A stretch of DNA of 39,061 nucleotides from an uncultured Spirochaetaceae bacterium (GTDB lineage Bacteria > Spirochaetota > Spirochaetia > Sphaerochaetales > Sphaerochaetaceae). Both the position numbers and the translations under genes were made by a program. The notes under the pieces were generated by a model. The model was not told the origin of the DNA and did not search any database. It worked only from the letters and a program-made list of their open reading frames with translations. The stretch lies in NCBI GenBank assembly GCA_944392935.1, contig CALXYI010000011.1, positions 1-39,061 on the forward strand. Reading direction: 5' to 3'. This document shows positions 1 through 39,061 of this stretch, one piece after another (within the stretch, counting starts at the first letter, position 1; the number at the start of each line of letters is the position of its first letter).

Positions 1-64
1 CATTCTGGACACAGATAAGTTCCGCTACCATCTTGCGAAACTGCCTTGAGTACCTCTTTGGCAT
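1..64 (-). CDS. IS3-type transposase OrfA, N-terminal fragment (cut by window edge)
   Basis: Reading the minus strand from the ATG at 64 gives 21 residues beginning MPKRYSRQFRKMVAEL. That is the usual opening of the helix-turn-helix OrfA protein of IS3-family elements, which binds the element ends as part of the transposase. A good ribosome binding site, AGGAGG, lies at 71-76, seven bases before the start. The rest of the gene is beyond the window edge, so it cannot be said whether the element is intact. The family assignment rests on this short stretch only. Confidence 0.6.
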   Translation of the reverse strand, partial: MPKRYSRQFRKMVAELICVQN

Positions 65-141
65 CTTTCCCTCCTAAGTGAGTGTTATACCCTTAAAAAC
101 CCGTGTCTACTAAAAAAGGAAAGCTCAGGGGAGGGTATTGC

Positions 142-171
142 TTGACAAGTCACTACGGGGGGGGGTAGTCT
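142..171 (+). promoter_or_regulatory. Promoter with a G9 run as its spacer
   Basis: A perfect -35 box TTGACA lies at 142-147. Nine consecutive G residues occupy 157-165, followed directly by TAGTCTATAT, which offers a -10 at 166-171 (TAGTCT, 18-bp spacing). A transcript would start near 178-180, leaving a 5' leader of about 25 bases before the lipoprotein ATG at 205. Gain or loss of one G would change the spacing to 19 or 17 bp and so alter promoter strength. The -10 box is only a moderate match. Confidence 0.65.
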
Positions 172-204
172 ATATCCAGATTTCAATAATCTGGAGGATT
201 GAAG

Positions 205-1041
205 ATGAAAAGGATTTCGATTGTTCTTCTTGCAGTCGCTATGCTCTTTGCATTCGCATCATGCGACAATTCGACGCCAACGGATGTAAGCAAGGTATAC
301 GCCTATAGCGAGGATCAGCTTGTTGCTTATATGTCCAATTCCGCAGTGAAGTCTGTTACGATTGTCGGCGAGATCACGCTTTCAGCGCCTGTCGATATCA
401 CGGCAGATGGCTTTGAGCTTGTAGGTGCAGAGGGAAGCAAGCTTACTATTTCACATGATGATGAGCTGATCCAGGAAAACGGAAATGCATCCGGCATGAT
501 TGATGTAAAAGCGGATAATGTCTCCATCAGGAATATCGATATAGAGATTCCAGCTGATTCGGCTCTTATCAATATCATCTATACGAATAACACCGGCCTC
601 ACAGTTGCGGATTCCTCCTTTGCATGGCTTGGCGAGGTCGCAGATTATGATTCCGTGGCTCAGTCCAAGATCAATCAGGCAATCTGCATCGATAGCAACG
701 GCAGCGCATCCATAATCGGAACAAGCTTCAGGAATGCAGTGACACCGGTATATGCAAGCAGCCCTGATGTAAAGGTTGATAACTGCAGGTTCAATTCCGG
801 AATCGAATTCGAGACCATCAGCGAGGCCAGCGCCGTCGTGAATTGCTCTCCTGTCGGGGAAGGCGAAGTGCTTGGAACCGCAAAAGTAGGTGTATGGTAT
901 GGCGAAGCAAGTGCAACTGCCCCCACTGAAGAAGCAGCCAAGGCTTTCCTTGATTCTGTTTCCGGTGACGATATCATAACAAGGCTCTGGAATGGATCCG
1001 ACTATACGGAATATCCTGCAGCCGCAGGTGATGCACAGTAA
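205..1041 (+). CDS. Surface lipoprotein, probable right-handed beta-helix
   Basis: The product is a 278-residue lipoprotein of unknown function. The start is the ATG at 205, placed by GGAGG at 193-197 with 7-base spacing; the TTG at 199 is less likely. The first 18 residues form a lipoprotein signal, with Lys-Arg, a hydrophobic core and then FASC, so Cys18 would be lipidated. The body has regularly spaced short strands (VKADNVSIRNIDIEI, LINIIYTNNTGLTVADS, NQAICIDSNGSASIIG, VYASSPDVKVDNCRF) like the rungs of a pectate-lyase-type beta-helix, a fold common in adhesins and polysaccharide-binding proteins. It would sit in the outer membrane or periplasm. Expression probably depends on the G9 promoter just upstream. 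Lipoprotein status is well supported; the beta-helix is inferred from the repeat pattern. Confidence 0.8.
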   Translation: MKRISIVLLAVAMLFAFASCDNSTPTDVSKVYAYSEDQLVAYMSNSAVKSVTIVGEITLSAPVDITADGFELVGAEGSKLTISHDDELIQENGNASGMIDVKADNVSIRNIDIEIPADSALINIIYTNNTGLTVADSSFAWLGEVADYDSVAQSKINQAICIDSNGSASIIGTSFRNAVTPVYASSPDVKVDNCRFNSGIEFETISEASAVVNCSPVGEGEVLGTAKVGVWYGEASATAPTEEAAKAFLDSVSGDDIITRLWNGSDYTEYPAAAGDAQ

Positions 1042-1054
1042 ATGGATCATCAGT

Positions 1055-1078
1055 CTCCTGCTGCAAAAGCAGCAGGAG
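1055..1078 (+). terminator. Strong hairpin after the lipoprotein gene
   Basis: A perfect 10-bp stem (CTCCTGCTGC / GCAGCAGGAG) with an AAAA loop starts 13 bases after the lipoprotein stop codon. There is no T-run after it, so it is an imperfect intrinsic terminator or an mRNA 3'-end stabiliser. Confidence 0.6.
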
Positions 1079-1099
1079 GATTCTGAATGGAGGGCGCTT

Positions 1100-1321
1100 A
1101 TGAGCGGGAAGGATACCCTCCACGGAGGATGGCCCAGGATTCCTTCCGATCGGAGGAAGGTATGCCTTGACTTCTTCAGGGAAGGCTGTGGATACAAGAG
1201 GACGGCCAGGCTGACGGGGCTCAATGCATATACTGTCAGGGATTATCTGAGAAGATACAGGAACGGGGATCTGACCTGGGTTGAGAGAGGCGGGAGCGCC
1301 TCGCGTGAGGATCATGCATGA
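1100..1321 (+). CDS. Small stand-alone helix-turn-helix protein
   Basis: The 73-residue protein consists almost entirely of one helix-turn-helix segment, centred on FREGCGYKRTARLTGLNAYT and followed by VRDYLRRYRNGDL. This resembles the DNA-recognition helix of transposase OrfA proteins and small IS-derived regulators. The start is taken at 1100 because GGAGG at 1089-1093 lies 6 bases upstream. A longer reading from 1031 would run through the hairpin at 1055-1078 and has no binding site. There is no partner transposase ORF downstream, so it is either an IS remnant or a domesticated DNA-binding protein. The stop codon lies in the loop region of the following hairpin. Confidence 0.55.
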   Translation: MSGKDTLHGGWPRIPSDRRKVCLDFFREGCGYKRTARLTGLNAYTVRDYLRRYRNGDLTWVERGGSASREDHA

Positions 1322-1333
1322 GCATGGTCCTTT
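1309..1333 (+). terminator. Hairpin terminator overlapping the HTH gene stop
   Basis: GGATCATGC and GCATGGTCC form a 9-bp stem containing one G-T pair around an ATGA loop, followed by TTTCCT. The TGA of the preceding gene lies in the loop. The T-run is short. Confidence 0.5.
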
Positions 1334-1378
1334 CCTCATATGTTGATTCCCCCTGCCTATGGCGGTTATGCTCTCCTT

Positions 1379-2083
1379 ATGCGGCGGAAGAATATCATCG
1401 TTATGATAGTCATAGGCATCATGGTAATGGCAGCAGCTTCTCTTGCTGCATTCCATTTCACGCGTCCTGCCGTCGCATTCATCGGCTACGGGACATTCCC
1501 TCCGGGATATGAGCTCCCGAAGCCGCATTCCTTCTTCCGCTACAGGATGGTAGGTGATCCGGCAGGTGCCGATCTAGTGATCACCGCTCCCGATGCCGCG
1601 GTTCCTGCAGGAGTGGACTCATATCTCTTCGGGCGTGAGGCCGAGGAGGGCGAGGAGCCTATAGCGCTCCTGCCGATCGATGCGCCTAGGATGTGGGAGG
1701 AGGCCATTTCCGATGATTCTGCATATGCCATCCTGTACGAGGAGACATCCCCGGCTTCGATTGCCATCGCTGGGCATCTTTCCTCAATCGATCCCTCGAT
1801 TTCCCTGATAACCTACCATGGGCGGATATCCACGGCCAATATCGATCAGATAGCATCCGCCATCGGTGAGTCAGGTGCTGATAAGGTGCTTGTGCTCAAT
1901 CCTGATACATCGGTGGATATCCTCCGCCTTGATCATGGCTGGGATGCTGTGATGGATATCCGCGATGCAGCTGCGCTTGAGACTGTACGGGTGGAACAGG
2001 CTGTCTCCATAGACTGGGACAGCACCATAGAGTCGCTTCTCTCAGGAAACGCAGGGCTTTCTTACTGTCTTCTCTCTCTGTAG
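1379..2083 (+). CDS. Membrane-anchored protein of unknown function
   Basis: The protein has 234 residues from the ATG at 1379 (MRRKNIIVM). An in-frame ATG at 1340 is possible, but neither start has a convincing ribosome binding site. Residues about 5-27 form one hydrophobic segment that would act as an uncleaved signal anchor or signal peptide, so the rest is predicted outside the inner membrane. The body alternates short strands and helices (DLVITAPDAAVP, PSISLITYHGR, DKVLVLNPDT), somewhat like a periplasmic sugar-binding or Rossmann-like fold, but no family is recognised. Its 3' end overlaps the convergent tatD gene by 42 bp. No function is proposed. Confidence 0.6.
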   Translation: MRRKNIIVMIVIGIMVMAAASLAAFHFTRPAVAFIGYGTFPPGYELPKPHSFFRYRMVGDPAGADLVITAPDAAVPAGVDSYLFGREAEEGEEPIALLPIDAPRMWEEAISDDSAYAILYEETSPASIAIAGHLSSIDPSISLITYHGRISTANIDQIASAIGESGADKVLVLNPDTSVDILRLDHGWDAVMDIRDAAALETVRVEQAVSIDWDSTIESLLSGNAGLSYCLLSL

Positions 2084-2824
2084 CAGGGCGAAGAGATTGT
2101 CCCTTGCCTCTTCCCTAAGCCTTTCCCTGTCCTCTCCCCGCAGCTCTGCCAGGAGCGTTAGGGTATATTCGGTATATTCCGGGCAGCATGGCTTCCCGCG
2201 CATCGGGATGGGGGCGAGATACGGAGAATCCGTTTCATACAGGATCCTGTCTGATGGCACGATGGCCGCGCACCTCCTGATGGCTTCATTGCCCTTGTAT
2301 GTGATGTTGCCGGCGAATGAGATATAGAGCCCCTTATCAAGGGCTTTCCTGAGGACGCGCTCATCCGACGAGAAGCAGTGCATCACTCCACGGCATGCAA
2401 ATGACCGTGAGGAGAGCGCTTCAATGATCTCATCATCTGCCTCCCTGGTGTGGATGATGAGAGGCAGGCCAAGCGATGATGCAAGTCCGGCCTGCAGCAT
2501 GAAGAGATCCATCTGGCTTTCCCTGGTACCGTATCCCCAGTGATTGTCGAAGCCGCATTCACCTATGGCATCCGCCCCGTAAAGGGAGAAGATGGACATC
2601 AGCTGCTCCATTTCATCCTCGGGAGAGGCATAGCCTTCATCATCAAGCCTCCAGGGGCCGGAGCCGATGGAGAAGAATATGGTAGGGGAAGATGGCAGCA
2701 GCGGCAGGCGGAGCGCCGCATCGCCGGGATCGGTCCCGACATCGATTCCTATCAGGTCCCCAGGGAGGCTTCGGATGCCCCTTTTCCTCATGGATAGGAC
2801 ATGGAAATGGCTGTCGATGATCAT
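2042..2824 (-). CDS. tatD: TatD-family metal-dependent hydrolase
   Basis: The 260-residue protein carries the full TatD metal-site set: DSHFH at residues 4-8, Glu89 in GECGFDNHW, His125 in IIHTREAD, His149 in MHCFS and Asp199 in ETDSPYLAP. TatD enzymes are cytoplasmic TIM-barrel nucleases with 3'-5' exonuclease activity on DNA, linked to DNA repair. Length is normal for the family. The start overlaps the stop of the upstream acetyltransferase gene by 4 bases (ATGA), so the two are translationally coupled in a three-gene minus-strand operon. Confidence 0.93.
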   Translation of the reverse strand: MIIDSHFHVLSMRKRGIRSLPGDLIGIDVGTDPGDAALRLPLLPSSPTIFFSIGSGPWRLDDEGYASPEDEMEQLMSIFSLYGADAIGECGFDNHWGYGTRESQMDLFMLQAGLASSLGLPLIIHTREADDEIIEALSSRSFACRGVMHCFSSDERVLRKALDKGLYISFAGNITYKGNEAIRRCAAIVPSDRILYETDSPYLAPIPMRGKPCCPEYTEYTLTLLAELRGEDRERLREEARDNLFALLQREKTVRKPCVS

Positions 2825-3306
2825 ATATGCTTCTCCATATAGACAACAGACCAGAGCCTGCCGAACTTCTCTCCGGCATCGGTGAGGCGTCCTACGATCC
2901 TGTAGCCCATGCGCTCATGGAATTCCACGCTGCCTTCGCCCGGATGCATCACGATCGCATAGAGATTATGGATGCCGCTGCCACGGAGCCGCCTTTCGAT
3001 CTCCTCGTACAATGCCCTGCCGTAGCCCCGTCCTGTGGCATCCTTGTCAAGATAGATCGTTATCTCGGCACTGCGGTGATAAGCGGCGCGTTCCGAGAAA
3101 CGATGTACGTAGGCATAGCCTTCTATCCTTCCATCCTCAAGTATGACGAGATAGGGATAGCCTTCCTGCACTTCCGCGATCCTGCGTCCCATCTCATCCG
3201 CATCCGGGGCTTCTGTCTCGAATGATATCGCCGTCTCCTCGGCATAATACCTGTAGATCTCCGCAATGCGCTCCGCATCGCGGGAATCTGCATCCCGAAT
3301 GGTCAT
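2821..3306 (-). CDS. GNAT acetyltransferase, phosphinothricin-acetyltransferase-like
   Basis: The 161-residue protein begins MTIRDADSRDAERIAEIY, the typical first strand and helix of a GNAT enzyme. It has the acetyl-CoA binding segment TGRGYGRAL at about residues 91-99. The run RAAYHRSAEITIYLDKD before it is characteristic of the Pat/MnaT subgroup, which N-acetylates small amines such as phosphinothricin, methionine sulfone or related amino acids. The true substrate is unknown. It overlaps its neighbours by 4 bases on each side (DUF362 gene upstream, tatD downstream). Confidence 0.88.
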   Translation of the reverse strand: MTIRDADSRDAERIAEIYRYYAEETAISFETEAPDADEMGRRIAEVQEGYPYLVILEDGRIEGYAYVHRFSERAAYHRSAEITIYLDKDATGRGYGRALYEEIERRLRGSGIHNLYAIVMHPGEGSVEFHERMGYRIVGRLTDAGEKFGRLWSVVYMEKHI

Positions 3307-4397
3307 TCCTGCTCGATGAGGCCGCGCAGCATTGCGAGGATATCATCAGCGGATGCAGGGCAGCCCTTTACCGAGTGCTCCGCACCGGAGCAGCAGACAC
3401 CGACGCCTATCTCCGGCTTCTTCCCCTTGTATCCCTGTCCTATTGCGATCTTCCTGCTGCCAAGCCTTCTGAGAAGTCCCTCGTCATCCAGTCTCTTGAG
3501 CGCATGTATCAGGGAGGCGAAGCATGCAGAGCAGGCATCATCGGGCGCTGTATATGCGGCAAGGCGCTGTGCTGTGCCATGCGGCTTCGCAGAAGAGACC
3601 ACGGGCTTATTAAGCTCTATGACCTCCGCATGCGATGGATCCGTGTCCCCGATTCCCATCTCCCTTGCTTCCTTGATATAGCCGATGTCATCCGGCTGGA
3701 AGCCCATGAGGCCTGCGGAATAGGCATCGAAGAGGATGGAATCCGTTGCTGCCATCATCCTGTTCGTCTCCACAGGAGTGCCGCCTTCCTCGAAATCGAG
3801 GTCGCCGCAGATGCTGTCCGAGATGATGAGATCCGGATGAATGATATCGGCGATGGCTGCTATCGGCTTCATCAGTCCGAGCCTGTGGAAATCCCTCTTC
3901 GATCTGTCGGACAGGAATCCCTTGAGATTCTTCATCGAGTGCGTCATCAGCGTCTGGCAATGGCCCTTGAGGACTGGCATGTTGATGATGAAATCCGCAT
4001 TGAGCGCGGTCTCGCATATCTCCATCGTGATGCCATGCGATGTCACCTTGCGGAATCTGTCCTTCTTCGTATCTATGAGCTCTACCCCGAAGCGGTCAGC
4101 AAGCCTGTAGTAGCCGAGCATCCTGAAAGCTTCCTCGGTCCTCGAACCGACCCAGGAGCCTTCTGCTATCGCTATATCACTGAAGCCATTGTCCTTGAGA
4201 TACTCCAGGACAGCCACCGTTATCTCCGTGTGTGTCGTAGCTCCGTCGCTTGGGTCTCCGGCGATGACGAAATTGGGCTTGAGCACTATCCTCTTGCCCC
4301 TGTCTCCGATGAGGTCTGCGGCCTTCTCTGCCTCAAGCAGAGCCTTTGTCATGCTTCCCGGGTCCTTCCCGTAGATGAGGAATATCCTATTGTCCAT
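3303..4397 (-). CDS. DUF362 domain protein
   Basis: The 364-residue protein has the DUF362 hallmarks: VLKPNFV near the N-terminus, GATTHTEI, and NMPVLKGHCQTLMTHSMKNLKGF in the middle. DUF362 proteins are widespread in anaerobes, often carry iron-sulfur centres and have no settled function. Here there is no ferredoxin domain, but cysteines are clustered in CSACF and in a C-terminal CC...GCP group (Cys335, Cys336, Cys346) that could bind metal. It is the first gene of the operon with the acetyltransferase and tatD. The ATG at 4397 has only a weak AGGT before it. Confidence 0.85.
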   Translation of the reverse strand: MDNRIFLIYGKDPGSMTKALLEAEKAADLIGDRGKRIVLKPNFVIAGDPSDGATTHTEITVAVLEYLKDNGFSDIAIAEGSWVGSRTEEAFRMLGYYRLADRFGVELIDTKKDRFRKVTSHGITMEICETALNADFIINMPVLKGHCQTLMTHSMKNLKGFLSDRSKRDFHRLGLMKPIAAIADIIHPDLIISDSICGDLDFEEGGTPVETNRMMAATDSILFDAYSAGLMGFQPDDIGYIKEAREMGIGDTDPSHAEVIELNKPVVSSAKPHGTAQRLAAYTAPDDACSACFASLIHALKRLDDEGLLRRLGSRKIAIGQGYKGKKPEIGVGVCCSGAEHSVKGCPASADDILAMLRGLIEQE

Positions 4398-4699
4398 ACC
4401 TGTAATTCAACACTGATTCGGCAGGGCTTTCAAGAGCCCTCTCCCTTCTTGGTGGGCTTTCCCATCTCTCCCTTTCCGGGATTGCTGGCATCACGCGCAT
4501 ACCGCAGGGGCAATCAGGAGGATTCCATGATCATGCAGCGCTGGAGGCAGATTGGAAATTGACATTGGGAAGGATCATCGTGATATCAGATCCCAGCTGT
4601 TGACACTTGCCCTCGAATCCTGTGATGAATCCTGCATTTCAGGGAAACTGCCAGGAGTCAGCTTCTGGCAATATGATGATGACATGCCTATGTCCTGAC

Positions 4700-4753
4700 T
4701 GGTGTCCACCCTGCATATAATGACGCATGAAAGCAGATCCGTGGAAAGCTGTT
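4700..4753 (+). repeat. 54-bp imperfect direct repeat, copy A
   Basis: This block aligns without gaps to 6676-6729 with 42 of 54 bases identical. The conserved core is TGGTGTCC, CTGCATATAAT, GCATGAAA and GGAAAGCTGTT. Copy B lies immediately downstream of tRNA-Leu, so copy A may mark a second, older boundary of inserted DNA. Confidence 0.6.
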
Positions 4754-4842
4754 TTCCGGATAGACCGATCCCCGGAAAGGCAATGTCTTTTGGGATTGAA
4801 TGAATCAAATCATTCGGGAATAGCTATTTATCGTATATCAAG

Positions 4843-4879
4843 ACGGAAATCCACCGCCATGAGAAGCGGTGAATTCCGT
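4843..4879 (-). terminator. Hairpin downstream of the poly-G lipoprotein
   Basis: ACGGAA...CACCGC pairs with GCGGTG...TTCCGT around an 8-base loop, giving about 12 paired bases with a small internal bulge. It lies 45 bp past the stop of the minus-strand lipoprotein. Only a weak T-rich tail follows on the minus strand. Confidence 0.4.
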
Positions 4880-4923
4880 AGAAAGGGTGCATTCAGGGTA
4901 CACGAGCCACCTATAACAGCGCT

Positions 4924-5407
4924 TCAGCTTCCTTGCTTCGTCAATGTCGCTGTAGTAAGTCCGCTCGCACTTGGTGAAGAACTCTGGTTGTTGATTGTCA
5001 TGATTGCTGTTGTCTCGCTCTGCTTCCTTATCACGATATCGGAACTCTGGGAATATCCATTTCTCGATACAGAGTAGCTGACCCTGTACAGCTCATCCGT
5101 CGCTTCTTCAGAGAAAGAAGTCATGTATGGCTCATTCAGCTTCAGATTCGTTGCTAGGTCGTAATTGAGCTGTAATTGTGGGATGCTTACGTATATCTGG
5201 CCATTGTTGAACCGCAGTTCAATGGCTCCCGATGATGACGGATCAGAGATTGTTCCCGTCCATGTGCCTTCGAGCCAGCTCTTGTAGCTGAAGCGGTCCG
5301 GTACGCTTGCAGGCGTCTTGTCATTGCACGAGGTGATAACGGCAACGGCCATTATCAGGACGATTGCGAGCAGGGCATATCTGCCCCCCCCATGAGGTTT
5401 TCTTCAT
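4924..5407 (-). CDS. Lipoprotein with G8 tract after the start codon, out of frame here
   Basis: An excellent start site (GGAGG at 5414-5418, six bases before the ATG at 5407) reads MKKTSW and then enters eight G residues (5384-5391 on this strand). With eight G the frame ends after 24 codons. With seven (or ten) G the frame continues as GGRYALLAIVLI, then MAVAVITSC, then a body running to 4924. That is a complete lipoprotein signal with lipobox ITSC and a mature domain of about 135 residues. The mature part contains WLEGTWTGTISDP, AIELRFNNGQIYVSIP and IVIRKQSETTAIMTIN, suggesting a small lipocalin-like beta barrel. The alternative start at 5352 has no binding site and no basic N-terminus. 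As sequenced the gene is OFF, through either phase variation or a sequencing error. Confidence 0.75.
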
Positions 5408-5765
5408 ATTCTTCCTCCTGTTTATTTCATATCGGTATTTTCTGCAGATTTCAATAGTCCAACAAGATACAGTGCATTATGCAATAAGCTATATCCATGA
5501 TAATCCAGAACATTCTGCTGGAAGCCTCAGCCCATGAAGCTGGTTATCCCCATTGCCGTCATTATCACCATGAATATGATTGCGTAGATTCATTGAATCA
5601 GGATAATGGCTTTCCAAAGAGTGCAATACCAAGACGGCATATGAAGCATTGCAGCAGGCATGATTGGAAAACGGAATATGCTTGGTTTCAATATTCTTAA
5701 GATATGCCGCCAGAGAATCTGACAGGCCTGTCCTGAAGGTCGTTGGCATGACAATCATTCAGGAG
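5408..5765. other. Gap without a convincing gene
   Basis: Apart from the ribosome binding site of the lipoprotein at 5414-5418, no gene, RNA or clear terminator is seen. The 89-codon minus-strand ORF (5489-5758) and the 67-codon plus-strand ORF (5497-5700) lack binding sites and protein-like composition. Confidence 0.5.
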
Positions 5766-5820
5766 TAATCCCCAGAACGAGACATGAACCCGTACGGCCT
5801 TGCGGCCAAAGGATTTTAAG
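5766..5820 (-). repeat. Partial tRNA-Leu copy, probable distal attachment site
   Basis: These 55 bases match 6748-6802 of the intact tRNA-Leu region with two mismatches (5784 and 5790), in the same orientation. The copy runs from the anticodon loop through the variable arm and T-arm to just past the 3' end, and lacks the 5' half. That is the portion of a tRNA gene normally used as attachment site by tyrosine recombinases. Confidence 0.8.
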
Positions 5821-5925
5821 AGCCTCATTTTGAGTGTCAGCTGATTTCAGCTGTTGATATCCGTTGTCAGGAATTGATGGATATCTTGGTAATGAACTTG
5901 GTAACAAGCAGTCTGTGAAGTAACT

Positions 5926-6603
5926 TCAGAGGTGTTTTCTGCTAATCTTCTTGTAGAAGTTCTTCATGAATATCTGTCGGGTTAGGAAGAAATCCCTTTC
6001 AGATTTTGTCGGTCTATGCTCGTTCCACCTGATTCTGGATTGTTCAAGAGTACATATAAAATCAGCAACCTGCAGAAGCCTATAATCTTTCTGATACGCC
6101 GTACGGAAATCCATCCTGCTTCCAAATATCTTTCCAGACGTATCTCTAAGAATCTTACTTATGATTGACTGACCGCAGTCGTAATACACTATGATTTCTT
6201 CAAAGTTTTGGAAGTATTCAAGGTGGTCTTCGATAAAGTTCCTTATCTGATGTCTGAAAGCTTCCTCAATTTGCTTATCTTCCTGATAAAATGTCTTTGT
6301 AACAGAAAAAGATGCATAAGCAATTGGAAGCTGTTCTACAAATCTTGAGAATATCCTGAAGATATGCATCCTGTCTGTCATAAGAAGATCTTCAAATGGT
6401 TCATCTTGTCTTATAAGAGGCGATGTATGGATAAAGGGAACATCACAGTTTATATCTGAAAGTCTCTTATTCAATGATTGGAGATACAATGAAATATCAT
6501 CATTCTGATTATGGAGAACCATAGTGAGGCAATATGTAGGATTCTGTCTGTTTGAAAGATTCAGGTTACCGCTTTCATCGATATGGATTGACAGTACAGA
6601 CAA
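5926..6603 (-). CDS. DUF3800 domain protein
   Basis: The 225-residue protein has the DUF3800 signature: IHIDESGNL at residues 6-14, IIVYYDCGQS in the middle and LLQVADFICTLEQ near the C-terminus. The family is predicted to adopt an RNase H-like fold with the N-terminal Asp-Glu and the late Ala-Asp as acidic residues, and is common on mobile elements and near defence genes. Its activity is not established. The start is TTG at 6603, with AAGGGG at 6612-6617 upstream. The gene is clearly richer in A+T than its surroundings (one sample 60-base line has 23 G+C, against 34 in an ilvD line), which points to acquisition from elsewhere. It is the only gene between the two tRNA-Leu repeats. Confidence 0.8.
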   Translation of the reverse strand: MSVLSIHIDESGNLNLSNRQNPTYCLTMVLHNQNDDISLYLQSLNKRLSDINCDVPFIHTSPLIRQDEPFEDLLMTDRMHIFRIFSRFVEQLPIAYASFSVTKTFYQEDKQIEEAFRHQIRNFIEDHLEYFQNFEEIIVYYDCGQSIISKILRDTSGKIFGSRMDFRTAYQKDYRLLQVADFICTLEQSRIRWNEHRPTKSERDFFLTRQIFMKNFYKKISRKHL

Positions 6604-6626
6604 GACAAGCCCCTTACAAAGAAATT

Positions 6627-6645
6627 GCCGGAGGCAGCCTCCGGC
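6627..6645 (-). promoter_or_regulatory. GC-rich hairpin in the DUF3800 leader
   Basis: GCCGGAGG and CCTCCGGC form a perfect 8-bp stem with a 3-base loop, 24 bases upstream of the TTG start. On the minus strand AATTTCTTTG follows. It could be a terminator isolating the gene from tRNA transcription or a structured leader. Confidence 0.45.
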
Positions 6646-6675
6646 TCTTCGGCGGGGACTCGCCCCTGTTCGGCT

Positions 6676-6729
6676 TGGTGTCCGACCTGCATATAATATA
6701 GCATGAAAAGAAACTCAGGGAAAGCTGTT
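6676..6729 (+). repeat. 54-bp imperfect direct repeat, copy B
   Basis: This is the partner of 4700-4753, with 42 of 54 bases identical and no gaps. It ends 21 bp from the 3' end of tRNA-Leu, inside the proposed island. Confidence 0.6.
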
Positions 6730-6750
6730 CTGGCTTTCTGGATGGGATAA

Positions 6751-6834
6751 TCCCCAGAACGAGACTTGAACTCGTACGGCCTTGCGGCCAAAGGATTTTA
6801 AGTCCCTTGTGTCTACCGATTTCACCATCTGGGG
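6751..6834 (-). tRNA. tRNA-Leu (anticodon TAA)
   Basis: The minus strand folds as a class II tRNA of 84 nt. The acceptor stem is CCCCAGA/TCTGGGG with discriminator A. The D-arm is GGTGAAATCGGTAGACACA, the anticodon stem is AGGGA/TCCTT around CTTAAAA (anticodon TAA), the variable arm is GGCC GCAA GGCC, and the T-arm is ACGAG TTCAAGT CTCGT. CCA is not encoded. The D-arm and long variable arm match bacterial tRNA-Leu(UAA). One G-U pair occurs in the anticodon stem. The 3' half is duplicated at 5766-5820. Confidence 0.95.
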
Positions 6835-6842
6835 ATGATGCT

Positions 6843-6870
6843 ATTCTACACGCATCGGAGCTGAGTGCAA
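6843..6870 (-). promoter_or_regulatory. tRNA-Leu promoter
   Basis: On the minus strand TTGCAC (6865-6870) is followed after 16 bp by TAGAAT (6843-6848), which ends 8 bp before the tRNA. It overlaps a 7-bp hairpin (GCTGAGT/ACTCAGC, 6860-6879) that spans the stop codon of the upstream oxidoreductase and may weakly terminate it. Confidence 0.65.
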
Positions 6871-6874
6871 AGAC

Positions 6875-8161
6875 TCAGCCGAGAACTTCGATCATCCCTT
6901 CGGAAGCACGGATCCCGGAAGCCCAGGCTCCTGTGATTCCCCGGCTGGTGCCGGCTCCGTCTCCTGCGAAGAATACCGATGGCACCACCTGGAAATGCCT
7001 GTCCTTGTACTCCGGCTTGTTCGCGTAGAGCTTTATCTCCGGATAGTACATTATCGTAGAGGGGTGGAGTATTCCCGGTATGATCGTATCAAGCTTCTTC
7101 ATGCCCGACCAGATATAGCGGAGTATCTTCGATGGCATTGCAAGCGAGATATCCGATGGGCAGCAGTCCCTGAGCGACGGCTCGAAGTCGTAGAGGTCCC
7201 CGTTGAATGTGGCAGCCTTCGATCTCTTTCCCATCCTGAAATCCCCGACACGCTGCATCAGGGGCCTTCCGCCTCCCATCAGTGCAGCCATCACCCCGAG
7301 GTGCTCAGCGAACTCCTGCCCTGAGGCAAGAGGCTCGGTGAAGCGCACTGTCTTGAGTATCGCGAAGTTGACAAGCCCGTTGTTCCTTGCCGCATCGGGA
7401 GCATATGCATGGCCGTTCACCGAATACCAAACATCCCCGCGTTCCGTGACGTACTTCTCCTTCACGACATGGGCGTTCCCGCTGTTCGTGCAGAAAGTGC
7501 GCACCTTCTCAGGGAAATAGAACTTCGGATCATAGTAGTCCTTTACGATGGGGTAGTGCTCGATCCTCGTCTCCACGCGTATGCCTACATCGAGTATGTT
7601 GTCCATGTACTGGACGCCGAGCTGATGCATCACGTTCTGCAGGAAGTGGAATCCCTGCCTTCCCGGGGCTATCAGGATCGTGCGGTAGCCGATCTCCCTC
7701 AGATCAGTCGTGATGAATTTCTGGTCATTGTTTATCGAGAGCATCTCCTCCTTCAGGGAGATGTCGACACCGCGGTCCCTGAGCTCCTGCAGCAGCTTCT
7801 GTATCAGGCGCAGTCCGCCATCTGTACCGAGATGCGTCTGCTGGATCTCCAGCAGCGAGCAGCCGAGCTTCTCTGCCCTTGACTGGTATGTGGCTATATT
7901 CGACTTCGGGAGGATGTCCGGCCTGAGGAATTCCTTGACCATTTCAAGATAATGGTCGGCAGTCGCTTCATCCCAGTATTCGAAGGGGAAGCCTATGGGA
8001 TATGTGAAGTTCATCTTGCAGTCGTTCCGCATCCCTCCTGTCGATACAGGTGCCTTGTCTATCATCAGTATCGAGATGTCCTTCTTCCTCTCGAGGAGGG
8101 AGAATGCAGCTCCCATTCCGGCAGGTCCTGTACCTACGATCACGGCATCATACTTATCCAT
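6875..8161 (-). CDS. FAD-dependent oxidoreductase (COG2509-like)
   Basis: The 428-residue flavoprotein begins with a dinucleotide-binding motif, VIVGTGPAGMGAAF at residues 7-20. Near the C-terminus it has the second FAD motif, VFFAGDGAGTSRGITGAWASG (about residues 396-416). The family of uncharacterised NAD(P)/FAD-dependent dehydrogenases, COG2509, has this layout, with a middle domain that includes GGRPLMQRVGDF. The substrate is unknown and the enzyme is cytoplasmic. No partner gene lies in the same direction next to it; tRNA-Leu follows in the same orientation 40 bp downstream. Confidence 0.85.
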   Translation of the reverse strand: MDKYDAVIVGTGPAGMGAAFSLLERKKDISILMIDKAPVSTGGMRNDCKMNFTYPIGFPFEYWDEATADHYLEMVKEFLRPDILPKSNIATYQSRAEKLGCSLLEIQQTHLGTDGGLRLIQKLLQELRDRGVDISLKEEMLSINNDQKFITTDLREIGYRTILIAPGRQGFHFLQNVMHQLGVQYMDNILDVGIRVETRIEHYPIVKDYYDPKFYFPEKVRTFCTNSGNAHVVKEKYVTERGDVWYSVNGHAYAPDAARNNGLVNFAILKTVRFTEPLASGQEFAEHLGVMAALMGGGRPLMQRVGDFRMGKRSKAATFNGDLYDFEPSLRDCCPSDISLAMPSKILRYIWSGMKKLDTIIPGILHPSTIMYYPEIKLYANKPEYKDRHFQVVPSVFFAGDGAGTSRGITGAWASGIRASEGMIEVLG

Positions 8162-8330
8162 ATCCTAAATCCTCTCCGTTCCATCATGTCATGCGGAATA
8201 AAGCATTGTGCACTCAGGCACAGCTATGTAGTATATAGAATAAGAATAAAACCGGGCAACCCTTGGCTCCGGAAGGAGAAAAGAGGCTGGCTGCAGATTT
8301 GCTGATGAAGCTGATTCAAGCAGATAATGT

Positions 8331-8359
8331 TTGAAATCAAGCCGAATTCGGAGTATATT
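8331..8359 (+). promoter_or_regulatory. Promoter placing the HTH/Fic transcript start at its ATG
   Basis: TTGAAA at 8331-8336 and TATATT at 8354-8359 are separated by exactly 17 bp. The -10 ends 6 bp before the ATG at 8366, so transcription would begin at or within a base or two of the start codon, giving a leaderless message. Confidence 0.6.
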
Positions 8360-8365
8360 CAGTGT

Positions 8366-9262
8366 ATGAGATATATAGATGTCAAGGAAGCCTCAACAAG
8401 ATGGGGCATTACGGATAGGCGGATCAGGCTTCTATGCACGCAGGGACGCATCGATGGCGCGATAAAGCTCGGCTGGTCATGGATGATCCCTGCCGACACG
8501 CCCAAGCCGAGGGATGGCCGGCATCTCCGGCGCTACAGGACCCTTGATATACGCCCTGGCACCGTCGATGTCGATAAGATGCGCACACTGGCGGAGGAGG
8601 TCCCCCTCACTGCGGATCTCATAGCTTCCGACTCCTTCGCAGGGATCCTCCGGATGACGCTTGAGGCGCTCCTCTCCGCAGACGGGATCTCGATGGATGA
8701 CCGCGATGCCAGATCGATACTGTCCGGCCGTGTCGTTCCGTCCGTTCCACTTGATCTCCATCTCGTTATCGTGAATTTCCGCTCCATCCTCATCTCCCTA
8801 GCAGCCAATGGCGAGAAGTGGAGCGAGAAGAGCGCGCGTGATGCGCATGCGCGCCTCATGCAGGGAATCGATGACCTGACCGGTGCTGATTACCGTCCCG
8901 GATATGCGCTGTACCCGCCCAGGGAAGGCGAGAACCCGACCATCCCGGTCCAGATGGAGACAACTTTCGGGCAGTATGAGGCATCATGGCGCAATATGCA
9001 TGGGCTTGTATCGGCCGTGCTGCTGTATGCAGGCATCCTCAGGATAAGGCCATATGAGGAATACGGAGCGATGTACAGCTATCTGATCCTTGCCGGGGAG
9101 CTGATGAGGAACGGCATCCTCCCGCCCCTTCTCGACAAGGCCTCGGAGGATGAGGCGAAAGCCGCATTCTCGCTTGCCCTCAGCAGCGGCAATTACGGGG
9201 ATTTCACGCATTTCATTGAAAGAAAGGTCCACGAGGCTTACCATATCCTGAGGAAGAAGTGA
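8366..9262 (+). CDS. HTH protein with degenerate Fic-like domain
   Basis: The protein has 298 residues from the ATG at 8366 (MRYIDVKEA). The in-frame ATG at 8327 lies just before the -35 box and is less likely. Residues 1-50 form an excisionase/MerR-like winged helix (EASTRWGITDRRIRLLCTQG, then GWSWMIPAD). The second part follows Fic family layout: WSEKSARDAHARLMQGI as the helix before the active site, PIPVQM-like flap region TIPVQMETTFG, and RPYEEYGAMYSYL where active Fic proteins have HPFxxGNGR. The catalytic His, Asn and Arg are therefore absent, so AMP transfer is unlikely. A role as a regulator that senses a ligand through a dead Fic fold is possible. It is followed without a gap by the deacylase gene. 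Confidence 0.65.
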   Translation: MRYIDVKEASTRWGITDRRIRLLCTQGRIDGAIKLGWSWMIPADTPKPRDGRHLRRYRTLDIRPGTVDVDKMRTLAEEVPLTADLIASDSFAGILRMTLEALLSADGISMDDRDARSILSGRVVPSVPLDLHLVIVNFRSILISLAANGEKWSEKSARDAHARLMQGIDDLTGADYRPGYALYPPREGENPTIPVQMETTFGQYEASWRNMHGLVSAVLLYAGILRIRPYEEYGAMYSYLILAGELMRNGILPPLLDKASEDEAKAAFSLALSSGNYGDFTHFIERKVHEAYHILRKK

Positions 9263-10804
9263 ATGTACGACTACATGTTCCGTTCAGCGCTCCTCTATGA
9301 CGGGAGCGGCCGAGAGCCAGTGAAGGCAAATGTCGCGGTATTCGGCGACAGCATCGCATTCGTCGGCAAGGAAGGCATAACAAGAGCCAGGGAGGTGATA
9401 GATGCCTCCGGCTGCATCCTTGCTCCTGGATTCATAGATATCCACACCCATACCGATCTCCATGCCCTCCGCGATCCTGATATGAAGGCGCGCGTGATGC
9501 AGGGCATCACCACCGATGTCTCAGGAAACTGCGGGGTAGGTGTCTTCCCCAATACCGGGGACAGCCTGAAGCAGGCCGTGATGGATGTCCTCGGCGTCTG
9601 GGATGACTGGGCATGGTCCGGATATCCATCATACAGGGATTACCTCACAATGCGCGGGATAGGCATCAACGAGGCTTTCCTCGTGCCGCATACGGCCCTC
9701 CGCCTTGAGGCCCTTGGCGGCAATGCAGGACGGAGCGCGACGGATGGTGAGATCGATTGCATGTGCGGATCACTGGACACGCTTCTTGCCGAAGGGGCGT
9801 GGGGATTCTCCACAGGACTGTACTATGCTCCATGCCTCTTTGCTGAGCGGAAGGAGCTTGAGGCGCTCCTGCGCGTTGTCGCGAGGAGAGGTCGTATCTG
9901 GGCAGTGCACCACCGCTGCGAGGGCAATGATGTCATCCAGTCCCTGGGGGAAGTGCTCTCGCTTGCGGAAGAGACAGGAGTGCGTCTCGAGATATCGCAT
10001 CTCAAGGCGATAGGGCGGAAGAACCAGAAGAAGGTGCCGCAGCTGCTCTCGATGATCGAGAAGGCCAGGGAGCGCGGCGTTGATGTGAAGTTCGATCAGT
10101 ATCCGTACAACTATGGCTCGACAAGCCTTTTCTCGCTGCTGCCGCCTGCCATCCTCTCGCTTTCCCGCTTCGAGCAGCGCCTTGCGCTCTCGCTGGAGAA
10201 TGAGAGGGAGGATATAAAGCGTGAGATGCTCGATCCCGATGGATGGGACAGCATCTATGAGATGGTAGGGCCTGATGACATAAGGGCAATGTACCTCGAG
10301 AGCCACCCCGGGCTTTCAGGGAAGACCCTGACGCAGATAGGGGAGGAGCGCGGGAAGGATCCCCTTGATGCCCTCTTCGATATCCTCTCAGAGGAGACCG
10401 GGCTTGCCGTCATGTGCGATATCACCGAGAGCGAGGAGAACCTGCGCCTCATAATGAAGCATCCCCTTGCCTCTTTCGGCACCGATTCACTCTATTCATC
10501 CCCTGTCCCGCATCCAAGGTCGCTTCACTCGACGGTGGAGTACCTGACGCTTGCCATGCGGGAGGGTCTGCTGCCGCTCGAGAGCGCCATACGCCGCATG
10601 ACGGGTGAGAATGCTGATAGGATGGGATTCACCGACCGTGGGTATATCCGCGAAGGATACAAGGCGGATCTTGTCCTGATCAGGCCGGAAGATCTTGGGA
10701 TAGAGGGGGATGGCAACACTGGCTTCCGTGCTGTCATGGTGAACGGAAAGCCCTGCCTGCTTGATGGGAAGGTGCATTCACCGCGCTCGGGAAGGGTCCT
10801 CTAG
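9263..10804 (+). CDS. N-acyl-D-amino-acid deacylase (D-aminoacylase family)
   Basis: The 513-residue amidohydrolase has the metal motif DIHTHTD (His61, His63) and Cys90 in VSGNCGVG, the unusual cysteine metal ligand of D-aminoacylases. Also present are [19 protein letters not shown] and SFGTDSL for the remaining ligands. These enzymes remove acyl groups from N-acyl-D-amino acids in the cytoplasm, often for reuse of cell-wall-derived D-amino acids. Length is usual for the family. The ATG directly follows the TGA of the HTH/Fic-like gene, so the two are probably co-transcribed and the regulator may control it. The 3' end overlaps the convergent ABC transporter ATPase gene by 4 bases. A link to amino-acid uptake by that transporter is plausible. 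Confidence 0.88.
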
Positions 10805-11562
10805 TCCTCGAAGGAGGCTATGAACTTCCTTGTGCGCTCTTCCTTTGGATTGCCGAACAGCTCATCGGGGGAGCCTTCCTCGACGATCACTCCCTTGTCC
10901 ATGAATATGGCATGGTCTGAGATGAGCCTGGCGAAATGCATCTCGTGCGTTACGACGACCATCGTCATCTTCTCCTCCGCAAGCTCCCTTATGACGCGGA
11001 GGATCTCCCGGGTGAGCTCCGGGTCGAGCGCCGATGTGGGCTCGTCGAAGAAAAGGACCTCCGGATCGAGCGCAAGGGCACGTGCTATCGAGACCCTCTG
11101 CTGCTGTCCGCCGGAAAGCTGGAATGGATATTCCCTCGCCTTGTCCTCAAGACCCATCTTCCTCAGCAGCGCAATGGCCTTGTCCTCCGCCTCCTCACGG
11201 CTGCGCCTGAGCACCGCACGCTGCGCCTCTGTGATATTGCGAAGCACGGTGAAGTGGGGGAAGAGGTTGAAGGCCTGGAATACAAGCCCGGTCTTTAGTC
11301 CTATCTCCCTCTCTTCCTGCGGCCTGGCATAGACGGCCTTGCCGTCGATGCTACTGAAGAGGGTCCTTCCTGCTATCTCGAGCGTTCCGTCATCGGCCCT
11401 CTCCAGCTGCGTTATTATGCGCAGCGTGGTGGACTTGCCCGAGCCCGATGGCCCGATTATCGAGAGCACCCTGCCTTTCTCGAGGGTGAATGATATATCC
11501 TTCAGTATCTCGTTCTTCCCGAATGACTTCCTGAGTCCTGTGAGCTTTATCATCTCTTCCAT
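10801..11562 (-). CDS. Polar amino-acid ABC transporter ATP-binding protein
   Basis: The 253-residue ATPase has Walker [10 protein letters not shown] (37-45), Q-loop [10 protein letters not shown], signature LSGGQQQR (149-156), Walker [12 protein letters not shown] (170-180) and switch His206. The spacing and the [12 protein letters not shown] segment match the GlnQ/HisP/ArtP group that powers import of polar amino acids. It is the last gene of a binding protein - permease - ATPase operon on the minus strand. The exact substrate cannot be read from the sequence. Confidence 0.93.
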
Positions 11563-11566
11563 GGCA

Positions 11567-12202
11567 TCACCTGTAGTATCCGAGCTTCCTCTCGCCGGCT
11601 GCGAAGAGGCGGGAGACGATGTAGTTCATCACGAAGTAGAAGATGCCGGCGATGAAGATGGGGACGGTCGAGAATTCCCTTGAGGATGCAGTCTGGGCGA
11701 CACGGAAGAGCTCTGCCACCCCTATCGTCTGGGCAAGCGCCGTATCCTTCACCAGCGTGATCACCTCGTTGCCTAGGGCGGGGAGTATCCGCTTTATGAC
11801 CTGGGGGAGGATTATATGGAAGAACGTATATGCGCGCGTGAAGCCGAGCACCTTCGCCGCCTCATGCTGGCCTTTGTCTATCGACTGGAGCCCTGAGCGG
11901 TAGATCTCGGCGAAGTACGCGCTGTAGTTGATCACGAATGCCACTATGCATGCCGTGAACCTGTCATACGACGCCCCGAAGATGTAGAACGGGGCGAAGT
12001 AGACGAATATGAGCTGCAGGATCAGCGGCGTGCCGCGCATTATCTGTATGTACAGGTCGGTGATCCATCTTATGGGCTTTATCCTCGTCATCTTCCCCTT
12101 TGCCACCACGAAGCCCAGCGGAAGCGAGAAGAGGAGAGTGAGGACGAATATCCTCATTGATACGACCGTACCTTCGGCCATCTGCAGCAACAGACCCTGC
12201 AT
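11567..12202 (-). CDS. Polar amino-acid ABC transporter permease
   Basis: The 211-residue inner-membrane protein is of the HisM/GlnP type. It has several hydrophobic segments and the conserved permease loop ([20 protein letters not shown], then AKVLGF) followed by [22 protein letters not shown], in which the EAA motif contacts the ATPase. It starts 12 bp after the binding-protein gene, with AAGGAAAGGGAG before its ATG, and is followed 4 bp later by the ATPase gene. Confidence 0.93.
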
Positions 12203-12214
12203 CTCCCTTTCCTT

Positions 12215-13024
12215 TTACTTTCCTACTACAGTGATATCCGAGCCGAACCAGCTCTCCGAGATCGCTGCGAGAGTGCCGTCGGCAGCCATTGCCTCAAGCT
12301 CGCTGTTCACCGCATCGCGGAGCGCTGTGTCGTTCTTCCTGAATCCGATAGCATATTCCTCTTCCGTGAGCGTCTCGTCAAGGACGATGAAGTCCTTTCC
12401 CGATGTCTGGATGCTGTAGTTCGCGACGACGAGATCCATTACGACGCCGTCAACACCTCCGATCTCGAGGTCCATGAGCGCAGTGAGGTTCTCCTTGAAT
12501 TCCACGACCTCTCCGAGGGAGTCCCTGAAGCCTTCCGTGTCATCGATGGCTTCCTGCGCAGACGATCCGGCCTGGACACCGACAGCCTTGCCTGCAAGAT
12601 CCGCAAGCGAGCTGATTCCGCTGTCAGCACGGACGACCACTACCTGTGCATTCCTAAGATATGGCTCGGAGAAGATCATCACCTTCTCCCTTTCCGGTGT
12701 CACCGTGAATCCATTCCAGATGCAGTCGATATTGCCTGTGGCGAGCTCCTGCTCCTTCGAATTCCAGTCTATAGGCTGCGTTATGAGCTCGACGCCGAGG
12801 CGGGAGGCCACTTCCCTTGCCGTGTCGATATCGAAGCCTACGATATTCCCGTTCTCATCCCTGAAGCCCATCGGCGGGAAGGAGTCATCAAGACCGAGGA
12901 TGAATGTCCCTTTCTCCTGCACGTCCTGAAGCGATGTATCCACGCCTGACTCCTGTGAGCCGGCTGCCGGCAGTACCATAAGAGCGAGCGATACTGCGAT
13001 GATGATTGCTGCAAGTCTTTTCAT
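12215..13024 (-). CDS. Amino-acid ABC transporter substrate-binding protein
   Basis: The protein has 269 residues from the ATG at 13024, chosen because GGAGG at 13031-13035 is 6 bases upstream; the longer upstream reading frame has no such support. Residues 1-22 are a signal peptide (MKRLAAIIIAVSLALMVLPA). The mature protein has the family 3 solute-binding pattern: GTFILGLDDSFPPMGFRDENG, GFDIDTAREVASRLG, WNGFTVTPEREKVMIFSEPY and GVQAGSSAQEAID. It captures an amino acid in the periplasm for the permease and ATPase encoded downstream. Confidence 0.92.
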   Translation of the reverse strand: MKRLAAIIIAVSLALMVLPAAGSQESGVDTSLQDVQEKGTFILGLDDSFPPMGFRDENGNIVGFDIDTAREVASRLGVELITQPIDWNSKEQELATGNIDCIWNGFTVTPEREKVMIFSEPYLRNAQVVVVRADSGISSLADLAGKAVGVQAGSSAQEAIDDTEGFRDSLGEVVEFKENLTALMDLEIGGVDGVVMDLVVANYSIQTSGKDFIVLDETLTEEEYAIGFRKNDTALRDAVNSELEAMAADGTLAAISESWFGSDITVVGK

Positions 13025-13054
13025 CAGAAACCTCCGATGCGATAGAGTATACAG

Positions 13055-13084
13055 TTTATAGGCTCCAGAGAGAATACATATCAA
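13055..13084 (-). promoter_or_regulatory. Promoter of the amino-acid transporter operon
   Basis: On the minus strand TTGATA (13079-13084) is followed after 18 bp by TATAAA (13055-13060). A second possible -10 (TATACT) lies 3-4 bp further on. The start codon is 31 bp downstream of the first -10. Confidence 0.6.
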
Positions 13085-13093
13085 GTGCATGAT

Positions 13094-13110
13094 TATGCAG
13101 AAACTGCATA
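13094..13110. promoter_or_regulatory. Inverted repeat between divergent genes, possible operator
   Basis: TATGCAG and CTGCATA form perfect 7-bp arms around AAA. The repeat is centred between the transporter promoter and the HAD gene start at 13128, a position suited to a dimeric regulator acting on both. Confidence 0.35.
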
Positions 13111-13127
13111 TTGTGCTACGATAGGCC

Positions 13128-13730
13128 ATGAAACTCTTCATATTCGATATGGGGGAGGTCCTTCTCCTCAATGTGGGCACGATGCGGAAGTTCGCCTCGA
13201 TGCTGGGCACGGGCAAGGATGAGATGCTCTCTGATTATCTCCGCTATGATGCAGCGCTGATGGATGGATACATGGCGCCGGAGGATTACTACCGGCATCT
13301 GGAGGACAAGTACTGCACCTCGATCGCAGGAGATCCATTCTCCGATTTCTTCCGTCCTGATGTGAACGCCAGGATGCTCGGCTATGCGGATGCCCTCAGG
13401 GGCTGCGGCTTCAGATGCGTCATAGGCTCCAACACATTCGCCCCTCACTGGGAATATGCCAGGATCATGCCAGGCAGCCCGTTCCCGCATTTCGATGCCC
13501 TGTACGCATCGCATGAGATGAGGATGTCGAAGCCGGAGACGGCATTCTTCCGCATCATATGCCAGAGGGAGGGTGTGCCATACAGCGAGACAGCCTTCAT
13601 CGATGACAATGAGGCAAATATCGCCGCGGCGGCATCGCTGGGCATCACTACGCTCCTGTACAGCGGCGAGGACAGGGATGAGAGGGCAGATGCGTTCTTC
13701 AGGAGGTATATCCGATGGAATCGATCGTGA
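13128..13730 (+). CDS. HAD-superfamily hydrolase
   Basis: The 200-residue protein has HAD motif I as FDMGEVL (Asp7; the second Asp of DxD is replaced by Gly, as in YihX-type sugar phosphatases), motif II Ser101 in GSNT, motif III Lys135 in SKPE and motif IV FIDDNEANI (Asp159, Asp160). It is probably a phosphatase of a small phosphorylated metabolite. There is no ribosome binding site before the ATG. A -10-like TACGAT ends 5 bp upstream, so the message may be leaderless. The gene is divergent from the amino-acid transporter, and its 3' end overlaps a very small membrane-peptide gene. Confidence 0.85.
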   Translation: MKLFIFDMGEVLLLNVGTMRKFASMLGTGKDEMLSDYLRYDAALMDGYMAPEDYYRHLEDKYCTSIAGDPFSDFFRPDVNARMLGYADALRGCGFRCVIGSNTFAPHWEYARIMPGSPFPHFDALYASHEMRMSKPETAFFRIICQREGVPYSETAFIDDNEANIAAAASLGITTLLYSGEDRDERADAFFRRYIRWNRS

Positions 13731-13786
13731 TATTCCTTCTCTCTGCCGTGGTGGTCTGGGCATTGACAAGATCAAACAGGAAGTGA
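13715..13786 (+). CDS. 23-residue single-pass membrane peptide
   Basis: An ATG at 13715 follows AGGAGG (13701-13706) by 8 bases. The reading frame is MESIVIFLLSAVVVWALT, then RSNRK and stop: one hydrophobic segment of about 15 residues with a basic C-terminal tail. It overlaps the end of the HAD gene by 16 bp in another frame, so translation may be coupled. No family is recognised. The consensus binding site and clean membrane-spanning composition argue for a real small protein, but length alone makes chance possible. Confidence 0.5.
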   Translation: MESIVIFLLSAVVVWALTRSNRK

Positions 13787-13822
13787 GCATATGCATTTTA
13801 ATGGATATTCTTGCAGTTTTTA

Positions 13823-13852
13823 TTGACATTGCCCTCTCTGTTGCCGTATAAG
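13823..13852 (+). promoter_or_regulatory. Promoter of the ilv-leu operon
   Basis: A perfect TTGACA (13823-13828) and TATAAG (13847-13852) lie 18 bp apart. They are 27 bp upstream of the leader-peptide ATG and are the only strong promoter before the operon. Confidence 0.8.
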
Positions 13853-13879
13853 GAAGGAAATTCGAAAAAGGAGGAGAAG

Positions 13880-13942
13880 ATGAATAGCAGCCAGGTGTTA
13901 TCCGTTTCCCTCCTTCTATCCGTACTCGTCATTACATGCTGA
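13880..13942 (+). CDS. Branched-chain amino-acid leader peptide
   Basis: AGGAGG at 13869-13874 precedes an ATG at 13880 that opens 20 codons ending at TGA 13942. After MNSSQ the peptide is built largely of Val, Leu and Ile (VLSVSLLLSVLVI): four Val, five Leu and one Ile. It lies between the operon promoter and a terminator. This is the arrangement of ilv/leu attenuation leaders, in which scarcity of charged tRNA-Leu, -Val or -Ile stalls the ribosome and prevents termination. It is not a structural protein. Confidence 0.85.
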   Translation: MNSSQVLSVSLLLSVLVITC

Positions 13943-14003
13943 ACCACGGTTGAGCATTTTCTGATGTAGGCCCGTGGTGTTCCCAGAACCCCCGGGCTAT
14001 TTT
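13943..14003 (+). promoter_or_regulatory. Attenuator: overlapping antiterminator and terminator
   Basis: ACCACGG (13943-13949), directly after the leader stop, can pair with CCGTGGT (13972-13978). The alternative hairpin 13970-13997 (GCCCG...CGGGC, with inner GTTC/GAAC) is followed by TATTTT (13998-14003), an intrinsic terminator. The two share 13972-13978 and are mutually exclusive. A ribosome finishing the leader covers 13943-13949 and lets the terminator form; a ribosome stalled earlier allows the antiterminator. Confidence 0.8.
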
Positions 14004-14020
14004 CATTTGGAGGGTTTGAG

Positions 14021-15561
<1,541 letters not shown>

Positions 15562-15575
15562 GGGAAGGGGGAGAT

Positions 15576-17171
15576 ATGGCAGAGAGGATCTATATATTCG
15601 ATACCACGCTCCGCGATGGGGAACAGGCTCCGGGCTACAGCATGAACCTGGAGGAGAAGATCAGGGTCGCAAAGCAGCTTGAGACGCTAGGCGTGGATAT
15701 CATAGAAGCCGGCTTCGCCATTTCATCCCCTGGTGATGCCGAGAGCGTGGAGGCTATCGCGAAGGCTGTGGATGATGTCACGGTCGCATCGCTTGCGCGC
15801 GCGCTCAAGAAGGATATCGATGCCGCATGGAATGCAGTGAAGAAGGCCAACAGGCCGCGTATCCATCTCTTCCTTGCGACATCGGATCTCCATCTCCAGT
15901 ACAAGCTCCGCATGTCGCGCGACGAGGCGCTGGAGAGGATAAGGGAGGAGGTGAGGTATGCACGCTCCCTCTGCCCTGATATCGAGTTCTCCATCGAGGA
16001 TGCGACACGCACCGATATCGATTACATGTGCCGTGTCGTGGAGACGGCTATAGCGGAGGGTGCAACGACCATCAACCTTCCCGACACAGTCGGCTATGCT
16101 GCCCCGTCGGATATCGCGGAGATGGTATCCGCTGTCAGGAACCGTGTCCCGAATATCGACAAGGCGATAATAAGCATGCACTGCCATGATGACCTCGGGC
16201 AGGCTACTGCGAATACGCTTGCCGGCGTGAGGTCAGGTGCAAGGCAGATAGAGTGCACGGTCTGCGGTATAGGAGAGAGGGCGGGGAATACCGCTGTCGA
16301 GGAAGTCGTGATGGCGATGAAGACGCGTCCCGATCTCTACGATGCCGAAACCAACATAAGGACGGAGGAGCTCTGCCGCTCCGCGCGCCTCATCTCATCC
16401 ATCACCGGAGTGAGGATATTCCCGTCGAAGGCAATCGTAGGCGACAATGCCTTTGCCCATGAGTCTGGTATCCATCAGCATGGCATGATGGCCAATTCGA
16501 AGACCTATGAGATCATGACTCCCGAGAGCGTCGGAGTGGTGAAGACCAACTATGTGCTGGGAAAGCACTCCGGCAAGCATGCATTCTCGAAGAAGCTCGA
16601 CGAGCTCGGGTATGTCCTTCCGGATGCGGAGATCGCAAGGCTCTTCGAGGAATTCAAGAATCTCTGCGACAGGAAGAAGAACGTCACCGACCGTGATATC
16701 GTGGCTCTTGTCGAATCCACCGAAGCCAAGGCGAAGCAGACGTGGGCCCTTGATTCCTATGTCGTCAACAGCGGCAACAGGATAACATCCACGGCATGCA
16801 TTGCGCTCAGGAACGGCGATAAGGTCGTAGAAGGAGTCGCCTCCGGAACCGGGCCCATATACGCATCCCTGAGGGCTGTGGAGAAGATAATCCATCATCC
16901 ATTCTCTCTCGATGACTACCAGCTGCAGGCAGTCACGGAGCATCGTGATGCCCTCGGCGAGGCGCTTGTGAAGATATCCGACGGAACGGGCGTCTACAGG
17001 GGACGCGGTGTCTCGACGGATGTCATCGAGGCTTCGATACTCGCATGCCTCAATGCAGTGAACCGCATGCTCGAGGGTGCCGGCTCCTCTATCTCGGGAG
17101 GCAAGAACGCATCTTCCATGACATTCGACAATGATATGCTCGTCGGGCACACCGACAAGGAGGTCAGGTAA
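15576..17171 (+). CDS. leuA: 2-isopropylmalate synthase
   Basis: The 531-residue enzyme condenses acetyl-CoA with 2-oxoisovalerate, the committed step to leucine. The catalytic TIM barrel has [12 protein letters not shown] at residues 9-20, [11 protein letters not shown] for metal binding and [11 protein letters not shown]. The C-terminal part carries the leucine-binding regulatory domain ([19 protein letters not shown] and [22 protein letters not shown]), so feedback inhibition by leucine is expected. Citramalate synthase was considered, but sequence and neighbours fit LeuA. GGGGGAG lies before the ATG. The stop overlaps the leuC start by one base. Confidence 0.95.
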
Positions 17172-18442
17172 TGGCTATGACGATGACCGAGAAGATCCTC
17201 GCGCATGCCGCAGGGCTTGAGGAGGTGCATCCCGGACAGCTGATAATGGCGGATCTCGATATGGTCCTGGGCAATGACATAACCAGCCCGGTGGCCATAA
17301 AGGAGATGCCGAAGTTCGGCAGGGACGGAGTGTTCGACAAGGACAGGATCGCCCTTGTGCCGGATCACTTCACCCCTAACAAGGATATAAAGGCGGCGGC
17401 GCAGTGCGCATGCGTGCGCGAGTTCGCCAGGCGCAATGGGATAACGAACTACTTCGAGGTGGGGCGTGTCGGAATCGAGCACGCGCTGCTTCCGGAGCAG
17501 GGGCTCGTGACAGCCGGCGATGTCGTCATCGGCGCAGACAGCCATACATGCACCTACGGAGCTCTCGGGGCATTCTCGACAGGCGTGGGCTCAACGGATA
17601 TGGCTGCGGGAATGGCAATCGGAAAGGCATGGTTCAAGGTGCCTTCCACCATAAGGTTCAACCTTGCGGGGAAGCTCGGGAAGCATGTGTCCGGCAAGGA
17701 CCTCATACTCACGATCATAGGCATGATCGGGGTAGATGGGGCGCTCTACCGTGCTATGGAGTTCACAGGGGAAGGGGTGCATACCCTCTCGATGGATGAC
17801 AGGTTCACCATCGCCAACATGGCGATAGAGGCCGGCGGCAAGAGCGGGATCTTCCCCGTGGATGACAGGACGCTCGGGTATCTGAAGGAGCATGGGGCAG
17901 CCGAGCCGAAGATCTTCTCATCCGATCCGGATGCCGTATATGAGAAGACGATAGACATCGATCTGGGGAGCATCGTCCCGACGGTTTCCTATCCGCATCT
18001 TCCTGAGAATACGCATCCTGCCAGGGAAGGAAGGGATATCCGCATAGACCAGGCAGTGATCGGCAGCTGCACGAACGGACGCCTTTCCGATCTCGAGCGC
18101 GCTGCTGCAGTGCTCAAGGGCAGGAAGATCGCGCCATGGGTGAGATGCATAGTCATACCCGCTACGCAGAGGATATGGATTGATGCGATGCACGAAGGGC
18201 TCTTCGATATCTTCGTCGATGCCGGGTGCGTGGTATCCACGCCGACATGCGGCCCGTGCCTCGGTGGCTACATGGGGATACTCTCCGAGAGTGAGAGATG
18301 CGTATCGACCACAAACAGGAACTTCGTCGGACGCATGGGGCATGTCAGGAGCGAGGTCTATCTCGCTTCTCCAGAGACTGCGGCGGCAAGCGCCGTCACA
18401 GGATACATCACTGATCCGGAGGAGGTCTCCAATGAAGGCTGA
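17171..18442 (+). CDS. leuC: 3-isopropylmalate dehydratase large subunit
   Basis: The 423-residue aconitase-family subunit isomerises 2- to 3-isopropylmalate together with LeuD. The [4Fe-4S] ligands are seen as Cys near residue 300 (GSCTNGR) and two Cys near 360 and 363 (TCGPCLGG). [13 protein letters not shown] and [10 protein letters not shown] are further conserved parts. It is the shorter, LeuC2-type form common in anaerobes. It overlaps leuA by one base and leuD by 11 bases. Confidence 0.95.
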
Positions 18443-18920
18443 GGGAAAGGTTTTCCGCTACGGGGATAACGTAGATACCGATGTCATCATCCCCGCACGC
18501 TATCTCAACACATCGGACGGCAAGGAGCTTGCCTCCCACTGCATGGAGGACATAGATCCGTCATTCGTGAGGAATGTCGGCAATGGCGATATCATCGTCG
18601 CTGGCAGGAACTTCGGCTGCGGCTCATCACGCGAGCACGCTCCGATAGCGATAAAGGAAGCGGGAGTGAGCTGCGTCATCGCATCGACTTTCGCTCGCAT
18701 ATTCTTCCGCAATTCGATAAACATCGGCCTGCCTATCCTTGAATGCCCTGAGGCTTCTGAGGAGATAAAGGCCGGTGACAGGGTTTCCGTGGATTTCTCG
18801 ACCGGAGTCATACTGGATGAGACAACGGGGAAGGAATACAGGGCAGAACCCTTCCCGCCGTTCATGCAGAGCCTGATCGAAGCCGGCGGCCTTGCGCCGT
18901 ATATCAAGGAGAATTACTGA
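18432..18920 (+). CDS. leuD: 3-isopropylmalate dehydratase small subunit
   Basis: The 162-residue swivel-domain partner of LeuC is read from the ATG at 18432 ([19 protein letters not shown]), set by GGAGG at 18421-18425 inside the end of leuC; longer upstream readings are shadows. [14 protein letters not shown] is the substrate-binding loop that gives specificity. Length matches LeuD2-type proteins. The stop overlaps the leuB start by one base. Confidence 0.95.
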
Positions 18921-19987
18921 TGGACATGAGGATAGCGCTGGTCCCGGGAGACGGGATCGGACCGGATATAGTAAGGGAAGCTGTACGCGTGCTGGACAGG
19001 ATCGGGGAGATATACGGGCATGGCATCTCGTATACGGAGATAGATGCCGGCGGTATCTCCATCGACAGGAACAAGGTGCCTCTCACCCCGCAGGCACTGG
19101 AGAAGGCCGCCGCATCCGATGCGGTCCTCCTCGGTGCGGTCGGAGGCCCGAAATGGGATGCGATGCCAGGGGAGCTCCGTCCTGAGAAGGCCCTTCTGGG
19201 GCTGAGGAGCGGGCTTGGGCTCTTCTGCAATTTCCGTCCGGCCGTGCTCTATCCGGAGCTTGCAGGTGCCTCCCCGCTGAAGGAGAGCACCATCGCAGGC
19301 GGCGTGGATCTCCTCGTCGTCCGTGAGCTCACAGGAGGGATCTACTTCGGAGAGAAGGGGAGGAGCGAGGATGGCCAGAGCGCATATGATGTGATGCGCT
19401 ACACAGCCGGCGAGATAGAGAGGATCGCCAGGAAGGCGTTCGATGCTGCCCGCATAAGGCGCCGCCGCGTGACGCTTGTAGACAAGGCGAATGTCCTTGA
19501 GACGTCGAGGCTCTGGAGGGAGACGGTGTCGCGCGTAGCCTCTTCCTATCCTGATGTGGAGCTGGACTTCATGTATGTCGACAATGCCTCGATGCAGCTC
19601 GTGCGCGATCCTTCGCACTTCGATGTGCTCCTTACGGAGAACATGTTCGGGGACATCCTCTCCGACGAGGCTTCGATGATCACGGGATCGATCGGGATGC
19701 TGGCCTCTGCATCGCTCAGGGAAGACAGCTTCGGCATGTATGAGCCGATACATGGCTCTGCACCGGACATCGCAGGCAAGGATATCGCCAACCCGATAGC
19801 CACCATACTCTCCACGGCGATGATGCTCCGCTATTCATTCTCCCTTGAGAAGGAGGCCAGGAGCATCGAGGAGGCTGTGGAAAGGGCCCTTGCTGATGGC
19901 GTACGCACTGCAGACATAGCGAAGGACGGCGAGGAGAGGATCGGCACTGCGGAATGCGGCGATGAGATACTGAGGAGGCTCGTATGA
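18920..19987 (+). CDS. leuB: 3-isopropylmalate dehydrogenase
   Basis: The 355-residue enzyme oxidises and decarboxylates 3-isopropylmalate to 2-oxoisocaproate using NAD+. GDGIGPDIV at the N-terminus, [39 protein letters not shown], the metal site [23 protein letters not shown] and the NAD-binding [18 protein letters not shown] are all present. The ATG overlaps the leuD stop (TGATG), and its own stop overlaps ilvD by 4 bases. Confidence 0.96.
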
Positions 19988-21657
19988 GATCGGATCAGAT
20001 GAAGAAGGGGCCGGACAAGGCTCCGCACAGATCGCTTATGAAGGCCCTTGGATGGACCGACAGGGAGATAGCGATGCCCACGATAGGCATCGTGAGCGCC
20101 TTCAATGAGATAATCCCGGGGCATATGGAGCTGAACCGCATCGCGGAGGCTGTGAAGGCCGGGGTGAGGGAGAACGGAGGCAATCCTGTCGTCTTCCCCG
20201 TCATAGGGGTCTGCGACGGCATAGCCATGGGGCATACGGGTATGAAGTACTCGCTTGCATCCCGTGAGCTCATTGCCGATTCGATAGAGGTGATGGCAAC
20301 AGCGCATCCATTCGATGCCCTTGTCTTCATCCCCAACTGCGACAAGATAGTCCCCGGCATGCTGATGGCTGCCGCACGCCTCGATCTGCCCTCGATATTC
20401 GTCTCCGGCGGCCCGATGCTCGCAGGTCACATCAAGGGCGGGGATAAGCGCGGCATGTCGCTCTCATCGATGTTCGAGGCTGTCGGGAAGCATGCGGCCG
20501 GCAGGATGGATGATGCAGGGCTCCTTGAATGGGAGAACAGCGCTTGCCCGTCATGCGGCTCATGCTCGGGAATGTATACTGCGAACTCGATGAACTGCCT
20601 GACTGAGGCAATAGGAATGGCGCTGCCGGGGAACGGGACGATCCCTGCGGTCTACTCAGAGCGCCTCAGGCTTGCCAAGGAGACAGGCTTCCAGATCATG
20701 GAGCTTCTGAGGAAGGGGCTGACAGCAAGGCAGATCATGACAGAGAAGGCATTCTTCAATGCGCTCACCGTCGATATGGCCCTCGGCTGCTCCACGAACA
20801 CGATGCTGCACCTTCCTGCCATCGCCCATGAAGCAGGAATCGGCATCGACATATTCCGCGCCAACGATATAAGCGCGAAGGTGCCGAATATCTGCCATCT
20901 CGCTCCCGCAGGTCCCCATCATATGGAGGATCTCTACCAGGCGGGAGGCATCATGGCCGTGATGAAGGAGATATCGAAGAAGGATCTCCTGGATCTCTCG
21001 CTGATGACAGTCACCGGCTCTCCGATAGGCGATTACGTCGGAAAGGCAAGGAACACCGACCCTGAGGTGATCCGGCCGATAGACAACCCGTATTCGCCGA
21101 CAGGCGGCATTGCCGTGCTCTCGGGGACGCTTGCGCCCGAAGGCGCTGTAGTCAAGCGCAGCGCCGTGGCTCCGGAGATGTTCGTGCATAAGGGACCTGC
21201 AAGGGTATTCGACAGCGAGGAGGAGGCAATCGCAGCGATCTTCGGGAAGAGGATAGCTCCCGGCGATGTCATCATCATCCGCTATGAAGGCCCGAAGGGA
21301 GGTCCGGGGATGCGCGAGATGCTCAGCCCGACGTCCGCGATAGCGGGAATGGGGCTGGACAAGGAAGTGGCCCTCATCACCGATGGCCGCTTCTCCGGTG
21401 CGACTAGGGGTGCCTCGATCGGGCACGTCTCCCCAGAGGCTGCTGCCGGAGGTCCGATAGCGCTTGTCGAGGAAGGGGATACGGTATCGATAGATATCCC
21501 GGCAGGACGCCTGGATCTCCTTGTCAGCGACGAGGTGCTTTCCGAGAGGAAGAAGAACCTGAAAGCGCATGAGTGCCCGATAAGGACGGGCTATCTCCAC
21601 AGGTATTCGAAGCATGTGACATCCGCGCGTCAGGGTGCGGTGGTTCTGGAGGACTGA
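19984..21657 (+). CDS. ilvD: Dihydroxy-acid dehydratase
   Basis: The 557-residue enzyme dehydrates 2,3-dihydroxy acids to 2-oxo acids in valine and isoleucine synthesis. The cluster and metal-site motifs are [12 protein letters not shown] and [19 protein letters not shown], with [21 protein letters not shown] at the C-terminal active site. It has the normal length and contains an oxygen-sensitive Fe-S cluster, fitting an anaerobe. The stop overlaps the ilvB start by one base (TGATG). Confidence 0.96.
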
Positions 21658-23339
21658 TGAGGATAACAGGAGCAGATATAATCGTCGAGAGCCTCATTGA
21701 GGAGGGAGTGGATACGGTCTTCGGCTATCCTGGCGGACAGGTGATACCGCTCTATGATGCGCTCTACCGCAACCGTGGCCGCATCAGGCACATACTCACT
21801 GCCCATGAGCAGGGAGCAAGCCATGCTGCGGATGGATACTCGCGGTCGACAGGAAGGGTAGGCGTGTGCATAGCCACGTCGGGGCCCGGGGCCACGAATC
21901 TCGTCACGGGGCTTGCCACGGCATATATGGACTCGGTCCCGATGGTTGCGATAACAGGCAACGTACCGCTTTCGCTCCTCGGGCGCGACAGCTTCCAGGA
22001 AGTCGATATCCGGGGCATCACGCTGACGATCACGAAGCATAACTACATCGTCAAGGATATCGCGGAGCTGCATGATACCATCCGCGAGGCTTTCTACATC
22101 GCGAAGGAAGGGCGTCCGGGCCCTGTCCTGATCGATATCCCCAAGGATATCCAGGTGACGGAATGCGACTTCGAGCCGAAGCCGCCTATTGCGGTTGCTC
22201 CGGTCACCTCCAGGCTGCATGATAAGGATCTCGAGAAGGCTGCCGCGATGATAAGGCGCTCCGAGCGCCCTATGTGCTATATCGGAGGAGGCGTCATCCG
22301 CTCCGATGCGGCCGCTGAGGTGAATGAGTTCATCTCCCTCATCGATGCCCCTGTCGGCTCATCGCTGATGGGGCTCGGGGCAGTGGATTCATCATCGGAG
22401 CGCTTCACCGGCATGATAGGCATGCATGGCACGAGGCTTTCCAACCTATCGATAAACAAGTGCGATCTCCTGATAGTCATCGGTGCGCGCTTCTCCGACC
22501 GCGTCATCTCCAAGAGCTCGACATTCGCGAAGCAGGCGAGGATCGTGCAGATCGATGTCGATCCTGCGGAGTTCAACAAGAACATCGTCTCTGAGGTCCA
22601 TGTCGTTGCGGATATCAAGGTGGCGCTCAGGCGCATCATGGAGAAGATCGGCGAGCCGCTTTCGCACAAGCCGTGGATGGAGAGGGTCGCAGAGGGAAGG
22701 AAGAGATTCCCCGTCAAGGTCTCGACAGAGGCGGAAAGGCCCAAGCGGATACTCGAGGCGCTTGACCGTGTCTTCCCCTCCGATGGCTATGTGACGACTG
22801 AGGTCGGGCAGCATCAGATGTGGGCTGCGCAGTTCCTCCATTCCCGTGCTCCGCATCATTTCCTGACATCCGGAGGGCTGGGGACGATGGGATACGGCAC
22901 CGGTGCCGCGATAGGCGCCCAGATATCCCATCCTGACAAGAGGGTTGTGAACATCGCTGGCGACGGCTCCTTCAGGATGAATGCCAATGAGCTTGCCACG
23001 ATAGCGCGCTACCGCCTGCCTGTGATCATCCTCATAATGAACAACCATGTGATGGGGATGGTGCGGCAGTGGCAGAAGCTCTTCTATGACGGGCATTACT
23101 CCGAGACGACCCTGGACACTCCTCTTGACTGGGTGCGCCTTGCGGAGGCATATGGCATCAGGGGCATGAGGCTGCTGCCGGAAGACGATCCGGAGGCTGT
23201 GCTCAAGGAGGCTATCGGATGCGGCGAGGCCGTCGTGATAGATGCCACGATACCGTCGGATGACAAGGTTTTCCCGATGGTTGCCCCCGGTGCATCCATT
23301 TCGGATATGATCGGATATGTGGAGGAAGGCATTGACTGA
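21657..23339 (+). CDS. ilvB: Acetolactate synthase large (catalytic) subunit
   Basis: The 560-residue thiamine-diphosphate enzyme starts at the ATG at 21657 ([13 protein letters not shown]); the frame is open upstream but the ATG fused to the ilvD stop is the natural start. The catalytic Glu is in LTAHEQGASHAADGY. The ThDP/Mg motif is GDGSFRMNANELATIARY...NN and the FAD domain lies in the middle (GRDSFQEVDI, GMHGTRLSN). It makes acetolactate from pyruvate, the first step of the pathway, under IlvN control. It is the last gene of the operon; a stable hairpin spans its stop. Confidence 0.95.
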   Translation: MRITGADIIVESLIEEGVDTVFGYPGGQVIPLYDALYRNRGRIRHILTAHEQGASHAADGYSRSTGRVGVCIATSGPGATNLVTGLATAYMDSVPMVAITGNVPLSLLGRDSFQEVDIRGITLTITKHNYIVKDIAELHDTIREAFYIAKEGRPGPVLIDIPKDIQVTECDFEPKPPIAVAPVTSRLHDKDLEKAAAMIRRSERPMCYIGGGVIRSDAAAEVNEFISLIDAPVGSSLMGLGAVDSSSERFTGMIGMHGTRLSNLSINKCDLLIVIGARFSDRVISKSSTFAKQARIVQIDVDPAEFNKNIVSEVHVVADIKVALRRIMEKIGEPLSHKPWMERVAEGRKRFPVKVSTEAERPKRILEALDRVFPSDGYVTTEVGQHQMWAAQFLHSRAPHHFLTSGGLGTMGYGTGAAIGAQISHPDKRVVNIAGDGSFRMNANELATIARYRLPVIILIMNNHVMGMVRQWQKLFYDGHYSETTLDTPLDWVRLAEAYGIRGMRLLPEDDPEAVLKEAIGCGEAVVIDATIPSDDKVFPMVAPGASISDMIGYVEEGID

Positions 23340-23349
23340 TGCCTTCCTC
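23322..23349 (+). terminator. Hairpin at the end of the ilv-leu operon
   Basis: GAGGAAGGCAT and ATGCCTTCCTC form a perfect 11-bp stem around TGACTG, overlapping the ilvB stop codon. The tail is TCTGGG rather than a T-run, so read-through into the next gene is possible. Confidence 0.5.
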
Positions 23350-23366
23350 TCTGGGATGCTGACAGC

Positions 23367-24029
23367 ATGAGGAAGATATGGTCCATCCTGATGATCCTTA
23401 TGCTGCTGCCGGCAATCGCAGCCGCTCCCTTCCACGCAGAGGGTGGCGCCGGCGTCCGCTATGATATGGTATCGTGCTCGCCGTTCGTCTATACGCTCGG
23501 CATCGGATACTGCGGCTTCACGCTGGGCTACCAGCATCAGTGGGATAGCTCATTCGATCTCTCCCTCGGCTATGACCTGCGGGCAGGGAAGACGATGCAC
23601 AATCTCTTCATGATCCATACGGACTACGTCCCGCGCGAAGGTGGCTGGACCGATTTCTCCTATGTCTTCTCCCAGCGGTTCCTCTGGGATTTCTTCTCCC
23701 TCGGCTACGGGGTGGGGCTGCAGGGAGCCGTCGGCTACTCTGAGTATGGCACGAAGCCTTTCTGGTCAGCCTACTTCCTGCTGTCGGTGGATCTGTCGTT
23801 GGTCTTCGAGCATTATGTGCTCACAGGCTATCTGTCGATGTACCATCCCAACGAGAGGGAGTGGAAGCCTGTGCCTGTCGCAGGTATTAGGATGGAGGGC
23901 AGGATGACGGAGAACCATTCCATATTCATCGATGCCTATGCACGCGTCACGGAGATCCTGATAGACCCTGTCATCACAGTCGATGCCCTGAGCATCAGGG
24001 CAGGCTATATCTACAGAGGTGGCATATGA
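23367..24029 (+). CDS. Probable outer-membrane beta-barrel protein
   Basis: The 220-residue protein has a signal peptide (MRKIWSILMILMLLPAIAAA, cleavage near residue 20). The mature part is of alternating aromatic and polar strands, such as GIGYCGFTLGYQHQW, FDLSLGYDLRAG, FFSLGYGVGLQGAVGY and SIFIDAYARVTEI, as in small outer-membrane barrels. No specific family is recognised. The binding site is weak (GGGA 11 bases before the ATG), suggesting modest translation. It overlaps the next gene, a metallophosphoesterase lipoprotein, by 4 bases, so the two form a unit and may be co-exported to the cell envelope. Confidence 0.65.
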   Translation: MRKIWSILMILMLLPAIAAAPFHAEGGAGVRYDMVSCSPFVYTLGIGYCGFTLGYQHQWDSSFDLSLGYDLRAGKTMHNLFMIHTDYVPREGGWTDFSYVFSQRFLWDFFSLGYGVGLQGAVGYSEYGTKPFWSAYFLLSVDLSLVFEHYVLTGYLSMYHPNEREWKPVPVAGIRMEGRMTENHSIFIDAYARVTEILIDPVITVDALSIRAGYIYRGGI

Positions 24030-25015
24030 GGAAAGCAGCATTCATCCTTGCAGTGCTTCTCCTTGCGTCTGCCTGCTCCCTCGAGTTCGGCATAGGGCAG
24101 CTGGGGAAGAATCCCTTCGAGGATCCTGTCGATCTCTCCGAGAAGTGGGAGATCGGCTATCCCGCTGATGGCGTCCTGCAGATGGAAAGGGCCGGAAATG
24201 CTTCCCCTTCCGGAGATGCCATCACATTCCCGTTCGTGACCGATGTTCATCTCAGACGCGAGAATGAGCACGGGAACATAACCCATTACCATGAGGAGTT
24301 CAAGGCATTCCTCCGCAATGGCGGCTTTCCATTCGTCGTCTGCCTGGGCGATCTCATGGATAACGGCTCCTTCTTCCAGGACACGCAGGCTACTGACTAT
24401 ATCCGCGAGGTGGGGAACCTGGCCAATGGCAACTTCATATATACCGTAGGCAACCATGATCTCCACTCAGAGAGCAGGAAGTCCTTCAGCCGCCTCTGGT
24501 CGGATCGCTATGGAGAGGGCGAGAGCACTACAATGAAGCATTTCGTCTATGGCGATCTCTCGATCTACATGCTCGATAATGCCTCCCGCACTTTCGGAGC
24601 AGATCAGCTCGGGTATCTCGAGAGCGCGCTCAAGGCCGACACAAGGCCGTACAGGATACTGATCGCGCATGAGAATGTCTTCACTGGCGGGGTATTCGAC
24701 CAGACACTGGCCATATTCGGCGCGCATATGAGGGAAGCGAACAGGCTTGCCAGGATCGCTGCCGAGAACGGTGTTTCCCTCATCCTCACAGGCCACCATC
24801 ATAAAGGGGATATAACATACCAGATGAAGGGCTTCGCCGAGTACAATGCCGCAGCCGCGCATCGCCATGATACGTTCATGGATCTTGAGAGCAGGGGCTA
24901 CTGGTATACGGTGGAAATCGATCCCGATGCGGGGGAGATCCGCCTTGTGATGTATCTGGCAGAGACAGGGGAGCGCGTCGGGACACGTTCATTCACGCTT
25001 AACAAAGCGCGCTGA
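24026..25015 (+). CDS. Metallophosphoesterase lipoprotein
   Basis: The 329-residue protein has a lipoprotein signal with lipobox ASAC (Cys17) and then a calcineurin-type phosphoesterase domain: TDVHL, LGDLMDNG, GNHDLH, IAHENV and GHHHKGD supply the two-metal ligands. It would be anchored in the periplasm or on the surface and cleave a phosphoester; the substrate is unknown. The start overlaps the stop of the barrel protein gene. It precedes a secreted alkaline phosphatase by 102 bp, so this area is rich in extracytoplasmic phosphatases and may serve phosphate scavenging. Confidence 0.85.
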   Translation: MRKAAFILAVLLLASACSLEFGIGQLGKNPFEDPVDLSEKWEIGYPADGVLQMERAGNASPSGDAITFPFVTDVHLRRENEHGNITHYHEEFKAFLRNGGFPFVVCLGDLMDNGSFFQDTQATDYIREVGNLANGNFIYTVGNHDLHSESRKSFSRLWSDRYGEGESTTMKHFVYGDLSIYMLDNASRTFGADQLGYLESALKADTRPYRILIAHENVFTGGVFDQTLAIFGAHMREANRLARIAAENGVSLILTGHHHKGDITYQMKGFAEYNAAAAHRHDTFMDLESRGYWYTVEIDPDAGEIRLVMYLAETGERVGTRSFTLNKAR

Positions 25016-25117
25016 TGTTCTCTTCCTTTTAACGGATATCTAACCTCCGGAAGAGGGATGAATGCATGAGCTTCTGATAACTTCATGGCTGTGATCATTC
25101 TTTTTGGAGGAATTGAT

Positions 25118-26581
25118 ATGAAGAGATTCACGGCATTGGCTATGTCCCTCCTTCTCATCGCCTCTGCGGCTTTCGCGAATGGCGGCGTCGAGACGGAGAA
25201 GGCTATAAGGGAATACACCCTTGATGCATCCCCTAAGTATGTGTTCATGTTCATCGGAGACGGAATGAGCTCGCCTCAGACGAATTCCGCTCAGGTATAC
25301 AATGGCAGGAACGAGTCCGGCCTTGTCGAGCTCGACAAGCTCACATTCACGCAGTTCCCGGTGGTAGGGCTCCAGTATACGCAGGATTCCACATCATTCT
25401 GCCCCGATTCAGCCTCCACGGCCACATCCCTTTCCTCAGGCTACAAGACGCACAGCGGCGTCATCGGCATGGGCGTGGACAAGGTGACTCCGGGCGTGAC
25501 AATCGCGGAGATGCTCCATGACAAGGGCTGGAAGATCGGTATCGTATCGACAGTCACGATCAACCATGCGACTCCTGCTGCTTACTATGCCCACATCGCT
25601 AACAGGAACGACTACTATGACATCGGGCTCCAGATGGCTGAGACCGGCTTCGAGTACTTCGCCGGCGGCAGCGTGAACAAGGCAGAAGACGGCGGCAAGT
25701 CCATCTATGAGGTCCTCGAGGACAAGGGATACCTCGTGACGAACGACAAGGACACCATCCTCAGCCTTAACGGCGGGAGCGGCAAGGTATATGCATACAG
25801 CCCTGTCCTGCAGGATGATGGCGCCATGCCGTATGACATCGACGCACCGGCTGACTCGCTCCGCCTCAAGGACTTCGTCAGGAAGGGCATCGACGTGCTC
25901 TACAATGAGACAGGCTTCTTCATGATGGTCGAGGGCGGCAAGATCGACTGGGCAGGACACGCCAACGATGCTGTTGCCAACATGAGCGATACACTTGCTC
26001 TTGACGAGGCTGTCGAGGTTGCTGTCGAGTTCGCGAAGCAGCATCCGGAAGAGACACTCATCCTCGTGACAGGTGACCACGAGACAGGTGGTATGACAAT
26101 CGGATATGCAGCTACAGGCTACAACACCGCATTCGATATCCTCCGCGTCCAGAAGTGCTCCTACATCCAGTTCGATGAGTATGTTGCAGAGGCCAAGGCT
26201 GATGGTTCCTTCACAGAGGATGACATGATGGATATGGTCGAGGAGTACTTCGGTCTTGTCGCTCCCGGAGAGACTGCTGCCTGCGACGCGCTCGTGATGA
26301 ACGAGTACGAGTATGCGAAGCTCCAGAAGGCATATGCCGATGACCAGAGCGGAAACGTCGATGGCTATGAGGAGTCGCTGCTCTATGGCGGATACAGCCC
26401 GATCAGCGTGACGCTTACGCACATCCTCAACAACAAGGCCGGTATCGGCTGGACAAGCTATGCACACACTGGCCTTCCGGTGCCCGTGTACGCTTACGGT
26501 GAGGGAGCAGAGGCTTTCGTAGGTGCTTATGACAACACCCAGGTAGCTCTCCGCCTCATGGATCTTACCGACGCAAGGTAA
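25118..26581 (+). CDS. Secreted alkaline phosphatase
   Basis: The 487-residue enzyme is read from the ATG at 25118, placed by GGAGG at 25106-25110; the in-frame ATG at 25085 is too early. A signal peptide ends near AFA-N at residue 20. Metal and nucleophile motifs of the PhoA family are present: FIGDGMSS (Asp48), CPDSASTATSLSSG with nucleophile Ser98, VEGGKIDWAGHAND and VTGDHETGG. It hydrolyses phosphomonoesters in the periplasm. There is no clear Pho-box upstream. The codon use is more biased than its neighbours towards GAC/AAC/AAG, suggesting good expression. A perfect palindromic terminator follows. Confidence 0.92.
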   Translation: MKRFTALAMSLLLIASAAFANGGVETEKAIREYTLDASPKYVFMFIGDGMSSPQTNSAQVYNGRNESGLVELDKLTFTQFPVVGLQYTQDSTSFCPDSASTATSLSSGYKTHSGVIGMGVDKVTPGVTIAEMLHDKGWKIGIVSTVTINHATPAAYYAHIANRNDYYDIGLQMAETGFEYFAGGSVNKAEDGGKSIYEVLEDKGYLVTNDKDTILSLNGGSGKVYAYSPVLQDDGAMPYDIDAPADSLRLKDFVRKGIDVLYNETGFFMMVEGGKIDWAGHANDAVANMSDTLALDEAVEVAVEFAKQHPEETLILVTGDHETGGMTIGYAATGYNTAFDILRVQKCSYIQFDEYVAEAKADGSFTEDDMMDMVEEYFGLVAPGETAACDALVMNEYEYAKLQKAYADDQSGNVDGYEESLLYGGYSPISVTLTHILNNKAGIGWTSYAHTGLPVPVYAYGEGAEAFVGAYDNTQVALRLMDLTDAR

Positions 26582-26600
26582 GTCGGATATATATACAACA

Positions 26601-26631
26601 GGGGAGGCCGCGGCCTCCCCGCTTTCCTTTT
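26601..26631 (+). terminator. Intrinsic terminator after alkaline phosphatase
   Basis: The perfect 20-bp palindrome GGGGAGGCCG/CGGCCTCCCC (26601-26620) is followed by GCTTTCCTTTT. Confidence 0.8.
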
Positions 26632-26635
26632 CCAT

Positions 26636-27766
26636 ATGAATATATCAGCAAAACGCAGGGATGCGGCATTCATACTGGCATTCGCCATCACGGCCGTGAT
26701 CCTTCTCATTATCCCCACAGGCTTCGAGAGGAGCATATACATAAACGCCACAGGTGCCCGCGCGGAGGTCATCGCAACGGATGACAGCACGATTATCCAG
26801 ACAGGGCTCTTCCGCTCGGGCGACCAGAGATGCCGCGTGCGCGTTCTCTCTGGTGAGCATAAGGGTCTGGAGATGGATGGCGTGAACATGCTCTCCGGAA
26901 GCCTCAGGGATGACAAGGTATTCGTTCCCGGGGATACAGCCTGGGTGCTCATAGAGCGTGATGAGGCAGGCACTCCTGTATTCATAAACATGATCGACTA
27001 CTTCAGGATGGACAAGGAGCTCATCCTCGCAGCCCTCTTCGTGATTGCCCTGATTGCATTCAGCGGACTCCGGGGCATAAGGATGATGCTATCGTTCGCA
27101 TTCGCATTCCTGTCGATCTGGAAGGTACTGATACCCTCCATCCTCCATGGCGGGAATCCGATGCTGATGTGCCTGCTGACGCTGCTTCTGCTGACGCTCG
27201 TGACGCTCCCGATGGTCTCCGGCATCAACCGCCGCAGCCTTGCCGCGATACTCGGGTCGGTGAGCGCGATGCTCATAACCTTCCTTATCTCCATCTTCAT
27301 GACGCATTTCCTGAGGATACATGGCTCGGTGCTTGAGATGAGCGAATCGCTTCTCTACTGCGGCTTCATGGATCTCGATCTGACATCGCTCTTCTCCGGT
27401 GTCGTCTGCCTCTCCGCAGGCGGTGCGATAATGGATCTCTCGATAGATGTCTCCGCTGCGATGTGGGAGATCAGGGAGCATGCCCCGTCAGCTTCCGGCA
27501 AGGAGCTCTTCAGATCCGGGATGGAAGTGGGCAGGGCCGGCGTCGGAACGCAGATCACCACGCTTCTGCTTGCCTATATGGGAAGCTACCTCACCCTGAT
27601 GATGGTATACATGGCACAGGCAACACCTGTAGGGAACATCCTCACATCCAAGTCGATAGCCGCCGAGATCCTGCAGACTCTGGCCGGTTCGTTCGGAATC
27701 GTTCTCGTGACTCCGCTCACGGCTCTGATAGGGATACTCCTCTTCCGGGGAAGGACTGCTAGATGA
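26636..27766 (+). CDS. YibE/F-family membrane protein
   Basis: The 376-residue protein has an N-terminal anchor, an extracytoplasmic domain with VRVLSGEHKGLEMDG, then about seven membrane helices. The signature SLLYCGFMDLDLTSLF and FSGVVCLSAGGAIMDLSIDVSAAMWEI is that of the YibE/F-like family, whose role is unknown (transport has been suggested). The ATG lies only 15 bp after the phosphatase terminator stem and has no binding site, so initiation is unclear. TATATATAC at 26588-26596 could be a -10 upstream of the palindrome. The 3' end overlaps the convergent transporter gene by 8 bp. Confidence 0.85.
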   Translation: MNISAKRRDAAFILAFAITAVILLIIPTGFERSIYINATGARAEVIATDDSTIIQTGLFRSGDQRCRVRVLSGEHKGLEMDGVNMLSGSLRDDKVFVPGDTAWVLIERDEAGTPVFINMIDYFRMDKELILAALFVIALIAFSGLRGIRMMLSFAFAFLSIWKVLIPSILHGGNPMLMCLLTLLLLTLVTLPMVSGINRRSLAAILGSVSAMLITFLISIFMTHFLRIHGSVLEMSESLLYCGFMDLDLTSLFSGVVCLSAGGAIMDLSIDVSAAMWEIREHAPSASGKELFRSGMEVGRAGVGTQITTLLLAYMGSYLTLMMVYMAQATPVGNILTSKSIAAEILQTLAGSFGIVLVTPLTALIGILLFRGRTAR

Positions 27767-28310
27767 TTCCCCAGATAAGGCCGGCGATCCCTGTCCCTGC
27801 CATCACGATCATGGGACTCGGATGCCATATCCTCAGAACAGCGAATGCCAGGCAGAAGAGTATGACGTTCGCTGTGTTCACGCTTCCGCTGTAGCTTTCG
27901 CTTCCGAAGAATGCAAGCGATATCAACGACAGCGCTGCCGTGGCTATCATCGCAACCACTGCAGGGCGGAGGCCTGAGATCACGCTCTGCACGGCATCAA
28001 GCCCCTTGAACCGGTAGTATACCCAGGCCAGCGCAGTGACTATCAGGGAGGAGGGGAGTATGCAGCCGAATGTCGCCACCAGGGCTCCGGGGATGCCTGC
28101 GACCTGTATCCCTACGAACGTCGCGGCGTTTATCGCGATAGGCCCTGGGGTCATCTGCGATATCGTCATTATGTCCGAGAAGCTCTGCATCGTCAGCCAG
28201 CCGTTGACGTCTATCGCCTGGTGCTGGATCAGAGGCAGTGCCGCATAGCCGCCTCCTATGCTGAACAGCCCTATCTGCATGAAGCTCCAGAGAAGCGAGA
28301 GGTAGATCAT
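27759..28310 (-). CDS. Chromate-type transporter, second half-size subunit
   Basis: The 183-residue membrane protein is a short-chain CHR family member. The motifs FSIGGGYAALPLIQHQ near the N-terminus and ISQMTPGPIAINAATFVG are diagnostic. Half-size CHR proteins are encoded in pairs and are thought to act as a heterodimer in anion (chromate/sulfate) transport; the physiological substrate in anaerobes is unclear. The start overlaps the stop of the upstream paired gene by 4 bases. Confidence 0.9.
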   Translation of the reverse strand: MIYLSLLWSFMQIGLFSIGGGYAALPLIQHQAIDVNGWLTMQSFSDIMTISQMTPGPIAINAATFVGIQVAGIPGALVATFGCILPSSLIVTALAWVYYRFKGLDAVQSVISGLRPAVVAMIATAALSLISLAFFGSESYSGSVNTANVILFCLAFAVLRIWHPSPMIVMAGTGIAGLIWGII

Positions 28311-28870
28311 ATCCCCCTCCTTTTCCCATGGATGTATGACAGGTATCCTGCTCCGGCAGCGGCTATCATCATCGCTATTACGCTCACGTCAAGGAAGCCT
28401 ACGAGGACGAAGACAACCGCCATCATCACCGCAGGCAGCAGCTTCTTCCTCTTCAGGATGTCCCATGCCATGGCAATCACCACATCCACGACCACTGCTG
28501 CCACCCCGGCGCTCATCGCTGTCATCGCAAGCGAGACGTATCTGTTCGACCTGAATGCCTGGTAGAATGCCGAGATGATGGAGATTATCACAAGCGGAGG
28601 CAGGACTGCCCCCAGCGCGCTCACCGCAGCGCCGGCAATCCCTCCTGTCCTGTATCCGATGAGGATGGCCGCATTGACTGCAATGGGGCCCGGGGCAGAC
28701 TGCGCAATCGCTGTCAGATCGAGCATCTCGCCCTCATCTATCCATCCCAGCTTCCCGACGAACGTGCGCCGCATCAAGGGGATGATCACATAGCCGCCAC
28801 CGAATGTGAATGCGCTTATCTCCAGCGTTGTCAGGAACAGCGTCAGGAGGCTCTTCCGCTTCTTCTCCAT
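28307..28870 (-). CDS. Chromate-type transporter, first half-size subunit
   Basis: The 187-residue partner of the preceding entry is taken from the ATG at 28870 (MEKKRKSLLTLFL). Earlier in-frame ATGs at 28888 and 28915 are possible, and none has a strong binding site. FTFGGGYVIIPLMRRTFV and IAQSAPGPIAVNAAILIG match the CHR signatures, with one residue change in the second motif compared with its partner. About five or six membrane helices are present. It is the first gene of the pair. Confidence 0.88.
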   Translation of the reverse strand: MEKKRKSLLTLFLTTLEISAFTFGGGYVIIPLMRRTFVGKLGWIDEGEMLDLTAIAQSAPGPIAVNAAILIGYRTGGIAGAAVSALGAVLPPLVIISIISAFYQAFRSNRYVSLAMTAMSAGVAAVVVDVVIAMAWDILKRKKLLPAVMMAVVFVLVGFLDVSVIAMMIAAAGAGYLSYIHGKRRGI

Positions 28871-28950
28871 GCTTCTACAATGGACCATTTCCCGCCAGAG
28901 AGGCAAGGGCAGCATTGGCAGTGCCGTGCAGCGGGGGTTATCATGGGAGC

Positions 28951-29584
28951 ATGAAGAAGGCAGCCATATTGATCATGCTTCTGCTCTCTGCCGCGCTGCC
29001 TGCCGCGGCATCCGTCAGATGGACCCCCTCGATCTCCATCGAGGAAGGCTATAAGGCAGACTGGCTCCAGGAATATGTCTCCAGCTCATATTACGCAGAG
29101 CTTGAGGCAGATCCCTGATGCTCATCGATGCCTGCCACTCCGGCAGCATCGCCCCCGGCAGCGTTGGATCGGGGGAGATCTTTGCAGGAACCGATGATGA
29201 AGGGCTTCCGATCGATCCTTCATTCGATGCGGGGAAGGTGATCTCCGATGCATTCCACTCATCGTTCTCCGCTTCGCGTACGTACTCCGATGTCTATGCG
29301 CTCACTGCATGCATCCCTGAGCAGGTATCCTATGATGGAGGGATTCCGTCGGCCACAGCATCTTCACTGCCGCAGTGCTGGATACGCTGGGATATGATAC
29401 CGATACGGATATGCCCGGGCTTCCCGGAAGGAACGAGATCTCATTCTCCTGGCTTTATCAGCGGGTATGGGATGAGCTTGGCAGCATACCGTTCGGTGAT
29501 GGTTCTGCCCTGGATTACCAGACACCGCAGCCATCGCGATTCCCTACGGATCTCATACTCTTCAGATTCACCGGACTGCGGTGA
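28951..29584 (+). pseudogene. Broken caspase-like (C14) secreted protease
   Basis: Three pieces of one protein lie in order. First, at 28951, a signal peptide (MKKAAILIMLLLSAALPAAAS) runs on for about 34 residues and hits TGA at 29118. Second, another frame from about 29110 carries LMLIDACHSGSIAPGS, the caspase catalytic-Cys motif, and VYALTACIPEQVSYDGG. Third, a further frame from about 29347 carries SVGHSIFTAAVLDTLGYD and ends at 29584. The first break also removes the region that should hold the catalytic His. The second is explained by loss of one G in a GGGG run near 29346. The gene cannot make an active protease. It was probably a secreted metacaspase-like enzyme. Confidence 0.75.
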
Positions 29585-29654
29585 TCATCAGAGCGGGGCG
29601 TCAGATGCCCTGCTTTCCTGATGGTGAAGGATATGCCGCAGCATGCGGGAAATG

Positions 29655-29682
29655 AAAAGCTGCCGCCCATGCGAGCGGCAGC
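29655..29682 (-). terminator. adhE terminator
   Basis: On the minus strand GCTGCCGC/GCGGCAGC form a perfect 8-bp stem around an 8-base loop (29659-29682). TTTTCATTT follows, about 24 bp after the adhE stop. Confidence 0.8.
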
Positions 29683-29705
29683 AGTTGTATCCAGGTAAGG
29701 AGATC

Positions 29706-32366
29706 TTACTTCTCTTCCTTCCATTCCCTTCCATAGTAGGAATCGAGATAGAGCTGCTTGATCTGGCTGATCAGCGGATAGCGCGGGTTGGACCCTGTGC
29801 ACTGATCGTCGAACGCCTTCACTGAGAGCTCGTCCACCTGAGCGAGGAACTCTGCCTCGTCCACGCCCCAGTCCTTGATGGAGGCCGGGATGCCAAGCTC
29901 CTTCTTCAGCTTCTCGATGCCGTCGATGAGGACCTGCACCTTCTCCTCCATGCTCATCTTCGGAGTCGTCACGATGTAGTCCGTGTTCTTCGTATCGTTG
30001 AGAGCCATGGAGATGTAGTCGGCAGCCCTTGCATACCTTGAGATGGCTGACGGGTACTCATACTGCGGGAATGCAGCCTGCTTCGTCGGATTGTCCTTCG
30101 CATTGCAGCGGATGATGTTCGTCAGCAGCAGGGCGTTTGCCATTCCATGAGGTACGTGGAATGCCGCGCCGAGCTTGTGTGCCATCGAGTGGCAGACACC
30201 GAGGAACGCATTGGAGAATGCCATGCCGGCCATAGCGGCTGCATCATGGACCTTCTCCCTGGCCCTCTTGTCCGTACCGTCCGCATAAGCACGGGGCAGG
30301 TACTTGAAGATGATCCTGGCTGCCTCAAGCGAGAGCGGTGCGGTGTAGTCCGTGCACATCGAGGAGACAAGCGACTCGAGAGCGTGTGTCAGGACATCGA
30401 TGCCGCAGGAAGCCGTAAGTCCCTTTGGCTGTCCCATCGCAAGCTCGCTGTCGATGATCGCCATCGAAGGAGTGAGCGCGTAATCCGCGATTGCCCACTT
30501 CATGCCGGTCTTCTCGTCCGTGATGATCGCGAACGGAGTGACCTCGGAACCTGTTCCAGACGTTGTCGGGATACATACGAGCTGGGCATTCTTCCCCATG
30601 TTCGGGAATGCATAGATCCTCTTGCGGATATCCATGAACCTCAGCGCGAGTCCCTCGAAGCTTACTTCCGGGTGCTCATACAGCAGCCAGATGATCTTTG
30701 CGGCATCCATCGGGGAACCGCCGCCTACGGCGATGATCACGTCAGGCTTGTATGCGTTCACGAGCTCCATGGCGGTATTGATCGTTCCGAGAGTCGGATC
30801 GGGCTTCACCTGATGGAATACCTCTGTCTCGACACCGATCTGGTTGAGCGTGTCTGTGATGCGGTCGATCATGCCGGAAGAGAAGAGGAAGCTGTCGGTG
30901 ACGATGAATGCCCTCTTCTTTCCCTCAAGCTCCTGGAGAGCCACAGGGAGGCAGCCGTACTTGAAATAGATCTTCGGCGGAAGCTTGAACCAGAGCATGT
31001 TTTCCCTCCTTTCTGCCACTGTCTTAACGTTGAGAAGATGCTTCGGGCCGACGTTCTCGGAAATCGAGTTGTTGCCCCAGCTTCCGCAGCCGAGCGTGAG
31101 GGACGGCTCAAGACGGAAGTTGTAGATATCCCCGATAGCACCCTGGGAAGCAGGCATGTTGATGAGGATGCGGCTCGTCTTGACGGTCTTGCCGTATGTA
31201 TCGATCTTGTCCTGCTCCTTCTCGTCGCAGTAGAGGACGGATGTGTGTCCGAAACCGCCGAGCGCGATGAGCTCCGCAGCCATTGCGGCGCCTTCGCCGA
31301 AGTTGCTGCAAGAGTACATGCCGAGGACCGGTGAGAGCTTCTCGTGTGCGAACGGCTCGTCGACAGCGACTCTCTTGACCTCTCCGATGAGCACCTTGGT
31401 GGTTGCAGGCACGGAGAATCCTGCGATCTCAGCGATCTTGTATGCAGGCTGTCCTACGATCTTCGGGTTCACCGATCCGCGCTTCGGATCGAGGATGATC
31501 GGCTCAAGCAGCGCAAGCTCATCCTTCGTGAGGAAGTGGGCTCCCTGCTCCTTGAATTCCTTCTTCACCTCATTGTAGATGTCCTTGTGGACGATGACTG
31601 CCTGCTCCGATGCGCAGACGACGCCGTTGTCGAATGTCTTGGACATGAGGATTGAGGCGACCGCCATCTTGATGTTGCAGTTCTTGTCCAGCAGGGCCGG
31701 TGTGTTTCCGGCGCCGACTCCGATCGCGGGCTTGCCGGATGAGTATGCGGACTTGACCATGCCCGGGCCGCCTGTAGCGAGGATGAGGTTCACGAGAGGA
31801 TGCTTCATCAGGTAGTCCGTCTTCTCCATCGAAGGCTCCTCGATGAAGTTGATGATGTCCTCAGGAGCGCCTGCCTGCACCGCGGCGTCACGCACGATCC
31901 TTGCGGCATCGCATGTGCACTTCTTCGCCCTCGGATGCGGGGAGAAGATGATGGCATTCCTTGTCTTGAGTGAGATAAGGGACTTGAAGATAGCCGTGGA
32001 TGTCGGGTTCGTCGTCGGAATGATGCCGCAGATGACGCCCTTGGGCTCTGCGATCTTCTCGATTCCGAAGCCCTTGTCGCTTTCGATTATCCCGCAGGTC
32101 TTCTCATCCTTGTATTTGTGGAAGATGTACTCGGCTGCGAAATGGTTCTTGATGACCTTGTCCTCGATGACGCCCATGCCTGTCTCCGCAACGGCATCCT
32201 GCGCAAGCTGGATACGCGCGTTGTTTGCAGCTACGGCTGCTGCGCGGAAGATCTCATCGACCTTCTCCTGCGGGAAGTTGGCGTAGATGAGCTGAGCACG
32301 CTTCGTTCTCTCGATCATCTCCTGGAGTTCGAGCTGTCCAGGGAAGAGTTCATTGACTTCTGCCAT
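29706..32366 (-). CDS. adhE: Bifunctional aldehyde-alcohol dehydrogenase
   Basis: The 886-residue enzyme starts at the ATG at 32366, set by AAGGAG at 32373-32378; the frame is open further upstream only through promoter sequence. Residues 1-440 are the CoA-acylating aldehyde dehydrogenase, with catalytic Cys251 in NGVVCASEQA and the nucleotide site GVGAGN (216-221). Residues 450-886 are the iron-dependent alcohol dehydrogenase (GGGSPMDAAK, PTTSGTGSEVTPFAIITD, CHSMAHKLGAAFHVPHG). It reduces acetyl-CoA to ethanol with two NADH, the main fermentative redox sink, and probably forms spirosomes. It has its own promoter and terminator. Confidence 0.97.
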   Translation of the reverse strand: MAEVNELFPGQLELQEMIERTKRAQLIYANFPQEKVDEIFRAAAVAANNARIQLAQDAVAETGMGVIEDKVIKNHFAAEYIFHKYKDEKTCGIIESDKGFGIEKIAEPKGVICGIIPTTNPTSTAIFKSLISLKTRNAIIFSPHPRAKKCTCDAARIVRDAAVQAGAPEDIINFIEEPSMEKTDYLMKHPLVNLILATGGPGMVKSAYSSGKPAIGVGAGNTPALLDKNCNIKMAVASILMSKTFDNGVVCASEQAVIVHKDIYNEVKKEFKEQGAHFLTKDELALLEPIILDPKRGSVNPKIVGQPAYKIAEIAGFSVPATTKVLIGEVKRVAVDEPFAHEKLSPVLGMYSCSNFGEGAAMAAELIALGGFGHTSVLYCDEKEQDKIDTYGKTVKTSRILINMPASQGAIGDIYNFRLEPSLTLGCGSWGNNSISENVGPKHLLNVKTVAERRENMLWFKLPPKIYFKYGCLPVALQELEGKKRAFIVTDSFLFSSGMIDRITDTLNQIGVETEVFHQVKPDPTLGTINTAMELVNAYKPDVIIAVGGGSPMDAAKIIWLLYEHPEVSFEGLALRFMDIRKRIYAFPNMGKNAQLVCIPTTSGTGSEVTPFAIITDEKTGMKWAIADYALTPSMAIIDSELAMGQPKGLTASCGIDVLTHALESLVSSMCTDYTAPLSLEAARIIFKYLPRAYADGTDKRAREKVHDAAAMAGMAFSNAFLGVCHSMAHKLGAAFHVPHGMANALLLTNIIRCNAKDNPTKQAAFPQYEYPSAISRYARAADYISMALNDTKNTDYIVTTPKMSMEEKVQVLIDGIEKLKKELGIPASIKDWGVDEAEFLAQVDELSVKAFDDQCTGSNPRYPLISQIKQLYLDSYYGREWKEEK

Positions 32367-32393
32367 AAATTGCTCCTTTCTTATCGATAAATT

Positions 32394-32422
32394 TATATAG
32401 TTTAAAAGCCCAGAAGTGTCAA
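32394..32422 (-). promoter_or_regulatory. adhE promoter
   Basis: On the minus strand a perfect TTGACA (32417-32422), a 17-bp spacer and TATATA (32394-32399) form a near-consensus promoter. The 10-bp palindrome ATAAATTTAT overlapping the -10 could bind a regulator; it does not match the Rex consensus. Confidence 0.8.
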
Positions 32423-32452
32423 CATCAGATACAGGTAATTCTATATCCTGTT

Positions 32453-33496
32453 TCAGAAAATGCAATAATCAAGCACCAGTATAACGATGAAATAGACGGG
32501 AAGCGCGATTATTGTGAAAACCGGAATATTATCATCGCTGATAGGCGTGCTTATTATGCACTCCATCTCAAGAGTCTCCCTGATTCTCTCCACGATGCTG
32601 CCCTCAGTGTTCCTGAATGACGATAAAAGCGCGGAGAAGATGGCGAGCGTGCGTCCCGCAATCCCCCGTCCGGGGCGTATCATCGTCGAGAATCCCTGTG
32701 ACAGGGCAATCCCTGCCGAGAGCTGCAATGACTTCTGGAGCCCCCGGATGATGGCGCCCTCCGTTACGGGAACCGAGGATATGCGGAAGAGCACCGCCCC
32801 TGAGGGGGTGGGCACCGATGAGAGGATCATGAACAGGAGGAGGATGAAGTGGGGAAGCACCATGATCCTCCGCTTCCTGGAAGACTGGAAGATGAGGGAG
32901 GCTGCGAGGGCGAGGATGGCGGCAGGAGCGCTCTTCATCATCATCACCGCCATTCCCGATATGAGCATCGATGCTGCTGCGGCCTTGCCGGAAGGTGTTC
33001 CGTCACCATCTGCGATCGGGATCGGGTCCGGAACGCGGAGCCTTGAGGCTATCGCTGCTGTTATGGCAGAGGAGGGGAGTGAGAGGAGGAGCATCAGGGG
33101 AAGGAAGACCATCGTTCCCTTCCCTATATACAGTGATGCAAGCGCGATCTGCACGAAGACGCTTGTGCCTGCTCCTATGCATGATATGCCATAGAGCGAG
33201 GCATGGCGGCCCAGGATCCTGGAGAGGGCGTGCATCGCCATTCCGGCAGCAGCTGCCTGCATGATCGATATGATGGCGAAGACGGAGAAGAGATTCCCCG
33301 ATACATAGCTTGTGCCGATTCCCTTGAGGAGCGCCAGGAGCATATAGGAGCGGAAGTCCATGCCGAGGGCCATCAGGAGAGGCACGTTCGCGATCCCGAG
33401 GCGGAAGAAGGGCAGAGGGCGGGGTATCAGGAGCTCCACGGCGCTCATGAAGAGCGAGAGGGCAGCGAGGTATGCGATCCTATCCCGAGACTGCAT
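32453..33496 (-). CDS. Gx transporter family membrane protein
   Basis: The protein has 347 residues from the ATG at 33496, chosen because AGGAGG lies 5 bases upstream; an ATG at 33523 is also in frame. The N-terminal half (AYLAALSLFMSAVELLIPRPLPF, then FFRLGIANVPLLMALG and GTSYVSGNLFSVF) matches the Gx transporter / heptaprenyl-diphosphate-synthase component I family, an integral membrane family resembling ECF S-components. The C-terminal 150 residues are a further membrane domain with helices like a CbiQ/EcfT-type protein. The gene overlaps the end of the NusG-II gene by 17 bp, the usual partner in spirochaetes and clostridia. Confidence 0.75.
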   Translation of the reverse strand: MQSRDRIAYLAALSLFMSAVELLIPRPLPFFRLGIANVPLLMALGMDFRSYMLLALLKGIGTSYVSGNLFSVFAIISIMQAAAAGMAMHALSRILGRHASLYGISCIGAGTSVFVQIALASLYIGKGTMVFLPLMLLLSLPSSAITAAIASRLRVPDPIPIADGDGTPSGKAAAASMLISGMAVMMMKSAPAAILALAASLIFQSSRKRRIMVLPHFILLLFMILSSVPTPSGAVLFRISSVPVTEGAIIRGLQKSLQLSAGIALSQGFSTMIRPGRGIAGRTLAIFSALLSSFRNTEGSIVERIRETLEMECIISTPISDDNIPVFTIIALPVYFIVILVLDYCIF

Positions 33497-33824
33497 CAGG
33501 CCCTCCTTCATCTCCCGTGACAACTGCGATCACCTTGTTCGGAAGGCAGCAGAGGGTGCGTGACCAGCCTGATTCGATGCAGGTCTTCCCAGGGCATGGA
33601 GAGGAGACGACACGCGCCCTTCCATCCCTTATCTCTATCTCCGTCTCACCCAGCGGGCCAGGGAAGCTGTATATGCCGTCGCTGTCCATCGAGTATGCAT
33701 AGCCGCCGCTCTCCGTCGATACCTCGAGCGTGCTGCTCCCCCGCGGGATGAATGCAAGCGAGAGCACGGTCAGGGCCACGTAGATCAGGAAGATGATGAT
33801 GTCCCCGGCTTTCACCCTGTGCAT
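33480..33824 (-). CDS. NusG domain II-containing membrane-anchored protein
   Basis: The protein has 114 residues from the ATG at 33824 (MHRVKAGDIIIFLIYVALT). One N-terminal membrane helix is followed by a small beta domain with SSPCPGKTCIESGW and LCCLPNKVIAVV, the typical NusG-II-like family signature. The conserved cysteines may bind a redox group or metal. Function is unknown; the family is regularly encoded beside Gx transporters, as here. There is no ribosome binding site. The promoter at 33831-33859 would start the message at the ATG. The long upstream extension of the frame is not protein-like. Confidence 0.8.
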   Translation of the reverse strand: MHRVKAGDIIIFLIYVALTVLSLAFIPRGSSTLEVSTESGGYAYSMDSDGIYSFPGPLGETEIEIRDGRARVVSSPCPGKTCIESGWSRTLCCLPNKVIAVVTGDEGGPDAVSG

Positions 33825-33830
33825 ACGGAG

Positions 33831-33859
33831 ATGATAAATCTTCCGGGCTGCGCTGAAAA
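33831..33859 (-). promoter_or_regulatory. Promoter giving a leaderless NusG-II message
   Basis: On the minus strand TTTTCA (33854-33859), a 17-bp spacer and TATCAT (33831-33836) are followed by six bases and then the ATG at 33824. Confidence 0.5.
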
Positions 33860-34015
33860 GCTGCTGTCCGGCAGCTTCGCAGCGATGCCTGTGTGCCATG
33901 CTCCAAGGTCCTGCTTCATATTGCGGGGCCGGAGGATGATGCAGCAATGATCCGGCAGAAGCAGGGGAGATGCGGAGGGATCATGGCAAAGTGGCAATCG
34001 TCTTGTGTAGATATG

Positions 34016-34074
34016 TGTTGAATCAGCCTGCTGTGTGTATTCATCGCCGCTCTGTGTTCGTTTATGTTGAATCA
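34016..34074 (+). promoter_or_regulatory. Pair of 10-bp direct repeats upstream of the response regulators
   Basis: TGTTGAATCA occurs at 34016-34025 and again at 34065-34074, 49 bp apart, within 100 bp of the first regulator gene. OmpR-family proteins bind direct repeats, so these may be autoregulatory sites. The second copy also supplies a possible -35 (TTGAAT). Confidence 0.4.
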
Positions 34075-34104
34075 TGTGTGGTTCTGGGTTAAGAAAATCG
34101 GGAG

Positions 34105-34827
34105 ATGGCGTATGTTTATGTGGCTGATGGGGATGCACCCATACGGCTCAGGCTCCAGCAGTATCTTGGGATCTACGGCTATTCGGCAGTCGGGTTCGAT
34201 TATCTCTCGGACCTTGGGCGTGCGCTGCAGAAGACAGCGCCGGATCTCCTTGTCATGGAGCTGGAATTCGAGGATGGAGACGGGCTCTCGTTCCTGAAGC
34301 AGGTTGCGCAGAAGTACCGCTTCCCGGTGATCATAGCATCCGCACGCAGCAGCGAGAGCGACAGGATAATGAGCTTCGAGTTCGGATGCGATGATTTCGT
34401 TGCCAAGCCCTATTCGATGCTTGAGGTGACGCTCCGCGCCTCTGCGGTCCTGCGCCGCCGCCGCATGAAGGCAGCTGAGAACTCGAGGTGGTATATCCGT
34501 TCCACATGCCTTTCCATCAACTGGGATGCCCACATCGCGACGCTCTCGCATATAGATGGCGGATCTACAGGGGGGGGGGTACAGGAGATACGCTTCACCG
34601 CCTCGGAGTGGAAGATCCTCGTCTTCCTCGTCTCCAATGCAGGCCGCCTCGTATCGAGGCTGCAGCTGCTGCAGTCATGCTTTCCAGAGAGTCTCGAGAG
34701 CTACGACAGGATAATAGACACGCACATAAAGAACATCCGCTCCAAGTTCGGCCCCGGAGGGTCGGAATGGATAGAGACCGTCAGGGGCTACGGCTACCGC
34801 TTCCGCGGTTCCCTGTCGCCAATGTGA
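34105..34827 (+). CDS. Atypical OmpR-type response regulator with G10 tract
   Basis: The 240-residue protein has a receiver domain (1-118) and a winged-helix DNA-binding domain (about 135-236, ending DTHIKNIRSKF and ETVRGYGYRF). The phospho-acceptor position is Glu52 (LLVMELEFEDGDG), where its downstream paralogue has Asp52. The conserved Thr is Ser79, while Lys101 is kept. Glu can mimic phospho-Asp, so the protein may be active without a kinase. A run of ten G encodes Gly156-Gly158 and part of Val159 in a hairpin turn that the paralogue lacks. The gene is in frame here. Loss of one G would end the protein before the recognition helix. GGGAG abuts the ATG directly, so initiation is weak or leaderless. 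Confidence 0.88.
   Translation: MAYVYVADGDAPIRLRLQQYLGIYGYSAVGFDYLSDLGRALQKTAPDLLVMELEFEDGDGLSFLKQVAQKYRFPVIIASARSSESDRIMSFEFGCDDFVAKPYSMLEVTLRASAVLRRRRMKAAENSRWYIRSTCLSINWDAHIATLSHIDGGSTGGGVQEIRFTASEWKILVFLVSNAGRLVSRLQLLQSCFPESLESYDRIIDTHIKNIRSKFGPGGSEWIETVRGYGYRFRGSLSPM
34570..34579 (+). repeat. G10 mononucleotide tract inside a regulator gene
   Basis: Ten consecutive G lie between TACA and TACAGGAG. The reading frame passes through as GGG GGG GGG G. With nine G the frame stops at TAA after 43 codons. With eleven G it runs out of frame to about 34901. Either change removes the DNA-binding domain. Confidence 0.9.
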
Positions 34828-34913
34828 AGCATGCCGCGGATATTCTGTTTTTTGAATGTAGTTCCCTCTATTCATCTTGCCTTTGCATAACGTATGCATG
34901 AAACTCCATCTGT

Positions 34914-35606
34914 ATGAAGCTGATATATATCGTCGAGGATCATGATGTAATCCGCAATGGAGTCGTGCAGTATCTGACCCTTTCAGGCTATGAGGCGAAG
35001 GGGCTGAAGAACCTTGAGGAAGCCGAGGGGGCATTCGGGGAGGCCGTTCCCGATCTCCTCATCCAGGATGTCATGCTTCCCGACGGGGATGGCTTCACGT
35101 TCGTGAAGGGCATAAAGCAGCGCTTCCCGCGCATCCCCGTGATCTTCCTTACCGCACGCACTGAGGAATCCGACAGGATCCTCGGCTTCGAGCTCGGAGC
35201 CGATGACTATATCTCGAAGCCCTTCAGCCCTAAGGAGCTGGTGCTGCGCATCCAGGCGCTCTTCCGCCGCATCGATGAGTCGGATACGCCGCATGACAAT
35301 GTCTACGCATACAGCGACAGCGAGAACACGATGGTGATAGATGACAATGAGCATGTGCTCTCCATCAACGGCACGCCTGTCTCCCTCACTGCCGCGGAGT
35401 GGAGGATCGTCTTCTATCTGGCATCGAACGCCCCGAACCTCATAACGCGCTCCCAGATACTCGAGGAGTGCTTCGATTACAGCTTCGAGAGCTATGAGAG
35501 GGTTGTCGACACCCACATAAAGAACATCAGGGCAAAGCTGAAGCCCGGGACATGGATCGACACGGTACGCGGCTACGGCTACCGGTTCTCCGGCAAGAAG
35601 GCATAG
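34914..35606 (+). CDS. OmpR-type response regulator
   Basis: The 230-residue regulator has a canonical receiver (acidic pocket Glu8-Asp9, phospho-acceptor Asp52 in LLIQDVMLPDGDG, Thr80, Lys102) and a winged-helix output domain ending VVDTHIKNIRAKL and DTVRGYGYRF. It is a close paralogue of the preceding regulator and is followed by one base and then the histidine kinase gene, so it is the kinase's main partner. No binding site precedes the ATG. The 86-bp gap from the previous gene holds no clear terminator, so the three genes may be co-transcribed. Confidence 0.95.
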   Translation: MKLIYIVEDHDVIRNGVVQYLTLSGYEAKGLKNLEEAEGAFGEAVPDLLIQDVMLPDGDGFTFVKGIKQRFPRIPVIFLTARTEESDRILGFELGADDYISKPFSPKELVLRIQALFRRIDESDTPHDNVYAYSDSENTMVIDDNEHVLSINGTPVSLTAAEWRIVFYLASNAPNLITRSQILEECFDYSFESYERVVDTHIKNIRAKLKPGTWIDTVRGYGYRFSGKKA

Positions 35607-35607
35607 G

Positions 35608-37116
35608 ATGCGGAATCAGTTCTTCCGTTTCTTCATCTCGATATTCCTCATATCGCTCGCTGTCATACTCGTGCAGTGCTGCTTCATATTCGTGGGGAAC
35701 ATGCGCGTTGCAGGACTCTGGAAGGACATGGTGTTCGAGGAATTCGCCTCGTCGGTGAGATCCTCGGTCGAGGGGCTCTCCGATGCAGGCAGCGACAGCG
35801 TGATGAACCTGATGGTATCGCGCACATCCGAGCGTATCTCAGGGCTTCTCTTCCGCGATCAGAGCGGGAGGTACATTCTCTCGCTGGGCGCATCATCCGC
35901 GGGCGAGCAGCTTCCGTCACCGGAGGCAAGGAGAAGCGTCATCACGGCAGTCCCGTCAGGGCGCTTCAAGCTCAACTACCAGCGCTCCATCTCCTATATC
36001 GATGTGGATATCCCGGCACCCAAGTACTCCATATCGATCGATACGGATCCTTTCACCGGGCTTCCGCGCTCTATATCCTTCGATAAAGTGGAGGGCGGGG
36101 AGGATATGCTCGTCTCGCTGCCGTCCATCGTAGCCGATCAGGATATCGCGGGAACGATAATGATAATCGCAGACGGCAGCATCGCAGGATACATCGATGT
36201 CCTTGTCTACAGGATAGACTACTATGCGCCGACGACATTCGCCCTGAAGAACCTCTTCGGGGCATTTCTCCTCTCGCTCCCGATCGCCCTTGTGATATCA
36301 GCGGTCCTTGCGGCAATCGTCTCCCGCAAGAACGACAGGAGCGTCAAGGAGATAAGGAATTCGCTCTCCAGGCTCTCGCTCGGATACTTCGATGTCAGCC
36401 TTCCCCGGCAGTCCACGGAGGAGATGCAGCAGATCGCTGATTCCATCACCGCACTTGGAAAGGACCTTTCGCGCCATCAGAAGTCGAGGAAGGAATGGAT
36501 CAGGAACATCTCCCACGACCTCAACACCCCTGTCACGAGCATAAACCTCCTCGTCAACGGTGCCCTTGACGGCATGTTCCCTCTGGACGGGAAGCTCCTG
36601 GAGGAGCTCAAGAAGGAGACTGATACCCTCACCGGCCGCATACAGTCGGTGGCGCAGTATTCATATCTCCTCTCACCCGATGCCAGGGCGGAGAAGAAGG
36701 ATGTATCGATACTCGAGACAGCAGACGGAGTCCTGCAGAGCGAGAAGATGGATGCCCTGATCCCCGCTGATGATATGACAGTATATGCAGACCCGAAGCT
36801 CCTTGAGAAAGCGCTCCGCGAGGTGCTGAGGAATGCCAGGACATATGGATCAGGGGAAGGCAGTCCCCGGCTGTCGTTCCGCCGCGGCGATGATGGGAAG
36901 ACGGTCATAGAAGTCACCAATTCCGGGCATCTCCCGTCCCCGCTCCCGCAGTTCTTCGAGCCATGGGCCCGCGGCGATGCCTCCCGCACGGCAGGGGGAT
37001 CAGGCCTCGGCCTCCCGATAGTCTACCAGATCATGGAACTGCACGGAGGAAGTGTGAGGATAGGGGAGAGCGACGGCAATGTGACAGTCACGCTCGCATT
37101 CCCAGGGAAAGCATGA
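35608..37116 (+). CDS. Membrane sensor histidine kinase
   Basis: The 502-residue protein has membrane helices at about 8-30 and 215-239 flanking a periplasmic sensor domain of about 185 residues. A HAMP linker follows, then the dimerisation helix with phospho-acceptor His303 (RNISHDLNTPVTSI), the N box (REVLRNARTYG) and G boxes (ASRTAGGSGLGLPIV). It phosphorylates the adjacent regulator in response to an unknown envelope signal. The HDLNTP form is a known variant of the usual HELRTP. The 3' end overlaps the convergent phosphoesterase gene by 29 bp. Confidence 0.94.
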   Translation: MRNQFFRFFISIFLISLAVILVQCCFIFVGNMRVAGLWKDMVFEEFASSVRSSVEGLSDAGSDSVMNLMVSRTSERISGLLFRDQSGRYILSLGASSAGEQLPSPEARRSVITAVPSGRFKLNYQRSISYIDVDIPAPKYSISIDTDPFTGLPRSISFDKVEGGEDMLVSLPSIVADQDIAGTIMIIADGSIAGYIDVLVYRIDYYAPTTFALKNLFGAFLLSLPIALVISAVLAAIVSRKNDRSVKEIRNSLSRLSLGYFDVSLPRQSTEEMQQIADSITALGKDLSRHQKSRKEWIRNISHDLNTPVTSINLLVNGALDGMFPLDGKLLEELKKETDTLTGRIQSVAQYSYLLSPDARAEKKDVSILETADGVLQSEKMDALIPADDMTVYADPKLLEKALREVLRNARTYGSGEGSPRLSFRRGDDGKTVIEVTNSGHLPSPLPQFFEPWARGDASRTAGGSGLGLPIVYQIMELHGGSVRIGESDGNVTVTLAFPGKA

Positions 37117-37633
37117 CGCGCCCGCTCACGAGCTCCCGCACCGTTATATCCCCATCATCCCATACAGCATAGCTTGCAGGGTATCCGCCCTTCGGAATCG
37201 AGACAGAGCCCGGATTGAGGTACACGATCCCGTCCTTCCTCTCAAGCACAGGGATGTGCGTATGGCCGGAGAAGAACATGCCAAAACCCGCCGGATGGCT
37301 GGAAGGCGTGTATATGTGCCCATGTGTCATGAATACCGTATGCCCGTCCGCGAATACCAGAGCGCTCTCTGAGAGCACCGGGAACGGCAGCACCATCTGG
37401 TCCACCTCCGCCTCGCAGTTCCCGCGCACGCATATTATCCTATCTGCAAGAGGCGAGAGCAGCGCGATCACAGCCTTCGGGCTGTAGCTTGGAGGAAGAT
37501 CGTTCCTCGGTCCATGATAGAGGATATCACCGAGGAGAAGGAGCTTGTCGAAGCCGCCTTCATCAAAGAGCGAGCATATCCGCCTGCAGGGCTCTTCCGC
37601 CCCGTGCACATCTGAAGCTATAAGGAATCTCAT
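37088..37633 (-). CDS. YfcE-type metallophosphoesterase
   Basis: The 181-residue protein has the two-metal phosphodiesterase motifs IASDVHG (Asp8, His10), LLGDILYHGP, VRGNCEAEVDQM, MTHGH and FSGHTHIP, with YLNPGSVSIPKGG near the end, the typical YfcE/MJ0936 layout. It is cytoplasmic and hydrolyses phosphodiesters; the natural substrate is unknown. A -10 (TATAAT) lies 11 bases before the ATG and only a weak GGAA sits between, so the leader is very short. Confidence 0.92.
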   Translation of the reverse strand: MRFLIASDVHGAEEPCRRICSLFDEGGFDKLLLLGDILYHGPRNDLPPSYSPKAVIALLSPLADRIICVRGNCEAEVDQMVLPFPVLSESALVFADGHTVFMTHGHIYTPSSHPAGFGMFFSGHTHIPVLERKDGIVYLNPGSVSIPKGGYPASYAVWDDGDITVRELVSGRVMLSLGMRA

Positions 37634-37808
37634 ATTTCCAATTTATTATAAATACCCGAGATACGGCAACGTTACACAACTCCACCTAACTCACACATAT
37701 GACACGCACGCACATACACTATCCATCCTGCAGTCAAGTCCGAACCATCCTGTGGACATACTGTGATAGGAAAATGAAAGCAAACCTAACATAAAAGGGA
37801 GTATAATG

Positions 37809-39014
37809 ATGAAAAAAGTAATCGTATCTCTGCTTGTGCTTGCCCTTGCTGCGACAAGCGTATTCGCAGGTGTCAACTTCTCAGGTAGTTTCACAACCGG
37901 TTATGTATTCAATTACATGACAGCAAATGATGCAAATCAGTGGAAGACTTGGGTTTTCGGTGACGATAATACAGACACAAACCAGACAACCCTTAACCTC
38001 GGTTTTGCTGATGACAACGGTATCTGGGCAGTAACACTCGAAGGCGAGCTCATGCTTGATGGAGCTGCTCTTGCACACCCGTTCAATAGAGTTTCCGGAG
38101 ATATTTCTATCGATCTTGCAAAGCTCATCATGGGTGACACGGACTGGACAGCTCAGCTCCAGCTTCTTGCAAATGACAGGATCACAGGTCTCAGGGCTTA
38201 CACGAACAAGTCCGGCCTCAACTATGACAGGGTCAGGACAAACGAGCCTGGTCTCTGGGCTAACGCTATCGTAGGCTATGGTGATCTTCTCCAGGTCCAG
38301 ATCGGTGGTGCTCCTGCTCTTCTTACCATGCAGGAAAAAGGTACTAATGGCATAGTTTCAGAAGTTGTTAATCCTCTGGATCCTCCAGAAGAAGCAATCT
38401 ACATGGGTGAAACACTGGGCGATTTCATCGTATCTGCAATGACAAAGCCGATTTCCGGTCTTGCTGTATCCGTTGACTGGGCACTTGTTGGTGACAAGGG
38501 TACTTCTTTCGAGCTCAAGGATACTGGTGTATTCGGTGCTGCTGCTGACGTGAACATCGGTGAGATGCTCGGTCTTGACTTCAACATCGGTGTCGGTGTT
38601 GCTGACAAGTACTACTATGGCGAAGCTGTAAAGACGAACGTTCTTGCTGCACAGGTCTATGGTGGTTTCGATCTTCTCCAGGCTTATGTTGAGTATGTGA
38701 ATCAGTATACTGGTACAGATGCTGCAAAGGCTTCAGGTACTGATGTTGTCAACATGCTCCACTTCGGTATCGATCTCAACGTTATTGAGGGACTTATCCT
38801 CAACGTTTACACTGGTGCTGGCGATCTTGAGCACTATGGTGACACATACTATGTTGGCGGTAACGTCGGCTATGAAGTTGCTGGCATTACATTCCAGCTC
38901 AACCTCCAGTATGATGAGGGTGGCTATATGGCAGAGGTTGGTGGCGATGTTGCTCAGGGTGCTGTCAAGGCACAGGGCTTCTCCATCACACCGATGGTCA
39001 AGGTATCCTTCTGA
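37809..39014 (+). CDS. Major outer-membrane porin-like protein
   Basis: The protein has 401 residues from the ATG at 37809 (MKKVIVSLLVLALAATSVFAG); GGGAG at 37797-37801 is 7 bases upstream, better than for the ATG at 37806. Cleavage after VFA (residue 20) leaves a protein of alternating strands (FSGSFTTGYVFNY, TTLNLGFADDNGIWAVTLEG, FGAAADVNIG) that ends MVKVSF, a C-terminal Phe as in barrel assembly signals. No close family is recognised, but spirochaete major porins look like this. Codons end in T far more than in neighbouring genes (GGT, GCT, GTT, CTT), suggesting very high expression or different origin. Confidence 0.75.
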   Translation: MKKVIVSLLVLALAATSVFAGVNFSGSFTTGYVFNYMTANDANQWKTWVFGDDNTDTNQTTLNLGFADDNGIWAVTLEGELMLDGAALAHPFNRVSGDISIDLAKLIMGDTDWTAQLQLLANDRITGLRAYTNKSGLNYDRVRTNEPGLWANAIVGYGDLLQVQIGGAPALLTMQEKGTNGIVSEVVNPLDPPEEAIYMGETLGDFIVSAMTKPISGLAVSVDWALVGDKGTSFELKDTGVFGAAADVNIGEMLGLDFNIGVGVADKYYYGEAVKTNVLAAQVYGGFDLLQAYVEYVNQYTGTDAAKASGTDVVNMLHFGIDLNVIEGLILNVYTGAGDLEHYGDTYYVGGNVGYEVAGITFQLNLQYDEGGYMAEVGGDVAQGAVKAQGFSITPMVKVSF

Positions 39015-39039
39015 TAGCTTCAGAGGCTTACTTGCAGGG

Positions 39040-39061
39040 CAGGCTCCTTCGGGAGCCTGTT
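39040..39061 (+). terminator. Terminator of the porin gene, cut by window end
   Basis: CAGGCTCC, a TTCG tetraloop and GGAGCCTG form a perfect 8-bp stem at 39040-39059. The T-run begins at 39060, where the window ends. Confidence 0.85.

Follow-up and report, generated by a model that had tools for sequence, protein, structure and literature searches.

In Treponema pallidum, the promoter of tp0126, which encodes an OmpW homologue, carries a poly-G tract between the -35 and -10 boxes and is most active at a spacer of 17 bp (PMC7864442). The same source describes poly-G tracts of variable length in the promoters of tprE, tprG, tprJ and tprL, with short tracts being permissive; the tprL promoter is more active with 8 G than with 10 G. 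A poly-G tract is also found between the -35 and -10 boxes of porA from Neisseria meningitidis, where the spacing sets transcription (PMC7864442). A sequence-only reading of the DNA analysed here had named porA and the tpr genes as examples of the same design. This is correct for porA, where the tract lies in the spacer, but the tpr tracts are said only to lie within the promoter in the account available (PMC7864442). Insertion sequences that choose their targets are known as well: IS1397 and others insert at REP sequences (PMC1525189) and elements of the IS1202 family at dif sites in a fixed orientation (PMC10132070), and the target-choosing elements described in these sources read palindromes or dif sites. 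Our literature search revealed neither an earlier report of poly-G spacer promoters in gut spirochaetes nor an IS that homes on or chooses poly-G runs. Here, we describe a putative phase-variable promoter of a lipoprotein gene in an uncultured member of the Spirochaetaceae, its recurrence in related genomes and its association with an IS3-family element.

The window, i.e. the whole stretch of DNA that was analysed, comprises 39,061 nucleotides and is contig C11 of a genome with 66 contigs and 1.8 Mb. Its features are compiled in Table 1. The order at 142-171 is TTGACA-AGTCACTAC-GGGGGGGGG-TAGTCT, followed by GGAGG and a lipoprotein gene. That TTGACA and the -10 box are set apart mainly by nine G had been stated before and was borne out, the spacer of 18 bp being made up of nine nucleotides plus G9. 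The 3' half of the spacer consists of the G-run, which borders directly on the -10 box, and each G gained or lost therefore alters the spacer. The -10 box itself matches TATAAT in three of six positions. The previous assignment of the downstream gene (205-1041) as a lipoprotein gene was confirmed by the lipobox FASC, whose cysteine is residue 20 (codon 262-264). The protein of 278 amino acids had no match in Pfam; a paralogue encoded on contig C41, also behind a poly-G promoter, is 35% identical. A single-sequence model of its fold had a mean pLDDT of 34, was useless and was discarded.

Table 1 Features of the window around the poly-G promoter and of the second long G-run
Feature	Position	Strand	Remarks
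Outer (left) end of IS3-family element, tip at 127	1-127	-	Identity with start of contig C39
Start of transposase orfA, MPKRYSRQFRKMVAELICVQN	2-64 (starts at 64)	-	
-35 box TTGACA	142-147	+	Unchanged in alignment of five own-genome promoters
18-bp spacer, AGTCACTAC (148-156) plus G9 (157-165)	148-165	+	
-10 box TAGTCT (TAnnnT)	166-171	+	T at position 6 in 152/155 poly-G promoters of the genus
Predicted transcription start, A after C	178	+	From pyrimidine/purine pattern of the genus at positions 12/13
Shine-Dalgarno sequence GGAGG	193-197	+	Also in paralogues
Lipoprotein gene, 278 aa, begins MKRISIVLLAVAMLFAFASC	205-1041	+	ATG at 205
Second run, G10, inside OmpR-type response-regulator gene (34105-34827)	34570-34579	+	Between receiver and DNA-binding domains

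Runs of at least nine G are found only twice in the window, at 157 and 34570. Counted as matches, three were seen, compared to a mean of 0.39 in 100 shuffles, one of which reached three. The bare promoter motif, with up to one mismatch, gave three matches in the window alone, with 3.46 expected and thus no excess over chance; only the match at 142-171 was exact. A sigma-70 scan of the window did not list the promoter at 142-171. Taken by itself, the window gives weak support for the predicted promoter, and it is the comparison of genomes that makes this support strong.

The second run, at 34570-34579, is outside the promoter system. The response-regulator gene that harbors it adjoins a second regulator and a histidine kinase, and a slip in the G10 would cut off the DNA-binding domain. 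Inspection of 29 related response-regulator loci revealed a run of at least seven G in none of them, so a conserved switch in the response regulator is not claimed. One of these loci, from the related species G018, has a C9 run (L270, position 1742).

The genome from which the window derives has 15 runs of at least nine G (overlapping matches merged), seven of them with TTGAC 8-13 nt upstream. TTGAC followed after 8-13 nt by at least six G was found at seven places, the reversed control pattern at none. Besides the window gene, six loci share the design, with spacers of 17-19 bp. An eighth run of at least nine G, at the contig end C63, has TGGACA upstream and repeats the promoter of contig C26. 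In the promoter on contig C13 (L341, first 100 bases, minus strand) the run is interrupted, GGGAGGGGG, which may represent a locked state. The promoter on C41 (L019) has two G9 runs at contig positions 1146-1154 and 1170-1178, one 5' of the -35 box and the other inside the spacer. A conserved 5' hairpin right after the start site, to which CAGATTTCAATAATCTG in paralogues had pointed, was dropped as a candidate; 24-nt folds of 146 promoters were no stabler than shuffles (Wilcoxon P 0.27).

A search of both strands of the 48 genomes of the genus for TTGACA-N2..32-G6-TA gave 241 matches, compared to 3 for the reversed pattern; the motif is present in 37 genomes and absent from 11. From the matches listed we drew 155 distinct places in 33 genomes with spacers of 14-23 bp; 4/152 fell outside this range in an earlier count and such spacers were excluded. 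The sample comprises the listed places of G006-G019, two of G020 and one or two from other genomes, with 16 of the 33 genomes contributing a single place. Places left out were one at a contig end (G012:C98), two of those in G020 and the majority of those in G021 and later genomes, and the promoters of the own genome on C38 (TTGACT) and C41 (an additional A in front of the -10 box) stand outside the 155. Although the pattern fixed only TA, 152/155 places have TAnnnT as the hexamer next to the G-run. Position 12 after the tract is a pyrimidine in 129 and position 13 a purine in 127 places. Such an order, with a -10 hexamer followed by a discriminator of six bases and then a start site, argues that the run abuts the -10 box, and from it a start at 178 is predicted for the window.

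Although spacers of 8-38 bp were allowed by the pattern, 138/155 measure 16-20 bp. The mode is 19 bp (67 places), followed by 18 bp (39), and not 17 bp. Most runs have 9 G (87), followed by 10 G (24) and 8 G (23); short or interrupted tracts are a minority, with G6 in 10/155. As many as 16 of the examined places are in one genome (G014). Compensation of spacer length, by which a long prefix would be joined to a short run, was weak; the permutation P was 0.00035 for all 148 promoters but 0.064, and thus only suggestive, without G6 tracts. Promoters without G-runs, from which a spacer optimum of the genus might have been read, were too few and swamped by an apparent 3-base coding signal.

The promoters are biased in what they precede. 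A lipoprotein gene follows within 22-63 nt in 132 of the 140 places that are readable, the other 15 of the 155 being cut by contig ends. The remaining eight comprise four proteins with a hydrophobic N terminus, two of which look like lipoproteins missed by the rule, two other proteins and two places without a call. By the same rule, 3 of the 33 non-overlapping open reading frames of the window are lipoproteins, the window gene among them. When the genes behind 148 promoters of an earlier set were grouped by similarity, those that could be read formed 56 groups, of which the largest had 43 members, and the promoter is therefore common to many unrelated lipoproteins.

The sequence-only reading had stated that a lack of tract-length variation among related genomes would argue against it. 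The comparison was made and did not refute it, as the number of G differs in 12/16 near-identical promoter pairs across genomes and in 17/30 within genomes. Pairs were taken as near-identical if their prefixes differed at no more than one position and the 36 nt that follow the run were 90% identical or more. In total, the tracts differ in 29/46 pairs, which are not independent of one another, and are equal in 17. This count is by genomic place; an earlier one of 23/27 was biased since identical copies had been merged. One genome per species was compared, and the variation is thus between species or between paralogues. A case in point is G007 and G010, which have 11 versus 9 G at one locus and 10 versus 8 G at another, with the downstream 36 nt identical; the proteins behind these two pairs are 87% and 70% identical. 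As tracts differ while their flanks match, the runs change faster than the flanks.

The design extends beyond the genus. With a stricter pattern of seven G, it was found in 44/139 genomes and 3/22 genera of the family, with no match of the control. In an even draw of 392 genomes from the phylum, 69 have this stricter pattern, 67 of them from the same class, and the control matched twice. The loci examined outside the genus are a small part of these matches: a lipoprotein follows in 9/10 places in genus g2 of the same family, in 13/20 in three genomes of family f3 and in only 3/16 in other families. These counts indicate a link to lipoproteins that is strong within the family, holds for some further genomes of the class as well and is not universal. 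G453 (L309-L316), a one-contig genome from another family of the class, has the same design with runs of 12-17 G, several of them before lipoproteins. The spirochaete promoter-leader pattern was also encountered on JAAWEO010000087.1 (L089), which is titled Angelakisella and probably is a mis-binned contig.

Upstream of the window promoter lies the end of an insertion sequence. Positions 1-127 are the same as the start of contig C39 of the own genome, and the two sequences part exactly after 127; copies in five related species are 79-88% identical. The orfA fragment of the window, with 21 amino acids, had no profile match. A full related orfA (P0001, 97 amino acids) matches HTH_Tnp_1 (E 7e-4, below the cut-off) and is followed by an overlapping orfB in another frame. 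The orfB fragment matches rve, the integrase core (E 2e-11), and the NCBIfam profile of the IS3 transposase (E 7e-40, short of the full-length cut-off), this copy ending at a contig end. Elements of the IS3 family, to which IS1397 belongs as well, have terminal TG...CA inverted repeats and duplicate 3-5 bp of their target. The left tip found here ends with ...CA; the right end was not recovered from the copies, which stop at contig ends.

With 1-127 as query, 19 places in 6 of the 48 genomes of the genus were found. In 16/19 copies, a run of 9-12 G starts 29, 31 or 32 bp past the tip, which was placed 33 bases past the conserved TATACCCTT by analogy with two own copies. The run is always on the same strand and the IS in one orientation (copies L326-L340). 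As the flanks between tip and run differ, the insertions are separate ones, and a match by chance in a given 6-bp interval is estimated at about 1 in 40,000 (approximately 15 runs, 1.8 Mb, two strands). Among the exceptions, G039:C25 has GGTGGTGGAGGGGG at about the place of the G-run; G039:C13 and G027:C2 are only partial matches and look like remnants. Nine of the 16 runs belong to TTGACA promoters. Two, both in G039, lack TTGACA and stand in front of lipoprotein-like genes, and five are not of this promoter type (G018:C33, C14, C5 and C4; G000:C39 of the own genome); that of G018:C33 sits in an open frame of 318 codons. A family-wide search with orfA yielded two more copies with a readable left end, both in other genera: the one in G119 carries a G10 at roughly 27 bp from its tip, the decayed one in G061 no G-run. 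A match in G044:C21 is confined to the end of orfA and was left out of the scoring.

In the simplest reading of this arrangement, the G-run is recognized by the IS or by a host factor. We consider it likely that this spirochaete IS3-family element lands by G homopolymers, in one orientation and about three helical turns (29-32 bp) 5' of at least nine G. Contingency loci would then double as transposon harbours, because this lineage keeps G-runs in the spacers of putatively phase-variable lipoprotein promoters, and insertion would spare the -35 box and the gene. In the window, 14 bp lie between the tip and the -35 box, and the C32 paralogue is the uninterrupted counterpart of the IS-interrupted site.

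At the sequence level, we could demonstrate the anatomy of the promoter, its recurrence, its bias towards lipoproteins and tract differences within and between species. Very probably, the feature is a slipped-strand, phase-variable promoter of the sigma-70 type that serves a regulon-like set of lipoproteins. The anatomy is the same as in the T. pallidum precedent, from which we infer tuning of the spacer by strand slippage. Through slips during replication, one G would be added or removed, the spacer would range over about 16-20 bp, and transcription of the lipoprotein gene would go up or down. With many switchable loci, any one cell would display a single lipoprotein combination out of many, presumably at the cell surface, and switching may take place within populations; the benefit could be evasion of immunity or of phage, or adaptation to a niche. 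By analogy, the window promoter with 9 G (18 bp) would be in an intermediate or low state and reach the best spacing upon loss of about one G, and the assembled spacers of 18-19 bp would mostly represent intermediate or low states. The IS3-family element has inserted 14 bp upstream of the -35 box, and its spacing from the G-run is the one also seen in its other copies. Both the observation and the interpretation of the sequence-only reading stand, the latter as a supported one.

If, on the other hand, the G-run were a rigid or passive spacer of a constitutive promoter family, its length would drift because homopolymers mutate fast, and expression would not be tuned. The most common assembled spacers (18-19 bp) could then be the optimum of the sigma factor, and the weak compensation of spacer length is in line with such drift. 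But 8-10 unbroken G placed exactly against the -10 box in front of unrelated genes need selection, because substitutions would break them, and the tprL promoter of T. pallidum is described as less active with 10 G than with 8 (PMC7864442). We regard a passive spacer as unlikely.

It is less probable still that the run persists because it is bound, by a regulator or, as a landing site, by the IS transposase, with the effect on spacing being secondary. The IS tip does lie 29-32 bp from G-runs even where the promoter motif is missing, and the run itself may be read; however, an IS end is present in only 6/48 genomes and the promoter motif in 37/48, and in all 37 the run is placed between the -35 and -10 boxes. 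Finally, with the IS tip only 14 bp upstream of TTGACA, the lipoprotein gene could be transcribed from an outward or hybrid promoter at the IS end, the poly-G promoter being a relic. This is hardly credible, since paralogues and relatives have the same promoter without an IS and TTGACA is part of the target DNA, not of the IS. Thus, a phase-variable promoter with a tunable spacer is the reading we prefer.

Poly-G promoters of T. pallidum have been studied gene by gene; here, the same kind of promoter appears to be standard for a large and diverse set of lipoproteins in relatives that are uncultured. Its presence across the class makes it possible to ask how switching by spacer length evolved and for what reason spirochaetes prefer it. 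Should the IS indeed read G-runs, this would be a new kind of target choice, and the element would be a natural probe of what sets long G:C tracts apart in the cell. Elements that target REP or dif sites, as described, also keep a fixed position to a short recurrent motif, those at dif a fixed orientation as well; here, the motif would be a G homopolymer at a distance of 29-32 bp from the tip, and the spacers of putative phase-variable promoters are among the sites. Among the promoters, porA is a single porin locus in Neisseria, whereas many loci with lipoproteins in an unrelated bacterium are concerned here. For tprE/G/J/L, the available description does not give the position of the run relative to the -35 and -10 boxes, and these genes encode putative porins or outer membrane proteins. 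The closest precedent is tp0126, with which the G homopolymer in the -35/-10 spacer is shared; the system described here differs in serving lipoproteins of many unrelated groups, in belonging to an uncultured genus and in its association with an IS. Altogether, the design appears to be of a known kind, like that of tp0126, but on a larger scale and with an unexpected transposon partner.

Follow-up and report, generated by a model that had tools for sequence, protein, structure and literature searches.

The window analysed here, which is the whole 39,061-b contig C11 (55.4% GC) of a 1.80-Mb draft spirochaete genome in 66 contigs (94% complete), carries on its minus strand a lipoprotein gene that is interrupted, within the signal peptide, by a run of guanines. 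A Shine-Dalgarno sequence read from the DNA, GGAGGA (5418-5413), is spaced 5 nt 5' of an ATG start codon (5407-5405) that opens the n-region MKKTSW, and the tract, C8 on the plus strand and G8 on the minus strand (5384-5391), begins 16 nt after the A of this ATG, at the junction between the n- and h-regions. The h-region and lipobox, RYALLAIVLIMAVAVITS-C, follow at 5382-5326, with ITS-C as the lipobox and the Cys codon at 5328-5326, from which a mature domain of 134 aa extends to the terminal TGA (5328-4924). The frame that encodes the lipoprotein, GRYALLAIVLIMAVAVITSC-NDK..., extends for 152 aa without a further stop, bounded by a TGA overlapping the ATG at 5407 and by the TGA at 4926-4924, and differs from the frame of the ATG, whose product at G8 is MKKTSWGGQICPARNRPDNGRCRYHLVQ-stop, a peptide of 28 aa. 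The components of a bacterial lipoprotein signal, a Lys/Arg-containing n-region, a hydrophobic h-region and a lipobox Cys, are thus all present by motif but lie in two frames, MKK... in one and LLAIVLIMAVAVITSC in the other; the Cys is unchanged in all six aligned homologues.

The earliest ATG, GTG or TTG of the lipoprotein frame is at 5352, with none between the upstream stop and this position. Because the codon at 5352 has no Shine-Dalgarno sequence and lies only 8 residues ahead of the Cys, there is no good internal start that would rescue the signal peptide at G8. As the ATG frame ends at 28 aa and no start precedes 5352 in the lipoprotein frame, the assembled allele is OFF for the lipoprotein. 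Frame arithmetic shows that the two frames are joined when the tract length is 1 modulo 3. The initial annotation had described an excellent ribosome binding site and ATG followed by eight G that throw the lipoprotein out of frame, with seven or ten G restoring it, and each of these statements holds for the frames and product given above. No clear promoter was found directly upstream of the gene. A second ATG (5393-5391) shares the first G of the tract, has no Shine-Dalgarno sequence and, at G8, is in another frame than the lipoprotein; for it to serve as a weak start, the tract length would have to be 0 modulo 3. Such tract-edge ATGs, which occur in the window and in genomes G010, G012, G022, G032, G040 and G042 of the same genus, were considered as a graded high/low/off switch and rejected, since they are in no consistent frame across genes and hence are no general design. 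At one locus in G010 (L193) the ATG is fused to a G8, and it is the tract-edge ATG that is in frame and the upstream one that is not; by eye, the open frame there, with several hydrophobic stretches, resembles a sugar-transporter permease.

Sequence searches with the mature domain returned no Pfam or NCBIfam family and no sequence relative in the PDB. The AlphaFold2 model (six homologues; pLDDT 91.3, pTM 0.84) consists mostly of strands, and VIA-align matched it to 5yvf with a Z score of 11.8 (114 aligned residues, rmsd 2.9 Å), to the DUF3598 protein 2o62 with 11.3, to nitrobindin with 9.9 and to fatty acid-binding proteins (FABPs) with about 9.6. The best Foldseek E value was 2.3e-3, none being at or below 0.001, and Tp0751 of Treponema pallidum appears twice among the Foldseek matches, at ranks 8 and 10. 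The mature domain is therefore predicted to form a calycin-like (lipocalin, FABP or nitrobindin-like) antiparallel beta barrel, a fold that alone shows no function.

A 55-bp direct repeat (96% identical; 5766-5820 and 6748-6802), corresponding to the 3' part of a tRNA-Leu gene (6750-6835), flanks a DUF3800 gene (5926-6603), a segment with the appearance of a small cassette that integrated at the tRNA and that has no integrase. A further direct repeat of 110 bp (70% identical) lies beyond the lipoprotein (4644-4753) and beside the tRNA-Leu (6621-6729), and the lipoprotein may sit within an older insertion adjoining the tRNA. At the contig end, positions 1-127 match the beginning of contig C39 exactly, and in C39 a G11 follows, immediately ahead of another gene; this identity is probably an assembly-graph overlap (k=127) at a repeat.

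Guanine runs as such are ordinary for the window. Overlapping G7 matches number 9, against 6.8 (sd 3.3) in shuffled copies, and three maximal G/C runs of at least 8 compare with 1.2 in Markov copies, a number reached in 9 of 100 copies, so that a G8 is not rare under the dinucleotide composition. What lifts the tracts above chance is the distribution of their lengths together with their location. Run lengths in the window are two-humped: there are 190 runs of length 4 and 26 of length 5, lengths 6 and 7 are absent, and lengths 8, 9 and 10 occur once each. The 1.80-Mb genome contains 19 runs of at least 7 (16 of at least 8), where a dinucleotide model of this window that ignores codon structure predicts about 233 (57); long G runs are therefore depleted in the genome, and many of the remaining ones are found at the starts of genes. 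Promoter spacers account for eight of the 19 (seven follow TTGAC and one follows TGGAC), and a further two are in lipoprotein signal peptides, at an equal relative position.

The second of these signal-peptide tracts belongs to a paralogue on contig C16, MEKRRIIFF-G7-VLFLVLIMATALTVSC, which is in frame. Among 48 genomes of the genus, the lipoprotein had matches in four, its own included. The homologue in genome G018 has a near-identical signal peptide, TLLAIVLVMAVAVITSC, behind a G10 at the equal position, and is likewise out of frame from its ATG. Fixed frameshifts or additional stop codons in such relatives had been named in advance as evidence against switching; the G018 gene has instead its own tract length with an intact frame behind it. 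The 100-bp stretch from Shine-Dalgarno sequence to lipobox is 80% identical between the window and G018, whereas the mature parts share about 30% protein identity and gave no blastn match. Thus, what the two genes share is the switch-plus-signal end, and such near-identical 5' ends on diverged mature domains suggest that a switch cassette is conserved, or used repeatedly, as the exposed part diverges. A homologue in G045, 44% identical (MNRKSVFHIAAVLILALALIVSC), has no tract, showing that the family does not depend on the switch, and a second G045 match and the G009 match are also tract-free. The dN/dS of the window gene against G045 is 0.28, which is weak evidence of constraint because dS to the homologues, about 2 or more, is saturated. 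No same-species copy of the lipoprotein was found in the genome-contig and viral-contig collections.

The same layout recurs across lipoprotein genes of the genus. A scan of the collected loci for a tract of at least G7 with a Shine-Dalgarno start ahead and a lipobox behind yielded 28 distinct genes before curation, of which one (L236) was dropped, being of promoter type with its true lipoprotein start further downstream. The remaining 27, in 19 of the 48 genomes, have G7-G11 between n- and h-region; 12 are in frame (ON) and 15 out of frame (OFF). Two further loci of the genus (L206 and L220), in which the layout is visible by eye, failed the lipobox rule and stand outside the 27. Among 206 distinct tracts of at least G7, start and lipobox flanked 28 on the G strand and none on the C strand, a control that is biased in so far as the loci were partly gathered by ATG-before-tract patterns on the G strand, the lipobox part alone being unbiased. 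Within the family, the SD-ATG-tract pattern occurs in 20/48 genomes of this genus, 5/16 of a second genus and 3/75 others. One second-genus match (G056) belongs to a lipoprotein group shared with G038 and in another (G054) the tract immediately precedes the start of a lipoprotein; the remaining three, and all three in the other genomes, are not lipoprotein-like. Pfam families were recognized in 8 of 17 scanned switched proteins and in none of the other nine; BspA-type LRR_5, Big_2, List_Bact_rpt (Flg_new) and GLUG are among the domains that follow the switched signals.

It should be emphasized that raw pattern counts were rejected as sufficient evidence, the reversed controls being positive as well. 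GGAG-N-ATG-N-G8 was found in 22/48 genomes against 23/48 for its reversed control, which resembles the promoter-type layout, and ATGAA-N-G8 in 26/48 against 11/48, with many of the forward matches being promoter-type tracts that have a chance ATGAA. As the SD-ATG-tract counts do not exceed the reversed control, it is the lipobox and frame tests that carry the argument.

Support from frames comes in particular from pairs of homologues in which a difference of one G flips the frame. Between G022 (G10, OFF) and G041 (G9, ON) there are, apart from the tract, seven internal gaps in the coding sequence, and between G032 (G10, OFF) and G038 (G9, ON) there are six; every one of them has a length divisible by three; these counts leave out leading and trailing excerpt gaps and one gap before the Shine-Dalgarno sequence. 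The dN/dS values of the two pairs are 0.46 and 0.58, respectively. In G040, a single species has four paralogues with near-identical 5' ends and tracts of G10 (ON), G9 (OFF), G10 (OFF) and G11 (OFF), the second G10 paralogue having one extra T ahead of the tract; there is also a fifth copy, located at the end of a contig, which stands outside the ON/OFF classes.

Taken together, the sequence evidence argues that the G8 is a genuine translational ON/OFF contingency locus and part of a larger poly-G phasome, a reading to which we give a probability of roughly 85%. A change of one unit at this position breaks or joins the reading frame; a G8 is within the range capable of slippage (about G8 or more), the other members having G7-G11; length varies among relatives with the frame otherwise kept, as seen in sister genes and in G8 here against G10 in G018; and the coding sequence behind the tract is intact and to some degree constrained (152-aa frame, the weak dN/dS of 0.28 against G045, pLDDT 91). 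The contingency-locus layout proposed in the initial annotation is thereby supported by relatives, with G018 OFF at G10, the paralogue of the same genome ON at G7 and the 27 genes of the genus in mixed states. Against a switch count the length of the G8 itself, near the lower limit for slippage, the draft state of the assembly and the tract-free homologues.

Transcriptional slippage can arise at homopolymer runs, and slippage of RNA polymerase or of the ribosome on the G8 might yield some full-length protein, giving a low constant level of lipoprotein rather than ON and OFF states. This is compatible with a contingency locus and not exclusive of it, but we regard it as unlikely, since tract lengths and frames vary freely among homologues and paralogues, which is unexpected if one length were programmed. 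It could also be argued that the true tract is in frame and the gene simply ON, the eighth G being an error of assembly or consensus. The window is indeed one contig of a 66-contig draft, and the 127-bp sequence common to two contig ends is what a k=127 assembly graph would give. However, 15 of the 27 comparable genes, from separately assembled genomes, are out of frame, as expected from free switching, and in the coding-indel comparisons the frame is broken at the tract only; moreover, even with the tract one G off it would still be of the switching type. Such an error is thus quite improbable as an account of the locus. That the gene is dying behind an old frameshift that does not revert is very hard to sustain. 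It is true that the assembled allele cannot be translated through the tract and that the G018 homologue is out of frame in the same way, but the tract lengths of these two OFF genes differ, ON members exist, the paralogue of the same genome among them, and the 152-aa frame has no other stop, a good Shine-Dalgarno sequence, a lipobox and a well-modelled domain. Finally, the notion that the tract merely encodes glycine or a leader, with the real start at one of the two ATGs available (5393-5391, overlapping the tract, or 5352), can be set aside almost entirely, as the former is outside the lipoprotein frame at G8 and varies in frame in other genes, and the latter lacks a Shine-Dalgarno sequence and would place 8 residues, all uncharged, ahead of the Cys, an arrangement that does not make a working lipoprotein signal.

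In the proposed contingency mechanism, replication slippage would add or remove guanines at the point where the positively charged N-terminus of the signal peptide meets the hydrophobic core. Of the three frame classes, one would join ATG, signal peptide, lipobox and the 134-aa calycin-like domain into an exported, lipid-anchored protein, the ON state. At G8 the ribosome would start at the good Shine-Dalgarno/ATG and terminate after 28 codons, releasing a peptide that is presumably inert. The population would then be a mixture of ON and OFF cells, keeping the gene behind the tract under selection, and we propose that the gene stays intact since there are always some cells in the ON state. Surface display and its benefit, which may lie in evasion of phage, host immunity or competitors, are likewise suppositions, and the lipoprotein would be one unit of a wider poly-G switched set in this spirochaete clade.

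The other tracts of the window suggest that switching may extend beyond signal peptides. On the plus strand, a G9 (157-165) lies between TTGACA (at 142) and TAGTCT, upstream of a lipoprotein (MKRISIVLLAVAMLFAFASC) with its ATG at 205, so that the promoter TTGACA-N9-G9-TAGTCT in the stretch 142-205 has its tract in the -35/-10 spacer, the placement known from T. pallidum promoters and resembling its tp0126 and tpr switches; the tract at 5384-5391, in contrast, is coding and 3' of both Shine-Dalgarno sequence and ATG. TTGAC-N-G8 occurs in at least 38 of the 48 genomes against 5/48 for the reversed pattern, and is the sole pattern that stands out by count (matches were counted per genome, those on the minus strand repeating once per extra G). 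Near relatives differ in length at such tracts: L044 and L046 have G9 and G8 in flanks that are 97.8% identical, L125 and L139 have G11 and G9 (92%), and L132 and L138 have G10 and G8 (86%). A scan of genome contigs for TTGACA-N6-TACC-G8 gave 93 stretches (L098-L190), 62 titled as spirochaetes and 31 mostly as Lachnospiraceae and other Firmicutes. In most of the 97 promoter sites scanned, TAnnnT directly follows the tract, whose length is 8-11 and most commonly 9 (57 sites); by our own rule a lipoprotein-like ORF is downstream of 59. Poly-G spacer promoters may be present in gut Firmicutes too, for example at neighbouring genes of CALXBQ010000046. Since the promoter layout is shared with Candidatus Ornithospirochaeta, recorded in a chicken-gut study, and with Bullifex porci, recorded from the pig gut, the host of the present locus is probably also a gut organism.

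The third tract, a G10 on the plus strand (34570-34579), belongs to the gene of an OmpR-type response regulator (34105-34827), where it keeps the frame and falls in the linker between the domains. The orthologue in G018, 75% identical, has a G9 at the equal position, also in frame, and seven further relatives inspected (L274-L280) have no run of G6 or more. Slippage in the linker would remove the DNA-binding domain, making a phase-variable regulator possible. We lean, by a narrow balance, towards a layered phasome in the genus, in which G8-G11 tracts in promoter spacers, with TTGACA on one side and a TAnnnT -10 on the other, act on one set of lipoproteins, frame switches in signal peptides on another with adhesin-like domains (BspA LRR, Big_2, List_Bact_rpt), and the linker tract, found in two species, could switch a regulon, the cell surface being a random combination of these states.

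Most knowledge of poly-G phase variation in spirochaetes comes from the agent of syphilis, an organism that is difficult to study. Should a large phasome exist in probably commensal relatives, random surface switching would be a general spirochaete strategy that goes beyond immune evasion by a pathogen, and harmless organisms and public metagenome reads would be at hand for measuring switching rates and selection. A practical caution also follows: in genomes of this sort, a gene with a frameshift in its signal peptide should be annotated as a pseudogene only after the tract has been inspected. Literature searches listed no paper that deals with phase variation in spirochaetes of the Sphaerochaeta, Ornithospirochaeta or Bullifex type, and a term search of PMC12236494 found neither 'phase variation' nor 'poly-G'.

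The kind of locus described here is already known; what is new is its place within a genus-wide set of switched lipoproteins. In T. pallidum, according to PMC7864442, 17 poly-G tracts were analysed and 76% were clearly length-variable, with tracts at tprE/G/J, tprL (lengths of about 7-11) and tp0126, and with ORF-internal tracts near the start of tp0257 (+29), tp0216 (+60), tp0969 (+56) and tp0479 (+95), of which tp0257 and tp0216 were minimally or not variable. The present system is similar in phylum and in having tracts of 8 or more G at genes for outer-membrane and other proteins. In contrast with the well-studied promoter tracts of T. pallidum, however, the tract here is in signal-peptide coding sequence, acts through the reading frame and recurs in unrelated lipoproteins. 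In the translational poly-G/poly-C contingency genes reported for Neisseria hmbR/hpuAB (PMC3786947) and the Campylobacter phasome (PMC6321876), a homopolymeric tract within the ORF likewise sets ON or OFF by frame; these are other phyla and other proteins and no homology is claimed. Similarly, in the gut commensal Bifidobacterium breve a surface structure, the sortase pilus, is governed by replication slippage at intragenic G tracts (PMC9187656); that switch concerns pilus gene clusters of an actinobacterium and was followed by deep sequencing, whereas the proposed spirochaete switch was read from assembled genomes.

Follow-up and report, generated by a model that had tools for sequence, protein, structure and literature searches.

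RR1, an OmpR/PhoB-type response regulator gene with a run of ten G in the part that encodes its DNA-binding domain, probably encodes a phase-variable, phosphorylation-independent regulator. The gene lies in a stretch of 39,061 nucleotides from an uncultured Spirochaetaceae bacterium, which was analysed as a whole and is called the window below (Table 1). Slipped-strand mispairing of the in-frame poly-G, placed in a tolerant loop, would toggle the DNA-binding domain of RR1. The source of the window is a fragmented draft assembly in 66 contigs, and one assembly per species was compared.

Table 1. Coordinates in the window of RR1, its neighbours and the poly-G loci
Feature	Position	Strand	Details
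G9 tract	157-165	+	TTGACA (142-147) on one side, a TAGTCT -10-like box on the other; precedes a lipoprotein gene
Lipoprotein gene (MKRISIVLLAVAMLFAFASC)	205-1038	+	Behind the poly-G promoter
G8 tract (C8 on the + strand)	5384-5391	-	Within the signal-peptide region of a lipoprotein gene (about 5407-4924)
RR1, OmpR/PhoB-type response regulator, bearing the G10 tract	34105-34827	+	Pfam Response_reg and Trans_reg_C
G10 tract (GGGGGGGGGG)	34570-34579	+	RR1 codons 156-158 plus the opening G of codon 159
RR2, canonical OmpR/PhoB response regulator	34914-35606	+	Asp retained; without tract or loop
Sensor histidine kinase	35608-37116	+	HisKA and HATPase_c; third in the RR1-RR2-HK cluster

The G10 tract and the regulator that carries it

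RR1 is 240 aa long, with Response_reg (PF00072) at residues 4-107 and Trans_reg_C (PF00486) at residues 160-233 in Pfam. Both the receiver and the C-terminal winged helix of the family are present, and the best fold matches are OmpR/PhoB-type structures. The G10 run, flanked by ACA on one side and TACAG on the other, is the longest homopolymer in the window and its sole run of 10. A sequence-only reading of this DNA had placed the tract in frame in the DNA-binding part of the gene, in a turn missing from the paralogue RR2. The sequence bears this out: codons 156-158 read GGG GGG GGG, and the tenth G opens GTA (Val159). In an AlphaFold2 model of RR1 (mean pLDDT 86), residues 156-159 (GGGV) form the loop between strands 144-149 and 160-162, ahead of the first helix of the winged helix. 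Confidence in the model is lowest at this loop, with a pLDDT below 50 for residues 153-156, and the loop, which opens the DNA-binding domain, is predicted to be disordered.

The same reading held that one G lost or gained would remove the winged helix, and simulation agrees. Removing one G gives a 202-aa product and adding one gives 265 aa, and the winged helix-turn-helix is gone from both. As in a contingency locus, the repeat is pure and a change by a single unit destroys the predicted product. Two other kinds of element were considered and rejected. An internal promoter at the G10 run found no support in a consensus scan of 33850-34960, which showed no TTGACA-like box at the right spacing. 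An upstream invertible switch was ruled out, as there are no inverted repeats of length 12 or more upstream of RR1 in 33500-34150.

In the alignment of the two regulators, the phosphoacceptor position of RR1 is Glu (MELEFEDGDG), as opposed to Asp in RR2 (QDVMLPDGDG). The Asp of a canonical phosphorylatable receiver is absent from RR1 and from its aligned orthologues (L032-L038), all of which have Glu. The active-site Lys101 (KPYS) is invariant. The Thr/Ser position is occupied by Ser in RR1 and its orthologues in the genus instead of the usual Thr, while RR2 is canonical here as at the phosphoacceptor. Glu at the phosphoacceptor site is a frequent mimic of phosphorylation. We predict that RR1 is a pseudo-receiver, with Glu in place of Asp, and this Glu suggests that RR1 may be constitutively active. 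In other genera of the family (L222-L243), the upstream member of tandem regulator pairs often has Glu at this site too, and the substitution may therefore predate the genus.

Placement of poly-G tracts in the genome and the genus

Chance expectations for G/C runs were obtained by synonymous codon resampling over 33.2 kb of window coding sequence. The resampled set comprised ORFs of at least 150 aa, which leaves out the out-of-frame lipoprotein gene with the G8 tract. Coding runs of at least 5 numbered 23, against 52 expected, and a single run of at least 6, the G10 of RR1, was observed against 11.1 expected. For runs of at least 9, one was observed and 0.16 expected, and for runs of at least 10 the expectation was 0.04, with the RR1 tract alone observed. 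Since runs of at least 6 fall far below the resampling expectation, long runs are avoided in genes, with RR1 the exception.

Extrapolated to the whole genome, and supposing that runs are not selected against, the expectation is about 1.9 coding runs of at least 10. The genome-wide figures come from pattern searches and from individual stretches of the genome. The 1.8-Mb genome contains 15 tracts of G9 or longer, and that of RR1 is the only intragenic one, judged from the flanks. A genome-wide excess of poly-G was rejected, since these 15 tracts are not above the expectation from base composition. As the genome count expected without avoidance is of the same order as that observed, the count alone is no proof; the weight rests on conservation and genomic context. 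The poly-G signal in this genome is one of placement, not of number.

The window contains three G/C runs of at least 8, all at places typical of phase variation. The lipoprotein gene with the G8 tract is out of frame at its assembled length, that is, OFF. Species G018 has a gene that shares this signal peptide, with 33% identity overall, and it too is out of frame, at G10.

Flanking sequence was read for about 75 tracts of G9-G12 from five species: G000 (the window's genome), G018, G006, G011 and G007. The majority have TTGAC on one side and a TA-box on the other, and precede lipoprotein signal-peptide genes by about 30-45 nt. These lipoprotein promoters, with poly-G as the spacer between -35 and -10, form a genus-wide family with at least eight members in the window's genome. 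Coding tracts in the genus are found in genes for an Mrr/ResIII restriction enzyme, HsdS, a glycosyltransferase, an epimerase and a lipoprotein; another lies in a gene with a weak match to a capsule-assembly (Wzi-like) protein. G006 has the restriction enzyme gene whole, with C9 on the coding strand, but in G011 it is split exactly at a G10 in the same position (L253, L276), and the assembled sequence indicates that it is caught OFF there. In four species a poly-G run precedes a PapD-like chaperone gene, at lengths of 11, 9, 10 and 10 (L014, L158, L266, L292); the gene was Pfam-tested in G000 only and matched in the other three by a common AYQLSPLN start. In this genus, many lipoprotein promoters appear to be phase-variable through poly-G.

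An IS3-family element, whose second ORF carries HTH_21 and rve domains, apparently targets poly-G sites. A G9-G12 run starts 31-34 nt beyond the conserved IS3 end in 18 of 20 ends from seven species (L202-L221), and the DNA between the end and the run is different in each case. The remaining two are an end with an impure G-rich stretch at that place and a diverged end. IS elements that target REP sequences are known, including the IS3-family ISPsy8 and IS1397 (PMC1525189); our literature search found no title or abstract reporting poly-G as an IS target. The left edge of the window (1-125) is itself such an IS3 end, with a G9 beginning at 157. Contigs starting at such an end are many in G018 and two in G000, and contig breaks at IS3 ends are as expected of a repeated element.

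Orthologues of RR1 and alternative readings of the tract

We searched for RR1 orthologues within the genus, in 48 species, and most of the genus is without the gene. The nearest orthologue, in G018, is 73% identical, and the others are less so. Mixed Gly codons in orthologues would count against a phase-variable tract. The G018 gene, the sole other carrier of the loop, has a pure G9 there, as the sequence-only reading required. This run is in another codon phase, and a one-base difference directly behind it, a compensating indel, restores the frame. The tract is therefore found in two species only, at G10 and G9, and is in frame in both; as in a contingency locus, the repeat is kept with a difference in length between these two carriers. 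In more distant orthologues the loop is absent, its place being taken by a short turn without a run of Gly.

Between the window's RR1 and that of G018, dS is about 2.5 (saturated) and dN 0.20, giving a dN/dS of about 0.08. The DNA-binding domain behind the tract has the lowest dN of the gene (0.10). This low dN despite saturated dS indicates purifying selection on the ON frame in both species. A pure run amid randomised third positions fits selection or recurrent slippage.

The run could also be a neutral Gly-rich loop, born by slippage in a tolerant turn and harmless there, in which frameshifts arise and are purged with no adaptive switching. The turn is variable and disordered, and the GGG usage of 23% in the window leads to about 1% for three consecutive GGG codons, which is not negligible genome-wide. 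Against this, the pure run has been retained in G018 despite saturated synonymous sites, shorter runs are strongly depleted in coding sequence and poly-G is used genus-wide at phase-variable types of gene. We regard a neutral loop as rather unlikely.

RR1 is frameshifted in three of ten relatives (G015, G016 and G024; L073, L066 and L039), but every one of the 45 genomes with an RR2 match has that gene open (p 0.005). A homopolymer was ruled out as the cause of these three frameshifts, which lie elsewhere in the gene. The pattern suggests that RR1 was lost repeatedly and independently among relatives. As RR1 is broken in species where RR2 is intact, OFF states are tolerated, and since RR1 can be lost, a reversible loss may pay. 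The broken copies and the absence of the gene from most of the genus would also agree with RR1 being en route to loss, the tract being one hazard under relaxed selection. The dN/dS of G000 against G018 and the very conserved DNA-binding domain argue otherwise and make such decay improbable.

Slippage might instead occur in transcription or translation, so that a single DNA sequence would give full-length and truncated RR1 at a fixed ratio. The homopolymer is in frame and both alternative frames give defined products. A shallow look identified no stimulatory element, however, and related coding tracts in the genus vary in DNA length and frame state, so that we hold this reading to be very improbable. 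An error in the assembled tract length, or a collapsed mixture, is hardly credible: homopolymers are error-prone and the draft is fragmented, but the reading frame continues unbroken into a conserved domain behind the tract, and in an independent species the same loop has a G9.

A phase-variable regulator of OmpR type, as the sequence-only reading had proposed, is thus retained in part. The proposal gains strong, though indirect, support from the G9 in G018, from the poly-G loci of the genus, some of them OFF, and from the losses of RR1. The exchange of Asp for Glu shows that RR1 is not of the ordinary OmpR type.

The proposed switch and known systems

Under the proposed phase variation, RR1 would be an accessory, kinase-independent transcription regulator of the OmpR/PhoB type with a Glu receiver. 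Its tract would slip often enough to matter in populations. ON cells would express the RR1 regulon constitutively, while OFF cells, with a receiver that lacks the winged helix, would not. This switching would have no effect, or a mild one, on RR2 and the kinase. With the tract inside a transcription regulator, one slippage event would alter many genes.

One close likeness is to CmrRST of Clostridioides difficile, which is phase variable and consists of two DNA-binding response regulators and one histidine kinase (PMC6837544). The phosphorylation site of one regulator, CmrT, is a Glu, and according to its authors CmrT may be considered a pseudoreceiver (PMC6837544). The RR1 cluster has the same RR-RR-HK gene set with one Glu receiver, and RR1 is likened to CmrT by this gene set and the Glu residue. 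CmrRST switches by inversion of upstream DNA, whereas RR1, with no inverted repeats of 12 or more upstream, would switch by a coding homopolymer. Because RR1 has a Glu receiver, as CmrT does, it may be switched by slippage and not by phosphorylation, and the receiver suggests a regulator with a genetic switch only.

We put forward one further step tentatively, as a possibility that we lean against. RR1 may be locked on, with slippage having replaced phosphorylation as its input, so that a random genetic switch would set a whole regulon in a genus that also seems to phase-vary lipoprotein promoters; RR1 may control those surface genes.

FlgR works with sigma-54 and does not belong to the OmpR class. 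The flgR and flgS genes of Campylobacter jejuni undergo homopolymer frameshifts, in poly-A/T tracts shorter than 7 that a review calls not reversible (PMC8355987). In flgR, as in RR1, a homopolymer frameshift affects a response regulator gene, but the tract is poly-A/T rather than poly-G (PMC8355987). The bvgS gene of Bordetella pertussis, as cited in PMC7241687, is a two-component gene with a coding G/C homopolymer in which a frameshift switches a regulon; from that citation, its tract lies in a sensor kinase, as opposed to the DNA-binding regulator of RR1. Phase-variable two-component genes (bvgS, flgR and cmrRST) are therefore already known, and RR1 is not a new kind of system.

Among spirochaetes, poly-G switching is known chiefly from surface genes of Treponema pallidum. 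According to the sections of PMC7864442 that deal with these tracts, poly-G tracts of about 7-11 in the tpr genes and tp0126 vary in vivo, most poly-G tracts of at least 8 vary in length within isolates, and the promoter spacing of tp0126 changes with the number of G. The tracts described in those sections are in surface-protein genes, and no transcription regulator with a coding tract is identified there (PMC7864442). A literature search found nothing combining Sphaerochaeta and phase variation. The poly-G promoter set described here belongs to uncultured relatives of Sphaerochaeta and Bullifex, and its lipoprotein promoters are arranged like that of tp0126 as presented in the same source, with poly-G in the promoter spacer.
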